NCBI GenBank assembly: GCA_023955635.1 | Contig: JAMXHR010000002.1 | Coordinates: 248,001-312,000 of the forward strand | DNA length: 64,000 nucleotides | Reading direction: 5' to 3' | Source of the DNA: Methanosarcina sp. ERenArc_MAG2 | GTDB taxonomy: Archaea > Halobacteriota > Methanosarcinia > Methanosarcinales > Methanosarcinaceae | Shown here: piece after piece, positions 1-64,000 of the stretch | Layout of the letters: each line of letters opens with the position of its first letter | How positions within the stretch are numbered: the stretch's first letter is position 1 | Translations under genes and position numbers: made by a program | The notes under the pieces: generated by a model | What the model was told of the DNA's origin: nothing | Database searches by the model: none | What the model saw: only the letters and a program-made list of their open reading frames with translations

Positions 1-244
1 AACAGATGGATCTGTCCTCACCCTCAAGCCCAGAATAGAGCAGTACGACTTTTCCGCTCACAGCGGAGATAGTGAACTCAAAAAGCTCGTAAAAGATTTC
101 TGCAGGAAAGGTACTGAAAGGGTCTTTGTCATGCATGGAGACAAAACCGAAATCTTTGCGCAGTGGATTTCGGAGGAAATCGGCGTGGATGCATATGCAC
201 CTGCAAACGGGGAATTATTTGCCTTTAAAGAAGAAAAGAAATAA
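1..244 (+). CDS. C-terminal end of a beta-CASP metallo-beta-lactamase RNA nuclease (partial)
   Basis: The reading frame is open from the first bases and stops with TAA at 242-244, so about 80 C-terminal residues are present. It contains SAHSGDSELK and VMHGDKTEIFAQWISEEIG, the pattern of the RMMBL zinc-dependent RNA-specificity domain that ends beta-CASP exonucleases/endonucleases. The histidines of SAHS and MHGD are the usual metal-binding ones of this domain. Such enzymes process or degrade RNA in the cytoplasm. The metallo-beta-lactamase and beta-CASP domains lie outside the window, so the subfamily cannot be named. The next gene starts about 60 bp downstream on the same strand. Confidence 0.8.
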   Translation, partial: TDGSVLTLKPRIEQYDFSAHSGDSELKKLVKDFCRKGTERVFVMHGDKTEIFAQWISEEIGVDAYAPANGELFAFKEEKK

Positions 245-301
245 GCAGCTTTTTCAGAAGCCTGCGAAATGCTTAAGCTCATACAGTTCCAATTGGCTGG
301 T

Positions 302-847
302 ATGATCCTCAATCCTGAATCCGACGTCCTTGAAGCACTTGCACAGACTATCCTTCTGGCTGCACGGACTGCCCCCAAAGCCAAAGGAGTAGACGATATA
401 ATAACTGCCCTTGCCGAAAAAGAAGACATTGAAGTCCTTGCCTCGGCTATGGAAAAGCTGGCAGATAAAAAAGGGGCAGGCTTTGTTTTTCTGAAAAGAG
501 ACGCTGCAAATCTCCGAAATGCCGGAGCTGCTGTTCTCATAGGCGTTAAAACCAGCGGGGCTGCAGGCCTGAACTGCGGAGCCTGTGGCTTTGAAACCTG
601 TACTGAGATGCTGAACCGGCAGAAAGTAGAGGTAGATTTCAAGGGCCCGAACTGTATGCTCAAATATGTAGACCTGGGAATAGCTGTTGGCGCAGCCGCT
701 GCAAAAGCCAAGGACTGCTGCGTTGACAACAGGGTCATGTACTCAGTTGGTGCAGCTGCAAGGGTTTCTGGCTTGCTCGATGCGGATGTTATTTTCGGAA
801 TTCCGTTGAGTATAACAGGGAAAAATATTTTCTTTGATAGGAAATAA
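302..847 (+). CDS. DUF2148 domain protein with ferredoxin-like cysteine cluster
   Basis: About 181 residues if started at the ATG giving MILNPESDVLEALAQT, which looks like the natural family start; an upstream in-frame ATG at 269 would add 11 residues with no better ribosome site. The middle carries CGACGFETC and later CMLKY and CC, a cysteine set fitting an iron-sulfur or metal site, as known for DUF2148 proteins of anaerobes. TAPKAKGVDD near the N terminus is a family hallmark. The biochemical role of the family is unknown. It lies about 60 bp after the nuclease gene on the same strand and converges on the DUF460 gene. Confidence 0.75.
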   Translation: MILNPESDVLEALAQTILLAARTAPKAKGVDDIITALAEKEDIEVLASAMEKLADKKGAGFVFLKRDAANLRNAGAAVLIGVKTSGAAGLNCGACGFETCTEMLNRQKVEVDFKGPNCMLKYVDLGIAVGAAAAKAKDCCVDNRVMYSVGAAARVSGLLDADVIFGIPLSITGKNIFFDRK

Positions 848-949
848 AGAGCTGAAGCTTCGGAATAGGTAGACATACTATTAATTGGAAGACGTAAGGA
901 CTCTGCAGGCAGGTACTGCGGAAAGAGCAGAGGAGTTTTTAGAGGAGCC

Positions 950-2909
950 TTAAACCAGGCCCCTGCGCCGTTCACTTCTGTACTCTTCAAAAAGACTCTG
1001 CAGTTCGTCTTCTTTGGCTTTGTGTCGATTTTTCTCAGCCTCTTTTTCCCAGGCAGCAATTGCGACTTCAAGGCTTTCCGGCTCTGCCATTGCAAAATCC
1101 TCAGCCCGTTCAAGTGGAATGCCCCTTAAGACCGGCACATTCCCTTTGAAGAGGGTTTCCTCTGCCGCATGCGAAATATCCTCAGGGATAAGTACGGCCC
1201 TAACGGATGCTTCTACAAGGATCTGGGCTGTTGCAGCCCCGCCTCCGCTTGGTTCCTCCAGGAAAACTACGTCTCCTTCCTTGAGCCCGTATTTTTCCTT
1301 TGTTTCGGCAATTGATTCCTTCGTAAAAGCGGCAATAACCTTTACAGCAGTACCTTCGCCCCGGACTTCCATTTTCTGGATTTTGCGCAGCTTATTACTC
1401 CTGCGCCGGAGTTCCTTTACAGTTTTATTTTTATGGCTGAGCTCTTTTTTCAGGCTCTCTATAGTAATTTCTCTGATCTGGATTTCGTTTGATTTCCGGA
1501 CTTCACTGTAAGCTTCTTTTTGAAGCTGTTCAGTCGTGATGCAAGTTTTGAAATTTTCCGGTCTTTTGCAGCAAGTTCCTCTTTTAAATCCTCAAGGTAT
1601 TCCTGCAGGTTCTGAATATGTTCTCCCTGCCGATGGATAGTCTCCCTCATTTTCAGGAGGGATTCGTCGACCGCCCTTTCATCTGGTTTTTCAGGACGCT
1701 CTCTTGCCCTCGGTTTTTCAGCCTCATTTGATACCCGAACTTTGTCGATTGCAGCTTCTATCGAGTCTCCGCTGATTACATGAAGCTTTATCAGCTCAAG
1801 GTCTGAATTCTGTGGAGCTTTCTTTTCAATCCGGGTAAAGATATTCTTGTAGCTCCTGTAGGTGAGAAGAGCCGCAGTCAATGCGTCCCTTTCATGGTCA
1901 TTGGAATAGCCGAAAGTCTTTCCAAGAGCAATTTTTTCCTCGGCAGAAACTTCAATTCCAGGGCTTGCAGGAACTGCATTGAAGCTCCGCCTGATTTTTT
2001 CAACCGAACCTGGCATCGGAGTAACATCACTGGCAATAACTGCAGGTTTTCCGTATTCGGCAATAAGCTTGACAACTTCATCTGGAGCTATTCCCCTAAA
2101 GCTTTTCAGATAGAGAAGGTCTCCATCCAGAGAAAGAATGGCTATGCCCACGGTTGTTCCTGGATCAATTCCCACGATTGTGAATTTACGTCTTGGGTTC
2201 TTCTGTTTAAGGGGAACATAACGAATTTTGTCGCGTTCGACGCTTCTTACACTTACCTGAGCATCGTTGCTTGCCGCAGAATGTATTGGTATCTCTCCGC
2301 GCTTTGCATAGACAGTAAATTCGGACCTGACATATCCTCCGAACCCTTTTACATTTACTGCTTCGAATTTGATGCCTTTTTCCCGCGAGAGGTCTTTAAG
2401 GACGTTTTCAATCTCTCTGCTCCTTTGCAACACAGCTCCATGTACCTTCCTGCAGTACCGGTTCTGGCTCCAGCCCCCCGACCCAGAGAACGGGCTCTGC
2501 TGACCTTGATCTTTGTAATATCTTCAAAGAGAGAAACCTCATGCCCGATCCCAAGGTCTGCAAGGCGGGCACATGCTTCGGCTTCATCGTTCGGATTTAC
2601 GGGGTCGAAAGAAAACCCGTGCTTTCGTGCAATCCTGACAAGCGGTTCAGGATGGAGCCCGCCTGTGACCTGGACAAGTTTAACGTCGTCAGGGAGGCGT
2701 TCCATAAGAGAAAGAAGCTCGCGCCTGTCGGCAGCAAGCTCGAAAATGTTGTCAACGGCTATCATCTCCGGCCTGTCCTTCTGGATCATATTAAGGATCT
2801 TCTGGCGACGGAGCATACTTTGATGGGAGACTTCACCCTCCTTAAGGATAGCAAGCGCATACCTGGGAAGTTCCCTTGCCCGGGGAGCCCCGGGAAATAT
2901 CGATTCCAT
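950..2909 (-). CDS. DUF460 protein with RuvC-like nuclease fold, split by two frameshifts
   Basis: Three minus-strand segments (2909-2478, about 2480-1520, about 1515-950) read as one protein of about 650 residues. The N-terminal part (IFPGAPRARELPRYALAIL, MIAVDNIFELA) and middle part (VGIDPGTTVGIAIL, SNDHERDALTAALL) match the archaeal DUF460 family, which has RNase H/RuvC-like acidic motifs. The C-terminal third is a coiled coil followed by a small conserved domain. One extra base in the C6 run at 2474-2479 and one in the T5 run at 1517-1521 would restore the frame. The start is uncertain: YGIDI, the expected beginning, lies just upstream in another frame after an ATG at 2938, suggesting a third indel. 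Function is unknown; a nucleic-acid role is inference. Confidence 0.7.
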
Positions 2910-2938
2910 ATATAATCCTATTTTGCATGAATATCTAT

Positions 2939-3525
2939 ATTTTATTTTTTATAGAATATATATTTAACTGAATCCGTTTTTATCACATAAATCTATTTAT
3001 TAATAAGGTCTTTTTAGATTTGTTTTCCACCGGCTTAAGAAAAGATGGGTACATAAGAAAATAGACGTATTTCGAATTATTCTCACCACTGGAAAGTAAA
3101 AATAGAGCAAGTGTAAATAAGCAAGTTTCAATTCAGTCTTTGATTCCTCAGCGGCTCAATTTTTGAGGTTTTTTCTTATCTGTTTTGATGGTAACAAAAA
3201 TTCGATTTATCAGAGAGCCTATCCCAAAACCGATTTTATTTCCACGTCAGTAAGAGTTTTAAAATTGTTGTCCTTTAATTAGGGGAGTTAGATAATTACA
3301 TATCGGAACATATAAAAACTTCTATAACTTTTGCACAGTAAATACCATTAAATCGATAATCCAAGTTGAAATTGATGATCGAGAGAGAATATATTGAGAA
3401 AAGTATCAAACTGATGTTTGACGTTGAAACTTTGAATATAAGGAATAGGACTTACGCACTTTAAGTACCAAATCAAGTATGAGCAGCATCATCGGAATTA
3501 GTAGGATTTCGACAGTTAAGTATTT
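2939..3525. other. Intergenic, A+T rich, with transposon-end scars
   Basis: No gene is visible. GAGCCTATCCCAAAACCGAT at 3217-3236 followed by GTCAGTAAGAGTTTT matches a second stretch near 4945-4982 beyond the insertion sequence, so it looks like a solo IS end. TAGGACTTACGCACTTTAAG at 3447-3466 resembles the end of the MITE family found at 9890 and 10695. Confidence 0.45.
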
Positions 3526-4850
3526 AGGAATGCTGCAAATATAACTTCAATTTTTCACTTGTGGAATTGCTCTGTAATTCCATTTTCCTAAATAATCATC
3601 AAATACAATTTTCATTTTTTCCTTGAAGTTTTCAGTTGCTTTTCTTCCCGTGGCATAAACTTTATCCTTTATAGTCGAAAACACTTTGAGTCCTGTAGAT
3701 GTGTAAGTCTTCTCAACAAGGCTTTTGACCACCTCAATATTGCTGAAAACAGTACCTTTGCATGCATTCGTAACATGACAGAATAACCTGTGTTCTATTG
3801 GATTGTATTTCGACGTATATGGTGGATAATGAGCCATTCTGATTTCAATTCCAATTTCATTTACCATCTTTTGCAAATCTTCCTTGAAAATATAATTCCT
3901 GCTTGAGTTGCTTCCACCACCATCAGCTAAGGTTAAAATGCTATTTGCTTCTGGATATTTGTTTTTACCGTATTTTTCCCACCAGTCTTTAATGCAGTCA
4001 CAACAAAACTCGCTTGTATCCTTACTGGTTCCTAGGGTGATGTATCCTTCGTTACTTTTTAGATCGTATATGCCATGTGGAATTACAACCCCATCTGAAA
4101 ATGTATTGAAGTCGTGGTCATATACCTTTACTGTGTGGGTACAATAAACTTTACCATCACGGTAGAAATTACCTATGACTTCTTTTTTTACATCTATACT
4201 GATAATAGGATTAGCGCTTTTTGAGTACTCTTCCTTTAACTCGTGAATTCTCTCAAATTGCTCATTTCTATCTTTAGAGTCTTTCATTGTGACAGCTTTT
4301 TGCATTTTCCTTTTTACAAAACCATGTTTCTTTAAGAGCTGCTTTACTACATAGGGAGTTATATTCATACCCTTTGATTTAAAAACCTTTGAAATTTCTT
4401 TAAGGTTCAGGTTTGTCCATTTTAGTTCTTCATCCATAGGGCTTCCAGCCGTATGGTTTTTTAGAATATCAAAAAATATTTCATCGATATTTTCCACCGT
4501 GTCGATGATTTTCTTTTTACCCCCACCAGGCTTTCGAATTCTGTCCTCTGGGGTTTCTGTACCATTGGTGATTTCATTAATTCCAGCCATGACAGTCTGA
4601 AAGTGGCAGCCCAGGACACTACTAATATAGATTTGTCCTCCGTGACCTAATTTAATTGCTTCGATAGCTGCGTATCTTCTCCGATCTTTCTCGTTCAAAC
4701 TATCATAAAATGCTTTCATTCGAGTTTCAATTTCTTCAGGATATTTTATGCGTAGCGTCAAATTAGATTCCTTTTAATCATTTGTAATGGCTTCTAACAA
4801 ACATTATAGATGGTAAGAGAAATAATTGAAATTATATATGTTTTGTTCCT
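3526..4850 (-). mobile_element. ISAzo13-type insertion sequence, copy 1
   Basis: This 1325-bp segment is shared with 29330-30654 in opposite orientation; identity stops abruptly at AGGAA on one side and TTCCT on the other, which fixes the ends. The terminal inverted repeat is short (AGGAA, then weak similarity). It contains one intact transposase gene. AAGTATT occurs one base before the left end (3518-3524) and directly after the right end (4851-4857), a possible target duplication, though the same is not seen at copy 2. The transposases of the two copies are identical, so transposition was recent. Confidence 0.85.
3547..4761 (-). CDS. ISAzo13-family DDE transposase
   Basis: 404 residues, full length. 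The N-terminal part has a helix-turn-helix-like region (GGQIYISSVLGCHFQTVMAG), then a DDE-type core with ISIDVKKEVIGN, LADGGGSNSSR and PPYTSKYNPIEHRL, where the aspartates and the NPIEH glutamate are the likely catalytic triad. This pattern is that of the Rhodopirellula-type/ISAzo13 transposases. It moves its own 1325-bp element. The protein is identical to the one at 29419-30633. The start ATG... is read from the minus strand as ATT/TTG-type TTG (TTGACGCTACGC), since no ATG precedes the conserved N terminus. Confidence 0.85.
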   Translation of the reverse strand: MTLRIKYPEEIETRMKAFYDSLNEKDRRRYAAIEAIKLGHGGQIYISSVLGCHFQTVMAGINEITNGTETPEDRIRKPGGGKKKIIDTVENIDEIFFDILKNHTAGSPMDEELKWTNLNLKEISKVFKSKGMNITPYVVKQLLKKHGFVKRKMQKAVTMKDSKDRNEQFERIHELKEEYSKSANPIISIDVKKEVIGNFYRDGKVYCTHTVKVYDHDFNTFSDGVVIPHGIYDLKSNEGYITLGTSKDTSEFCCDCIKDWWEKYGKNKYPEANSILTLADGGGSNSSRNYIFKEDLQKMVNEIGIEIRMAHYPPYTSKYNPIEHRLFCHVTNACKGTVFSNIEVVKSLVEKTYTSTGLKVFSTIKDKVYATGRKATENFKEKMKIVFDDYLGKWNYRAIPQVKN

Positions 4851-5133
4851 AAGTATTATTGCAAAAGCGGTTAATCGTTTGTATATGTCCTGAGATTTGG
4901 GTCATATGTTAACCAGTTTCAAATTCAAGATATATTTACGAGTTCATCCCAAAACCGGTTTTCTTCTCAATCAGTAAGAGTTTCAGAGAGAATTTTCATG
5001 ATCAGAAATCTTGATTATTCGGAATAAAAGGGGAGAAAAAGAGAAATGGCTTGAATGTAAAGAAGGAAATGAAGGTAAGCCCGAAGCCTTATGGTTTTTG
5101 TAAAGGTCCGGGTTAATGAAGACAATCTCTATA

Positions 5134-6929
5134 TCAAAGCCATTGCCCTATGAAAGGCCCGAATATCATAAACATAAACGAGAACAAGATCAACATCGAA
5201 AAGCTCGCTGTTATGGAGTTTGAGATTTTTTCCGACATCAAATCATTCCTAGTAAGGCGATACATAAAGGAATAAATATAGTCCCTAAATACATGTCCTC
5301 CGTCCAGGGGTACTGCTGGCAAACAGTTGAACAGTCCAACATAGAAGTTCAGCCAGCCAACCCAGAGCAGGGTATTTGCAATCCAGAAAATCCCGATTCC
5401 CAGAGGTTCTGCCCAGCCAACGGGATGATAAAACTGCATAATCGTGCCTGAAAAACCGCGGAATCCCTCACCTGCAAATCCATAGATAGGAAGTCCGAAA
5501 AGAATAATCCAGCCTGCAGGCACTCCAAGTAAGGAGGGAATTTGCTTAAGGGCTTCAAGATATGCCTTTGCCTGTGGCATCCATATAGAGATTCCAAGCA
5601 TACGCGACTCTGCGACTCCGTTATTCCCGTAGAGAACTCCAAGGAAACCACGGTCACCCTGCGGGGGATTTGAAGAAAGTTGCACATTAAAAGCAACAGT
5701 GCCGTTTTCAGTGAGGTTGCCTGTGTAGTTTTCAGGGGGCAGCAGCTCTACCTGTATGGTCTGATTTGCCTGAGTTGTTTCCATAAAGTTTACGAAACTT
5801 GCAACATTCTGCATTTTCGTATTGTTGAGCCGGACCATTGTCATCCCTGTTTCAATTCCTGCAGTTTCTGCCGGACTTCCCGGAATAACCCCTCCAACGA
5901 CCACTCCGCCAACATAATCTTCAGGGACTAGAGCGGCCTTTAAATCATGCACAGAGGCAATACCTTCTTTTACGGCATGGATGCGGACAGTGTCTCCAGG
6001 TTTAGTTGTTTCAAGATATGTTAGCAGATCTACAGCTGTGGTAACATTAGTATTGTTAATTTGCGTAATCACCATATCTTTCTGGAGCCCTGCCCGGTCA
6101 GCCGGAGAACTTTCATTTACGCTTAAGATCATGGCATCACTCAAAGGAGCAATTGCCCCGAGTACAGGCCCGAAAAAGAGCAGGAAAGCGATAAAAGCCA
6201 CGGTGAAGTTTGCCATGACGCCTGCTGCAAGAATCCGGGATCTCTGTGTCCTTGTAGCAGTTACTGTCGACTCGGATTCCGGTTTCTCAGGTTTGGATAC
6301 CTCAATTTCGCTCTTTATTTTTTTATTTCTTCCCATTCTTCGATTTCCTCGATAGTGGCTGTCAGAGGAAGTTCTCTTTTCGTCTCTTCCTTCTTTCCGA
6401 AAAGTTGTTCATCATCAGGCTCTGCAAAACCTCCTACCGGAACTAGAGCAAACAGAATACCCATCGATTTAACCTTGATGCCTTCAACCCTGCAGAGAAT
6501 CGCATGTGAAAACTCGTGCACAACAAGAGTAACTACGAGGGCAATAACTCCCCAGGTAAAGGGAATAAATTCGTTTACTCCAGGAATAAGCAGAATATTT
6601 CTTGGCGCATTATATTTTCCCGGTGCTGGTACGTTTCCATTAAGGAAAGAAGTATACAGCGCAAGGTCCGAGAGGGCAATGATCAGGAACATTGCAATCA
6701 TGCCTGCAAACATCAGTAAGATTCCAAGGTTTGCAAAGCTCCTCCAATAACGTTTTGGACGGGCCAGAATATCCAGCAGTTTAAGGCCCCTGGTTGTCCT
6801 GATCATAAGGATGGGAAGCGGCCCGAAAGTGCTTATGTTATACTTCTCCAGAATGCCTCTTCTGTTGAGAACAGAGACAAGGAACCAGTACAATAAAAAA
6901 ATGCCTATTAAAATGCTTGTGCCACTCAA
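5134..6929 (-). CDS. Site-2-type membrane zinc protease (M50) with PDZ domains, one frameshift
   Basis: Two segments, 6929-6318 and 6336-5134, form one protein of about 600 residues. The first has several membrane helices and the zinc motif HEFSH at about residue 138, followed by PVGGFAEPDDE. The second has two PDZ-like repeats (VNESSPADRAGLQKDMVI; GGVIPGSPAETAGIETG) outside the membrane and ends with NCLPAVPLDGGH, the usual third metal-ligand motif of site-2 proteases. The family cuts membrane-anchored proteins such as regulators. The T7 run at 6318-6324 needs one more base to join the frames. Start is TTG at 6929 with CCGGAG eight bases upstream. Confidence 0.85.
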
Positions 6930-7844
6930 GGAAATTCTCCGGAATTATTAACCTGAACCAATTATAAACTTTGAATTATTACTGTTGATCTATTATTACT
7001 ATTGATCTATTTTAATTGTCGATCTTTTTTAAATGTCAATATATATTATCTGTTTAATTAAACGTCGCTTGAATAAAGAAAATTAGCACTGATGCTTTTG
7101 ATTCAATAATCTGTTATTTGTGGCCATAGTCGTACAGACCTTAAATAGCCGTTGTTAATATGAGACCGAATGTTATCATTCCGTATCTGGCATTCTGGGC
7201 CAATTAACTCGTTCTATTGAGCTTCAGTATTTCATATGATATAAAAATATTATAGCGAGCTTATTACTGCTTCAAATCCGAGATATTTTAACGTTCCTTT
7301 TTCAAAAGACTTCTGTTTCGAAAGGACATATATTAATACACCAGAATTATATAAAAATGCATATGGAATTATAACTTGTCGGCATAAAGATTCTATGGCC
7401 AAAGGCGATGGATATTAATCACACAAACAATAATATCCGTCATATAGACAATAATGTCCTTTACATTATATTGTTCTCTATATCAATTTTCCCTGAGATG
7501 TCGGGTCTATGCTGGAATTGCATATATTACTGCCGAAAATATGGAGAATGCGTCAGAAGGATACCAAATTAGCTTTTAAAATCTCCAATCTAATTTGACA
7601 ATCGTTTCTTTAAAAATATTCCCCAAATTAATTCTTGTTCCCAACTTTATTTTGCATTTCAGTCAGCACCAGCAGTTGATATGCCCTGAAAACGGCAAAT
7701 TGTATACTATTTAATGTTGCCACCATCGAATAAAAAATAGGTGAAGACCAGAATTAGTAAAAAAAGCCATAAAAAATTGCAAAGGGAAGAGAAAAACCTT
7801 CCATTTGCGACGGATTTTTAAGGGGTCTCATGCTCTTTTCATGT
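6930..7844. other. Long intergenic gap, no gene seen
   Basis: About 900 bp of A+T-rich DNA between two minus-strand genes. No open frame with a ribosome site or recognisable protein similarity was found, and no strong hairpin. The part just above 6929 would hold the protease promoter. Confidence 0.4.
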
Positions 7845-8522
7845 TTAGCTGAATAGAGATTTTAAAGCACTGACTAATTTTCCAAAGAAACCGGATTCAT
7901 CTGCCGTTTCTTTACCGTTTTCGTCCGTAAGATTACCTTTATCCTCCATACCTTCAGGGCCCTTTCCTGGCATCCCACTGCCTTCCATTGTTGTATTTCC
8001 ATCTTTTGGCGGCTGACTCCTGTTAGTCGTCATTTCAGGACGCCTCTCGGAATCATTCTCAAAACCCTGGGAGAGGTTTTCAGTTCCGTTCTGCATCCCT
8101 GGCCCGGGACCCATACTTCTGTTCTGCATCCCTGATCCGGGACCCATATTCTGAGGAAGAATGATCTTTATATCATCGGGAGCTGCGGCAAGCGATGCAT
8201 CAAGTTCCTGCTTAATCTGAAGAAGGTCATCTTCGGTTTCGGCACTGGAGATCTTTTCCTTTATTGCCTTGAGACTGGTTGTGAGTTGTTCAGCTGCTTC
8301 AAGGGATGATTCATTTGTAAGATTTTCTTTTGAATTCTCCAGAGTTTCTATAGTATTGTTTAGTGATTCGGTCATTCGAGTCTTCATTTGATCAACTGAG
8401 TCTCCAGAACCAGGTGAAGGAGGAACATTTAGATCCTCGGCAAGCGCGAAAGAGGGGATTATACTAAATAAGGTTAATAAAGTAATTAAAATGGGAATTA
8501 TTTTTTTAGTGAAAACTTCCAT
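7845..8522 (-). CDS. Secreted hypothetical protein, coiled coil plus Met-Gly-Pro-rich tail
   Basis: About 225 residues from the ATG giving MEVFTKKIIPILITLL, which has AAAGGTGA eight bases upstream; a start further up is less likely. Residues 1-28 form a signal peptide (ending SFALA). A helical stretch follows with several N-x-S/T glycosylation sequons, then two near repeats of MGPGPGMQNG/MGPGSGMQNR and a Gly/Pro/Glu-rich region. It shares composition and the helical TAA-LxxL pattern with the next minus-strand gene. No known family is recognised; it is probably a cell-surface or pseudoperiplasmic protein. Confidence 0.7.
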   Translation of the reverse strand: MEVFTKKIIPILITLLTLFSIIPSFALAEDLNVPPSPGSGDSVDQMKTRMTESLNNTIETLENSKENLTNESSLEAAEQLTTSLKAIKEKISSAETEDDLLQIKQELDASLAAAPDDIKIILPQNMGPGSGMQNRSMGPGPGMQNGTENLSQGFENDSERRPEMTTNRSQPPKDGNTTMEGSGMPGKGPEGMEDKGNLTDENGKETADESGFFGKLVSALKSLFS

Positions 8523-8710
8523 AAATTTCACCTTTGAAATACACAATCATATATAGGGTTTTTCAGACGTAGGGTTTGATCAGGAACTGATCTCAAATAT
8601 ATCTGGGAAAGAAATGGGAAGAATCATCTTAATATCATCTCCTTTCTACTCCCCATCTCCTTTTCATGGCATCCAAAGCTGTAAAGATTAAACTTCAAAG
8701 CTGTCAAAGA

Positions 8711-9640
8711 TTAAGCTTCAGTACTGTTGTCAGTACTGTTATCCTGCATTTTGCCAGGGCGATCAAAAAGGCAGTTACATCCTCCATGCTCGCCATGAGA
8801 CCTCGGACCTTCGCCAGCATCCATTCCAGGCGCTCCCTGGGAAGAGAACATGATCTCCTTGAGATCTTCAAGGGACTCAGCTCCGTTGACATTTTCTATC
8901 AGGGAAGTGAGTTCTGTGATCCTGCTGCTGAGCTCATCGCTTGTGTTCTCGCTCTCACTTACTTTAGTCTGAAGGTGTTCGACTTCCCTTTCGAGTGAAT
9001 CAACAGCCTCGCTCTTCATATAGGTGAATACTACTTCCTGCAGTTCCGCTGCAGTCGAAGCCTCACTCACGTTAGTGGATAAATTTTGAAGGTCAGCGAT
9101 TCTTTCACCGAGTTCTTCAGTCCTGTTATCATCTCCGGCTTCCGTAAGATTGGTCTGTTCAGTTTCCAGCCTTTGAGTCATATTTCCAAGGGATTCAACG
9201 ATTTCCGTCTGAACATCAGTGAAATTGTCATCAGTAACGTTCTCAACCCTGTCGAGGCCGAATAATCCAGGCATTCTGCCGGGTTCCATGTGCATTTCTC
9301 CAGGGCCCCCGTTCATTCCATCAGGTCCCATACATTTATTTGTCGGCCTCTGACTGGACAAAACTTCCTGAAGATCGGATGCACTGGATGCTTCGCTTAC
9401 ATTGGTATAGAAGCTTTGAAGCTCGGTAATTTTTTTACTAACCGAGTCAAGGATGTTTGCCTGAACATCCGTGAAATTTTCGTCAGTTATATTCCCCGCC
9501 GGACCAGATCTTAGATCATAACTCTGATCAGCCGAATTTGTTTGAGCTCCGTTTCCTGAAGCAAAAGCTCCTGGGATGATACTCAATACAATCAACACCA
9601 TCGCAAAACGGGAAATTAATTTTAATGTTTTTATTGTCAT
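8711..9640 (-). CDS. Secreted protein with three helical repeats and many N-glycosylation sequons
   Basis: 309 residues, start ATG preceded by GGAGGT, a strong ribosome site. Residues 1-27 are a signal peptide. Three related units follow: two begin N-(I/V)-T-D-(E/D)-N-F-T-D-V-Q and all carry a helical segment ending NVSEAS...LQEV or ENVNGAE...LKEI. Between units one and two sits a Met/Gly/Pro-rich hinge with GPDGMNGGPGEMHMEPGRMP. At least ten N-x-S/T sites are present. No family recognised. The promoter region resembles that of the tryptophan-heptad gene upstream (see repeat at 9680), so the two may be expressed together. Confidence 0.75.
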   Translation of the reverse strand: MTIKTLKLISRFAMVLIVLSIIPGAFASGNGAQTNSADQSYDLRSGPAGNITDENFTDVQANILDSVSKKITELQSFYTNVSEASSASDLQEVLSSQRPTNKCMGPDGMNGGPGEMHMEPGRMPGLFGLDRVENVTDDNFTDVQTEIVESLGNMTQRLETEQTNLTEAGDDNRTEELGERIADLQNLSTNVSEASTAAELQEVVFTYMKSEAVDSLEREVEHLQTKVSESENTSDELSSRITELTSLIENVNGAESLEDLKEIMFSSQGAPGMDAGEGPRSHGEHGGCNCLFDRPGKMQDNSTDNSTEA

Positions 9641-9679
9641 AACGTACCTCCGTTAATTACCGTATTTTCTTTTTTTCAT

Positions 9680-9790
9680 GTGTCTCGGCTGTTCGCCTGT
9701 TGACAGTCCTAAAATTAACTGGCTTAAATATAAGCATACTTTCAGAAATAAGGATATTAAAGAAATTAAATTTAATAAATAAGCTTTTTT
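9680..9790. repeat. Upstream-region repeat, copy 1
   Basis: CGGCTGTTCGCCTGTTGACA and the following ACTGGCTTAAATATAA, then TTTCAGAAATAAGGATATTA, recur with few changes at about 10826-10935. Both copies lie upstream of minus-strand secreted-protein genes (start 9640 and start 10529), so they are candidates for a shared promoter or leader. Confidence 0.55.
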
Positions 9791-9889
9791 GGACTTTAAA
9801 TTCCATAACAAACCTTAAAGGGCCTCTTTAATACTTATTCGGACCCTTAAACTCCGTATATTTGAGCAAAAAAAATGTATTCATTTGTT

Positions 9890-10000
9890 AGAACTTGCGC
9901 AGTTGAACTGAAAAAAGTAACATGAAACTTCAAATAGTCTAATTCACGATATTTATGATAGACCTTTATGCTTTATTTTGCTTCTCAACTGCGTAAGTCT
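9890..10000. mobile_element. MITE-like element, copy A
   Basis: About 111 bp with no coding capacity. The left end AGAACTTGCGCAGTTGA and the reverse complement of the right end AGACTTACGCAGTTGA form a terminal inverted repeat. Internal stretches CTGAAAAAAGTAACATGAAA and GCTTTATTTTGCTT are found again, inverted, in copy B at 10695-10807. Short length, inverted ends and multiple copies fit a miniature inverted-repeat element moved by a transposase elsewhere in the genome. Confidence 0.65.
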
Positions 10001-10115
10001 AATCAAAAAAGACCCTTTAACACAATTGGTTAAGGATCTTACTGCTTTTGGAATCCAATAAGAGATTGGAGGAATCAGTCGTAATCAGTTTTTTACAGCC
10101 AGTTTTCACCGTCTG

Positions 10116-10529
10116 TTATCTTTTATTATAATTGTTTTCCCATTTCTTATGGTTATTTTCCCATTTTTTATGGTTGTTTTCCCATTTCTTATGGTTGTTT
10201 TTCCATTTCTTGTAGTTGCTTTCCCATTTCTTATAATTGCTTTCCCATTTTCTGTAATCTTCTCCATGTTTCTTATTGTCCCATTTCTTTTTCTCGTTAT
10301 CCCATTTCCTCTGTTCGTTATCCCAATTTCTCTGTTCGTTATCCCAATTTCTCTGTTCGTTATTCCAGTTTCTCTGTTCGTTATCCCACTTCTTCTTCTC
10401 GTCGCTCCATTGCTTTTCATTCTTTTGCGGAGCTGCGTTTACTGACGCAGCTGTCACTGACATTACAAAAAAGACTAACATCAAAAGGCACAGTATCTTT
10501 TTTATTCTGCCAAATATTTGCTTTCTCAT
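10116..10529 (-). CDS. Secreted tryptophan-heptad repeat protein
   Basis: About 137 residues from ATG at 10529, with AAGGAG eight bases upstream. Residues 1-32 are a signal peptide (ends NAA). The rest is almost entirely a seven-residue repeat with tryptophan at one fixed position: units such as WDNEQRN in the first half and WENNHKK in the second, thirteen tryptophans in all, spaced seven apart except for one gap with HGEDY. The DNA shows the matching 21-bp repeats. The protein is highly charged and hydrophilic otherwise. No family is recognised; a long amphipathic helix or fibre on the cell surface is inference. Confidence 0.75.
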   Translation of the reverse strand: MRKQIFGRIKKILCLLMLVFFVMSVTAASVNAAPQKNEKQWSDEKKKWDNEQRNWNNEQRNWDNEQRNWDNEQRKWDNEKKKWDNKKHGEDYRKWESNYKKWESNYKKWKNNHKKWENNHKKWENNHKKWENNYNKR

Positions 10530-10694
10530 TATGCCCACTCCTTAATTTGTCTAATTTGATGTAATTTTAAACGGTCTATTTTTCAATTCACTCCCCACTG
10601 CAGATATGCTACGGAAAGAGATTATACCAGATTATGCCAATTAATCGCCCAGATCAATTTCGGTATGACTATTGGCAATTTTTTATGTATTTAT

Positions 10695-10807
10695 AGGACT
10701 TACACACTTGATAAGCAAAATAAAGCACAAGTGAGTTGCTGCAAATAGGAGAATTTAAACATTTTAAAGTCTCATGCTACTTTTTTCAGTTCAACTGAGT
10801 AAGTCCT
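10695..10807. mobile_element. MITE-like element, copy B
   Basis: 113 bp, inverted relative to copy A. Left end AGGACTTACACACTTGATAA and reverse-complemented right end AGGACTTACTCAGTTGAACT. It lies between the tryptophan-heptad gene and the repeat at 10826, and so may have pushed an upstream region away from that gene. Confidence 0.65.
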
Positions 10808-10825
10808 TCTTTCTTCTAATTGTCT

Positions 10826-10935
10826 TATCGGCTATTCGCCGGTTGACAATTCTGAAATATACTGGCTTAAATATAAAATTACTTGCAGAAATAAAGATAT
10901 TATTAAGGCTTAATTTTAAAAAAGAAGCCTATTTA
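10826..10935. repeat. Upstream-region repeat, copy 2
   Basis: CGGCTATTCGCCGGTTGACA followed by ACTGGCTTAAATATAA and GCAGAAATAAAGATATTA match the copy at 9680. The remaining sequence up to 11410 is A+T rich without a gene. Confidence 0.55.
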
Positions 10936-11416
10936 AACCTTAAATTTCAGAAGAAACCTTAAATCATATAATTAATACTTAATGGGCTCGTTAAACATCG
11001 TATCCCTTAACAAAAGAGATATAAGGATTTTTTATCATGGAAAATTCAGCTGGAGTTTATTATAAATCCATTAAAGGCTTTTAAAGGGAAACGAACTCCT
11101 TATATGGAAAAAATAAGATTCGTAAAGGATTAAATCCAAAAATAGCTTCTTTTAAAGCGTAAATTAGAAATTTAATCCTATAATAGAACTGAAAAAGTAA
11201 GTATGCTTTTATCTTTAAATCCAGATATAGCATCTCCAGTCAGGAACACATCGAGCAGTACCATCCACCCCAAAAAATCCGAAAATATGCTATGATAGTA
11301 CACAGCTGTGTACGTGCATGTAGAAACGGTTAACACGTCGAGGAAACCATATGTAGAATAAGCCTGCAAGATCCGCTCGGTGTATTCCTGACTGACCTTT
11401 CAGCTCTTAAAAAAAC

Positions 11417-11426
11417 TTTATATAAG
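11417..11426 (+). promoter_or_regulatory. TATA box of the HTH gene
   Basis: TTTATATAAG preceded by an A-rich BRE-like AAAAAAAC lies 28 bases before the ATG at 11454, the layout of an archaeal promoter with a very short leader. Confidence 0.6.
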
Positions 11427-11453
11427 TATTTAGAAAATGTAACAGGGATAAAA

Positions 11454-11846
11454 ATGCCTGATAACCCGGAGGAAAAATTGCTGATTCTGCAGCTTTCCGA
11501 AGATTCCAGAAAAATTGCCCGGCTTCTTTCAAATGAGACCTCAATCAAAATCCTTAAATTGCTTAATAAGAAGTCGATGTCGGCAGGAGACCTTGCAGAT
11601 GAGCTTGAAGTGCGCCTGAACACTCTTAAATATAATCTGGATTCGCTCCTTGAAGCCGGAATGATCAGAGTAAGGCACATAAAATGGAGCAGGAAAGGAA
11701 GGGAAATAAAGGTTTATGAGGCAGTGGAAAAAGTAATCGTCCTTCTGCCTGTAAAAAAGAACCCGGAAACTTCTTTTATGTTAATGAAGTTATGGCAAAT
11801 CATCTCCGAAAGTTTAGAGGGACAGAAAATTCCCGAATTGTCATGA
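11454..11846 (+). CDS. ArsR-like winged-helix transcription regulator
   Basis: 130 residues, start ATG after CAGGGAT. The segment from about residue 22 to 75 (SNETSIKILKLL, SAGDLADELEVRLNTLKYNLDSLLEAGMI) is a typical ArsR/HTH_20 helix-turn-helix, followed by the wing HIKWSRKGREIKVYE. No cysteine metal site is visible, so it is not an obvious metal sensor. It precedes a lipoprotein gene and a membrane-tethered winged-helix gene on the same strand and may control them; that is inferred from position only. Confidence 0.85.
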   Translation: MPDNPEEKLLILQLSEDSRKIARLLSNETSIKILKLLNKKSMSAGDLADELEVRLNTLKYNLDSLLEAGMIRVRHIKWSRKGREIKVYEAVEKVIVLLPVKKNPETSFMLMKLWQIISESLEGQKIPELS

Positions 11847-11990
11847 AATTTATTATAAGCCTCCCACTTTTATGCGGTGATTATATCCTTTTCAAGAGAA
11901 ATTTCAAAATATAACCAAATATTAAAATATATGAATCAAGAGAACAAGTACAGTCCAGCGTTAAGTTCTTTCAACAGGACGTGGCCCAGT

Positions 11991-13079
11991 ATGAAAATCA
12001 AATTTCTGTCCGTGCTCCTTATATTTGCAGGAATTATCCTGATCTCAGGCTGTGTTGATAGGGAAAACCAGCCTCTTACTTATAAAGCTCCAGGAGATCT
12101 GTACAGGAGTATATTTTATCCTTATATGGGTCATGGAGGCCCTGGGATACCAGGTGTGCATCCTCACGATCCGTTTTACAAAGGGCATCGTTTAGACTCT
12201 GAGTCCATCGAGACTCTGAGGGATGCAACATCCCTTCTCGACAGCAATATAGAGAAGGCAGAAATTATTTCCACGCGGCTTGAAGAAGGAATTAAGCGTT
12301 TCAAAGCCGAGGGTGAGGATGTTAGCAGACTTGAAGCCTTACTTGGGGAATATAACCGCCTTTTAGAGGAAGCCAAAGAATACAGAGCCCTTGCAGCTGC
12401 CGACAAAGGAAACAACAGCTCAACCACAGATTCAGAAAACGATTTATCCGAAAGTGATGAAAGAGAAAATTTGATCAGGTCTCAGAAGAGTATGATTCAA
12501 GCGAATCATGTCCTGAAAGAGATTTTCGAGGAATTAAGGTACATGATGCGTGGGAGCGAAGAGCTCAACAACACATCCCGACTCACTGCAACAGGAGACG
12601 GAAAAGCTCTTCTTGCAGGCAGTTTTGACCTGAGCATTCACCTGGAAAATGGATTGATGGCAATACCGGAGATATCTCCCGATTCCGAAATAGATATAAA
12701 AGGGAATTATACGTTTGAAGAAAAAACCGGTATGCAGGATAAGGTACTCGTGTATAATATACAGTCTGCTGACGTGAACATCTCCGATTCTTTTAAGGCA
12801 ATAATGCTTAGCGGCACAAACATTACCCTTACTGCATCTGGAGAAGGATATTCGACTTTCATGGGAAACGGCACATACAGAGTTGAGGATGCAGGCAAAT
12901 TAATAAAAGAGGAAAAATGGGGGATCCCTTTCTTTGAAGAAGAAGAAAATCCCGATGAATTCGGACCTGATGAAGAAGATCATGACACAATAACCGAGTA
13001 CAAAATAGAGAGTGATGTTGCCGAAGAGAACAGAGTTGGTCCGGAGGCATTTGAGACTTGCAGGAATCCAGGTGGATAA
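11991..13079 (+). CDS. Lipoprotein with coiled coil, C terminus altered by a small duplication
   Basis: About 362 residues from ATG at 11991, chosen because it begins the signal peptide MKIKFLSVLLIFAGIILISG followed by cysteine, a lipobox; earlier in-frame starts would bury it. After a Gly/Pro/His-rich stretch comes a helical region (about 70-200) and then a beta-rich domain with sequons NYT, NIS, NIT, NGT. The C terminus is acidic. The end EAFETCRNPGG and stop come from a 102-bp duplication: the sequence GTTGGTCCGGAGGCA recurs downstream and continues as EAWDKRSFIKENP and a stop, probably the ancestral end. No family known. Confidence 0.75.
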   Translation: MKIKFLSVLLIFAGIILISGCVDRENQPLTYKAPGDLYRSIFYPYMGHGGPGIPGVHPHDPFYKGHRLDSESIETLRDATSLLDSNIEKAEIISTRLEEGIKRFKAEGEDVSRLEALLGEYNRLLEEAKEYRALAAADKGNNSSTTDSENDLSESDERENLIRSQKSMIQANHVLKEIFEELRYMMRGSEELNNTSRLTATGDGKALLAGSFDLSIHLENGLMAIPEISPDSEIDIKGNYTFEEKTGMQDKVLVYNIQSADVNISDSFKAIMLSGTNITLTASGEGYSTFMGNGTYRVEDAGKLIKEEKWGIPFFEEEENPDEFGPDEEDHDTITEYKIESDVAEENRVGPEAFETCRNPGG

Positions 13080-13150
13080 CACAATATTGCAGGAATCCAG
13101 ATCTGAATAACAACAATATTGCCGAAGAAAACAGAGTTGGTCCGGAGGCA
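13019..13150 (+). repeat. 102-bp direct duplication at the lipoprotein 3' end
   Basis: The 30-bp stretch beginning GCCGAAGAGAACAGAGTTGG at 13019 recurs at 13121 with one change. Between them GCAGGAATCCAG occurs twice 31 bp apart, a nested smaller duplication that brings in-frame stop codons. Confidence 0.85.
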
Positions 13151-13262
13151 TGGGACAAAAGAAGCTTTATTAAAGAAAACCCATAGCCTTCAAGAAAAAA
13201 ATATAAGAACAAAAATTACCTGGAAGGATAACAAAATCCAAATTGCAACTCTGGATTTACTG

Positions 13263-14527
13263 ATGAAAATGAATCTGAGATTCTATATTATTTGCGTTGC
13301 TGCCGTACTCGCTTTAGTTGTACCTGCCGTAGCAAACAGCAACAACACCGCCACAATCCACGGAGAAGTATACGGCTGGGATACCTTCGAACCTCTTGAA
13401 AATGCAGTGGTTGATGTAAATTCCACGCCCTCTCAATCAATGGTGGCAAAATATGGCCTTTATTCCTTTAAACTGGCACCCGGAGATTATTCTATTACAG
13501 CCAGGTACTATCAGAACAGCACCCTTATCTATTCGGCAGAAGAAATTGTCCAGATTAAAGGTGAAGGAGATTACGTGCGCGATCTCCTGCTTCTTCCCGT
13601 TTATTCCGAAGAACTCATGGACGGCTCCGAAGTAAACGGTTCCTCTTCAAACTTGAATGAAAGTGCAGAAAACTCTTCTTCGAATAAGGTAAATCCGCTA
13701 ACAGAAACATCTATAGATGAGGTAAATAATTCCAATAACCTGAATCTCACCGGAGAAAACGGAGCTGATTCTTCAACTGTAAGTTATATGCTAATAGCCC
13801 TTACCTTTTTTATCCTGATTACAGGCGGCTACCAGCTTTCCAGAAAGCATAAAAAGATAGAGAAAACCCCGCCGAAAGAAAAAACAGAACATATCACAGG
13901 AAACTCTTCCAAACTAGAAAATACGCATGAGCTTTCTGTAAAAGTGCCGGATAAAAGCATTGAACCTGAAATTAGGTCGGATTTCCAGGCAAACACTGAA
14001 GAAACCATATCCTTAAAAGGGCCAGTAATAGAATCAGAACCCAAGCTCATAATAACAATTCCGGGAGCAGAACCAGAACCCAAGCTCATAATAACAAGTC
14101 CAGTAGAAGAACCAGAACCCAAAATCATAGTGACGGGAGCAGAACCAGAACCCAAAATCTCGGAAAGGAAAATACCGGCCGAAAGCAAAGAAGAATATCC
14201 GGTACTGGAAACAAAACTTACGGAATCGGGGCCAGAAGAAGAGGAAGAAGAAAATGAAATTATTTCCCTTGAAGAACCTGAAGATAGTCCCGAAATTGGA
14301 ACTCCTGCTCCCAAAAGAAGCTCCCGCTTCCCGCAGACCTCCAGGTGGTCATGGACATTATTAGAGGTCAGGGAGGTCGGATTACCCAGAAAGACCTCCG
14401 CAGTAAGTTGAAATATTCCGAAGGAAAAGTCAGTCTTATGCTTGCTGACCTTGAAAGGAGAGAACTTATTGAGAAGTTTAAGCGGGGGCGCGGGAATGTT
14501 GTGATCCTGAGAGATGAGGAGCGCTAA
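13263..14527 (+). CDS. Membrane-tethered regulator: signal, carboxypeptidase-regulatory-like domain, TM, winged helix
   Basis: About 421 residues when the break is repaired. Start ATG at 13263 (MKMNLRFY) gives a signal peptide. The outer domain (about 30-120: ATIHGEVYGWDTFEPLENAV, LAPGDYSITARYY) is like CarboxypepD_reg/CNA-B beta sandwiches. A Ser/Asn-rich stretch precedes one membrane helix (YMLIALTFFILITGG), then a cytoplasmic linker with four EPEPK repeats, then a C-terminal winged helix (LPADLQVVMDIIRGQGGRIT, KLKYSEGKVSLMLADLERR) of the DUF7343 type. The frames join if the A4 run at 14313-14316 has five bases. It looks like a one-component surface sensor; ligand unknown. Confidence 0.75.
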
Positions 14528-14817
14528 AACTCAGGATTTTACGTTCCTTATATTTTTCCAGATTTGTAGACCTTGGTAATTTTGAACATCTAGATAATTA
14601 ATTTGGATCTTCGATAATTTTGATTTATTTAGATATTCGACAACTTTGACCTCCCTGTTTTCTATGATCTTTAATCCATAGACATTAGTTGACTTGGGAC
14701 CCAATGATAAATAACATAGGCAGTTTTTGAGGATGTTTTAAATAACTTTCATGGATAAGATCGCTGATTTAACTTTAACTAAATTATCTATTACCTAAGT
14801 TATTTCGTTACAAATAC

Positions 14818-15072
14818 TTAGAGAACTTCACATTCTTTTATTTCCGAATCTTTTCTGAAAAAGTTCTTTGTGGTGCATACTATCCATCTCCAGTGGAGTG
14901 CGATATGGATAACAAAGAAGACCAGCATCAGGATTCCAACCTTATCATGGATCAACCTCAAGATTGGGCCTGCACCACGGTGGTTGAAAAACATTATAAG
15001 ACCTGAATAACCAACCAAGACAAATTGAACGAAGAGTACTAAGTCCACTAGATAGTTAAGTTTTATTCTGTT
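14818..15072 (-). CDS. DUF4405 small membrane protein, copy 1
   Basis: 84 residues from the ATG with GGAGTG six bases upstream; an upstream in-frame ATG would add eight residues but puts the ribosome site inside the gene. Two to three membrane helices. Histidines in IHDKVGIL and VIHIALHW are placed as in cytochrome-b561-like DUF4405 proteins, so a heme-binding electron-transfer role is possible but unproven. It is a close paralogue of the gene at 15713-15994 and arose with it by tandem duplication. Confidence 0.75.
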   Translation of the reverse strand, partial: NRIKLNYLVDLVLFVQFVLVGYSGLIMFFNHRGAGPILRLIHDKVGILMLVFFVIHIALHWRWIVCTTKNFFRKDSEIKECEVL

Positions 15073-15186
15073 CATTTCTTCACTCCATTTAAACATTTAT
15101 TCATTTAGACACTTATTCTATATTTTTGAAACTAAACACTTATTCTATATTTTTGAAACATAACAACTCATTTGATTGGTTTTTGT

Positions 15187-15300
15187 TTCAGCCATATACC
15201 ATCGTAGTTATACTGTTTTTTAGCTTACCTCTGTACATAGCCTTAATTGCCAGAAAAAGAAATAAAGATACTTGCAAAAAAGAATGAGAAAAAGAGATTT
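15187..15300 (+). other. Conserved block with a possible small single-helix protein, copy 1
   Basis: The stretch beginning TTTCAGCCATATACCATCGT is repeated almost unchanged at 16084. In one frame both copies read FQPYTIVV(I/M)LFFSLPLYIA followed by LIARKRNKDTCKK, a membrane helix with a basic tail. No ATG precedes copy 1 and no clear ribosome site is seen. It could be a small protein remnant, or simply a recent duplication. Confidence 0.35.
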
Positions 15301-15420
15301 ATTTTATGTTTGAAGGTTAAATAACCCATTTATATTAGAATAAAGCTTAATTTTAGAGTTTAAACCTTAACCTGCCTATTTTTGAGCTTCATTTTGCCAA
15401 TTAGCTTAAGGACAATAGCC

Positions 15421-15573
15421 AGGTAGGCAGAATTATCCAGAAAATCTGCGCAACAGGCTGAAGTACTCCGAAGTAAGAGACAGCCTTATGATTGTTGACC
15501 TCAAGAGAAGAGGAATGGTCGAGAAGTTCGAAAGGGAGGGAATGTTGTGATCCTGAAAGATGAGGAGCGTTAA
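15421..15573 (+). pseudogene. Decayed duplicate of the winged-helix tail, copy 2
   Basis: Reads with interruptions LRNRLKYSE, LMIVDLKRRGMVEKFE, GNVVILKDEER and a stop, closely matching the C-terminal winged helix at 14345-14527. The membrane and outer domains are missing. A TTTA/TTAT tetranucleotide tract follows at 15641-15670. Confidence 0.7.
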
Positions 15574-15712
15574 TTCAGGACCCTACACTCCCCCATTTAT
15601 TTGCCTTATTTGTAGACCCTGATAATTCTGTACATCCGGATTATTTATTTATTTATTTATTTATTTCTTTATATACTCGAAACTTCTGACTTTTCTCTGC
15701 TTTCTACTGACC

Positions 15713-15994
15713 TTAATCCACAGGCATATAGTTCGCCTCGATAACTTCACCTGCTTTCATTTCCCGTTCAATTCTGAAAAAATTCTTTGTTGTGAATACT
15801 ATCCATCTCCAGTGGAATGCAATGTGGACAACAAAGAAGACTAACATAAGGATCCCAAGTTGCTCATGGATTCCCTTCCACAATTGGGATACACCATGAC
15901 CATTTAAAAGCAATAAAATACCTGAAAAACCAACTAAGGCAAATTGAACGAAGAGTGCAAGGTCAACAAAATAGTTGAGTTTTAATCTGTTCAT
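15713..15994 (-). CDS. DUF4405 small membrane protein, copy 2
   Basis: 93 residues, ATG preceded by GGAGTGAAGAA exactly as in copy 1. Two to three membrane helices with the same histidines (GIHEQLGIL, VVHIAFHWRW). It has a longer C terminus than copy 1 (EVIEANYMPVD). Position after the second winged-helix duplicate shows that the whole unit was duplicated. Possible b-type heme protein; role unknown. Confidence 0.75.
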   Translation of the reverse strand: MNRLKLNYFVDLALFVQFALVGFSGILLLLNGHGVSQLWKGIHEQLGILMLVFFVVHIAFHWRWIVFTTKNFFRIEREMKAGEVIEANYMPVD

Positions 15995-16083
15995 TTCTTC
16001 ACTCCATTGTAACTTTTATATTTATACCTTGTAACATTATCAATTTCAGTTCATTTTTGATTTGTATTTGATTGATTTTTGTT

Positions 16084-16200
16084 TCAGCCATATACCATCG
16101 TAGTTATGCTGTTTTTCAGCTTACCTCTGTACATAGCCTTAATTGCCAGAAAAAGAAATAAAGATACTTGCAAAAAGAATGACAAAAAGAGATATATTTT
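16084..16200 (+). other. Conserved block with a possible small single-helix protein, copy 2
   Basis: Second copy of the block at 15187. Here the frame includes an internal ATG (VVMLFFSLPLYIALIA) and runs on as KNDKKRYILNLKVN before stopping. Confidence 0.3.
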
Positions 16201-16314
16201 AAATTTAAAGGTAAATTAATCAATTTATTTTAAAATAAAGCTTCATCTTAGAGTTTAAATCATAATCTAGTTATTTTTGACCTTTATTTTACCAATTATC
16301 TCAAGTATAATAGC

Positions 16315-16430
16315 CATGCAGAAAGATCTGCGCAGCAGATTGAAGTACTCAGAAGAAAAGAGACGTTTGATGCTTGTTGACCGTGAGGGAAGAGAGTTAA
16401 AAGAGAATTTCAAGCTGGAGAGTTGAAATG
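16315..16430 (+). pseudogene. Decayed duplicate of the winged-helix tail, copy 3
   Basis: Contains KDLRSRLKYSEEKRRLMLVDR-like sequence similar to 14390-14460, then loses the frame. It is shorter and more changed than copy 2. Confidence 0.55.
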
Positions 16431-16499
16431 TCTTAATTTAGAAGGAAAAGAAGAATTAACTTCTCGGAAATCGCTTTGAAGATGCGACTTACTTTTCTT

Positions 16500-16950
16500 C
16501 GTAATTTCCTCTCAACTATTAAAAAATGCACCCTTCCACTATGTGCTCCCGCGACAATAGTACCATCTGGAGAGAAAGCAACACTAATAAAGGACCTTCT
16601 CCATTAAAGGCTGATATTTTTTCCTGTTCTAAAATCCCAACCTTTAAGTGTTCTGTCATCTGAAGCTGAAACAGCACAATTACCATAAGGAGCGACGGAA
16701 ACCGCAGTGGCTCAAGAGGAATAGCCTTCTAAAGTGAGTATTATTGGCCCTCCAGGAGGTGTTAAACTGCCAGTTATAGGCAGAATTTCTCAATTCAGCT
16801 TTTCGATTGTTTTCGGATGGATCTCTTCATCTTCAGAGAAGATCGCAAGTTCTTTAGAACGTTCAAATTTATCCTCGTCCAGCAGATTAAAGCTAACACA
16901 AATTGTTGCTTCAACCTCCCTCATATCTATTAAGAGCCTATCCGAAAAGT
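16500..16950 (-). pseudogene. Relic of a STAND (NB-ARC)-WD40 protein
   Basis: On the minus strand the right part reads REVEATICVSFNLLDEDKFE and ELAIFSEDEEI, the pattern after the NB-ARC core of STAND ATPases. The left part reads VTAVSVAPYGNCAVSASDDRT-like and then GWDFRTGK, VAFSPDGTIVAG, typical WD40 blades. Stops and frame changes separate them, and the nucleotide-binding core is missing, so it is dead. It abuts the inverted repeat at 16930. Confidence 0.65.
16930..16947. repeat. Left member of an inverted repeat around the acetolactate-synthase-like gene
   Basis: AGAGCCTATCCGAAAAGT; its reverse complement ACTTTTCGGATAGGCTCT lies at about 19728-19745. The right copy borders an IS5-type transposase relic, so both look like IS ends. 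Confidence 0.7.
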
Positions 16951-17086
16951 GTTGTGCCCTATTGTAACTTTTTTCTTAGGGATTCGGAAAGCTTCGAGTT
17001 GCCGTTGCCCGGATTTCCTTAATCTACGGGCTTGAAACTCTGCTTTCGGTTTCCCCTGCGGTTCCATAACATAGTTCTTGAGATAG

Positions 17087-18799
17087 TCAAGTTGATTTAA
17101 TGTACGGTCCCAGGATCATATCTTTATAAGATCCCCCTGCCGGAACCTTCGGATACAGGATCTCTTCCCTGTCTGTGCAAGCTTCCAGGAAGCAAGGTCC
17201 GTCTGCATTCATAAATGCTTTCATTTTCTCTTTCAAATCATTTCTGCTGCTTACCCTCTCTGCGTAACTGAAGCCAAATGATCCTGCAATCTCTGCAAAA
17301 TTCACATCTTTTGGCCTTTGTGTTCCTATGCGTGTTCCTTCATAAGCTGTATCCTGCAGGTTCTGGACCATACCATCGCTTCTATTGTTCAGCATGAGTA
17401 TCTTGATTGGAAGGTCCAGCGATGCGATGGTATGCAGTTCTCCCAGATTCATCCTCAGACTGCCGTCACCATCGATTGCTATGACTCTTGAATGCGGGCT
17501 CGCATAATGGACACCGATTGCTGTGGGCATGGAAAAGCCCATTGCGCCGAAAGACCCGGAAGTCATGAAAGATTTTGGGCATTGCATTGGTAGGTACTGT
17601 GCTGCGAGCATCTGGTGGTTGCCTACACCAGTGGTTATCTTTGTGCTTCCGTCAACGTAGTTTGCAAGCATTGAAATGACCCTGGCAGCTTGTATGTATT
17701 CGGATGTCCTGTTGTAATCCAGAGGCCACGACCTTTTCAGGTCTCTTGCACGCATCTGCCATCCCCGAATATCCAAACAGATGTTATGCTTCTTGGCATA
17801 GTTCAGGAGGTCGTGGAGCGCTGTGGCGGCATCCCCAATGAATGTGAATTTCGGGCTGCGCTCGATTTTTATCTGATGCATTTTCTTGGGATTGATATCA
17901 ATGTAAGCTATGTCAGTACCTATTGCAAACCCAACCTTTTCCGCAACCCGGTCATCCCATCTTACCCCGATAGCGAAGAAGAAGTCGTTCTCCTGTATGA
18001 GCATGTTAGCATATGGTGTACCAAACATTCCCAGCATTCCCAGGTTCAGGTCATCCCTTTCGTCAACGACACCTTTTGCCATGAGTGTATTGACAGAAGG
18101 TATTCCGAAAAGCTCATTGAATTCCCTGACGGCTTTACTTCCGAGCTCCGAGTTCAGACCGCCTCCAAGATAAAGCAGGGGTCTTCTGGAGTTGAGCAAT
18201 AGTCTAAAAAATTCATTGCATTGTTCTTCAGACAGATGTCTATCATCGTGATAACTTCCCTCAAACCTTGTGATGTTCATACCATGATACTCATGGTTTT
18301 TCATCTGTTTATCAAGAGGGAAATCTATGACTACAGGTCCGGGTTTTCCTGACTTTGTAAAGTAATAAGCATCCTTGATTATGGTTTCTATGTCATCATC
18401 ATTGGAGAGCTGTATGACCTTTTTGGCTGCATCCCTGAAGATACCTTTGACGTTAATATGCTGGAAGGAATCGGTGCCTATCTTATGCTCAGGGACCTGC
18501 CCTGCAAATACAAGCAGGGGAATGCTGTCCCCATAAGCATCAGCAACGCTGGTGAGCGTGTTAGTTATGGCAGGTCCGGATGTAACTATGGCTACACCTA
18601 CCCGGTTGCTTGACCGTGAATAACCTGCTGCGCTGAATGCTGCCGATTGCTCGTTGGAATTAACTATAATCTCAATATCACTATGCCTGAGGGCATGGAA
18701 TACCGGAAGTATTGCTGCTCCCGTATAGCCAAAGATGTGTTTGACACCAAGGTCCTCCAAGCACTTAATCAGGACTTCTGCCCCATTCATTTCTTTCAT
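17087..18799 (-). CDS. Thiamine-diphosphate enzyme, acetolactate synthase large-subunit-like
   Basis: 570 residues from the ATG giving MKEMNGAEVLIKCLEDLG, with GGGAG seven bases upstream. Order: N-terminal pyrimidine domain with the catalytic glutamate (NSNEQSAAFSAAGYSR), central domain, C-terminal diphosphate domain with AIDGDGSLRMN...NN (ThDP motif). It should decarboxylate pyruvate or a similar 2-oxo acid and condense the product; acetolactate synthase is the nearest name. No small regulatory subunit gene is adjacent, and the gene sits alone between IS-type inverted repeats, so its substrate and its place in branched-chain amino acid synthesis are uncertain. It may have been carried in. 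Confidence 0.8.
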   Translation of the reverse strand: MKEMNGAEVLIKCLEDLGVKHIFGYTGAAILPVFHALRHSDIEIIVNSNEQSAAFSAAGYSRSSNRVGVAIVTSGPAITNTLTSVADAYGDSIPLLVFAGQVPEHKIGTDSFQHINVKGIFRDAAKKVIQLSNDDDIETIIKDAYYFTKSGKPGPVVIDFPLDKQMKNHEYHGMNITRFEGSYHDDRHLSEEQCNEFFRLLLNSRRPLLYLGGGLNSELGSKAVREFNELFGIPSVNTLMAKGVVDERDDLNLGMLGMFGTPYANMLIQENDFFFAIGVRWDDRVAEKVGFAIGTDIAYIDINPKKMHQIKIERSPKFTFIGDAATALHDLLNYAKKHNICLDIRGWQMRARDLKRSWPLDYNRTSEYIQAARVISMLANYVDGSTKITTGVGNHQMLAAQYLPMQCPKSFMTSGSFGAMGFSMPTAIGVHYASPHSRVIAIDGDGSLRMNLGELHTIASLDLPIKILMLNNRSDGMVQNLQDTAYEGTRIGTQRPKDVNFAEIAGSFGFSYAERVSSRNDLKEKMKAFMNADGPCFLEACTDREEILYPKVPAGGSYKDMILGPYIKST

Positions 18800-19180
18800 C
18801 TTAAAACTCCCGGAAAGAAACAAAACTGGCACAGGATGCACTATTCAGTATAATAACCAAAAACAGTACACTTGAGCCAGAATAGTTTCTTTTTCTTGCT
18901 CAAGCGAATAGTACTACCACTACTACAACTACTACGGATGCAGGTAAATTGAGTTCCGTGTAGTTTGTGGTAGAACTTAACATTATAAAAGTAAATGGAG
19001 AATATTATACTTAAGAGTTGCCATGGGTTTTTTGTCTATTCAGCATCGGATAGTGAGGGATAAGCCATTGAAAATCGGTTGCAGAATAACAATTAATAAA
19101 CATACCATACAAGCTGAATGTGTTTTTTTTCAAGTTTCATCTTATCTGATATTGGTTTATATGTAAGGTTTTAAATAAAA
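18800..19180. other. Intergenic, no gene seen
   Basis: Contains the minus-strand promoter region of the acetolactate-synthase-like gene and the plus-strand upstream region of the next gene. No hairpin or gene could be supported. Confidence 0.35.
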
Positions 19181-19500
19181 ATGAAGAGTTATCAGTTTAG
19201 TAAATTTTATAGAATTTTTCACAAACTATCTCTTTCAGGTGAATGGCATAGGAAGCAAGAAACTGATCCAGGACCCCGGCAAATCGAAGCCATCCTCGCA
19301 AAGGCAAAGTTCATCCGCCTCGCCCTCTCAGACCCCGAAAACAGCAGCCTTTACCTTGTTCCCCTGTCCTTTGACTATAAGGACAACGCAATCTACCTCC
19401 ATGGCTCCCCCAAAGGTAAGAAAATCGACATAATCAGGAACAACAAAGTATGTTTCGAAGCCGACATCGAAACCAAAGTGATCACCGCCGATAATCCCTG
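19181..19500 (+). pseudogene. Pyridoxamine 5'-phosphate oxidase-family flavin protein, truncated by an IS
   Basis: The segment from about 19250 reads RKQETD...IEAILAKAKFIRLALSD, LYLVPLSFDYKDNAIYLHGS, KGKKIDIIRNNKVCFEADIE, the first two thirds of the split-barrel FMN-binding family of archaea. After ITADNPC the similarity ends at the IS5-type relic, so about 50 residues are lost. The natural start is probably ATGCATAGG near 19243, where the present sequence has one extra G. Function is lost if the truncation is real. Confidence 0.7.
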
Positions 19501-19504
19501 CACT

Positions 19505-19746
19505 TGGAGCTCCATAACATCTTGGTAATGCTTTCCATTGGCAGCCAAGTACGAAGGAGATAGAAAATACCACTCAGTATTTTCCTATCGTCTTTTCTAG
19601 GTCTTCCAAGCTTCTTTTTTGGCTTGGAAGTAGTGGATTTATTCCAGAAATCATCAGACATCTCATAGCTGTGTCCGTTTTTTCGTGTTGTCAGTACTCC
19701 GCATTACCCTGTATCGAAATTCTTTTACTTTTCGGATAGGCTCTAA
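19505..19746 (-). pseudogene. IS5-type transposase N-terminal relic with its terminal repeat
   Basis: From the right end inward on the minus strand: the inverted repeat AGAGCCTATCCGAAAAG, a leader, then MSDDFWNKSTTSKPKKKLGR, DDRKILSGIFYLLRT, MESITKMLW, the start of an IS5-type (DUF4096) transposase. A second frame reads CQWKALPRCYGAPS, the expected next block. The catalytic part is missing; the sequence runs straight into the truncated flavin protein. Confidence 0.7.
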
Positions 19747-20538
19747 ATTATTACAAATAAATCTTGATGAGCTATTCCAGCTTTTAAGCATCTCTTGTTG
19801 GCTCTGTTAGAAATCTCAAAAAATTCTTGCATCTCAGTGTCAGATGAGATTACGGAAATTGGTAAGGCACTAAAAAATAATGCCCGAAACCCCGGTTTTG
19901 TCGAAGTAAATAGCTCTTATGGAAGGCCTGAAGCCCTTTTGAGAAAATGCCACAACGAATAATACTTTACCGGAATTCCATTTGCCATTTAGAGATCGAT
20001 TAAAGAGTAAATTGTTTATATAGTGCCCAAAAAAGCTTCATTGGTAAATTAATTCCTTATATTTCCTGTTTTTAGCTAAGTATGCTTTTATTATTAAATG
20101 CCAATGAAGGGGATGACTGCCTACTCCTGAGAAGCTGGTAGATAAGACGTTCTGAATCTGACAGATGCCTTAATCCTGGCTCAATGAGAAATGAGCATAT
20201 AGAAACAGGATAAATCGCCACTTTATGGAGATCCTTAACTCGATACTCAGATTTTCCCATTTGAAGAGCGAAATAAGGACGCAGTCAAAAACCTACATTC
20301 CATAAAACGAGACACTATACGAGGCACTATGTATCTTGCAGGTGCCTCAAAAAACGCAAATTAGTTATCAACCTGTTATTGTTATCAATCCTGTAATTCG
20401 ATAAAAACAATCAAATAACAATAAGTCAAACAACAGTAAGAAAAATTTTATATGAAAGAACTGTTTCAGGCAGAGTACGAAAAAAGCAAACTTATTCAGG
20501 CAACCTGAAGAGGCGCTGACAGAATTTAGAGGCTATAT
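19747..20538. other. Intergenic with a gene fragment
   Basis: From about 19764 to 19962 a plus-strand frame without ATG reads SVSDEITEIGKALKNNARNP, GFVEVNSSYGRPEALLRKC and a stop; it has normal protein composition and looks like the C-terminal end of a lost gene, family not recognised. The rest up to 20538 is A+T rich and would hold the promoter of the ABC operon. Confidence 0.4.
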
Positions 20539-21464
20539 ATGACACTTACTGAAATAATCGATTCTTTTAAAACGAAGTTGGATCCTTCAAAAATTATGAA
20601 TTCGCTCGAAAAAGCGGCGAGTTTCAACGATGAATCTGAGAATGATTCCGAGGGGAATGATTCAAGGGAGGATCTAAAAATCAATCCATACAATAATTCC
20701 GGAAATGATTTTGCTAAAAGTTCTAACGCAATAAGGATTTCAAAAAATGGAGAAGATCCTCTCATCAAACTTATCGATGTCTGGAAAATTTACCAGATGG
20801 GAGAGGTTGAGTTTGCAGCCCTTAAGGGAATAACCCTGGAAATCTACGAGGGGAGTTTCTGGTTGTTCTCGGGCCCAGCGGAAGCGGGAAAAGTACACTT
20901 ATGAACCTGCTCGGCTGCCTGGATATACCATCTAAAGGTAAGGTTTGCCTGAATTCAAAAGACATATCTGAACTTGATGAATCAGAGCTTGCCCTCATTA
21001 GAGGACAGATGATCGGATTTATTTTCCAGAGTTTCAACCTTATTCCCACCCTCAGTACGGAAGAAAACGTACTCTTACCCCTGGAATTCCAGGAAGAGGA
21101 CAGGCACATATCCCGCCAAAAAGCAGCATACCTGCTTGATATTGTCGGACTTACGGACAAGAAAAAGAACCTTCCTTCTCAGCTTTCAGGCGGGCAGAGG
21201 CAGAGAGTTGCAATTGCTCGTTCTCTTGCCGTTAACCCGCCTATAATCCTGGCAGACGAACCTACAGGAAACCTGGATACTAAGACCGGGGACTATATCC
21301 TGGGGTTTCTGGACGGGCTGCACGAAAGAGAAGGAAAGACAATCATTATTGTAACCCATGATCTTGACATTGTAAAGTATGCAACAAGAGTTGTGTACAT
21401 CAGAGATGGGGAGATCGAAAAAATAGAAAAACGAACGAAAAATGAACCTGAGGGATTAAAATGA
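20539..21464 (+). CDS. ABC transporter ATPase, MacB/LolD type, one frameshift
   Basis: About 308 residues. An acidic, Asn/Ser-rich N-terminal extension of about 75 residues precedes the ATPase ([23 protein letters not shown]). After repair the Walker A reads GPSGSGKST; then Q-loop [12 protein letters not shown], signature [15 protein letters not shown], Walker [11 protein letters not shown] and VTHD. The G4 run at 20850-20853 needs a fifth base to join the two frames. It powers the permease encoded at 22868, with the NEW3-type protein gene between; start codons overlap (ATGA) with the next gene, showing one operon. The N-terminal extension is unusual for the family. Confidence 0.85.
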
Positions 21465-22831
21465 AAAAGTTCTCTTTGCTAACACTTTTACTGCTGTTTT
21501 CAGCATTCATATGCCTGGGAGCCGGGACAGCACTTGGCTCAAACGGAAACATAAATTCTGCATCCTTGGATGTAAATCTAACTAATCAAAACCCTGATAC
21601 CGCTCGTCCGGGAGAACCTGTTGAACTCACTGTCAGCGTGCAGAATGTAGGAAATGCTGAACTGAAAGACATAACTGTTACAGTCAATCCCGAATATCCT
21701 TTCAGCAAAATATCAGGAGAAAATCTTGTAAAAGAGATCTCCTACCTGAATGCACGGCAGGATGATGACGATGCAGCAGTCCTTAAATTCAAGCTTATGA
21801 CAGATGCCAACGCTTCAGAAGGCACATATGATATTGATATTACCACCACTGCGAAAGAAAGCGGAGCCTCATCAAACACAGTTACTACTACAAAAACAGT
21901 CCAGCTGGAGATCAGGGGTAAGGAATACGCTCAGATTGTGACCATAAACAAGGCGAATATTGACATAGCAAAGGAAGAGCCTCTTGAATTCATCATAACG
22001 AATACGGGAAACTCACCTCTGAAAAATATGGTAGTCTCCTGGAAAGATCCGAAAGGGGCAATTCTACCGGTATACTCGGACAACACCAAATACATTAAAT
22101 ATCTCGAAGCAGGCCAATCAGTAACCGTTGCTTATTCAGTAATGGCAGATGTAAACGCAGACCCGGGACTCTACACTCTGGATGTAAACCTTAGCTTTGA
22201 AGACTATGAATCCAATACAAAAAGTATACAGACCACAGCAGGGCTTTTCGTAGGCGGAGAAACTGATTTTGATGTTTCCTTTTCCGAAAGTGATCAGGGA
22301 GAGATTTCCCTATCAGTTGCAAACGTAGGCAACAATATGGCATATTCGGTGAAAGTATCGGTCCCGGACCAGGATGATTACAAGGTGTCGGGAAGCTCGT
22401 CAACAATTGTGGGAAATCTTGAGAAAGGAGACTACACAATCGCTTCTTTCAACGTTGCGAGCTCACAGGGTGCAGGAGGGAGTCCCGAAGCATCACCGGA
22501 TAATACAAAATCCAGTGGTAAAGGAGAAAATGCAACTTCCGTTTCAATGGATTCCAATCCACTGAAAGTCCAGATTGAGTATACGGATGCAAAAGGAGAA
22601 AGAATAACAGTTAACAAGGAAGTAAAACTCGAGACAACTTCCACAGGAAATATGACTGCACAGGGACCAGGAGGCCAAAGAAGCAGCGGATTCGGTTCAT
22701 ACCTGCTTTACATCGTGTTAATAGTGCTTGCCGGAGGGGTATTCGTGTACCGGAAGAAAATACAGGAAAAAATCCAGGCAAGGAGAATAGAAAAATCCGG
22801 TAATAAAAAGCCTGAAGACCCCCAGGTCTGA
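21461..22831 (+). CDS. Surface protein with NEW3-type beta domains and C-terminal anchor
   Basis: 456 residues. Signal peptide at 1-27, two or three beta-sandwich domains of the kind seen in COG1361/NEW3 S-layer-related proteins (NQNPDTARPGEPVELTVSVQ, NVGNAELKDITVTV; ITNTGNSPLKNMVVSW; SVANVGNNMAYSVKVSV), a Ser/Gly-rich linker, and one membrane helix with a basic tail (YLLYIVLIVLAGGVFVYRKK). It overlaps the ATPase gene by four bases and precedes the permease gene by 36 bp. It likely serves as the extracellular partner of the transporter, comparable in position to the MacA adaptor, but unrelated in sequence. Confidence 0.8.
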   Translation: MKKFSLLTLLLLFSAFICLGAGTALGSNGNINSASLDVNLTNQNPDTARPGEPVELTVSVQNVGNAELKDITVTVNPEYPFSKISGENLVKEISYLNARQDDDDAAVLKFKLMTDANASEGTYDIDITTTAKESGASSNTVTTTKTVQLEIRGKEYAQIVTINKANIDIAKEEPLEFIITNTGNSPLKNMVVSWKDPKGAILPVYSDNTKYIKYLEAGQSVTVAYSVMADVNADPGLYTLDVNLSFEDYESNTKSIQTTAGLFVGGETDFDVSFSESDQGEISLSVANVGNNMAYSVKVSVPDQDDYKVSGSSSTIVGNLEKGDYTIASFNVASSQGAGGSPEASPDNTKSSGKGENATSVSMDSNPLKVQIEYTDAKGERITVNKEVKLETTSTGNMTAQGPGGQRSSGFGSYLLYIVLIVLAGGVFVYRKKIQEKIQARRIEKSGNKKPEDPQV

Positions 22832-22867
22832 GAAGAGCAGCATCAATATAGAACGGAAGGATGCAAG

Positions 22868-24111
22868 ATGAGAAACTCAACCTACCTGAAAATGGGTCTG
22901 AACATGCTTCTGCACAGTAAACTCCGAAGCTGGCTGACCATTATCGGGATAGTTATAGGGATTGGATCTGTTGTTGGCATCCTCTCTCTCGGGGATGCCA
23001 TGCAGGAGCAGGTGCAGAGCAGGCTCGCCGAGATGGATCTGACAAAAATAACCATAAGCCCTGGGTATACCAAAGCGTCATCTAACATGCCTGGACCACC
23101 CGGAATGGGGGAGGCGGTACGACTACAGATGTCGAACTAACGGATGATGACATTGAGGCACTCCAGGGCCTGGACGGCATACAATACATAGCCGGCCAGA
23201 TTTCTGGTAGTGAACCAGTGATTTATGCAGCGCAAAATGCGACCCTCTCAATTACAGGTGTGGACCCTCAGATCTGGAAGTACATGACTACGCTGGAAAC
23301 GCAATCCGGACGGTTGCTCGAGCCATCTGACAAATATGTTGCTGTTATAGGAAGCGGCGTTGCCAGTGGAGTTTATGACCAGGACATTGGAGTCAACCAG
23401 GTAATAACAGTAAACGGTAAAGCAGTGCGCGTTGTCGGAATCCTTGCAGAAGAAGGCGAGGGTGGAGATAGAAGCATTTACATGCCTATCGATGGGGCAG
23501 TAAATCTGCTTGATGACGCAGAAAAAGATGTTTATGATACTATCTCGGTAAAAGCCAAGAATGAAGATCTGGTTGATGGACTGATGGAAGATATCGTAGA
23601 TAAGCTCATGATCTCAAGGCATATCATTCAGGAAGAAGACAGAGACTTTTCCGTAACCGCCTCAAAGTCTATGGCTGAGTCTGTTACAGAAATGACGAGC
23701 TCAATGACCCTCTTCCTCGGAGCTATTGCAGCCGTGTCCCTGCTGGTAGGAGCCGTGGGTATTGCAAACACCATGTTTACCTCTGTTCTTGAAAAGACAA
23801 AGGAAATAGGGACTATGAAAGCCATAGGAGCGAAAAATAGGGACATCCTTATGATTTTCATATTTAACTCCGCAATGGTAGGCTTTGTTGGCGGCATCCT
23901 TGGAGTTATACTAGGAGCATGTGTTTCAACGCTCTTCCCACTGCTAGGAATGAGTATGATGGGAGGAGGAGGCTCTTCGGGCATATATCTTGCTCCTGAT
24001 CTGATGGCTTTCGGGCTTATCCTGGCAGTTATGATAGGGGTGATTTCAGGAGTGGTTCCTGCATACAGGGCCTCGAAACTGAAGCCCGTAGATGCATTGA
24101 GGTACGAGTAA
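22868..24111 (+). CDS. FtsX/MacB-type ABC permease, one frameshift
   Basis: About 414 residues; ATG preceded by AAGGATG. N-terminal membrane helix (LRSWLTIIGIVIGIGSVVGI), an extracytoplasmic MacB-type domain (about 50-280, ending before SMTLFLGAIAAVSLLVGAVG) and three C-terminal helices, with EKTKEIGTMKAIGAK, the coupling segment typical of the family. The G5 run at 23107-23111 needs a sixth base; the joined frame then reads GMGGGGTTTDVELTDDDIEA. With the ATPase it forms a type VII/MacB-like complex that moves or extracts surface molecules; the substrate is unknown. Confidence 0.85.
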
Positions 24112-24959
24112 CCGAAAAGTTGCAAACCTCAAGTTCGATTAAAAATATAATCTTAAAGAAAACTGTTAAACTGTAAAGGGGCAAAAGCACACTGAGAAGT
24201 TCTCATTCCGGTTCAGAGGGATCGAAAACTAGAAGGTGCTCCTCTCCGTTTTTTATTTTTGAATCGGACATTACCTCTGTGAAACCGCGTGATTTACCGG
24301 AGCCAGGCCAAACGTGATGTGATCCGGTTCAAACTTTCCGGGTTTATTTTCGAAAGATCCTCGAGCTCATTGGTTGGACTCTGACATTTTTTTCGCTTCT
24401 TAAAATATTCCTGGAGAATTATAGCTGCTTTTCATTCGATTATCAGTAAGCCCAATTCTTTGCAGCTTTATCGATATATAAAATTTCACTGGCAATAGCG
24501 TTCAGAACTCTTCCGTATTCTTCCGTATTTCCTCCCTTTGTTTACTGAAAGAACTCTACAGCAGGCCTGACTGAATTTCCCTTTTTTGGTGCCTCTTGAT
24601 GAAAAAAAGTGGGCGAGTTCAGAGCAAAATGTACTTCGCAGCTTTTCCCTAAAAATATGAATGATCTCTGGTAATTATAACTGTTATCTCTTCCTTTCTG
24701 CGGCTTAAATCCTAAAAATCAGGGCATCTTACAAAATTTTTATAGTATTTATTTTTTTTGGAAGACGGGAACTAAACATGACCTTTCTGTTAAAGTCTGA
24801 TATTTTTGTTATTATTCAGGTTTGACTAAGAAGTCATATACGCATACATGTAAATATGACCTATAAAAAATATATCCAATATAGATATCTTAGATAGGGG
24901 GTTCCAGATGTATTTATACGTAGGCAGGGGACTTCAGGGTGATTTATAAGAAAATACCA
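24112..24959. other. Intergenic gap with a T-rich terminator-like tract
   Basis: CCGTTTTTTATTTTT at about 24248-24262 follows the ABC operon and fits an archaeal T-tract terminator. No gene is supported in the remaining 700 bp. Confidence 0.4.
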
Positions 24960-25598
24960 ATGAAAATGTATGAAGCTTTTCACAGGCTTTTTAGTGGAAG
25001 TAATCAAAATACTTTTAACATCTGCAGAGAATGCGGGGGAGCATGCGAGCATAATAAGATCGGAACTCTACTACCCGGGGAAGAAGAATATATGGCAGAG
25101 AAAATGGGTATAAGCGTATCGGATTTTAAAATTCGCTACCTGGATATTCTGAAAATGGATGACGGAACTCTAATACATGTATTAAAATTAGGAAAGTTGT
25201 GCCCATTTTTAAATGAAGAAAATGAAGAATGTGAGTGCAGGGATTTTAAGCCGATATTTTGTAAGATCTATCCTATTATTTTTACTCTTGAAGATGAAAA
25301 AATAAATTTTATAATAGATGACTGGTGTAAGTTATCGAGAAAGAAAACGTGCAGGATTTATTTTGAGACCGCTATACCTCTTTTATCAAGCCTTTCAATT
25401 CCAATAGAATGGTTAAGGCACGTAGTTAGCTACGATAATCTCCACTTTGACTACGGCCAGCTGGAAAGGCACAGGAACGGAAAAAACAGGTATGCGGTTT
25501 TTTCGCTTGAAGAACTGTTGAGTTTACAGAAAGTTGTGATGGAACCTGCCAACTTATGTATCGATTTAGGTCAGAGGGTTGAAGAGCCCACCTTTTAA
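24960..25598 (+). CDS. YkgJ-type cysteine-cluster protein
   Basis: 212 residues from ATG at 24960; a GTG at 24939 is an alternative. Near the N terminus is CRECGGACEHN, then LCPFLNEENEECECRDFKP and CKIYP, the cysteine pattern of the zinc- or iron-sulfur-binding YkgJ family (UPF0153). The C-terminal half has no known domain. Function of the family is unknown. It stands between the ABC operon and the convergent histidine kinase. Confidence 0.7.
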   Translation: MKMYEAFHRLFSGSNQNTFNICRECGGACEHNKIGTLLPGEEEYMAEKMGISVSDFKIRYLDILKMDDGTLIHVLKLGKLCPFLNEENEECECRDFKPIFCKIYPIIFTLEDEKINFIIDDWCKLSRKKTCRIYFETAIPLLSSLSIPIEWLRHVVSYDNLHFDYGQLERHRNGKNRYAVFSLEELLSLQKVVMEPANLCIDLGQRVEEPTF

Positions 25599-25692
25599 CT
25601 TCGCAACGAAAAAAATTTTCCATTTGACTTACCTGAAGATTTTAACTCTTCAGTGTTCTAGAATTTTGGATCTAATCCGGTATCTTTACCAT

Positions 25693-27825
25693 TTATTTAT
25701 TTCCTTTTATTGGAATTGTGAAAGCAAAAGTGGTTCCTTCTTCCAGATTGCTTCTGAACCATACATACCCGCCATGCAGGTTGACAATCTGCTTAACTAA
25801 CGACAGACCAAGTCCTGTTCCCTGAAATTGTTTGGAGAAAAAAGGGTCAACCTGGCTAAAGGGTTTGAAAAGTTTGTCCTGGTCCTCAGCTTTAATACCA
25901 ATTCCGGTATCCTTAACTGTTATCTCCACCATATCTCCTTTTTTTCGGGCCCCTATTTTTACAAGTCCATTTTCATAGGAAAACTTTATAGCGTTATCCA
26001 CAAGGTTGTGCATTATCTGAACAAACCTGGCTTCGTCGGCACAGACAGAGGTAAGGTTACTATCCATATCGATTTCAATTTGGATACTTTTCCGATCTGC
26101 TATTGGGGATAGGAGATTTTTTATCATGTTAAGCTTGCTGGCAAGCTCAAACTCTTTATAATCAAGCTCCAGTTTTCCGGCTTCTACTTTAGAGAGATCC
26201 AGGATGTTATTGATCAAATTTAGAAGATGCTTTCCGCTCTTTGAAATGTTTCCAACTGATCTTAGCTGTTTTTCACTCAATTCACCGTATGCCTGTTCAT
26301 ACAGCAGGTCAGAGAATCCTATTATTGAGTTCAGTGGAGTTCTCAATTCGTGGCTCATATTTGCCAGGAATTCGCTCTTGGTACGGTTTGCCGCTTCTGC
26401 GATTTGTTTTTCCTGAAGAAATTTTTCTGCCGCTTTCCTTTCCGTAATGTCTCTGCAGGTTTCCATAACTCCTATAATCCTTCCATCCTCGCCGGTTACC
26501 GGGATTGCCTGGATAAACCAGACCCTACCGTCCTTTGCAGTAAATTCCCCTGATTTTTTATTGCCTGTTACAAAGATCTGCTCAAGCTGCAGGTTATCGG
26601 ATAACGGGTCGCCTATTCCCGAAGTAGCTTTAAAGTATATACCCACTGCTTTTTCAAGGCTTATTTGCATGTATTCAAGGGCGGCCTTATTTGCCCAGAT
26701 GATATTAAGCTGGGGGTTTACGAAAATAACCAGTTCGTTCAGAGAGTCGAGCAGAACTTTCTTTTCCCGCTCCTGTGCCTTTAATTCCTGCTCTACAAGA
26801 TTGATTTCATTTAACATCCCGTTTATTTCCTTTGAAAGACGGTAAAGTTCATCATTATTTTTAAGAGATAATCTTTTGGAAAGATCTTTTTCCGACCTGA
26901 CTCGTGTAACGAAATTGTCAATTCCTATTAACCTTGAAATGAATAGCCTGTCAAGTGCAAATTTAACTCCGACCCCGGTCATAAGGCCTGTTAGCAAAAG
27001 GAAAAAATACATATTATTCAGGGTTTTCTCGCCATTCAAATAGAGTTCTCTCGGGAAGTCCGCTCTCAGAATAAGGGCAGGATTGCCTGAAATGTCCCTT
27101 AATTCAAAATAACCTGCTATTTTATCTTCGCTAAGGGGCTCGACAATAGTCCTGTCCGGATTTTCAGAAAGATCATCCAATTTTATTTGGAAATCAGGAG
27201 GCATCTCTCTATCGACTCTATACATCAAAAGAGAGGAGCGGGTAGTTTCTTTGAAATTATTAAGAAGGGTATCGTCAAAGTACTTTCCAAAAATCAAGGT
27301 ACCTCTCATAGGCCCCGTATAATTTGTCGTAAGAATAGGATGGCAGGAGATGAACATGGGGTTTTCATCGAGCAAAACGAAACCGCTCTTCTTGTCGTTT
27401 TCTGATTTTGAACGAAGAGTTCCGTCTTCAATCATTTTGAGAAGCTTTTCCGGAATTGGTTTTTCCTCTCCAGTATAAAGATCTACTGATTTTGCGTAAA
27501 CAAGCGACCCGGAATTATTCACAAAAAGCATCACATTAACCTTGATTCCGGTAAGAGTTTGATTCTGAAGATTTACATTTGAATAATTCTGGTTCCTGTC
27601 TTCTATAAAATTGTATGTGTCATTCCAGTAGGCCCAATCCTGGTTTATGTAATCAAGATATCCCTGTTGAGTCGAAACTGCGTTTTGTACCCTTCCTACA
27701 TCCTGCAACGTGTTTGCCTGCTCAAGCTCCAAAAATTGGAAAGCTGCATATTATGTGTAAGTGTAAATGCAGCAGTAAGAACGGCAAAAATTAAAAGGGT
27801 TATTATAAGAACTTTTTTACTAATA
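25693..27825 (-). CDS. Membrane sensor histidine kinase (CHASE4-HAMP-PAS-HisKA-HATPase), one frameshift
   Basis: About 710 residues after repair. An N-terminal helix (KKVLIITLLIFAVLTAAF), an outer CHASE4-type domain (about 45-270), a second helix (MYFFLLLTGLMTGVGV), HAMP, PAS (LNELVIFVNPQLNIIWANKA), HisKA with phospho-acceptor histidine in SHELRTPLNSIIGFSDLL, and HATPase (HNLVDNAIKFSYENG, VKDTGIGI, GTGLGLSLVKQI). One more base in the A5 run at 27731-27735 joins the N-terminal helix to the rest. No ATG/GTG/TTG is in frame after the stop near 27826, so the start is unclear. No partner regulator is adjacent. Confidence 0.85.
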
Positions 27826-27908
27826 TCTATTCAGGACACCCCAGGTAACTTAAAGATTAGAAGTAGCTTGCAAGTAATAGATTAGTTGATATTAAAAAGA
27901 TGAAAGAG

Positions 27909-28003
27909 TATATATAATTTAGTAGACATTGTAATTAAATAAAAGATAAGGGTGTATATATAAAATTTAGTAGAGGTTGTATTAAATTTAAAGATAATAT
28001 AGT
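27909..28003. repeat. Imperfect 46-bp tandem repeat in an A+T-rich gap
   Basis: TATATAATTTAGTAGACATT at 27911 recurs as TATATAAAATTTAGTAGAGG at 27955, and the following ATTAAATAAAAGATAA is also echoed. It lies between the histidine kinase start and the end of the DUF1638 gene. Confidence 0.55.
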
Positions 28004-28126
28004 CCTTATAGGTTGCAAGTGAATTTAAGAATAATTAAGTTTGTTACCTCAATTTCATTTTGTAATTCCAAGAAAAGTTTAGATTAATTTAAACCAGCAT
28101 CATTAAAATTTAAACTAATTTCCTCA

Positions 28127-28984
28127 TTATTTCCCAGTTACACTATTTCGGGCATTCAGGTAAGACTGTTCTGCAATTTCCGTACTTCCCTTGAGATTCA
28201 TAACTTTCATACCAAAGGTACAGGCAAATTCCTGAACATTTTCATTAAATTCCAGATTATCCACAAGTCCGTTATCTATTTTTGCTGCCAGGCAATAAAG
28301 TGGATTTTTCAGGTAACTGTTATTGAAATCCTGGCTGCCGGCCTCAGTTTCCAGTCGCTTCCAGCTCGACGCCCACATAGGGGTCAGGTAAATCGTTCCC
28401 ATGCCTCTGAATTCTATCATGGCTCTGGAGTAAGCTTCATTTCCTCCGAGAGCTAAACTGATGCAATCTTCGATGGTTTCCCCACTTTTTTCTTTCAGGA
28501 AAAAAAGTGGGCATCCAAGGCCTGCAAAGTCCTCTTCCAGTTTTCCAAACGTATTCCCACAGGTTCCATAAAAAATAAGGATTCTGTCCGAGAAGGGAGC
28601 CATTTCCCGAATGTTTCTGTAAACCTCTGCCTTCAATAGCTCAAGGTCTGCATGCAGGCCCAATCTTAGCACATTTACAACAACGCTTACCTTTTTCTCT
28701 TCCGTAATCTTCTTCTTCTCTTGAAGTCTTTTAAAAAATGGGAAAAATGAAATAAATTTTGCGAAAGTTTTGAAATCAAGGCTGGATCCGCCTTTAAGAA
28801 GCACCGGGATTCTGTCCAGAAAAACTGTCCTTGGACTGCAGTTCTTTGACTTAAGCTTGCGGAGGAACCCTGAGATATCCCGGTTTTCCACAACTATTAA
28901 CTGCTGGAGTTCCCGGTCTTTTGATAATACATGTACAAGTTCGTCTTCGAGCATTCTGCAGGCAATAATGCTTAATACAGGCAT
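28127..28984 (-). CDS. DUF1638 protein
   Basis: 285 residues. The start MPVLSIIACRMLEDELVHVL and the later ILIFYGTCGNTFGKLE, CISLALGG and IYLTPMWASSWK match DUF1638, a family common in methanogens and often found beside corrinoid methyltransferase genes; its activity is unknown. Here no methyltransferase gene is adjacent. The protein has a cysteine in IIACRM, one in GTCGN and one in DCISL that are conserved features of the family. It is upstream of the histidine kinase on the same strand but separated from it by 300 bp. Confidence 0.75.
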   Translation of the reverse strand: MPVLSIIACRMLEDELVHVLSKDRELQQLIVVENRDISGFLRKLKSKNCSPRTVFLDRIPVLLKGGSSLDFKTFAKFISFFPFFKRLQEKKKITEEKKVSVVVNVLRLGLHADLELLKAEVYRNIREMAPFSDRILIFYGTCGNTFGKLEEDFAGLGCPLFFLKEKSGETIEDCISLALGGNEAYSRAMIEFRGMGTIYLTPMWASSWKRLETEAGSQDFNNSYLKNPLYCLAAKIDNGLVDNLEFNENVQEFACTFGMKVMNLKGSTEIAEQSYLNARNSVTGK

Positions 28985-29122
28985 ATTCCAGATATCCTTC
29001 CTCTTAAAGATTCATTTCCTCACATTTTTTCTGCAATAAATCTACCAGAACTTCGGAGATTTATTGCAGAAAACTAAACGATAAGCCCTTCTTTCTGTAG
29101 ACATATAAAGAGTAACGGCTAA

Positions 29123-29170
29123 ATCATAAGAGAAACTGTAAAAGAAACTGTAAAAGAAACTGTAAAAGAA
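29123..29170. repeat. 12-bp tandem repeat
   Basis: AGAAACTGTAAA is repeated three times head to tail. It sits in a 345-bp gap without a gene; TAGGACTTACGCAGTTGAAC at 29293-29312 beside the IS is another end of the MITE family. Confidence 0.6.
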
Positions 29171-29329
29171 AGCAATGTGGATAGGAAAAATGAGTGCCTC
29201 TTTACAATTATGTTCTTCCAACTTCTCCTTATGCTTACACACTGAATAAATTAGCTTACTTCTGTTTTATTTCTCCCGTATCCATCTTTCATAGGACTTA
29301 CGCAGTTGAACAGAAAAACAGCAACACTA

Positions 29330-30654
29330 AGGAACAAAACATATATAATTTCAATTATTTCTCTTACCATCTATAATGTTTGTTAGAAGCCATTACAAAT
29401 GATTAAAAGGAATCTAATTTGACGCTACGCATAAAATATCCTGAAGAAATTGAAACTCGAATGAAAGCATTTTATGATAGTTTGAACGAGAAAGATCGGA
29501 GAAGATACGCAGCTATCGAAGCAATTAAATTAGGTCACGGAGGACAAATCTATATTAGTAGTGTCCTGGGCTGCCACTTTCAGACTGTCATGGCTGGAAT
29601 TAATGAAATCACCAATGGTACAGAAACCCCAGAGGACAGAATTCGAAAGCCTGGTGGGGGTAAAAAGAAAATCATCGACACGGTGGAAAATATCGATGAA
29701 ATATTTTTTGATATTCTAAAAAACCATACGGCTGGAAGCCCTATGGATGAAGAACTAAAATGGACAAACCTGAACCTTAAAGAAATTTCAAAGGTTTTTA
29801 AATCAAAGGGTATGAATATAACTCCCTATGTAGTAAAGCAGCTCTTAAAGAAACATGGTTTTGTAAAAAGGAAAATGCAAAAAGCTGTCACAATGAAAGA
29901 CTCTAAAGATAGAAATGAGCAATTTGAGAGAATTCACGAGTTAAAGGAAGAGTACTCAAAAAGCGCTAATCCTATTATCAGTATAGATGTAAAAAAAGAA
30001 GTCATAGGTAATTTCTACCGTGATGGTAAAGTTTATTGTACCCACACAGTAAAGGTATATGACCACGACTTCAATACATTTTCAGATGGGGTTGTAATTC
30101 CACATGGCATATACGATCTAAAAAGTAACGAAGGATACATCACCCTAGGAACCAGTAAGGATACAAGCGAGTTTTGTTGTGACTGCATTAAAGACTGGTG
30201 GGAAAAATACGGTAAAAACAAATATCCAGAAGCAAATAGCATTTTAACCTTAGCTGATGGTGGTGGAAGCAACTCAAGCAGGAATTATATTTTCAAGGAA
30301 GATTTGCAAAAGATGGTAAATGAAATTGGAATTGAAATCAGAATGGCTCATTATCCACCATATACGTCGAAATACAATCCAATAGAACACAGGTTATTCT
30401 GTCATGTTACGAATGCATGCAAAGGTACTGTTTTCAGCAATATTGAGGTGGTCAAAAGCCTTGTTGAGAAGACTTACACATCTACAGGACTCAAAGTGTT
30501 TTCGACTATAAAGGATAAAGTTTATGCCACGGGAAGAAAAGCAACTGAAAACTTCAAGGAAAAAATGAAAATTGTATTTGATGATTATTTAGGAAAATGG
30601 AATTACAGAGCAATTCCACAAGTGAAAAATTGAAGTTATATTTGCAGCATTCCT
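29330..30654 (+). mobile_element. ISAzo13-type insertion sequence, copy 2
   Basis: 1325 bp with the same ends as copy 1 at 3526-4850 but in opposite orientation. It is inserted next to a MITE-family end (29293). The flanks ACTA / TAGT extend the terminal palindrome by chance or by target choice; no direct target repeat is visible. Confidence 0.85.
29419..30633 (+). CDS. ISAzo13-family DDE transposase (identical second copy)
   Basis: 404 residues, identical in sequence to the protein of copy 1, starting at TTG (TTGACGCTACGC) with AAAAGGAATC upstream. DDE core motifs SIDVKKE, ADGGGSN and NPIEHR are intact, so this copy should be active. Confidence 0.85.
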   Translation: MTLRIKYPEEIETRMKAFYDSLNEKDRRRYAAIEAIKLGHGGQIYISSVLGCHFQTVMAGINEITNGTETPEDRIRKPGGGKKKIIDTVENIDEIFFDILKNHTAGSPMDEELKWTNLNLKEISKVFKSKGMNITPYVVKQLLKKHGFVKRKMQKAVTMKDSKDRNEQFERIHELKEEYSKSANPIISIDVKKEVIGNFYRDGKVYCTHTVKVYDHDFNTFSDGVVIPHGIYDLKSNEGYITLGTSKDTSEFCCDCIKDWWEKYGKNKYPEANSILTLADGGGSNSSRNYIFKEDLQKMVNEIGIEIRMAHYPPYTSKYNPIEHRLFCHVTNACKGTVFSNIEVVKSLVEKTYTSTGLKVFSTIKDKVYATGRKATENFKEKMKIVFDDYLGKWNYRAIPQVKN

Positions 30655-30904
30655 TAGTATCAGGAATAATGTGTTTTCCAACAAAAACGCTATCAGTAAA
30701 AGATTACGAAAAAAACAAGTTAACTGTTGAAAGTAGGTTTTAAGACCTTATTTCTCCGTATATTAACTATGAGAAAATTATTCTGTAAAAAATTGCTCTG
30801 CGTAAAATTATTCTGTTAAACTGTGCATGTGTACATCTATCAGCAACAGTTATAAGAAAATTCAGTACAATCTGTATCAGGAAAGTTCAGGCAGGACTTT
30901 AAAG

Positions 30905-31948
30905 ATGTTTAATTCAGGGCGAAAGAAGGTAAGTCTAAGAGCAAGGTTTCGGAAGGTAGTCCACAGGAATCCCCACATTGTATATAAGATAGCTGCTGTT
31001 TTCCTGCTTGTCATATACATCCTGACTTTCGAGTATCTCATGGTCCTCGAGAACCAGCCCGAAAACGCAAATCTTGTAACTGCCATCTACTGGGCCACAA
31101 CTACTATTGCAACGGTAGGCTATGGCGATGTGGTCTTTACTTCCTTGACAGGAAGAATTTTTACTATAATTATACAGGTTTTAGGTATAATTCTGATTTC
31201 GGGTTTTCTTGTGACTTATGTTGTTACTCCCTGGATGGACAGAGTTATTAAGTTCAGGCTGCCAAGAAAGGTCTCTTCAGGTATGAAAGATCACATAATT
31301 ATCTGCGGATATAATCAATTGGTTGAAACCCTGATAGACGAATTGGCCGAGCAGGATATGTTATTTGTAATAGTAGAAGACGAAGAAGAGTTGATCAGGG
31401 AACTTGTTTATAAAAACATTCCCTGCATTTTCGGGGCTCCGAGCGATAAGCAGACACTTACGAATGCTGGCATAGAAAAGGCCAAACTCCTTATTGCAAA
31501 TAAATCTGATGAAAAAAATGCGAATATCGTTTTGACAGCCAGGGAGTTTCAGAATATCAACATTATTGCCGTTGTTGAGGACCGGTCTAACTCAAAATAC
31601 CTCAAGTATGCTGGGGCCGATACTGTTGTCTCTCCCAAATGGATGTTCGGGCAGTTTCTCGGGAAAAAGGCAATAGACAGGCTTGTAAGCCGGGTTACGG
31701 GAGCAACTGAGATTTTTGAAGGAGTTCATATTATTGAGTTTCCTGTCTATCTTAAAAGCCCTCTTATAGGCAAAACGCTTAAGGAAGTTTCCAGCCAGCA
31801 GCTCACGGGTGCAAAAATTGTAGGAACCTGGAAAAGCGGAACCTTGTCCTTTGACCCTAAGGAAGAAGATGTTGTCCGAGAAAATTCAGTTTTGCTGGCT
31901 GTAGGAACCCGAGAAGAGCTTTCAAAACTGAAGAAATTGACGCATTGA
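30905..31948 (+). CDS. Two-helix potassium channel with RCK domain
   Basis: 347 residues from ATG at 30905 (AGGA ten bases upstream); an earlier ATG at 30827 lacks a ribosome site. Two membrane helices surround the pore helix and filter TTTIATVGYGDV. Then TrkA-N/RCK (HIIICGYNQLVETLIDEL) and TrkA-C (about 260-340). The channel lets K+ pass through the cytoplasmic membrane and the RCK ring gates it. The nucleotide loop reads GYNQLV, lacking the GxGxxG glycines, so control by NAD is unlikely and Ca2+ or another ligand as in MthK is possible. It is followed by a separate TrkA gene. Confidence 0.9.
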   Translation: MFNSGRKKVSLRARFRKVVHRNPHIVYKIAAVFLLVIYILTFEYLMVLENQPENANLVTAIYWATTTIATVGYGDVVFTSLTGRIFTIIIQVLGIILISGFLVTYVVTPWMDRVIKFRLPRKVSSGMKDHIIICGYNQLVETLIDELAEQDMLFVIVEDEEELIRELVYKNIPCIFGAPSDKQTLTNAGIEKAKLLIANKSDEKNANIVLTAREFQNINIIAVVEDRSNSKYLKYAGADTVVSPKWMFGQFLGKKAIDRLVSRVTGATEIFEGVHIIEFPVYLKSPLIGKTLKEVSSQQLTGAKIVGTWKSGTLSFDPKEEDVVRENSVLLAVGTREELSKLKKLTH

Positions 31949-32071
31949 TCCGATATTTTAATATACATTATAAATTTTATTCATATGAGCGAGTAGAAGA
32001 TGGATGAATTTTAAGAAAACTAATTAAAACCGAGTTTAAAGAATATTATTTATAGAATTTTGGGGCCAGGC

Positions 32072-32749
32072 ATGGAGACAAAAGGACATCTAGTCGTACT
32101 TGGATATGGAGATGTCGGAAAAAGCATCGTAAACATACTCGCTGGAGGACCATTTCGTTTTGTCGTCGTGGACTCTAATGAGAAAGTTTTTGAGAATGTT
32201 GATTTCGAACATTTAGTTGGTAACGGAGCGGATGAAGATGTACTGATTGCAGCTGGAGTACAAACAGCTTCTTTTGAATTTGTGGCTCTTAACGATGATA
32301 CCAATGTTATTTTCGCAACTCTTATTTCAAGGAGCCTGAACCCGGAAATTACCATTGTGGCAAGGGCAAATTCCGTAAAATCCATAGACAAGATATACAA
32401 GGCAGGAGCAGATTACGTTGGATCTCTTTCCATAATAGCTGGCCAGCTGCTTGCCAAAATGACTGCAAATTGCGTGGGGAACAGCTGTAGACTCGATGAG
32501 GACATAATGCTTTACGAGGGCATAGAAATTGAAAAACACCGCATTGAAAAGGGTTCTTTCCTTGACAACAAGTCAATAGAAGATCTTGATCTCGAAAGAC
32601 AGATCGGCTGTACCATAATAGGCATCGAACGCGGAAAACTCATCATAACTGCTCTTAAAAGGCAGACAACAATAAAGGCAGGAGACATGATCGCAGTTGT
32701 GGGGAGCAGTAAGCAGATTTCCGAGTTTAAGGAAAGGTATCTCGAGTGA
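32072..32749 (+). CDS. TrkA-type potassium-transport regulator
   Basis: 225 residues from ATG at 32072, with GGGGCC just upstream; a TTG at 32060 is possible. TrkA-N with a complete nucleotide loop (VVLGYGDVGKSI) and acidic end FVVVDSN, followed by TrkA-C (about 140-225). It probably binds NAD(H) or ATP and regulates a channel or transporter, most simply the channel encoded 120 bp upstream, whose own Rossmann loop is degenerate. The TnpB element begins directly at its stop codon. Confidence 0.85.
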   Translation: METKGHLVVLGYGDVGKSIVNILAGGPFRFVVVDSNEKVFENVDFEHLVGNGADEDVLIAAGVQTASFEFVALNDDTNVIFATLISRSLNPEITIVARANSVKSIDKIYKAGADYVGSLSIIAGQLLAKMTANCVGNSCRLDEDIMLYEGIEIEKHRIEKGSFLDNKSIEDLDLERQIGCTIIGIERGKLIITALKRQTTIKAGDMIAVVGSSKQISEFKERYLE

Positions 32750-32960
32750 ACTACCCCTCCCTAAAATCTGATGATTTTGAGGAAGGGGCTTCTTGGTTCA
32801 TCCTTCGAACTACTGTTCGCAAGTCCCCGAGCCCATCCCCTACGTTCCGTAGGTGTCAGATAACTATTAGATTTTGATCTTGAAGAGAGAATTTCTTTAT
32901 ATTGATTGCTGCATTGATGTCTCTATCATGCTTTGTTTTACAATCCGGACATTCCCATTC
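32748..32960 (-). ncRNA. Predicted omega-RNA/right end of the TnpB element
   Basis: Downstream of tnpB on the minus strand lies a strong hairpin: CCCCTCCCTAAAATC pairs with GATTTTGAGGAAGGGG (32755-32790), plus smaller ones (CGAACTACTGTTCG, CTACGTTCCGTAG). In IS200/IS605 elements the right end and tnpB 3' part form the guide RNA, whose guide is the flanking DNA; here that would be the end of trkA. Boundaries are inferred. Confidence 0.45.
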
Positions 32961-33970
32961 TCTATCCTTCAAGGTTAAGTTAGAATTGTGATAACCACAG
33001 ACATTGCACAGCTTGGAGGATGGTTCAAATCTGCCTATTCTCAAGATAGTTTTACCGAACCACTTAGCTTTATATTCCAATTTTGTTACAAAACTGCTCC
33101 ATCCTGCATCTGAAATTGATTGAGCCAGACAATGATTCTTTACCATACCTTTAACACTCAGTGTTTCCAACGATATAGCTTGGTTCTCGCTAACAAGTTT
33201 AAAAGAGAGTTGATGTTGGAAATTATTTCTCTGATTGCTAATGATTTCATGAATTTTTGAAAGATGCTGTCTTGATTTTCTACGGTTATTTGATCCAATA
33301 ACTTTCTTTGATACTCGTTTCTGCAAACATTTCATTCTTTTAAGAGAGTTTTTGAAATACTTTGGATTTTCAACTTTTTCTCCATTAGAGAGAACTGCAA
33401 AATCTTTGATACCTACATCAATTCCTATGACATTGGATTCTGATATTTTCTGTTTGTCGGGAAATTCTTTTCCATCATCCACAAGAATACTAATGAAGTA
33501 TTTTCCTGTACTTGATTTGGAAATGGTTGCAGTCTTCATAGCACCTTCAAACCTTCTATGAAGGACTGCTTTAACTTCTTCAATCTTAGGAAGTTTGATA
33601 GTGTTTGTATTAAAATCTACAGTATAATGTTGTGGCAGTTGGAAAGATTGTACCGGATTCTTCTTTGATTTGAAGTTAGGAAATCCAGTTTTCTCCTAAA
33701 GAACTTAGTGAATGCTGATTCGACATTCACTAATGAAGCTAAAAGCGCCTGCGAATTGATAGATTTCAACCATGTATTAGCAGGTTTAACTTCATGAACA
33801 AGTATTTTTTGTAAGTCAAATCTTGAAATTGATTTATTTGATTGTTGATAAGTCTTGATTTTCTGCTCTAAAGCCCAATTATAGACAAATCTACAAGCAC
33901 CAAAATTGATTTTTATAAATTCTTCTTGGTTTTTGTCTGGGTAGATTCGGTACTTATAAACTTTGAGCAT
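32856..33970 (-). CDS. tnpB: TnpB RNA-guided nuclease of an IS200/IS605-type element, one frameshift
   Basis: About 370 residues. N terminus MLKVYKYRIYPDKNQEEFIK is typical of TnpB. RuvC-like motifs: GIDVGIKDFAVLSNG (Asp), ETLSVKGM (Glu) and HDRDINAAINI (Asp), with a zinc finger CNVCGYHNSN...CPDC before the last. The nuclease cuts DNA matching its guide RNA. The T4 run at 33689-33692 needs one base more to fuse the N-terminal part (33970-33617) with the rest. No TnpA transposase is present, so it is an orphan type that depends on other elements for movement. It sits between trkA and a KaiC-like gene. Confidence 0.85.
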
Positions 33971-34239
33971 TACATATCATACATTTTAAAGAGATATATA
34001 CATTTCGTTAAAAGGCAGTTTGTAAAGTTTTGAAGTTATCTTAACAATTGTGCGAGGCTGCGCTTTCATCCCCCACCTGTCGGCTGATGCATCCGAGGAA
34101 GGGAACTTCCCGCTGTGCCTCTGTGCTCCCAAGTTAAAAGGCTGCATTTTTAAAACTTGTTTAACTTTTTAGGAGAGAATATATCACTTAAGACATATTA
34201 TAATAAATAAGGAACTTGCCTCGTTTAAGATGTGATAAT

Positions 34240-34950
34240 ATGGAAAATTTGTCTACAGGGATCGAAGGATTGGATATGTTGATGGATGGGGGGTATCCTA
34301 AGGGAAAGAGCATCCTGGTTACCGGCCCGCCAGGTGCCGGAAAAACTATCCTCGCGCTCCATTTCCTTCACAGGAGTTGCAAGGAAGGCAAGAAATGCAT
34401 AATGATCCTTACAAGGGAACTTACGGAGGATATCATTAGCCAGTCCCAGAACCTCAACCTTGACCTCAAGCCTTTTCTGAAAAGCGGGCAGCTCAGTATC
34501 CGGAATATCTTTGAAGATAAGATGAATAAAATCAAAAGTGTTTCGAAATTCGGGAAAGGGCTCTGTTCTGTGGATACGGATATAATCGAATATCTTAATT
34601 CGATGTCTCCTGAAGTCGATGTTTTGGTCATCGACAACATTGGGGTAATGGCTATAAGTCATGATATTAGAGAATTTGCCGATGAATTCAGCTCGATAAG
34701 CATTATCCTTCTAAAAAGCGGATGTACAAGCCTTTTCGTTATGGATGAGGATTCTTACGACCTGACCCACAGGCTTACCGGCTATATGGTTTTCGGGCTT
34801 ATTCGGCTTACAACGCAGGAGAACTTCAGCTCCGGAAGGACAAAGAAATACCTTTACATAGAAAAAATGAGAAATAAGGCTGTTCCGGTCAAGTATTCCT
34901 TGTTTGACATTACCCCGGACGGATTGAGAATAATTACAGGCACGAAGTGA
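34240..34950 (+). CDS. KaiC-like RecA-superfamily ATPase, copy 1
   Basis: 236 residues from ATG at 34240; a TTG at 34216 is less likely. Walker A GPPGAGKT at 29-36, Walker B VLVIDNIG near 128-135, then the KaiC-type end. It is a single-domain KaiC/Rad55-like signalling ATPase. In the position of the catalytic pair (EE in KaiC, TEETPEDI in the neighbour) it has TRELTEDI, so the first glutamate is arginine and hydrolysis may be weak. It converges on the receiver gene at 35031 and is a paralogue of the gene at 35877-36598. Confidence 0.85.
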   Translation: MENLSTGIEGLDMLMDGGYPKGKSILVTGPPGAGKTILALHFLHRSCKEGKKCIMILTRELTEDIISQSQNLNLDLKPFLKSGQLSIRNIFEDKMNKIKSVSKFGKGLCSVDTDIIEYLNSMSPEVDVLVIDNIGVMAISHDIREFADEFSSISIILLKSGCTSLFVMDEDSYDLTHRLTGYMVFGLIRLTTQENFSSGRTKKYLYIEKMRNKAVPVKYSLFDITPDGLRIITGTK

Positions 34951-35030
34951 CCTTTCTGCCTTTTATTCATTTCCTCAACCGAATACTTTATTAAAAAAGG
35001 TAATTCCGGCACGTAAGTGAGGACTAAATC

Positions 35031-35876
35031 TCACCCTGCTTTTATAAGGAATTCACAGCAGTCGTTTCTGTTCCCTATGGTCTTGAGCGCCTCAACGCTG
35101 AAGTCGGAGTCCACTTTCAGGGTTATATTTGAGAAAATTTTTCTGGTCAAAGTGCACAATATCGGGTTTTTGCGGGCTTCTTCTCCTTTCCAGGGGCACT
35201 TTGTTCCCCTTATTATCCAGGATTTTTCTTTTTCAACCATTACAGAGGAAAAATCTCCGCCTAACTGGTTCATTATTTCAGCGCAGATTTTCCCTGCGTA
35301 AGCGAAGTCCATCTTCCTGTTCTCCAGATGGTATATGTCAAGAAGCGTTTTTTCGACCATTCCTGTCATCTGGTTAATTATTATCTTCTTTTCGTCATTG
35401 GAAATAGACTGAAGAAGAGTCGGAATGATTCCGGTAAGGATGTTCTGTATCCGGTTTTTAATTTCAAGGCTGTCGCGGTCAGCCATAAGCCGGTCATGCA
35501 TCCACTTTACCCTGAGCAGGGACTTTACTCTGGTCTTAAGCTCAAGCCTGTTTATGGGTTTTGTAAGGAAATCATCAGCTCCGGCTTCAATCCCTTTTAT
35601 CCGGTCTTCAAATTCGGAAAGAGCAGTCAGCATAAGGACCGGGATGAACTGGGTGTCCGGGTCGTTTTTGATAAGTTTGCAGACATCATAGCCACTCATC
35701 TCAGGCATCATTACATCCAGGAGAATTATGTCAAGTTTTTCTTCCTTTAATTTCAGGATAGCTTCTTTTCCGCTATATGCAGTAATGATATCATAAGGCT
35801 CCAGTGAAAGGTAGGCTTCTATAAGCTCTACGTTTTCAGGCATGTCATCGACAATGAGGATTTTCGGTTTGCTTTT
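35031..35876 (-). CDS. Response regulator: receiver plus methanogen output domain (MetOD1)
   Basis: About 280 residues. Receiver domain with ILIVDDMPENVEL (acidic pocket), LDVMMPEMSGYD (phospho-acceptor), LMLTALS and TKPI. A helical linker leads to a C-terminal domain with GTKCPWKGEEARKNPILCTL and NDCCEF, the cysteine pattern of MetOD1. Without a start at the first ATG (35843) the acidic pair VDD would be lost; the frame is open up to the stop of the KaiC-like gene at 35877 but has no start codon, and the overlapping ATGA start needs one base less (or two more) in the A5 run near 35872. Output partner unknown. Confidence 0.8.
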   Translation of the reverse strand, partial: KSKPKILIVDDMPENVELIEAYLSLEPYDIITAYSGKEAILKLKEEKLDIILLDVMMPEMSGYDVCKLIKNDPDTQFIPVLMLTALSEFEDRIKGIEAGADDFLTKPINRLELKTRVKSLLRVKWMHDRLMADRDSLEIKNRIQNILTGIIPTLLQSISNDEKKIIINQMTGMVEKTLLDIYHLENRKMDFAYAGKICAEIMNQLGGDFSSVMVEKEKSWIIRGTKCPWKGEEARKNPILCTLTRKIFSNITLKVDSDFSVEALKTIGNRNDCCEFLIKAG

Positions 35877-36598
35877 TCATTCAGCAAGAATTCCTCCCCC
35901 GGACTCATGAATTTTAATCCCTTCGGATGTGATCTCAAAAATATACATCTCGAGAGAAATTGGAGTGCCGCGCATCTTGGGTATGCTCAGATAACGCTCC
36001 ATTTTTCCAAGGTAAGAATTTTCTTTTACCAGCAAGCGGATAGACCCGTAGACTGAATACTCAGCAAGCTGGTGGGTCATGTTGTGTGCGGATTCGTCCA
36101 TAATTAAAAGAGTAGTACAGCCTTTTTTCTCACCAGATAATTCAGCGCGTCAAACTGATCTTTCAGTTTTTTCGTAGAGACATGGAGGACAAAGGTCCCT
36201 AAATTGTCTATCAAAAGGCATTCGATTCCTTCACTTACTAATTCTATAAGACCTGGAATTTCGATATCCAGGTTTTCAGGCTTGAACCCGTATCTGGTCT
36301 GCCCTACAATTTCTGAACGGTTCTCAAAGACGTTTTCTATAATAAGCTGTCCGCTTTCATAGTACGGCTTAAGGTCGTGCCCAAGCAGACCTGCCTGATA
36401 GAGGATATCCTCGGGAGTTTCTTCGGTTGCGATTATCATGCATTTCCTGCCTTCAAGACAGTTCTTATAAATGAAATGGATTCCGAAGATTGTTTTTCCG
36501 CTCCCTGCCATGCCTGTTATAAGAGTTACTTTATTTACAGGATAACCCCCAATAAGTTTCCTGTCCAGTTCTTCGATGCCTGTTGAAACCCTCTCCAT
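35877..36598 (-). CDS. KaiC-like RecA-superfamily ATPase, copy 2, one frameshift
   Basis: About 240 residues. Walker A GMAGSGKT at 29-36, catalytic pair in ATEETPEDI, Walker B CLLIDNLGT. The C-terminal part reads LIMDESAHNMTHQLAEYSVYG after repair. The T6 run at 36123-36128 needs one more base. It is directly upstream of, and translationally next to, the receiver-MetOD1 gene, so the two likely act together: the receiver may steer the ATPase or the reverse. Paralogue of the gene at 34240, which lacks one of the two glutamates. Confidence 0.85.
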
Positions 36599-36716
36599 TT
36601 TTCCCCACTCTTTTTATTTCTATTTTAATAACTTTCCACATTATGAAGTCGTATAAACTCATTAGCTCGAAATCATTAGAACAGTTTCCAACTGACCCCC
36701 TATATTTAGAAACTGT

Positions 36717-37008
36717 TTATAATATAAAATAAAAAGATGTTTTTTCTACGTAATTTCACTTTTATATAAACTAGTGTTAATATTATACTTCATATTTTAT
36801 AATTAAGCCCATCATTTGACTATTCCGGAAAATATTTTACCCAATATATTTTAATTAGCTTTAATATAAAATAAAAAGATGTTTTTTTACGTAATTTCAC
36901 TTTTATATAAACTAGTGTTAATATTATACTTCATATTTTATAATTAAGCCCGTCATTTGACTATTCCGGAAAATATTTTCCCCAATATATTTTAATTAGC
37001 TTTATATT
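36717..37008. repeat. 142-bp tandem duplication, two copies
   Basis: AATATAAAATAAAAAGATGT, CACTTTTATATAAACTAGTG, CCCATCATTTGACTATTCCG and CCAATATATTTTAATTAGCT occur twice, 142 bp apart, with only a few differences. Each copy holds a TATA-like TTTTATATAAA. The block lies upstream of the KaiC-like copy 2 (minus strand). Confidence 0.85.
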
Positions 37009-37242
37009 TCTCTTTATGAAATCCAATCTATCATATTTTTTTCATAATGTGTCTTTGCTAATTCTGTCCCACTTACTATATATTTTTATTTATCCCTCTG
37101 TTATCCTTACCTCATCTGAACATTTTGTATGGGATTTCCAGGATGATTTCCCCCAGTCCGGGTCTTTAACCTTGAATAGTTCTCTTTTCACCTTTTTTAC
37201 TCCGATATACCTTTTTTGTCCATTTCTGTTCTCTTCTCTCTT

Positions 37243-37357
37243 TTCTTCTGTTCTCTGCCCTCTTCTTCTGTTCTCTTCTCTCTTTTCTTTTCTTCTCTGC
37301 CCTCTTCTTCTGTTCTCTTCTCTCTTTTCTTTTCTTCTCTGCCCTCTTCTTCTCCTG
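37243..37357. repeat. 42-bp polypyrimidine tandem repeat
   Basis: Nearly pure C/T on the plus strand; TTCTCTGCCCTCTTCTTCTG recurs every 42 bp about three times. The open frame across it (Leu/Phe/Ser only) is considered an artefact of composition. Confidence 0.75.
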
Positions 37358-37445
37358 TCTTAATTTCTGTTCCTGTTTCTCCTCCTGTCTGAATTTTGAG
37401 AGAAACCTTTAATAAAGATAGATCCCATCAATAATGCTGCACTGC

Positions 37446-37539
37446 GGGCTCGTAGGGTAGCCAGGATATCCTAATGGGCTTCGAAGTAAGATTATTACGA
37501 AGATACCCATTGACTCGCGTTCGAATCGCGGCGGGCCCG
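37446..37539 (+). tRNA. tRNA-Arg(TCG) with a 20-nt intron
   Basis: Acceptor stem GGGCTCG pairs with CGGGCCC, discriminator G. T8 A9, D arm with A14, GG and A21, anticodon stem ATGGG/CCCAT, T arm TCGCG-TTCGAAT-CGCGG. The anticodon loop is interrupted: CTTC/GAAG forms a 4-bp helix flanked by two 3-nt bulges (GAA and ATA) and a further GTAA/TTAC helix, the canonical bulge-helix-bulge. Splicing after the second base of each bulge removes 37485-37504 and leaves loop CTTCGAA, anticodon TCG, reading CGA codons. CCTTTAATAAAG at about 37407 is a plausible TATA element. Confidence 0.85.
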
Positions 37540-38008
37540 CTAAATTCTTTTGATCTGGCTTCCTTAATCCTGTGAAATTTTCAACAGTATGTTCTTTTTG
37601 AGGCACAAATGAGGGTTAGTCTCTACTATTTCTATGGTGGGATACAGCATGTAATCGGGGCTCTGGCTTTCCTGATCAAGATAAGACAATTCTTAAAGTT
37701 TGGGGTTAAAAAAATAACCTGTAGACCTGGATCAAAAAGGCGAAAAGAAACACTTACAACCGAATTTATGTATTAACTAATTCTTTCTCTTAATTCGTTT
37801 TTTGATTTTACTTTTATCCTTTTCAACATGTAGCTAACCATTTTTTCAGAAATACCTCTCAATAATATTTAATATCCGCTTGCAAGGATTGAAACTAAAT
37901 CGACAAATATATAAGGTTAAAACTTATTTAAATTCACTACCCAGATCCTCTAAAAACCAATAAACATTTTTCAACTATTGGAAAGTCAATAAACTGAGTG
38001 AGAGGATC
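37540..38008. other. Intergenic; one CRISPR-repeat-like stretch
   Basis: No gene supported. GCTTGCAAGGATTGAAACT at about 37876 resembles the 3' end of many type I-B CRISPR repeats, but it occurs once. Confidence 0.3.
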
Positions 38009-38268
38009 ATGGACAAAAAATTCAGGGTTGTTTCACCGACATAGCAAAAATTAACGAGATAAAAAAGGGAAATAGATTAGTGGTCTTTGTAAGGAGAGAA
38101 GTAAAAATGACTCTGAGTGCCATTTACTATTATTTTATTGCACGTGCTATGATGACTGGTGTACAGATCGCTGATCTGTTTAATCTGAATATAGACCAAA
38201 ACTCAAATGGGAGAATTTCTATCAGTTTCGAGGCTTCGAATTTTCTCTCTAAATTGCGCAAAAAATAA
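38009..38268 (+). CDS. Small hypothetical protein, one frameshift
   Basis: With one extra base in the A6 run at 38015-38020 the frame from ATG (GAGAGG upstream) reads MDKKIQGCFTDIAKINEIKK and continues through VVFVRREVKMTLSAIYYYFI to the stop, 86 residues. Without it, a 53-residue form from the internal ATG at 38107, which has AAGGAG upstream, remains. No family recognised; the middle is moderately hydrophobic. Confidence 0.5.
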
Positions 38269-38740
38269 TATTATAGTTATTATTTGTTGGAAATCGATAC
38301 TACTCTATGATCTACATATCATTTTCTCCTCATTGTGATGATTGTGGCAGTAAGTTAGATGTGAATTCCTCACGGACTCGTCTTATTTTTTCGAGTATCG
38401 GCAATTTCTGCGGCTGCAAAGCCGATTTTAAGGGCTCCGTTCTTCACAAATTCTCATTTGATTGCTTTTTTTCCTCAAGTGAGTGAATCCTGGAGAATAA
38501 AAAGAGCACCTGAATAAGAGAAGTTCAATCTGTTTGCTTGTCCGGAAAATAAGAAAAAAGCAGAAACTCTGACTGATACATAAATACCAAATAGCTTAAA
38601 TATTTTGAAGTATTCTTCTCTCAAAATTCATACATTTATATAAATCCCCCATCTAGGATGTAGTAAAAAATAAAAGTTAAATTATTCTTAGCGCCTTCAA
38701 AAATCTAGGAAAAAAAGAGACTCTATTTCAAAATCCACTG

Positions 38741-38959
38741 ATGGACATAAAATTAAAAATCATTAGATTTGACATTGGTTACAATCTTTATGACATGATT
38801 TATGGGTTGAAGTCCTTAGATGTCGAATATTTATTTAAACTGAATCCAGGATTCTTCCTGTATCAGATTTCCCAAATACAAAGATCACTATATTTTGGAA
38901 CAGGATCAAAAAAGAACTTCAAAACTGAAAAACATTATGCCAGTAAACTTGTACAATAG
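38741..38959 (+). pseudogene. Unidentified small frame, possibly a gene remnant
   Basis: 72 residues starting MDIKLKIIRFDIGYNLYDMI with normal composition but no clear ribosome site. A decayed IS transposase piece is possible. It lies in a 1.1-kb stretch without a convincing gene. Confidence 0.3.
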
Positions 38960-38966
38960 GGATAAA

Positions 38967-39174
38967 ATGTTGCCTATCTTAACTGAATTGACCAGATCTC
39001 TTAGTTACATTATTACGGTTGATAAGAAAAGCAAAAGTGGAATAGAAAGAACCTCTGAAAAATGAGCTCAAACATTTTATGGAATACAAAAATACCATAA
39101 ATACCAATGTTCTTCGACCAGAAGGCAAATACGCTCCGGAAATTGCACTGTCTATCATCAGATCCTCTAAATAA
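38967..39174 (+). pseudogene. Unidentified small frame broken in the middle
   Basis: MLPILTELTRSLSYIITVDK runs to a stop at about 39064; in the next frame NELKHFMEYKNTINTNVLRP and APEIALSIIRSSK follow to a stop. Joined they would give about 68 residues. Not recognised; lies at the edge of the polysaccharide island. Confidence 0.3.
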
Positions 39175-39377
39175 GAAAAAATGATCCGGCTCTGAACACA
39201 AATGTGATAAAAAGATCAGAATGATTTAGTTGAGAAAGGGTTTTCGTACAATACTTCTTTATTTGGAACGTTAGGCATTATCTCATTAATGTTTTCTAAT
39301 AGTGTTGATTTCGTATTATTTTCCATTTTGTTTTGAAATCCCTGAAAAAGAAGTTTATTTAAAAGGTAAGGATTAAT

Positions 39378-40805
39378 ATGAGTACAGTTCAAAGAATTAC
39401 CAAAAACATAGCTATAACAGGCTTTTCTCAGCTACTCATTTCGGTATCAGGTTTTTTATTGGTAATTTATATAGCAAGATATTTAGGAAAAGCCGACTTC
39501 GGGAAATTTAATTTTGCTCTCTATTTTTCAACATTCTTTTTAATTATTGCAGATCCTGGAATAAGTAGTTTTATAATTAGAGAAATTGCAAGAAATAAAG
39601 AATTAACAAATGAATATGTGACAAATGCATCTTTAATCAAATCTATATTGTTACTGATTACATTTTTTACAATTGTAGTTTCTATAAACCTTATGGGTTA
39701 CCCACAAGATACAAAATTAATAGTGTATCTTTTTGGGACATATACGCTATTGACTTCTTTTTCATTAACTTTCAGAGCTGTATATCAAGCATTTGAAAAA
39801 ATGCAATGCACAGCTGTTTTAGATATAGCTAAACAGTTGATACTCATAATAAGTGTTTCTTTCGTAATATATTCAAATAGGAGCCTATTAGAATTAGCTT
39901 ACTGCTATGTGTTAACAGGTATTGTTGATGTTTTATTAAATGTTATTTTTTTGAAAAAAGTCGAACACATAGAACCAAAATTTAATTTAGCATTGTGGAA
40001 GCCTATGATTATCAAAGCATTCCCTTTTGGATTAAATAGTTTTTTCGCGGTGTTCTTTTTCAAAATAGATACTTTCATGTTATCGGTAATTAAAGGATAT
40101 GTGGAAGTTGGAATATATTCAGCCGCTTATACTCCTTTACTGGCATTGAGTACTGTTACATCTAATATGATTACCACAGCTATTTATCCAGTAATGTCAA
40201 AAAATTTTGTCCATCTAAAAAATTCTTTGGAATTTATGACAGCTTACTCTTCAAAGTATATTATGATTATAGGACTTCCAATTTCGATTGGATGTTTTAC
40301 TCTGGCAAATCAATTCATAAACTTATTCTATGGTGATCAATACTCAGAGTCTGTAATTGCATTTCAAATTTTAGCTTTATTTATACCGCTTAGACTTATT
40401 AGTGGAATAACCGGAACACTTTTAACATCTATAGACAAACAAAATATCCGTACTTTCAGCGTTGGAATTTGCGCTGCAATTAACATTATTTTAAATATCA
40501 TATTGATTCCAAATTTGGGATTTATTGGTGCAGCGGTTTCAACGGTTGTATCCGAATTATGTTTGTACATAATATTTCTAATTTATATTCAGAAATATTA
40601 TAAGAAAATAAATATAAATCAATATTTTACAAAACCTTTTGTAGCCTCTTTATTAATGGGTCTTTTTATTACCCTGACTCCAGAATTGAACTTATATTTA
40701 TTAGTAATGATTTCTGCAATTGTATATATTATAGCATTGTTATTTTTGGGAACATTTGATCAAGAAGACAAAAAGATCTTCAAACAAATTTTCAAGTCGG
40801 TGTGA
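39378..40805 (+). CDS. Polysaccharide flippase, Wzx/MATE-like
   Basis: 475 residues, ATG after AAGGTAAGGA. About twelve to fourteen membrane helices and the typical family start (NIAITGFSQLLISVSGFLLV, YLGKADFGKFNFALYFSTFF). It should move lipid-linked oligosaccharide across the membrane to the outside. It opens the polysaccharide island and is followed after three bases by the iron-sulfur protein gene. The DNA here is markedly A+T rich compared with the flanks. Confidence 0.85.
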   Translation: MSTVQRITKNIAITGFSQLLISVSGFLLVIYIARYLGKADFGKFNFALYFSTFFLIIADPGISSFIIREIARNKELTNEYVTNASLIKSILLLITFFTIVVSINLMGYPQDTKLIVYLFGTYTLLTSFSLTFRAVYQAFEKMQCTAVLDIAKQLILIISVSFVIYSNRSLLELAYCYVLTGIVDVLLNVIFLKKVEHIEPKFNLALWKPMIIKAFPFGLNSFFAVFFFKIDTFMLSVIKGYVEVGIYSAAYTPLLALSTVTSNMITTAIYPVMSKNFVHLKNSLEFMTAYSSKYIMIIGLPISIGCFTLANQFINLFYGDQYSESVIAFQILALFIPLRLISGITGTLLTSIDKQNIRTFSVGICAAINIILNIILIPNLGFIGAAVSTVVSELCLYIIFLIYIQKYYKKININQYFTKPFVASLLMGLFITLTPELNLYLLVMISAIVYIIALLFLGTFDQEDKKIFKQIFKSV

Positions 40806-40808
40806 GCC

Positions 40809-42109
40809 ATGAAAAACAATACAATTAAATTTGTCATAGATAAAGAATCATGTTCCGGATGTGGAACATGTTTTTCGTTGTGTCCAAATAATGCTATAGA
40901 AATGAGAATTGACGAAAAAAAGGAATTTATTTACCCAGAATAAATGATATAAAATGTAATTCATGTGGCATTTGCTGCAAAGTGTGTCCAGGATATGAAT
41001 TTAGCTATGATTCACTAAATCTTGAAATATTTGGACGAAAACCGGAAAATATGCTTATTGGAAACTCTTTAAATTGCTATGCGGGTTTTTCAACAAATGA
41101 GTCTGTTCGCTTCAATTCTTCGTCTGGGGGACTAATTACACAAATTTTGATATTTGCTCTGGAGAAAGGCATAATAGATGGTGCATTAGTCATAAAAATG
41201 AATAAAGATAAACCTCTGGAACCAGAACCCTTTATTGCAAGAACAAAAGAAGAAATAATCGAAGCCGCTCAATCAAAATATTGCCCTGTTCCTGCAAACG
41301 TTGCAGTAAAACAAATAATAGATTCAAATCCTAACGAAAAATTTGCGGTTGTTGGATTACCCTGCCATATAAACGGAATACGAAAAGCGCAACAGATCAA
41401 TAAAAAGCTTAAAAACAATATTGTTTTTTGTTTAGGGATACTTTGTAATCATACTCCAAATTTCCTTGCAACTGATCTTTTTTTGCAAAGATATAATGTC
41501 AAAAAAGAAGATATTATAAAGATAGATTATAGAGGAAATGGCTGGCCAGGCTTTATGCGTATAGAAACCACAAAATCTACTTTGAAAATTTCACTGGGGA
41601 AATATTGGTGGTTTATAGGTTCTCATTTCTTTTATCCAAAAAGTTGTTTAACCTGTAGTGATGGATTTTGTGAGTTATCTGACGCATCTTTTGGGGATGC
41701 TTGGCTCCCCGAATATTCACACGACAATAAAGGTACATCAGTAGTAGTTACAAGAACCGAAAAAATGTCACAGTTGTTATGTGATATGAAAAACGAATTA
41801 GAATTAATAAAAATAGATGATAACAGGATTACTCAATCACAGATGGGAATGCTTTACTTTAAAAAGAAAAGTCTGAACGCTAGATTAAAGTTTATTTCTA
41901 ACTCCTCAAAATCACAAGAAGTACTAAATCCTGATCTTATTGACTATATTCTTTCCATATATGTTTGTTTTACTGTACTAATATCTTCTAATCCAATTAT
42001 TAGAAAAATGTTAGCAAAAGTGCCTTTAAGAGTTATGTGGTTATACAAGTTACCATATAGTATTATCGTAAATTCAATAAATTCAAAAAATATGTGGAAA
42101 AAGAATTAG
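40809..42109 (+). CDS. FrhB-like F420 hydrogenase/dehydrogenase beta-family protein, one frameshift
   Basis: About 433 residues. N terminus has two 4Fe-4S motifs (CSGCGTCFSLCP and CNSCGICCKVCP), then the FrhB/FpoF-type domain (FSTNESVRFNSSSGGLITQI, GLPCHINGIRKAQ, SCLTCSDGFCELSDASFGDA). The A7 run at 40915-40921 needs an eighth base to join the ferredoxin part to the rest. Proteins of this kind occur in polysaccharide clusters next to pyruvyl-transferase genes, as here, and may reduce or modify a sugar with F420H2 or ferredoxin; the exact reaction is unknown. Confidence 0.8.
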
Positions 42110-42119
42110 ATGAATGAAT

Positions 42120-43340
42120 TTATAAGTTATCTAACAAATCTTTCACATATTTCCCATTTAACAAAGCTTTTTCTTTTATTTGAGGAATTGTTATTCTCAA
42201 TGCCTGTTTTATAATATCGCGATTATTCCAACAATCGCAAATTTTATTCATTAAACTATCATAATTAAGATCTTCAATATCTATTATATAATTCTCTTGC
42301 TTTAACATCTGTCCAATAATTCCATGCATTTTATGACTGTAAGCAATTCCAACTGTTGGCACATACATGGATGTTGCTGCAATTGTGGCATGCATTCTTG
42401 CACCTACAAATAAATCACATATTCCAATTATTCCTTTTAATTCATCAGCATTGTACTCATTTTGTAGTATATTTACCTTAGATTTATTTTTAATAACACT
42501 GTATATTTCAGAGATAACCTTTTTATCACTAACTTCTTCCGTATATACATGCGGGATCATAATAATATTCGCATTAAATTTTTCAATTATACTGTCAATT
42601 ACTCTTGCAAATATACCTACAACCTCTTCGTTTGAGTCTTCTGAACCTGATTTTCTATATTGGTTTATTAAACCACTAGGATTTATTCCAATAAGTGGTC
42701 GATTATTAACATCTACGCCTTCATTTAATAAAATCTCAAGAACAACTGATTGAGATACAGGTTCCAGGTTAAAAGCAGAATCAGCCGTTAAATATATTTT
42801 TGGTTTTGTGATTTTATTTTGCTCAAGATATTGTTTGGATAAATCTTCTCTGACGGTTATTAATGTAGTTCTATTTAATACCTGATTTGCGATGAAACTA
42901 AAAAAAGAATTTTTATAGTAACCTAAGCTCTCTGCATAAAGAACTACAGGTTTATCTAACAAAATAGCATATGATATGTTTAATAGACTAGCCAACCCAA
43001 ATTTTTCTCCACTTAAATGATCTCCGCCTGTGTTTATGACAATATCTGAATCATAATAACAAAACAGACTTGATTTCTCCGAAACTGGAAAAGAAATACC
43101 AATTTGTTTTAACATTTTGATTACAGAACATTCAATTAGATAGATCCAGGGATATGGATTCTTTAATGGTTTCAGAGCCAGTTGTTTCTTTATTGGAATT
43201 TCTTTTTGATCAGTTTCCATTCCCATGAAAGTAAATTGAGAATTCGGGATATATTTCTGTACAGTATCAACTAATGAAGATATTAAAGCTTGAGATCCTC
43301 TATTTGAAACTTTTACATGTAATACAAGTATTTTAGTCAT
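42120..43340 (-). CDS. Polysaccharide pyruvyl transferase family protein
   Basis: 406 residues, ATG after GAGGAAAATAT. Typical family motifs: ILVLHVKVSNRGSQALISSL at the start, NTGGDHLSG, VTVREDLSKQYL, GARMHATIAATSM near the C terminus. The family transfers pyruvate from phosphoenolpyruvate to a sugar as a ketal, in the cytoplasm before export. It faces the iron-sulfur gene convergently and is the last gene of the minus-strand block. Confidence 0.85.
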   Translation of the reverse strand: MTKILVLHVKVSNRGSQALISSLVDTVQKYIPNSQFTFMGMETDQKEIPIKKQLALKPLKNPYPWIYLIECSVIKMLKQIGISFPVSEKSSLFCYYDSDIVINTGGDHLSGEKFGLASLLNISYAILLDKPVVLYAESLGYYKNSFFSFIANQVLNRTTLITVREDLSKQYLEQNKITKPKIYLTADSAFNLEPVSQSVVLEILLNEGVDVNNRPLIGINPSGLINQYRKSGSEDSNEEVVGIFARVIDSIIEKFNANIIMIPHVYTEEVSDKKVISEIYSVIKNKSKVNILQNEYNADELKGIIGICDLFVGARMHATIAATSMYVPTVGIAYSHKMHGIIGQMLKQENYIIDIEDLNYDSLMNKICDCWNNRDIIKQALRITIPQIKEKALLNGKYVKDLLDNL

Positions 43341-43382
43341 ATATTTTCCTCAACAAAATATAGTCAAAACAACTTTAATTAA

Positions 43383-45322
43383 TTAATTAATTAAATAATA
43401 GCCAATTATTTCGTTGTTATCGTAAACTTTATCATACATGTTCAGTTTTTCATGAAAGCTATTTCCAAAAATTTCAGTAGTAGTTTCCAATTTTGTGTAT
43501 TTTACATTATAGCTATTATTCAAAACCCGCTGAATCCTTACTGGTCTATTAAGAGTATATTTTCTCCATAAAAAAATTGTGTCATTTTCACTATATATTT
43601 GATCCTGGTTTGATATAGTTCTATTTTCAAGTCCCAATTTTATCTCTAAAGTTGTGCGTCCAAATTGATAATCACTGATAATATTTGACGAATATTTAGA
43701 TAGAGTATCAAATCCTTTCATTTCATTTTCAGTAAAAAATACTGAAGGGGTTGAATTTTTAAGCCACAACGGGCTATCAGTGTTTGAAACAGTGTTTGAA
43801 GTCATTAGAAAACAAAACAAAAAGAAAAATGTCATAATAAATACTTTAATTGTTTTGGGATTCTGAATTCGTTTTAATATTTCCATTAATGCAAAAGAAG
43901 TCATCATACTTAAGAAAAAATATTCAAAAATAAACCATCTATCTGGTATAATATTTCTTATACCAAAAAAGGGAAATGCAAATGTAATACTCAAAAGTAA
44001 TGTAACACAAGTTATTATTGATAAAGTAAGTCTATTACGATATTTAGGCGATATCCAAAATAATCCACCAATTATTGAAAAAGAAGAAAAATAGAAAAAC
44101 CTATTAGGTTCACAAACCTTTCAGAAAAAGGAGGCAATGTAACTGCATATTCGAGAATAGTTTCTGGCCTATTTAAGAAACCCATATAATTACTAATATG
44201 TAGTCCTAAACTTTGTACCATTCGATCAAAAAACGGTCTGCCTCCTTTCGAATATAAAGCTACCATCCAGTACTGTAATAATCCAACTGCTGCTAGAATA
44301 GTTACACTCACGAAATCAGTAGATGTTTTCTTCCCAGATACTTTATTATAACTAATTATGAATAAAGAGAAACCAATTAGTGTGACAAATAATATAAAAG
44401 AAGAAACAGCATGAGCTAAAAACATAGATAGTATCAGCAGTACTAGAATAATTGCCCAGTTATAATAGTCTTTGTTATGATGATTATCAAGCTTATCAAA
44501 AGTGAATAAATATAATTTTGCAATTATATACATTATAAAGAAATTTAGGGAAACTCCATATGTAGTCGTTTGAGGTTGGGAGCCCCATAATATATTATAA
44601 TCAGTGACATTTAAAATTAATAGAGAAAAAAGTGCCATTTTTTCATCAAAACAAGTTCTTACAATTAAATATACACATATCGAAGAGATAACAAACGGAA
44701 GTATAATTGCAATATTAGATGCATCTATGATATCACAATTTAGCAAAAGTTTAGTAATCGCAACTTGTAAATGCATTAAAGGGAAATAAGTTTCTTTGCT
44801 CCATAAAACAGATATATTGCCGTCAATTGCAAGTTGATTATTCATTATTAAATGCTTAGATGAATCAGATAATGGTAGATAACTAAAAAAATAATAGATT
44901 GAATATATTAAATTGAGAGAAATCATGAAAATTTGTAGTATGTGAAATAAGATTTCTTTTTTTGAATCTACGCATAAAATAGAAATGGATAAAACCATTG
45001 CACATAAAGATATTAATATAAAATAAATAAGGGGACGAATTTCAGAAAAGTGAAGTACACAAATACTAATTGAAAATAGATTAAAAAATAATATTTTGTA
45101 TATAATTTTCATTTTTTTTGTTTCATAAACTTCTAAAATAGACTGAGAATTCTTTTTAATAAGAATATATATAGTAGATGCTAAAGAAATAGCAATTCCC
45201 ACTGCTAATAAGTACATAGTCGAACTTAAAAGATACATTGAAGAAATGATAATGCCTATTATCATTCCCAATATGGCGAAAAATGTATCTAAATCTTTGA
45301 TTTTTTTAAAATATATCTTCAT
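43383..45322 (-). CDS. Multi-pass membrane protein, GT39/GT-C-like, one frameshift
   Basis: About 647 residues from ATG (MKIYFKKIKDLDTFF) with GGAAGA upstream. Some twelve membrane helices, a YLPLSDSSKHLI segment in the first outer loop and a large C-terminal outer domain ending in ENDTIFLWRKYTLNRPVRIQ. The layout is that of lipid-phosphate-sugar-dependent glycosyltransferases, but no signature is certain. The A5 run at 44079-44083 needs one base more; the joined frame reads LFSIIGGLFWISPKYRNRL. It is in the polysaccharide block on the minus strand. Confidence 0.7.
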
Positions 45323-45561
45323 TTCTGATCTTCCCAAGAACAATATCAATTTACTATTTAGAAATTTTCCCTAAGCTTTCCGACACAAAAGGAGATTTTA
45401 TCCATTTAGTCTATTTGCAGTTAATTATTCCCGTGTTATCCAAGTATCTTACCAAAATAAGCAAAATCTTGTAGCTATATTTTTTGTTGCACAATTCATA
45501 GAATTGAACCTGACAATCTCAGAAAAGATTACAAAGTACAAAGCCTAATAAAACGTTATTT

Positions 45562-46733
45562 TCAAACAATGTTTCTGTAAATTTGTAATGTTTTTACAGT
45601 CACATCACTCCACGCAAACTGCTTCACATATTTTAATATTTCTTCGCAATTCCATTCTTTATTCAAAGCGTCTATAATTTTTTTAGAAATATCTTCTGGG
45701 CTTTTTACTACAACTAAATAGCCATATTCTTCAGAAATTACAACTTCTTCGCTGCCACCATTGTAAGTTGATATTACAGGTTTTCCGCATGCCATTGCCT
45801 CTATAAGAACAACACCAAAACTTTCGCTCAAGCTTGGAAGTACAAAAACATCACAAGCATTCATCCAAAGAGGTAATGCTTCATCAGGGATGAATCCAAT
45901 TAATTTTACGTATTTTTCCAGCTTCAAATCATTTATTTGGCTCTGTAATTTATCTTTTAGTTTACCAGAACCTCCAATGAAACAAAAAACATTTTTTCTT
46001 TCCTTTTGAATAATATCCATTGCCTCAATGAGGTAATTAAACCCTTTTCTCTCAATTAACCAGCCTAATGTAAAAAGAATTTTTACATTCTGAGGAAGCC
46101 CCAATGATTCTCTGCATTCCTTTTGATCAAGCGGCTTAAATCTTGATGAAAAACCATTTGGAATTGAGAATGAGTTTTCATTGAACTTCTTTAATACTGG
46201 TACATCTTTTCTGTTAACTCGAATCAATGCGTCAGCATTTTTCCAGGCATAGTTTAAAGGGGATAGTTCATGTCCACTTCCTGATAGAAGCGTTCCGAAT
46301 TGGCATGAAGCGTTATGACTACAGGCACATTATATTTGGATTTCAGTTTAACTCCAATATATCCGGATGGCCATGTAAAATGAGCATGAATAATATCAAA
46401 AGAAATATTCTCTTTTTTTATTAAATTCTCTACAATTTGCAGACGGTTATCAATCAATACTTTTCTAAAATAAAGAATTGGCATATAAAAGGAGCGGGGA
46501 TAGTAAACCCTAACATTCTCGTAATTATAATTATTACACAATTTATCTTTAGGATATTGTTTAAAACTGAAAAGAACAGGGGAGATAACAATAATTTCTT
46601 TAAAGTATTTTTTCAATTCATCAACTTGATTTTTTACGAAACTGTTCCCTATATAGCTACCACTTTCATTAGGATAAGCAGGTGTCAATACCAGTAAACT
46701 TTTGTTGATAAATTGATCACAGTTTGTGGTCAT
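45562..46733 (-). CDS. Glycosyltransferase family 4, one frameshift
   Basis: About 390 residues from ATG with AGGT nine bases before. N-terminal half: LLVLTPAYPNESGSYIGNSF, IIHAHFTWPSGYIGVKLKSK, VITLHANSER. C-terminal half: FTLGWLIERKGFNYLIEAM, FIGGSGKLKDKLQ, FVLPSLSESFGVVLIEAMAC GKP with the E-x7-E sugar-nucleotide motif. The G4 run at 46259-46262 needs a fifth base. It adds a sugar from a nucleotide donor in the cytoplasm, retaining configuration; acceptor unknown. Followed upstream by the sugar dehydrogenase gene. Confidence 0.85.
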
Positions 46734-46789
46734 AATTTCATACCTGGGCCAAATTCTGTTTTTAAACGTTGACAGGATCAATACAGTTT

Positions 46790-48121
46790 TTATTGCATAC
46801 CGTTATTTCCTTTACCAATGCCCAGATGGATGGCATTTTCAACGCAAAAATTCAAATTTTTACAATCAATAATAACAGGATAATTCATTAGTTTGCATAA
46901 TTCCTTCATATTTAGCTCTCTGAAGGAGTTGTGATCTGTGACAAAAATTACGCAGTCAGATTCTTTCAATGCCTCTTCAATTGTAGCTTCAGAATAAAAC
47001 TTTCCTATTTTAGTTTTTATTGAACTGGCATATGGATCATAGACTTTTACATCAGCACCTAAATTTACAAGTTCTTCAATAATTTTAACTGAAGGGGACT
47101 CTCTGGTATCATCAATGTTCTTTTTATATGCAAGGCCCATAACAGCAACTTGTGATCCGTATATTCTTTTGTTAACCTTTAACAGACCTTTTTCAATGAG
47201 GTTAATCGCGTGAATTTTCATGAAATCATTTATTTCCCCTGAAGTTTCAATAAATCTGGGGATGAAACCGAACTTTTTAGCCCTATAAGACATGTAGAAC
47301 GGATCGAGAGGAATACAATGCCCACCTATACCGGGACCAGGGTAAAAGGGCATAAATCCGTAGGGTTTGGAAGAAGCTGCATTAATAACTTCCCAGGTGT
47401 CTATCCCCATCTTTTCGAAAATGAGGGCAAGTTCATTTACAAGTGCGATATTCACATTTCTAAAAATATTTTCCACAATTTTTACAGCTTCTGCTGTTTT
47501 GGCATCGTTTACTTTAATGACTTTATCGATTATGCTTTCATAGAGAGCAAAAGCAATTTCCGTACACTCGTCGTTGATTCCACCAACAACTTTTGGTGTG
47601 GTTTCTACAGAATATTGTTTATTTCCGGGATCAATCCTTTCCGGAGAGTAGGCTAAACCGAAATCAACCGTGGCTTTCAGTCCAGTGCCTTCCAGTATTG
47701 GGAGTACAACTTCCTCAGTTGTTCCCGGATAAGTAGTACTTTCCAGAATTATGAATTGTCCTTTTCTTAAAACTGAAGCAATAGTTTTGCTTGCACTTTT
47801 GATATAACTCAAATCAGGCTCAAGTTGTTCAGTCAATGGAGTTGGAACACAGATTATTATGAAATCGCAGTTTTTAAGCTGTTCTGGATCTTTAGTGGGA
47901 ATAAAGGAGTTATTTACGTATTTTTGAAGGGTTAGATCGGTGACATCAAGAATATGTGACTTGCCAGATTTTAAATTGGTTATACACTGTTCATATACAT
48001 CGTAACCGATTGTGTTAAAATGCTTGGAGAATGCCATCGAAAGAGGTAAGCCGACATATCCAAGCCCTATTACTCCGACGCATGCTGTTTTATTTCTGAT
48101 TTTTTCTCTTATGTTTTTCAT
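46790..48121 (-). CDS. UDP-N-acetyl-hexosamine 6-dehydrogenase (WecC/WbpA-like)
   Basis: 443 residues. N-terminal NAD fold VGVIGLGYVGLPLSMAFSK, central domain with the catalytic cysteine in PGPGIGGHCIPLDP, C-terminal UDP-binding domain (MGLAYKKNIDDTRESPS). It oxidises C6 of a UDP-sugar, most likely UDP-GlcNAc or UDP-ManNAc, with two NAD to a uronic acid used in the surface polysaccharide. The length fits the family. It is next to the DUF354 gene on the same strand. Confidence 0.85.
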   Translation of the reverse strand: MKNIREKIRNKTACVGVIGLGYVGLPLSMAFSKHFNTIGYDVYEQCITNLKSGKSHILDVTDLTLQKYVNNSFIPTKDPEQLKNCDFIIICVPTPLTEQLEPDLSYIKSASKTIASVLRKGQFIILESTTYPGTTEEVVLPILEGTGLKATVDFGLAYSPERIDPGNKQYSVETTPKVVGGINDECTEIAFALYESIIDKVIKVNDAKTAEAVKIVENIFRNVNIALVNELALIFEKMGIDTWEVINAASSKPYGFMPFYPGPGIGGHCIPLDPFYMSYRAKKFGFIPRFIETSGEINDFMKIHAINLIEKGLLKVNKRIYGSQVAVMGLAYKKNIDDTRESPSVKIIEELVNLGADVKVYDPYASSIKTKIGKFYSEATIEEALKESDCVIFVTDHNSFRELNMKELCKLMNYPVIIDCKNLNFCVENAIHLGIGKGNNGMQ

Positions 48122-48139
48122 AACAGGTCCCTTTTATAT

Positions 48140-49170
48140 TTAATGAATAGCTTTTTCCATTGCTTTTACCATAAATTCAGTAACATCAATTTTATCATGG
48201 AGTAATTTTCTTCTTTTCTGCTTACCTTCAGATTTTAAGTTTGGATTTTCAAGTAAATCTAATGCTTTTCTGAAAGCTTCTTCTTCCATATTTTGTTCAT
48301 CTGAAAAATTATACACGAGATCGTATTTTGATTCTTCCTCGTTAGTATAACCGGTTCGTAAGGTGTTTACATATACAGCATGAGTACCTAAAACAGCACA
48401 CTCCGAAGCTGTTGTGGCTCCTTCTCCGATGTACAGAGTTGCATAATAAAGAAGGTCATGGAGTTTTTCAGGTGAAACCTTTATTTTGTACTTATCCAGT
48501 TCAGGTCCTAAAGGCTGTTCCGAAGTAATCAATACATGTCCATATTTTTCCAGTTCTTTTACAAGTTTTACTTTGTTTTTAATTCCAGCTTGTCCCGTAT
48601 CATGATGCGCTTTCCAGGAAACGAATCTTAAAATTATTATTGTATCAGTTTCACCTAACCCTATCTCTTCAAGAACTGCCGGATTTGGAGAAAAGTGATT
48701 CGGATGCAGGTATGCAAGTTCATGATACCCCTTATATCGAGCCTGTTTTTTCCCGAAATCTTCATAAAAACAGGAAGGAGTATAAACTTTCTCAACAAAA
48801 GGATTAATTATTTTTCGAGCAAATTTCTGGTGCTCAGTGTCATTGAATATAAATGCTTTTTTCTTAGTAACCAGGAAGCGTGTGCTACACATGGATTTAT
48901 AATCCCTGCCAAAACATCGGGATTAAATTTGATTGCAACATTCAGAAATTTGTAATCTCGAACGATCCATTCCTTAAATACACTACCATTTTCAGGCGCT
49001 GTAGATGTCAGAATTTTATGAGGAATATCATAAGCGTTTAAAAGGTCAATAGTCACCTCTTTGTCTCTAGAAGTAACCATCACTTCATGACCTTTTTCAC
49101 GGAGATTCCAAATAGCGTTTTTAAAGAAATGCACGTGACCAGGATGTCCCATGTCTATAAGAACTCTCAA
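48140..49170 (-). CDS. DUF354 protein, GT-B-like, one frameshift
   Basis: About 344 residues from TTG at 49170 with GGGAG eight bases upstream (MRVLIDMGHPGHVHFFKNAI). The second half has YIGEGATTASECAVLGTHAV, a donor-site-like loop, as in UDP-GlcNAc 2-epimerase/GT-B folds. DUF354 proteins are found in archaeal polysaccharide clusters, role unproven. The T6 run at 48857-48862 needs one more base to join the frames at LLRKKAFIFNDTEHQKFAR. Confidence 0.8.
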
Positions 49171-49196
49171 AATTTTCGACTCCCGAGAATAAAAAA

Positions 49197-50792
49197 TTAC
49201 AATTGAACATTATGATCCAGTTTCTTACTCATATCCGACTGCATATCAAAGAACATCGCAAAAAGTAACAGTTGCACACCCATCAGAGTAATAAATACTG
49301 CAAGCAATGGATAATTTGGAGAGACAAAATTGCGCGTCAATTTTTGTACAAGGATCCAAAGGTCAAAAAGAATTCCAGAAGGTACAAGTATCATGCTTGC
49401 AAGATAGAAAAATACCAGTGGATGGAAGCTTAAAAGTATATATTTAGTCTTCAGCCGCCAGAGGAACCCCCTGAAGAGCATGGGAGCAACTTTTAAGATA
49501 TATTTACGATAATTTATAGATGATTTTTCATTTCCGTAACGAGCAGGAATTACGACATCAGTCACCGTCATTCCATATGCATTGAGTTTGATAAGTATAT
49601 CATTTAAGTAACCGTAATATGTGAATATAGAATCAAGATCTATTGTTTCCAGAGCTTTTCGAGAAGCAGCAGCATAACCATTTTGAGGGTCCATTAAATC
49701 CCAGTAGCCACTTCCGATTTTTGTCAGCAGTGACAGTAAAGCATTTCCAAAGAACCTCCACGTGCTCATACCTTCCCGAGATTCCCTGGTTATAAGCCTA
49801 TTTCCTTTGGTATAATGAGCTTTACCTTCTATTATGGGCATTAAAAGACGAGGCATCTGGGATGGGTCCATCTGATTGTCGCCATCCATTACGACAACTA
49901 TATCCATTTTGTCTTTCAGAGCCATTTTATATCCATCAATAACGGATTTCCCGGCACCTTGATTTATTTCATGCCTCAAAGAAACAATTCTTGGGTCCGT
50001 TAAGCTTTTGATAACTTCAGGAGTCTGATCAGAACTACAGTCATCTATTATGTAAATACGGCTCACATATTCTGGGATGCCCTTTATTGTCTCACTTAAC
50101 AAAACTTCCTCATTGTATGCGGGCACGACAACCCCAATATTATACCTTTTAAATAAGCTAAATGTGTGCTCTTCTTCAATATCAATATGTGTTGCTTTCA
50201 GATTATTATGTTCAGCAAAAGAGAGAATAGCATTTACAGAAAACGTGTGAACTTTCGAAAAACTTAATACATCAAAGCATTTATTCGATAAAGCAAAGAA
50301 CCCAACAGGGCCACTTCCTACCTGTCTGTTATTTAAAAAAGATACATTTTCTTGTAATCTATTTGATTTATTAAAACAGGTGCCAATTACAATATCAAAG
50401 CTTTCTTTTTGAATAGGCTCAAGTATTTTAGGAATTAGTTCAGGATTATGGCAAATGCTGATGTCCATAAATAAGAGTAATTCTGAATTTTTAGCATATT
50501 CAATGCCTTTTTTTACTGGAAACTCAAATCCTCTATATTTGGTGTTACGAATTACTTCTGCCCCTGCAAGTTCAGCTACCTCAGCAGTACGATCGGAACT
50601 TGCATCATCCACAACAATAACTCTGTCAGCGAATTTTTTTGTTTGTAGGACTACGCTCCCTATTGAAACTTCCTCATTGAAAACCGGAAGGACTACAGTT
50701 ATATTGTGAGGGACTATGACCCCCTTGTATGTGTTTTCTCCATTTTTAGTTACGTACTGGGAGCTTTTACCAATACTAAGCTCGTTACTCAT
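49197..50792 (-). CDS. Tandem glycosyltransferase family 2 protein with membrane helices
   Basis: 531 residues, ATG after GAGAGGTC. Two GT-A domains: the first (about 28-205: ITVVLPVFNEEVSIGSVVLQ, VIVVDDASSDRTAEVAELAG) has MDIS in the DxD position; the second (about 217-430: IGVVVPAYNEEVLLSETIKG, IYIIDDCSSDQTPEV) has VVMDGDNQMDP. So only the second looks able to bind metal and donor. Two membrane helices end the protein (HPLVFFYLASMILVPSGIL; LLAVFITLMGVQLLLFAMFF). It resembles dolichyl-phosphate-sugar synthases. It is the first gene of the minus-strand block. Confidence 0.85.
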   Translation of the reverse strand: MSNELSIGKSSQYVTKNGENTYKGVIVPHNITVVLPVFNEEVSIGSVVLQTKKFADRVIVVDDASSDRTAEVAELAGAEVIRNTKYRGFEFPVKKGIEYAKNSELLLFMDISICHNPELIPKILEPIQKESFDIVIGTCFNKSNRLQENVSFLNNRQVGSGPVGFFALSNKCFDVLSFSKVHTFSVNAILSFAEHNNLKATHIDIEEEHTFSLFKRYNIGVVVPAYNEEVLLSETIKGIPEYVSRIYIIDDCSSDQTPEVIKSLTDPRIVSLRHEINQGAGKSVIDGYKMALKDKMDIVVVMDGDNQMDPSQMPRLLMPIIEGKAHYTKGNRLITRESREGMSTWRFFGNALLSLLTKIGSGYWDLMDPQNGYAAASRKALETIDLDSIFTYYGYLNDILIKLNAYGMTVTDVVIPARYGNEKSSINYRKYILKVAPMLFRGFLWRLKTKYILLSFHPLVFFYLASMILVPSGILFDLWILVQKLTRNFVSPNYPLLAVFITLMGVQLLLFAMFFDMQSDMSKKLDHNVQL

Positions 50793-50838
50793 CTGTATGA
50801 CCTCTCTTCTGAAAACTATATTCTCGAAATTTTATTCT

Positions 50839-50863
50839 CAAAACTTTTTTGGAGAAAGTTTTG
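50839..50863. promoter_or_regulatory. Leader hairpin before the GT2 gene
   Basis: CAAAACTTT and AAAGTTTTG form a 9-bp stem with a 7-nt loop about 50 bp upstream of the start at 50792. It could shape the 5' leader of the minus-strand polysaccharide genes; function is inference. Confidence 0.4.
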
Positions 50864-52002
50864 CAGATGTTGCCTCGAATGTCACGAAACTCTTACAATA
50901 GTGTGAGTAATAAAGTGTAAATTTAAAATACACAGAAGTGCATAATATTAATATTTTATATGTTGGTTTATATTTATACATAAATAATTGCACCTGAAAT
51001 TGAAAGAATGCACCCCATTAATGCAATATTCTTCCATTCAAGCTTGTTTTAAGCGTATAAGTGTGATTCTTTCGGTTGGGAACTGTAGAGTATAATCATA
51101 TAATGTTAGTTAAATAACATTACAATATATTGATGGAACAATATGAATCAACTATATAAAGTTACTGAATTTGTATTTCACTATAAAAATTTAAGAAAGA
51201 GGAACAATGCTCACGCTAGCGTTATAATATGACAAACGCACAACTGAGTAATCGAGTCATAATTTTGAAAGAACTATTCTATTGATAAAATGTAAGACTG
51301 TTAATCTCGAAAAACAAAAAAAGCTAATTCCAAAAAAGGCATCTGAAGAACTCAATATTTTTTGGCGCTCAGTCTCGTGGATAATTCTGCCTGGTCAGGA
51401 AGTTTCCCCTAAAAACCCGAACTTTTCAGGCTGCATCTGTCAACATTCCCACTTGCCGCATTTCCTGCGGAAAAAGAAAGAATGAAAAAGAGCATCCTGG
51501 AAAAAAGAAGCTGAAAAATCTGGCCTCTGTGCCTGATTCCCGAAAAAAAGCCTGGAAAAGGATAAGTAGTCAAAAAAAATCCGTAGTCAAAAAAATCAAA
51601 AAAATCAACACAAATAAAAGAATATCTGTATAGAGGGACTCCTCGAACACAAATGCTGGCAAAAATGTTTAAAGAGAGAGGCTAAAGAGATTCAGGGGAA
51701 AAACAGGGAGTGAAGAAGATCGGAAATGAAGAAAGTTTTTCAGAATATTTCCTCATAAATATACAAATAGAATAAATAAAGTGAAAGAATAAAACGCATT
51801 GGCAGTGTATAAAATCTTCTGTAAATTCTAAATTACAATATCTAAAATATAAACATTTAGAAAGATATTTTAGTATAATCTGTGCATTTTGTCCACATAT
51901 CTGTGAAAATTTGACATAATAGCCGTACTGGCAGATAATAACGCTAGAGCACAATTCACATCATTTCTCGTAAATGGAGCAAAGAATAACGATTGGCCGG
52001 GA
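50864..52002. other. Long intergenic gap, no gene seen
   Basis: A+T-rich sequence with A-rich runs (51500-51640). A 67-residue frame at 51282 from TTG has no ribosome site and odd composition and was not accepted. Confidence 0.35.
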
Positions 52003-52224
52003 ATGGATAAAATTCCAGATGGCGCTAAGGTATATGACAGAATTACAGTAGTAAGAGAATATGAGAAAACTACAGTAACAAGAGAAACACCAGAAGCACC
52101 AACACAAAACAGGACATCAGATTTACTTCAAATTATTACTAATATCAGTGCGATATTGGCTTCATTTGCAGCAATTTGTGGCGTATATATAACTTGTAAA
52201 ACTAATAAAGACAAAAACAAGTAG
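52003..52224 (+). CDS. Small protein with C-terminal membrane helix, probably 5'-truncated
   Basis: 73 residues from the ATG at 52003 (MDKIPDGAKVYDRITVVREY), ending with one helix (NISAILASFAAICGVYITC) and a Lys-rich tail. The frame is open another 90 bases upstream with protein-like sequence (AQFTSFLVNGAKNNDWPG) but no start, suggesting loss of the N-terminal part. Not recognised. Confidence 0.4.
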   Translation: MDKIPDGAKVYDRITVVREYEKTTVTRETPEAPTQNRTSDLLQIITNISAILASFAAICGVYITCKTNKDKNK

Positions 52225-52464
52225 AAAGAACCGTAGACATGCTGCCTTCTGAAGATTTTAACATATAGCGTTGGCCTACTTTGCGGGTGGTGACAGCTTC
52301 GCTGGTACTAGGCCAATTTAACAAGCATGAGGCATTACCAGGGACTTTTGTTTTCCGATGATGAGCTACGGGATATTAAGAAAAAGTTGACTGCATGGGG
52401 AATAGTAAAGTAAAACAACAAGAAACCGCAAAAATAAGCAAATTTTACTGGAAAACCTATGTAT

Positions 52465-52683
52465 TTAAACCTCAACTTTAACTTGCTGTATCCCAATGAA
52501 ATCAAGATGCTTTTCTTCCCCTTTGTCTGCTTTGACTTCAAGATAGAGTTCAATTGCTTCTTTTATTCTTTTGTTTAATTCGTCAAGTGTTTCAGCCTGA
52601 GTATGACATCCCGAAAGTTCTGGAACTGAAGCTATGTAAATCCCGTCTTCATCCTGTTCGATAATGACAGTAAACTCTCGCAT
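52465..52683 (-). CDS. HicB-like antitoxin domain protein, orphan
   Basis: 72 residues, ATG preceded by AAAAAGGAGACC. REFTVIIEQDEDGIYIASVP, ELSGCHTQAETLDELNKRIK and EAIELYLE match the HicB RNase-H-like fold. HicB normally neutralises the mRNA nuclease HicA, but no HicA is encoded on either side: 52335-52553 is only a shadow frame. TATATATATAAATCAT upstream is a good TATA element. It may be a lone regulator or relic. Confidence 0.75.
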   Translation of the reverse strand: MREFTVIIEQDEDGIYIASVPELSGCHTQAETLDELNKRIKEAIELYLEVKADKGEEKHLDFIGIQQVKVEV

Positions 52684-53194
52684 TTTGGTGTGGTCTCCTT
52701 TTTATAATATAAATAATATCCGTATGATTTATATATATATAGCTGTGGAGAAACGCTCTATGCACTATTATATACTCACTTTGTAAAATTCAATAAGTTT
52801 TAAATTTAATAAAATTTTAGAGTTTGGTCGATTCTGCACCTTTGCAACAATTTTGCTGAAAAATGAGAATATACGCAGGTTTTACCATAAAAACTGTGCG
52901 TTATTGAAAAGAGAATTTACAGCAAATTTGCAACACTACAAACACATTCGAAAAAAATAGTTAACTCCTCAAAGAAACTGGATAAATATATCCTTTTTTA
53001 GCTCCAAGCCGGATGGCCTGCATGACAGGGAAAAATTCCCTCAGGCTTTCTGATCATTAGGGGACTCGTACTTCTTACAGACATCTTTGACATCGTTTTT
53101 CTAATTTCATTTTTTTATAAAATCGAAAGAGTTAAGTTCTGTACTATGTAACAGTTGTGCTGTTTTAGGGTAGTAATTTATTGTAGGTGATTAA
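52684..53194. other. Intergenic, no gene seen
   Basis: Shared upstream region of two divergent genes; A+T rich. AAGCCGGATGGCCTGCATGACA at about 53009 is more G+C rich than its surroundings but shows no clear fold. Confidence 0.3.
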
Positions 53195-53626
53195 ATGTCT
53201 AAAAATCGAATAGTTGTTATCTTTTTGGCTATGTGTTTAGTTTTGGGTACCATTCCTTTTGCTCTTGGTGCCACGGATAAGACAAGTGGTTCGACCAGCT
53301 CGGCTTATATCAGTGCTTTGGATGTTGGAGGTTCCGGTGAAAAACCGTATCAAGAATATGTTAAAATTACAAATGGTGGAAAGACATCAGTAAATCTGAA
53401 AGGTTGGAAAATCAAGGACGTGGGTGCGAAGCACACCTATACTTTTTCTTCATATACGTTAAAATCCAAATCTTCGGTAACTCTCAGAAGCGGAACCGGT
53501 AAAAACTCCGGAAGCACGCTATATTGGAATAAATATTCATTCATTTGGAATAACAAAGGCGACGCGTCTTATTTGTATAATGCTCAAGGAAAATTGGTTT
53601 CTTCGAAAACTGTAAAAGTTAAATGA
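53195..53626 (+). CDS. Secreted lamin-tail-domain protein
   Basis: 143 residues. Signal peptide 1-26 (ends ALGA). The rest is one lamin-tail (LTD) beta sandwich: YISALDVGGSGEKPYQEYVK, ITNGGKTSVNLKGWKIKDVG, TYTFSSYTLKSKSSVTLRSG, LYWNKYSFIWNNKGDASYLY. LTD domains occur as secreted stand-alone proteins in Methanosarcina, thought to bind DNA or the cell surface; function unproven. The stop is followed by GAGGATTGCCTCATTTCTTCTTTTTATTT, a hairpin with T-rich end that may terminate transcription. Confidence 0.85.
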   Translation: MSKNRIVVIFLAMCLVLGTIPFALGATDKTSGSTSSAYISALDVGGSGEKPYQEYVKITNGGKTSVNLKGWKIKDVGAKHTYTFSSYTLKSKSSVTLRSGTGKNSGSTLYWNKYSFIWNNKGDASYLYNAQGKLVSSKTVKVK

Positions 53627-53631
53627 GGATT

Positions 53632-53655
53632 GCCTCATTTCTTCTTTTTATTTCA
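53632..53655 (+). terminator. T-rich terminator-like sequence after the lamin-tail gene
   Basis: GAGG/CCTC short stem followed by TTTCTTCTTTTTATTT directly after the stop. Confidence 0.4.
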
Positions 53656-54010
53656 GTCAAATACCCCGCAGCTTTTTGCAGGGAGGGCAACTTCCCCGAG
53701 AACCGTTTATAATGCGATTTATCAATTCCGTTTTTTTGTTTGTTAACTTCTGCTCGAACTAAATCGTATCAGGGTTATTGTTTCCTTTTAGAATCTGAAG
53801 CTGCGATGCGAACATACCCGTTGTTTGCAGCGGGGTGGGCCAGCGCAAATCTGATTTTCAAAAAAATACTGTGGAATATAGGATATTCAATTCTAAACTC
53901 TCTTTTGCGGTAGACATGATCAGGAAAATATATCAAGTCAAATTAATATATTTAAATGATATATTTCTTTATGGGAAAGGGGAACAAACCAATGAATAAC
54001 TTCCCGGTAA

Positions 54011-54090
54011 ACATTCATCGGGAAAAACATTCACCGGGAAAAACATTCATCGGTAAAAACATTCATCGGGAAAATATTCACCGGGAAAAA
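54011..54090. repeat. 16-bp tandem repeats upstream of the ATPase operon
   Basis: ACATTCATCGGGAAAA is repeated five times with small changes (CACC for CATC, GGT for GGG). The stretch TTCCCGG at 54001 and CCGGGAA inside units allow hairpins. It lies 190 bp before atpD. The rest of 53656-54282 shows no gene. Confidence 0.75.
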
Positions 54091-54282
54091 CAGGGTTGAT
54101 AAGGCGATATAATACCCTAAGGTATTGCCTGAAAACCGACACCATTCTAGGTTCTCTTTATCATTTTCTGCACACTTTGTTTTTTGTGGCACTAAATCGA
54201 ATGTCAATTCTCTATACCCTTCACCCTCACAAGTTACGCCCCGGAAAAGGGTACTTCAAAAGTGAAAGGGTACGAGGAAAAC

Positions 54283-56107
<1,825 letters not shown>

Positions 56108-56115
<8 letters not shown>

Positions 56116-56446
56116 CGAGCCGAAAAAGAAAATACAGAGGAACGAGCCGACCCTGGCCGGGCAGGTTGGTACCAAGGCAGCTCACAAACTCAGAGCACAA
56201 CGTAATGTCAAACGGAATGTCTGGTTTGGCTTGGGAATGATGGGGATTATCGGCTGGTCGGTGGTGATTCCAACGCTTCTGGGCACGGTACTTGGCCTCT
56301 GGCTGGACAAGCACTATCCCGGAAGTTATTCCTGGACCCTCATGATGCTGATGATCGGCCTGTTCATCGGCTGTTTGAATGCGTGGCATTGGGTGGCCAG
56401 AGAACACCAGGAAATAAAAGAGGAACAGGAGGATAACGATGAGTGA
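56108..56446 (+). CDS. atpQ: N-type ATPase accessory membrane protein AtpQ
   Basis: 112 residues. Basic N terminus, then two helices (MMGIIGWSVVIPTLLGTVLG and LMMLMIGLFIGCLNAWHWVA) like AtpI/AtpZ-type accessory proteins. In N-ATPase operons this gene always stands in this position with atpR; they are thought to help assemble the c ring or take up cations. Overlaps both neighbours by eight bases. Confidence 0.8.
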
Positions 56447-56753
56447 AACTTTGAGTCTGATCCTTGCTCTGGCAGCAGGCTTTTTGCTTGGAATGATTTT
56501 CTTCGGCGGCCTTTGGTGGACGGTTCAGAAGGGGCTTTCGTCCAAACAACCTGCGCTTTGGTTCCTCGGCAGCTTGCTATTGAGGACAAGCACCGTCATG
56601 GTCGGATTTTATTTTACCTCGGGCAACCATTGGGAGAGGTTAATCATATGCCTTCTTGGTTTTATCATTGCACGTCGTATCGTGGTGCGGCTCACCCGAC
56701 AGCCTGAGGAAGAACCGAATCAACTGACAAAGGAGACCACTCATGCGACTTAG
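56439..56753 (+). CDS. atpR: N-type ATPase accessory membrane protein AtpR
   Basis: 104 residues, ATG after GGAGGATAACG. Three helices with conserved FFGGLWWTVQKGL and LLLRTSTVMVGFYF (the arginine in the helix is a family hallmark, proposed to face the c-subunit carboxylate). Overlaps atpB by 11 bases. Confidence 0.85.
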   Translation: MSETLSLILALAAGFLLGMIFFGGLWWTVQKGLSSKQPALWFLGSLLLRTSTVMVGFYFTSGNHWERLIICLLGFIIARRIVVRLTRQPEEEPNQLTKETTHAT

Positions 56754-57438
56754 TCCTGACGAGCTGGTTTTTTGGCAGTACGGTTTCCTCAAGCTCAACG
56801 CCACTATTGTGTTCACCTGGGTACTGATGGTTGTGCTCGCGGTCAGTTCAAAAATAATTACGCGCAAACTTTCCACAGGTCTGGAAAGTTCCCGCTGGCA
56901 GAACCTTCTGGAAATTATCGTCACAGGCATTCTGGACCAAATTGAAGATGTGGGCCTGAGTGAACCGCGGAAATATATCGGTTTTCTGGGCACGCTCTTT
57001 CTTTTCATTGCCATGGCCACTCTCTTTACTCTCGTTCCGGGTTACGAGCCTCCAACCGGATCACTCTCAACAACTGCAGCGCTCGCGTTATGTGTGTTTG
57101 TCGCAGTGCCGATATTCGGTATAGAGGAACAAGGATTAAGAGACTACCTCAAATCATACACGAAGCCGACATTGATCATGCTGCCGTTTAATATCATCAG
57201 CGAGCTCTCCCGCACGCTGGCTCTGGCTATTCGTCTGTTCGGCAACATGATGAGCGGGTCGATGATTCTTGGCATTTTGCTAATTATCACACCCTTGATC
57301 TTTCCGATTATTATGACTGCTCTCGGTCTGCTCACTGGCATGGTGCAGGCATACATCTTCAGCATCCTGGCCACAGTTTACATTGCTGCCGCCACACGCA
57401 CCCACAAGCCCGGGCCTGAACCGGAGCATAAAAATTGA
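56743..57438 (+). CDS. atpB: N-type ATPase subunit a
   Basis: 231 residues, five to six helices. The conserved stator arginine is in RTLALAIRLFGNMMSGSMIL. It forms with the c ring the ion path across the membrane. ATG overlaps the end of atpR; 31 bp before atpE. Confidence 0.9.
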   Translation: MRLSPDELVFWQYGFLKLNATIVFTWVLMVVLAVSSKIITRKLSTGLESSRWQNLLEIIVTGILDQIEDVGLSEPRKYIGFLGTLFLFIAMATLFTLVPGYEPPTGSLSTTAALALCVFVAVPIFGIEEQGLRDYLKSYTKPTLIMLPFNIISELSRTLALAIRLFGNMMSGSMILGILLIITPLIFPIIMTALGLLTGMVQAYIFSILATVYIAAATRTHKPGPEPEHKN

Positions 57439-57469
57439 AACAATAACACTAACCGCAAAAGGAGACGCT

Positions 57470-57739
57470 ATGGATACATATACAACTACCATCGCGGTGG
57501 CATCAATTGTCACTGCAGGCATCACTACCGGTTTCGGCACTATGGCACCGGCGCTGAGCGAGGGAAGGGCTGTCTCAACGGCGCTGACTTCTCTGGCCCA
57601 GCAACCCGACGCCTCAACCACTATCACCCGGACCCTCTTCGTGGGCCTGGCAATGATCGAGTCCACTGCTATCTATTGTTTCGTAGTCTCGATGATTCTC
57701 ATCTTCGCCAATCCGTTCTGGAACCACGCAATAGCTTAA
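57470..57739 (+). CDS. atpE: N-type ATPase subunit c, Na+-type
   Basis: 89 residues from ATG at 57470 with AAAAGGAGACGCT upstream; upstream in-frame starts are inside atpB. Hairpin of two helices. Helix 1 has E31 (PALSEGRA) and helix 2 E64-S65 with Y69 (MIESTAIY). These match the Na+ ligand positions known from Ilyobacter c subunits (Q32, E65, S66, Y70), so Na+ as coupling ion is the best guess; the two-glutamate arrangement is typical of N-ATPases. Confidence 0.9.
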   Translation: MDTYTTTIAVASIVTAGITTGFGTMAPALSEGRAVSTALTSLAQQPDASTTITRTLFVGLAMIESTAIYCFVVSMILIFANPFWNHAIA

Positions 57740-57758
57740 ACTACAGGAAAGTAAGCCT

Positions 57759-58631
57759 ATGCTGATCGATTGGTTCACCGTCATTGCACAGGTACTAAAT
57801 TTCCTCATACTTGTGTGGTTGTTGAAGCGCTTCCTTTACAGGCCCATTCTCAATGCCATCGACGCGCGGGAAAAGCGGATTGCAGATGAACTCGCAAACG
57901 CAGACGCGAAAAAAGCAGAAGCCCAAAAAGAGCAAGCTGAATTCAAGCGCAAGAATGAGGAGTTCGACAGGCAGCGCTCTGCGCTCCTGAGCAGGGCGAG
58001 GGAAGAAGCTAAAGCCGAACGTCAGCGGCTTATGGATGAAGCAAGAAAGGCCGCCGCCGACTTGAGTTCAAAGCTTCAGGAAACGTTGAGAAACGATAAA
58101 CAGAACTTAAATCAGGAAATCAGTCGTCGGGCCCGACAGGAAGTTTTTGCAATTGCAAGAAAAGCGCTGGAGGATCTTGCTGGGGCAAGTCTGGAAGAGC
58201 GTATGGTTGATGTGTTTGTTCGAAAACTGCACACGCTAAAAGATACGGAAAGAGAGCAGTTAGTCTCGGAATTTAACTCGCCTGACAGCCCGATCCTTAT
58301 TCGCACGACCTTTGACCTTCCACCCGAACAGCGTGCCTTAATCGAAGGGGCGGTACAGGAAACTCTTGGTAAGGAGGCTCAAACCAGATTCGTGCTCGAT
58401 CCAGATCTTATAAGTGGCATCGAACTAACTGTGAATGGACAAAAAGTAGCGTGGAGTCTCGAGGCTTATCTTGAGTCACTGGAAAAGGGCGTTGACGAGC
58501 TTCTTAAAGAACAGTCCAAACCTGAAAACGGAGCCGAGCCTGCGCCTGAACCCGATGAAACTGAGCCAAACCCCGGGCCTGCGTCTGAGAAAGAGATTAA
58601 ATCCGAGTCAAAACCCCAAAAGAGCCAGTGA
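57759..58631 (+). CDS. atpF: N-type ATPase subunit b with delta-like C terminus
   Basis: 290 residues. One N-terminal helix ([20 protein letters not shown]), long charged coiled coil (about 40-160), then a delta-like region ([31 protein letters not shown]). N-ATPase operons lack a separate delta gene, so this C terminus likely replaces it in the peripheral stalk. A Glu/Pro-rich tail ends the protein. Overlaps atpA by four bases. Confidence 0.85.
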
Positions 58632-60229
58632 AAATGGAACCTGAAAGTCTGCAGAGCGTCTTCGACAGCACGTTCGCCGGAATAAGCAAGGTGCGGAAAA
58701 CATTTACACCTCAACTTAGTCCACGGGAGGTGGGCGTAATCAAGGCAGTGTCCACAGGTATTGCCAATGTTTCAGGTCTTCCGGGTGTAGGCTTCGAGGA
58801 GCTGGTAAAGTTTCCTGGAGGAGTTTTCGGAATCGCATTCAATGTCGATGAGAACGAAATCGGAGTCGTTTTGCTCGGCGAATACTGGCATCTGCATGCT
58901 GGCGATGAAGTTGAGCGCACTGGCCGGGTTATGGATGTTGCCGTAGGCGATCGATTGCTTGGACGCGTTATTGACCCGTTAGGCCAGCCTCTGGACGGTA
59001 AAGGGCCAGTCGTCTCCAGCAAGCGTTTGCCCATTGAACGCCCCAGCCCGCACATTATGGACCGCTCTCCGGTCACTGTGCCTCTCCAGACCGGCCTTAA
59101 AATCATCGATGCACTCATTCCTATAGGACGCGGTCAGCGCGAACTGATTCTGGGTGACCGTCAGACTGGTAAGACCACCATTGCGATTGACACCATCCTC
59201 AACCAGTGCGACTATAATGTGCTGTGCGTTTATTGTGCCATCGGCCAGCGCGCTTCAGCCGTTGCCAGGGTCGTGGCAACCCTGCGTGAAAAGGGCATGA
59301 TGGATTACACCGTCGTCGTCGTAACCGAGGGCAACGATCCACCCGGCCTAGCCTATGTAGCTCCGTACGCTGCGACCACCATTGCGGAGTATTTCATGGA
59401 AGAGGGTCGCGATGTACTGATCGTTTACGATGACCTCACCCATCATGCACGTGCCTACCGTGAACTTTCTCTTTTGTTGCGCCGTCCTCCGGGTCGCGAA
59501 GCCTATCCCGGCGACATTTTTTATATTCACTCGCGGTTGCTGGAGCGTGCTACGCACCTGCGTAAAGAACTTGGTGGCGGTTCTCTCACAGCCCTTCCTA
59601 TTGTCGAAACCGAAGCGCAGAATATTTCTGCCTATATTCCGACCAATCTCATTTCCATCACGGACGGGCAGATCTACCTCTCGCCGTCTCTGTTCGAACT
59701 GGGTGTGCTGCCCGCAGTAGATGTCGGCAAATCCGTTTCACGCGTGGGCGGCAAAGCACAGCGTGAGGCCTACCGCAATGTGGCGGGTAATCTCAAACTT
59801 GCCTACTCACAGTTCGAGGAACTGGAAACCTTTACCCGGTTCGGTGCCAGGCTGGACGAAAACACCCAGAAGATTATAGAGCATGGGCGACGGATCCGTG
59901 CCCTCCTGAAGCAGCCGGAATCTTCTCCGGTGTCCGTGCCCGAACAAATCATCATTCTGCTTGCATTGACCGCGAAACTCTTCGACCACGTACCGCTTGA
60001 CCGGATGACAGATGCTGAATCCTCCCTGCGAAAAGCTGCAGAGGATATTCCTAGGGAGGTTCGTGAGCGGTTCGATACCGACGCAGAATTGAGCGAGAAG
60101 GACCGCGAAACTATTCTCCGGATCGCCAGTCACGCACTTGCAAGCTTCCAGTCCGGGCCTGAACCCGAGTCCGGGCAGGAGGCCAAAAATGAGGCAAAAA
60201 CAAAGTCGGAACTCAAGGAGAAGTCATGA
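58628..60229 (+). CDS. atpA: N-type ATPase subunit alpha
   Basis: 533 residues from GTG at 58628 overlapping atpF; ATG at 58634 is equally possible. Walker [11 protein letters not shown] at about 176-184, [29 protein letters not shown] and [10 protein letters not shown]. Regulatory partner of beta in F1. Tail Glu/Lys-rich like that of AtpF. Ends overlapping the atpG start. Confidence 0.9.
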
Positions 60230-61125
60230 GTGACACGACAGAGAGTCTGCGCAGAAGGATAAGCAGAGCAGGAGATCTTCAAGCCGTCGTCCGAACGATG
60301 AAAGCCGTGGCATCCTCCAGTATCGTGCAATACGAGAAATCGGTGAGTTCGCTGGCTGACTACTATCGTACCGTGGAACTGGGGCTCGGTGTCTGTTTTC
60401 GGGAAAGCGCTCCAGTAGTCGTAACTGCAGAACGGAAAAGACAAACTTACTCCGGTGCCATCGGTGCGGTAGTGTTCGGTTCAGACCAGGGACTGGTGGG
60501 TCAGTTTAATGATATTGTAGCCGATTATGCGGTCCGGACGCTGGCGAAGCTTCCGGGAAAACTTCAGGTGTGGGCTGTTGGTGAGCGAGTTCATGCTCGC
60601 CTGGAGGCTGCGGACCTGCCGGTAGTAGGGCTCTTCAATGTGCCGAATTCGGTTAAGGCCATTACCCCTCTCATAGGGCAGATTCTCGTGGAGAGTGAGA
60701 AGCTCAACAGCCAGGAGGAAGCCGCTGAACTCTATCTCTTCTACAATCGCCCCAAACATGGGGCTATGTATGAACCAGAAAGTCAGCGGTTGCTGCCCCT
60801 GGATGAAATTTGGTTAAGAAAACTGGCTGAACTTCCCTGGCCGAATGGGAACTTCTCCGAGGTAATAGGCGACAGCGCCGAGACCTTGCGGGCGCTAATC
60901 AACGAATACCTTTTTGTCTCACTCTTTCGGGCATGCGCCGAATCCCTTGCGAGTGAAAATGCGAGCCGGCTGGCAGCGATGCAACGCGCCGACAAAAACA
61001 TCGATGAATTGCTTGATAACCTCAAAGGAACATTCTACCGTTTGCGCCAGAGCGGCATCGACGAGGAGCTATTTGAAGTAGTCTCAGGCTTTGAAGCACT
61101 GTCCCACCCTCGCGGCCGCGTTTAA
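60226..61125 (+). CDS. atpG: N-type ATPase subunit gamma
   Basis: 299 residues, ATGA overlap with atpA. N-terminal helix ([20 protein letters not shown]) with [14 protein letters not shown] and a C-terminal helix ([20 protein letters not shown]) form the rotating shaft; middle domain has [15 protein letters not shown]. Last gene of the operon; no terminator hairpin is evident after it. Confidence 0.9.
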
Positions 61126-61313
61126 GGTAATATAACAGCTCAAGGCCGGCTCCTGGCAGTCGTTGCAAGCGAAAAGGTAATATGGGCTCTGTATACAATA
61201 ACCTCTATAGTTCTTATTTTCGGGCATCTCAGAGCTTGTCTGAGAAACTATCTGAGAAATTTAGAATTTAACTCTCAGGATAGTTATTTATCGTCTGAGT
61301 AAAATTCTACATT

Positions 61314-62402
61314 ATGAGCTGGTATGCAATAGATGCAGTGGATAGAGCTTTCTCAAGGACAAAAAAAGCCCTTTTTGAACCTTTTGATTTCTGGAAATGG
61401 GCAAAACTTGCAATTATTATTTTACTCTTAGGTGGCATTGGCTCGAGTTACGGAGGTTCGGGTACCAACTACCGGATGGGGCCGGAAGATTTTAATCACA
61501 ATTTTCCGAATATCGAGCCTGGCAGAATGCCTGTATTTCCCTTTGGCTCGAATGAGATCGGGCTCGATTATATCCAGTCTGTGTCTCCCTCGGCAATTAT
61601 AATAACAGCAATAGTTTTCATTCTTCTCTTAGCTTTGATTTTTTCATACATTTCCAGTGTCATGGAATTTGTTTTTGTGGAATCCCTGGTAAGGAACGAA
61701 GTGAAATTCTGGAATTATTCACGAAGGTTCCTTGGAAAGGGATTCTATCTTTTGCTGGTGCGTCTAGCCCTGGGGCTTGTATTTCTCGCACTCTTAGGAA
61801 TAGCTGCATTGCCTCTTATTCCGAGCATCCTCAAAAGTCCCTCGGATTTTGCCTTGCCTGCGATGGTGGGAGGAATTCTCTGGATTGTCGGTGCAATTTT
61901 TGTGCTGATCCTGGTTGTAGTTGCAATAAATTCTTTTTTAAGCCTTGCAATCCCTCTATCCATTTACCGGAAAACCGGGATTCTTTCGGCTTTCGGACTT
62001 GTTTTTGCGAATTTCAGGAAAAGCTGGCAGGAGATTGTGGTTTACTGGTTTACAAGGTTAGTGCTCGGAATAGTAATAGCCATCCTTACAGTTTTCCTTT
62101 TCGGAATTGTTCTGCTGACTCTTGGACTGGTTTTCCTTCTTACTGACGGAATTCTGTACTTCCTCTTTTCTTCTCTGCTATCGGGCTCTCTTAGCTGGCT
62201 ACTCCTGATCCCCTTTGTCCTTATAGAGCTGGCTTTGATTTTCGGAACCCTGCTCTTCCTTGGTGTGCCTCTTACCGTTTTCCTGAAGTACCACCTGTTG
62301 AGTTTCCTTGAAACCTGGTTTGTAGATGCAGAAATTCCCTTTTTTGATGCTTCTGTCCAGGAGCCTGAAACAGGGTTTAATGAACCTGAGTCAGCTCTTT
62401 GA
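61314..62402 (+). CDS. DUF7544-type multi-pass membrane protein
   Basis: 362 residues, start MSWYAIDAVDRAFSRTKKAL and FEPFDFWKWAKLAIIILLLG, typical of this archaeal family. Five or more helices and a Gly/Pro-rich loop after the first. Function unknown. It has archaeal-type codon use, in contrast with the ATPase operon before it. TCAGGGCTCTGAACC occurs twice (62421 and 62459) just after the stop. Confidence 0.75.
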   Translation: MSWYAIDAVDRAFSRTKKALFEPFDFWKWAKLAIIILLLGGIGSSYGGSGTNYRMGPEDFNHNFPNIEPGRMPVFPFGSNEIGLDYIQSVSPSAIIITAIVFILLLALIFSYISSVMEFVFVESLVRNEVKFWNYSRRFLGKGFYLLLVRLALGLVFLALLGIAALPLIPSILKSPSDFALPAMVGGILWIVGAIFVLILVVVAINSFLSLAIPLSIYRKTGILSAFGLVFANFRKSWQEIVVYWFTRLVLGIVIAILTVFLFGIVLLTLGLVFLLTDGILYFLFSSLLSGSLSWLLLIPFVLIELALIFGTLLFLGVPLTVFLKYHLLSFLETWFVDAEIPFFDASVQEPETGFNEPESAL

Positions 62403-62672
62403 GCTAAAAGGGATATATTCAGGGCTCTGAACCACATTTTCTCGCTAAAAGGAGATGGTTCAGGGCTCTGAACCGCTATTTAAGCCGGTTTCCCGAATAT
62501 CCAGGTCAGCTTTGAAGCAGGCTTTAATAGCTGACATCTCTTTTAGTTCTGGATAAAGAAACTGTGTTCAGAAGCCCTGTTTTTTTAAGTATAATATACT
62601 TTCTGAAACTATATCCTGGTAATTGTCTTTTCGGATCTCATCCGGAAAAGTGAAAATAGGGAGTTGAAAATA

Positions 62673-62866
62673 ATGAAGCAGGAGTTCATTGAAAAGTATT
62701 ATCTGGGTAAAGAAGTCGAAATCGATATTGGAGGGAGGACTACATACAGGGGGTTGCTGCCGAATGCAATGACGGAGTCCTAAGCCTTAAGTGGAATATA
62801 AAAGAAGAAGGGTACACCCATATAGATATAGAGAAAATTGCTGCAATGTGGAGAACCCTGAAGTAA
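62673..62866 (+). CDS. Small MM_1357-like (DUF6897) protein, one frameshift
   Basis: 64 residues after repair: MKQEFIEKYYLGKEVEIDIG, then DYIQGVAAECNDGVLSLKWN and HIDIEKIAAMWRTLK. This is a small beta-rich (SH3/Sm-like) protein family known from Methanosarcina with unknown role. One more G in the G3 run at 62733-62735 joins the frames. GAATAGGGAG-type ribosome site precedes the ATG. Confidence 0.65.
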
Positions 62867-63551
62867 AAGCTAGCCCTGAAGTAAAAGCAGAACAAAACGA
62901 AAAATTTACTCCACTCGAAGCTGCAGACATGAATCCCTTCTGTACCTATTGTTTCTGCAGTTAAGCTTTTAAACGAGGGGCAAATCTTCTCCTCTTTTTT
63001 CCCTCAACCATTGCGCCGGTTGATCACGCTGTTGCTAGGGGTTTTTCGATCAAACCTTTTTTGAAAAGGTTTTTGGGAATTCAAAGTTATTTCGTAGTGC
63101 ACGGACGGCACGTAATCTTGAATCACACCGTTTTCCTGATTTGATCATACTTTTTAAAAAAGCTTGTGCCGCTGATAGGGGTTTGGGATAGGCTCTCAAA
63201 CTCAAACATTGCGCCGTTTTCGCTCAAGCCTTTTCTGAAAAGGCTTGAGCTATAACAAAGCTTAAATTAAGTACAGTAATTACTGAATAAATTGATTGGC
63301 GTATGGAAGATCCGTTTCTCTTTCGGGCAGGCGCAGATTTGCTTTCCTGATATGGATATCATATTCGTCAGATATTTGTTTGAAATTTCATATATATAAG
63401 AGGCTGATAGTAGATTTTGTCAAGGTAGTAGATTTTGTCAATTAGCTACCGGTTGGCAGTTTATTATCAGCAATCATCGGGCAGATACAGGATAGGGCCT
63501 GCACTTGCCGTATTTTCACTTTAGCTAATCCTTCATCAGGGAGAGTCTTCT
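62867..63551. other. Intergenic with two related hairpins upstream of ileS
   Basis: AAACCTTTTTTGAAAAGGTTT at about 63053-63073 and the perfect palindrome CTCAAGCCTTTTC/GAAAAGGCTTGAG at 63222-63250 are both preceded by CATTGCGCCG, so a unit of about 200 bp was repeated. GGGATAGGCTCTC at 63185 is another GAGCCTATCC-type IS end. TTTCATATATATAAGAGG at about 63387 is a likely TATA element for ileS. Confidence 0.5.
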
Positions 63552-64000
63552 ATGATAAAAGAAATCACTGCCAAGTACGATGCAGAACAAATTGAGAAAA
63601 AAGTAACGGAGTTCTGGGAAGACAGCGATGCTTATCGAAAAACTCGGGAGCACCGCAAGACTGGAAAAAGGCTTTTTTTGTTGACGGACCCCCGTATACA
63701 ACCGGGCATATCCATCTGGGGACTGCCTGGAACAAGATCATCAAAGATTCCATTCTCCGCTATTATTCCATGAATAACCGCAACATCCTCGAACGCCCGG
63801 GCTGGGATATGCATGGCCTGCCGATCGAGGTCAAAGTAGAAGGTTTGTTGGGCTTCAAGTCCAAGAAGGATATTGAGAGCTTTGGGGTAGAAAATTTCAT
63901 AGAGAAGTGTAAGGAGTTTGCCATCACCCAGAAGCAGGCAATGACCGAGCAGTTTCAGAGGCTTGGAGTCTGGCTGCAGTGGTCAGATCCCTACATGACC
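63552..64000 (+). CDS. ileS: Isoleucyl-tRNA synthetase, N-terminal part, one frameshift
   Basis: Archaeal-type start [20 protein letters not shown] and [20 protein letters not shown]. With an eighth T in the run at 63673-63679 the frame continues [20 protein letters not shown], where GHIHLG is the class I HIGH signature, and on through [20 protein letters not shown] to the window end. Charges tRNA-Ile with isoleucine. The gene continues outside. Confidence 0.9.

Follow-up and report, generated by a model that had tools for sequence, protein, structure and literature searches.

The S-layer tile proteins of the Methanosarcinales are large secreted envelope proteins that combine DUF1608 domains with an acidic tether and a membrane anchor; methanochondroitin is an anionic capsule polymer, and M. 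acetivorans has been reported without a detectable methanochondroitin capsule (PMC12369344). Cell-surface proteins of Methanosarcina also carry tandem repeats (RIVW and others), whose units, as given in an excerpt of PMC2447325, are of 42 aa and longer and for which that excerpt makes no mention of tryptophan or heptads. In a 64,000-nucleotide stretch of a Methanosarcina genome (hereafter the window), we analyzed a gene whose product is likewise secreted and repetitive but differs from both: the mature protein is basic, only 105 aa long and without anchor or Pfam domain (a Pfam search gave no DUF1608 match), and its repeats are Trp heptads.

Gene, product and family of the Trp-heptad protein

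The original prediction had placed at positions 10116-10529 a secreted, hydrophilic, Asn/Lys/Glu-rich protein with thirteen Trp, one every seven residues, encoded by 21-bp DNA repeats. The frame was found there on the minus strand, with the following start region and leader:

10116..10529, minus strand: CDS of the Trp-heptad protein, a predicted hairpin (ATG at 10529; 137 aa, stop codon counted in the span)
10538..10541, minus strand: Shine-Dalgarno GGAG, 8 nt 5' of the ATG, read from sequence
10434..10529, minus strand: signal peptide, residues 1-32, with positive start, hydrophobic core and AxA-type end, read from sequence

The mature chain, counted from A33, has its 13 Trp at positions 9, 16, 23, 30, 37, 44, 51 and 63, 70, 77, 84, 91, 98 (mature numbering). 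The heptad rhythm holds with a single register break, since 11 of the 12 steps between neighboring Trp are exactly 7 and the exception, W51-W63, spans 12 residues; the 11 Trp pairs at distance 7 compare with a maximum of 6 in 20,000 shuffles of the identical residues. The hydrophilic character is borne out by the composition (K 24, N 22, E 13, with Trp 13, Tyr 4 and His 4), in which Leu, Ile, Val, Met, Phe, Cys and Thr are entirely absent, leaving Trp and Tyr as the only strongly hydrophobic residues. The 21-bp repeats form two arrays, 10122-10250 and 10279-10393, with 87% matches in each. Open frames overlap at this locus on both strands, a by-product of the 21-bp period, and cross-species conservation falls on the minus-strand frame. 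Other repeats were seen elsewhere in the window, namely a tandem duplication of 141 bp (97%) that precedes a 42-bp C/T-rich repeat array at 36720-37381, and about five copies of a 16-bp repeat (AAACATTCATCGGGAA) at 54009-54092.

Comparison with six syntenic orthologues gave dN/dS values of 0.04-0.22 for the window gene (one dS being saturated), and identity at Trp sites was 98.5% versus 56% at the remaining mature sites, which argues that the frame is translated and that the Trp are what selection holds. From these alignments, the gene is real and under selection; frame loss in relatives, which the original prediction had named as evidence against itself, was not found, the frame being under purifying selection. 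The number of heptads differs between species, with 7+6 in the window gene and 6+5 in the syntenic orthologues (one extra per arm; L043, whose C-terminal end has diverged, is excepted from this count), as would be expected from 21-bp repeats. The anticipated variation in unit number was thus observed between species, the level covered by this comparison, whereas it had been proposed for strains.

The gene belongs to a family with members carrying both arms in 23 of the 31 Methanosarcina genomes (counted by hand from the family search results), at 1 to 6 copies each, and several more full-length members occur in the window's own genome; homologues therefore extend across the genus and far beyond the strain. 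Searches of the wider class and phylum returned scattered weak matches only, none of them clear outside Methanosarcina, and all named records in a separate sequence collection were from Methanosarcina. Searches of Pfam, NCBIfam and PDB sequences with the window protein gave no match above cut-off, the scattered best matches being sub-threshold or compositional, and a literature search found no account of the family. The family is thus restricted to Methanosarcina, multi-copy and absent from the family databases searched. A viral origin was considered and dropped because viral contigs held no relatives. Copy number showed no link with the Type I/II (Rnf) class of Methanosarcina.

Family members follow a fixed plan, in which the leader type seen in the window protein is followed by arm 1 (Trp every seven residues; typical unit WDNDKRK), a turn KKHGxxYxxW and arm 2 (W-x3-Y-x2-W). 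All 29 members measured were basic, with net charge +4 to +20 and pI 9.2-10.0. Two variants of the plan were noted: the member at L067 9982-10587 (Methanosarcina sp. Ant1) carries a long GAGNV-type repeat after its leader and ahead of the hairpin, and the paralogues at L050 9804-10193 and L087 7321-7746 have Leu, Phe or Met in place of arm-1 Trp and retain the arm-2 Trp.

Predicted hairpin fold and aromatic register

Structure prediction with AlphaFold2, from 12 family sequences, yielded for the window protein two ordered helices of 46 residues each (6-51 and 58-103; mean pLDDT 91.2, pTM 0.70), so that the disorder envisaged by the original prediction as contrary evidence did not appear. For the paralogue L062 (39% identical), helices were predicted at 3-59 and 66-99 (pLDDT 82, pTM 0.60). 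Together with the register counts, the model divides the mature chain as follows:

10281..10418, minus strand: arm 1 helix, mature residues 6-51, Trp at d every seven, Lys/Gln/Arg at a (AlphaFold2 and register counts)
10263..10280, minus strand: turn DNKKHG, mature residues 52-57, with conserved K-K-H-G
10125..10262, minus strand: arm 2 helix, mature residues 58-103, Trp at d, Tyr/His at a (AlphaFold2 and register counts)

The 12-residue step between W51 and W63 coincides with the conserved K-K-H-G turn of the predicted hairpin. Across the family, aromatic residues fill 99% of d and 99% of a positions in arm 2, while in arm 1 Trp occupies d and the a positions are 86% charged, mainly K/R, plus Gln; this asymmetry between the arms is seen independently of the structure model. 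In paralogues, Leu, Phe, Met or Tyr takes the place of Trp without disturbing the register, as fits a core position. With the loop centered at residue 54.5, each arm-1 Trp would lie between a Trp and a Tyr/His of arm 2. The best Foldseek neighbors of the model were antiparallel hairpins (p85 iSH2, TM 0.73 by query), none significant by E-value.

Some observations count against the hairpin. AlphaFold2 readily predicts long helices for K/E-rich repeats, and arm 1, with one hydrophobic residue per heptad, is weak for a classical coiled coil. Correlation of the arm lengths, tried as an independent test, was absent family-wide (Spearman -0.32 for length, 0.08 for heptad number), the window gene alone gaining one heptad in both arms, and this lack argues against strict pairing of the arms. 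On balance, the model and the register make it very probable that the mature protein folds as an antiparallel two-helix hairpin, in which the Trp stripe is most likely a buried internal seam rather than a displayed surface. The helix with Trp on one face that had been foreseen was thus recovered, whereas surface display along one continuous helix was not, given the conserved turn and the predicted fold-back.

Flanking elements and genomic neighborhood

The gene is bracketed by two short elements and lies among neighbors that recur at other loci:

10696..10807, minus strand: MITE-like element on the 5' side, in the gene's own orientation
9890..10003, plus strand: MITE-like element on the 3' side, in the orientation opposite to the gene
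8711..9640, minus strand: c8, secreted coiled-coil-like protein, conserved neighbor
10828..11034, minus strand: upstream region of about 200 bp, 74% identical to 9685-9890, which is upstream of the neighboring secreted gene c8
11454..11846, plus strand: c3, ArsR-type (HTH_20) winged-helix protein, conserved divergent neighbor
11931..13079, plus strand: c4, lipoprotein-like extracellular protein with an ISGC lipobox-like motif, conserved neighbor
13263..14411, plus strand: c1, extracellular carboxypeptidase-regulatory-like domain and one TM, with a DUF7343 winged helix in relatives

The two elements (112-114 nt) are mutual reverse complements, short and non-coding, with many dispersed intergenic copies and with terminal inverted repeats (paired 16-bp ends), for which reasons we regard them as MITE-like; the stretches read showed no transposase with such ends. 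An element on each side, in constant inverted arrangement, was found at 19 of the 24 family genes with MGK-type leader (the window gene and 18 others, at other loci and in other species), and about 25 genes with MKK-type leader carry no element at all; in this classification, eight MGK-type genes mislabeled by script were reassigned by eye and relatives sharing the leader alone were left out. The 3' copies at six orthologous loci are 76-84% identical to the window copy, with the linked genes at dS of about 0.4-1.05, which suggests that the elements are under constraint; they may act as mobile ends, as regulatory sites or in both ways. RNAalifold predicted no RNA fold for the elements. Their 16-bp ends showed 24 two-sided pairing changes against 11.7 in shuffles (0/500), a contrast in which pairing and relatedness are not separated. 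We considered an mRNA panhandle formed by the inverted elements and discarded it, as several orthologues lack the 5' copy or have only part of it.

The region of about 200 bp common to c8 and the window gene, with relatives in front of many further family genes, is judging by sequence probably a shared promoter and leader. An Rfam search over 7500-14500 of the window gave no match. The proteins at 7845-8546 and 8711-9640, adjacent and both secreted, contain Met/Gly/Pro-rich stretches (with MGPGPGMQN repeats in the former) and are possibly metal-binding.

Three settings recur among 21 family neighborhoods. The first (the window and L038-L043) places the ArsR-type protein, the lipoprotein-like protein and c1 divergently from the family gene, in most cases with c8 downstream; the second (L044, L046, L047, L050) adjoins a peptide/nickel-type ABC transporter and a methyltransferase; the third (L045, L051-L056) adjoins c1 and a secreted Gly-Tyr-repeat protein. 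This last protein represents another secreted family, characterized by GYNKGYKDG-type repeats, that lies next to MKK-type hairpin genes and c1 (e.g. L053 12082-12426). A c1 gene lies within 5 kb of 17 of the 31 family genes, compared with an expectation of <1% if a 4-Mb genome holds about three c1 genes, a figure that denotes conserved linkage at two settings and not 17 events, as orthologous neighborhoods are not independent. The c1 frame of the window is interrupted, with the winged helix running on in another frame to 14527, and relatives are intact; the interruption may be real or an assembly error.

Proposed envelope role and comparison with known systems

The signal peptide, the family, the selection on it and the register pattern are established at the level of sequence, and the account that best accommodates them, with about even chances of being correct as a whole, is that of a secreted, basic, aromatic-core hairpin of the envelope or matrix. 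After removal of the signal peptide, the mature chain would fold into an antiparallel α-helical hairpin with a solely aromatic core, arm-1 Trp (d) packing between arm-2 Trp (d) and Tyr/His (a), and with the arm-1 Lys/Arg/Gln at a probably lying over the rings in cation-π contacts. The exterior would be highly charged and net positive, and the hairpin may serve the Methanosarcina envelope as a structural protein or glue by binding acidic surface material, with methanochondroitin, S-layer glycans and the acidic S-layer tether as candidate partners. An envelope function, structural or binding, accords with a basic, secreted protein that is present in several copies and confined to one genus; we nonetheless propose the envelope-binding role tentatively. 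Genome G015, which we take to be M. acetivorans, holds a family member, and as this species is the one reported to lack the capsule, methanochondroitin would not be the sole partner and the S-layer or another polyanion should be considered. The membrane-bound one-component regulator c1 (DUF7343), adjoining in two of the three settings, may control the hairpin gene.

Hairpins may also bundle into larger assemblies, and in a stronger form of this proposal the monomer would be the building block of a Trp-zipper surface material, in which Trp seams hold the hairpins together as filaments or bundles (of four helices or more). In favor of it, the Trp rings along a seam between just two helices would presumably remain partly exposed, tandem paralogues occur, the L067 protein has its long GAGNV-type repeat before the hairpin, and weak profile matches were obtained to 2guv (E 0.12), which we take to be an aromatic-zipper variant of a lipoprotein, and to 7boa (E 0.25; a CC-Type2-(YaFd)4 design); neither match is significant, and we consider this form possible but unlikely. 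The stripe of the original prediction, in which the arms open as long helices whose Trp stack on sugars or aromatic compounds, draws on the regular Trp spacing and on the thick polysaccharide capsule that Methanosarcina makes (PMC12369344). The conserved turn that divides the stripe, the two helices and short turn given by AlphaFold2 for both proteins tried, and in-register Trp replacements by Leu, Phe or Met, which suit packing rather than sugar stacking, render it improbable.

That the gene is a low-complexity repeat without fixed role, kept by 21-bp turnover or as cargo of the MITE-like elements, could be read from the 21-bp arrays and from the inverted elements flanking most MGK-leader genes, but dN/dS of 0.04-0.22, 98.5% conservation of the Trp, conserved synteny and MKK-leader members sharing the plan yet devoid of elements make this very improbable. 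The M. barkeri conduit for extracellular electron transfer is listed as unknown and cytochrome-independent (PMC12369344), and a dense aromatic zigzag (13 Trp plus Tyr) is predicted along a hairpin of about 7 nm that is secreted, in several copies, by archaea exchanging electrons outside the cell. The array might then be a hopping path or its protein matrix, but Trp oxidation requires a high potential and we hold this to be the least probable of the readings considered. The basic aromatic-core hairpin of the envelope or matrix is the reading that we retain. With basic, secreted proteins encoded in several copies and found solely in a genus that has a distinctive anionic capsule and partly unexplained extracellular electron exchange, the family offers concrete candidates for envelope biology in genetically tractable methanogens, with the conserved inverted brackets and the linked DUF7343 regulator as further handles.

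Among known folds, p85 iSH2 and the occludin C-terminal domain, the best Foldseek neighbors, likewise pair two long antiparallel helices through a turn, but are eukaryotic, without sequence relation to the hairpin and not significant matches by E-value; their cores are ordinary aliphatic ones. The unbroken heptads of classical coiled coils are present (7 and 6 Trp heptads in two predicted 46-residue helices), whereas hydrophobic residues at both a and d occur in arm 2 and at d alone in arm 1. The designed Trp-zipper 1T8Z reportedly assembles from five separate chains and carries Trp at a as well as d. The hairpin has in common with this coiled coil (PDB 1T8Z, named in PMC4619341) helical heptads with Trp at core positions, a core role that we infer from the model and the replacements, but it is natural, predicted to be antiparallel and intramolecular, and it confines Trp to d in arm 1 while combining Trp with Tyr in arm 2. 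A hydrophobic core of Trp and Tyr alone would be an unusual folding solution for a natural protein, and the closest parallel that we met is this designed peptide.
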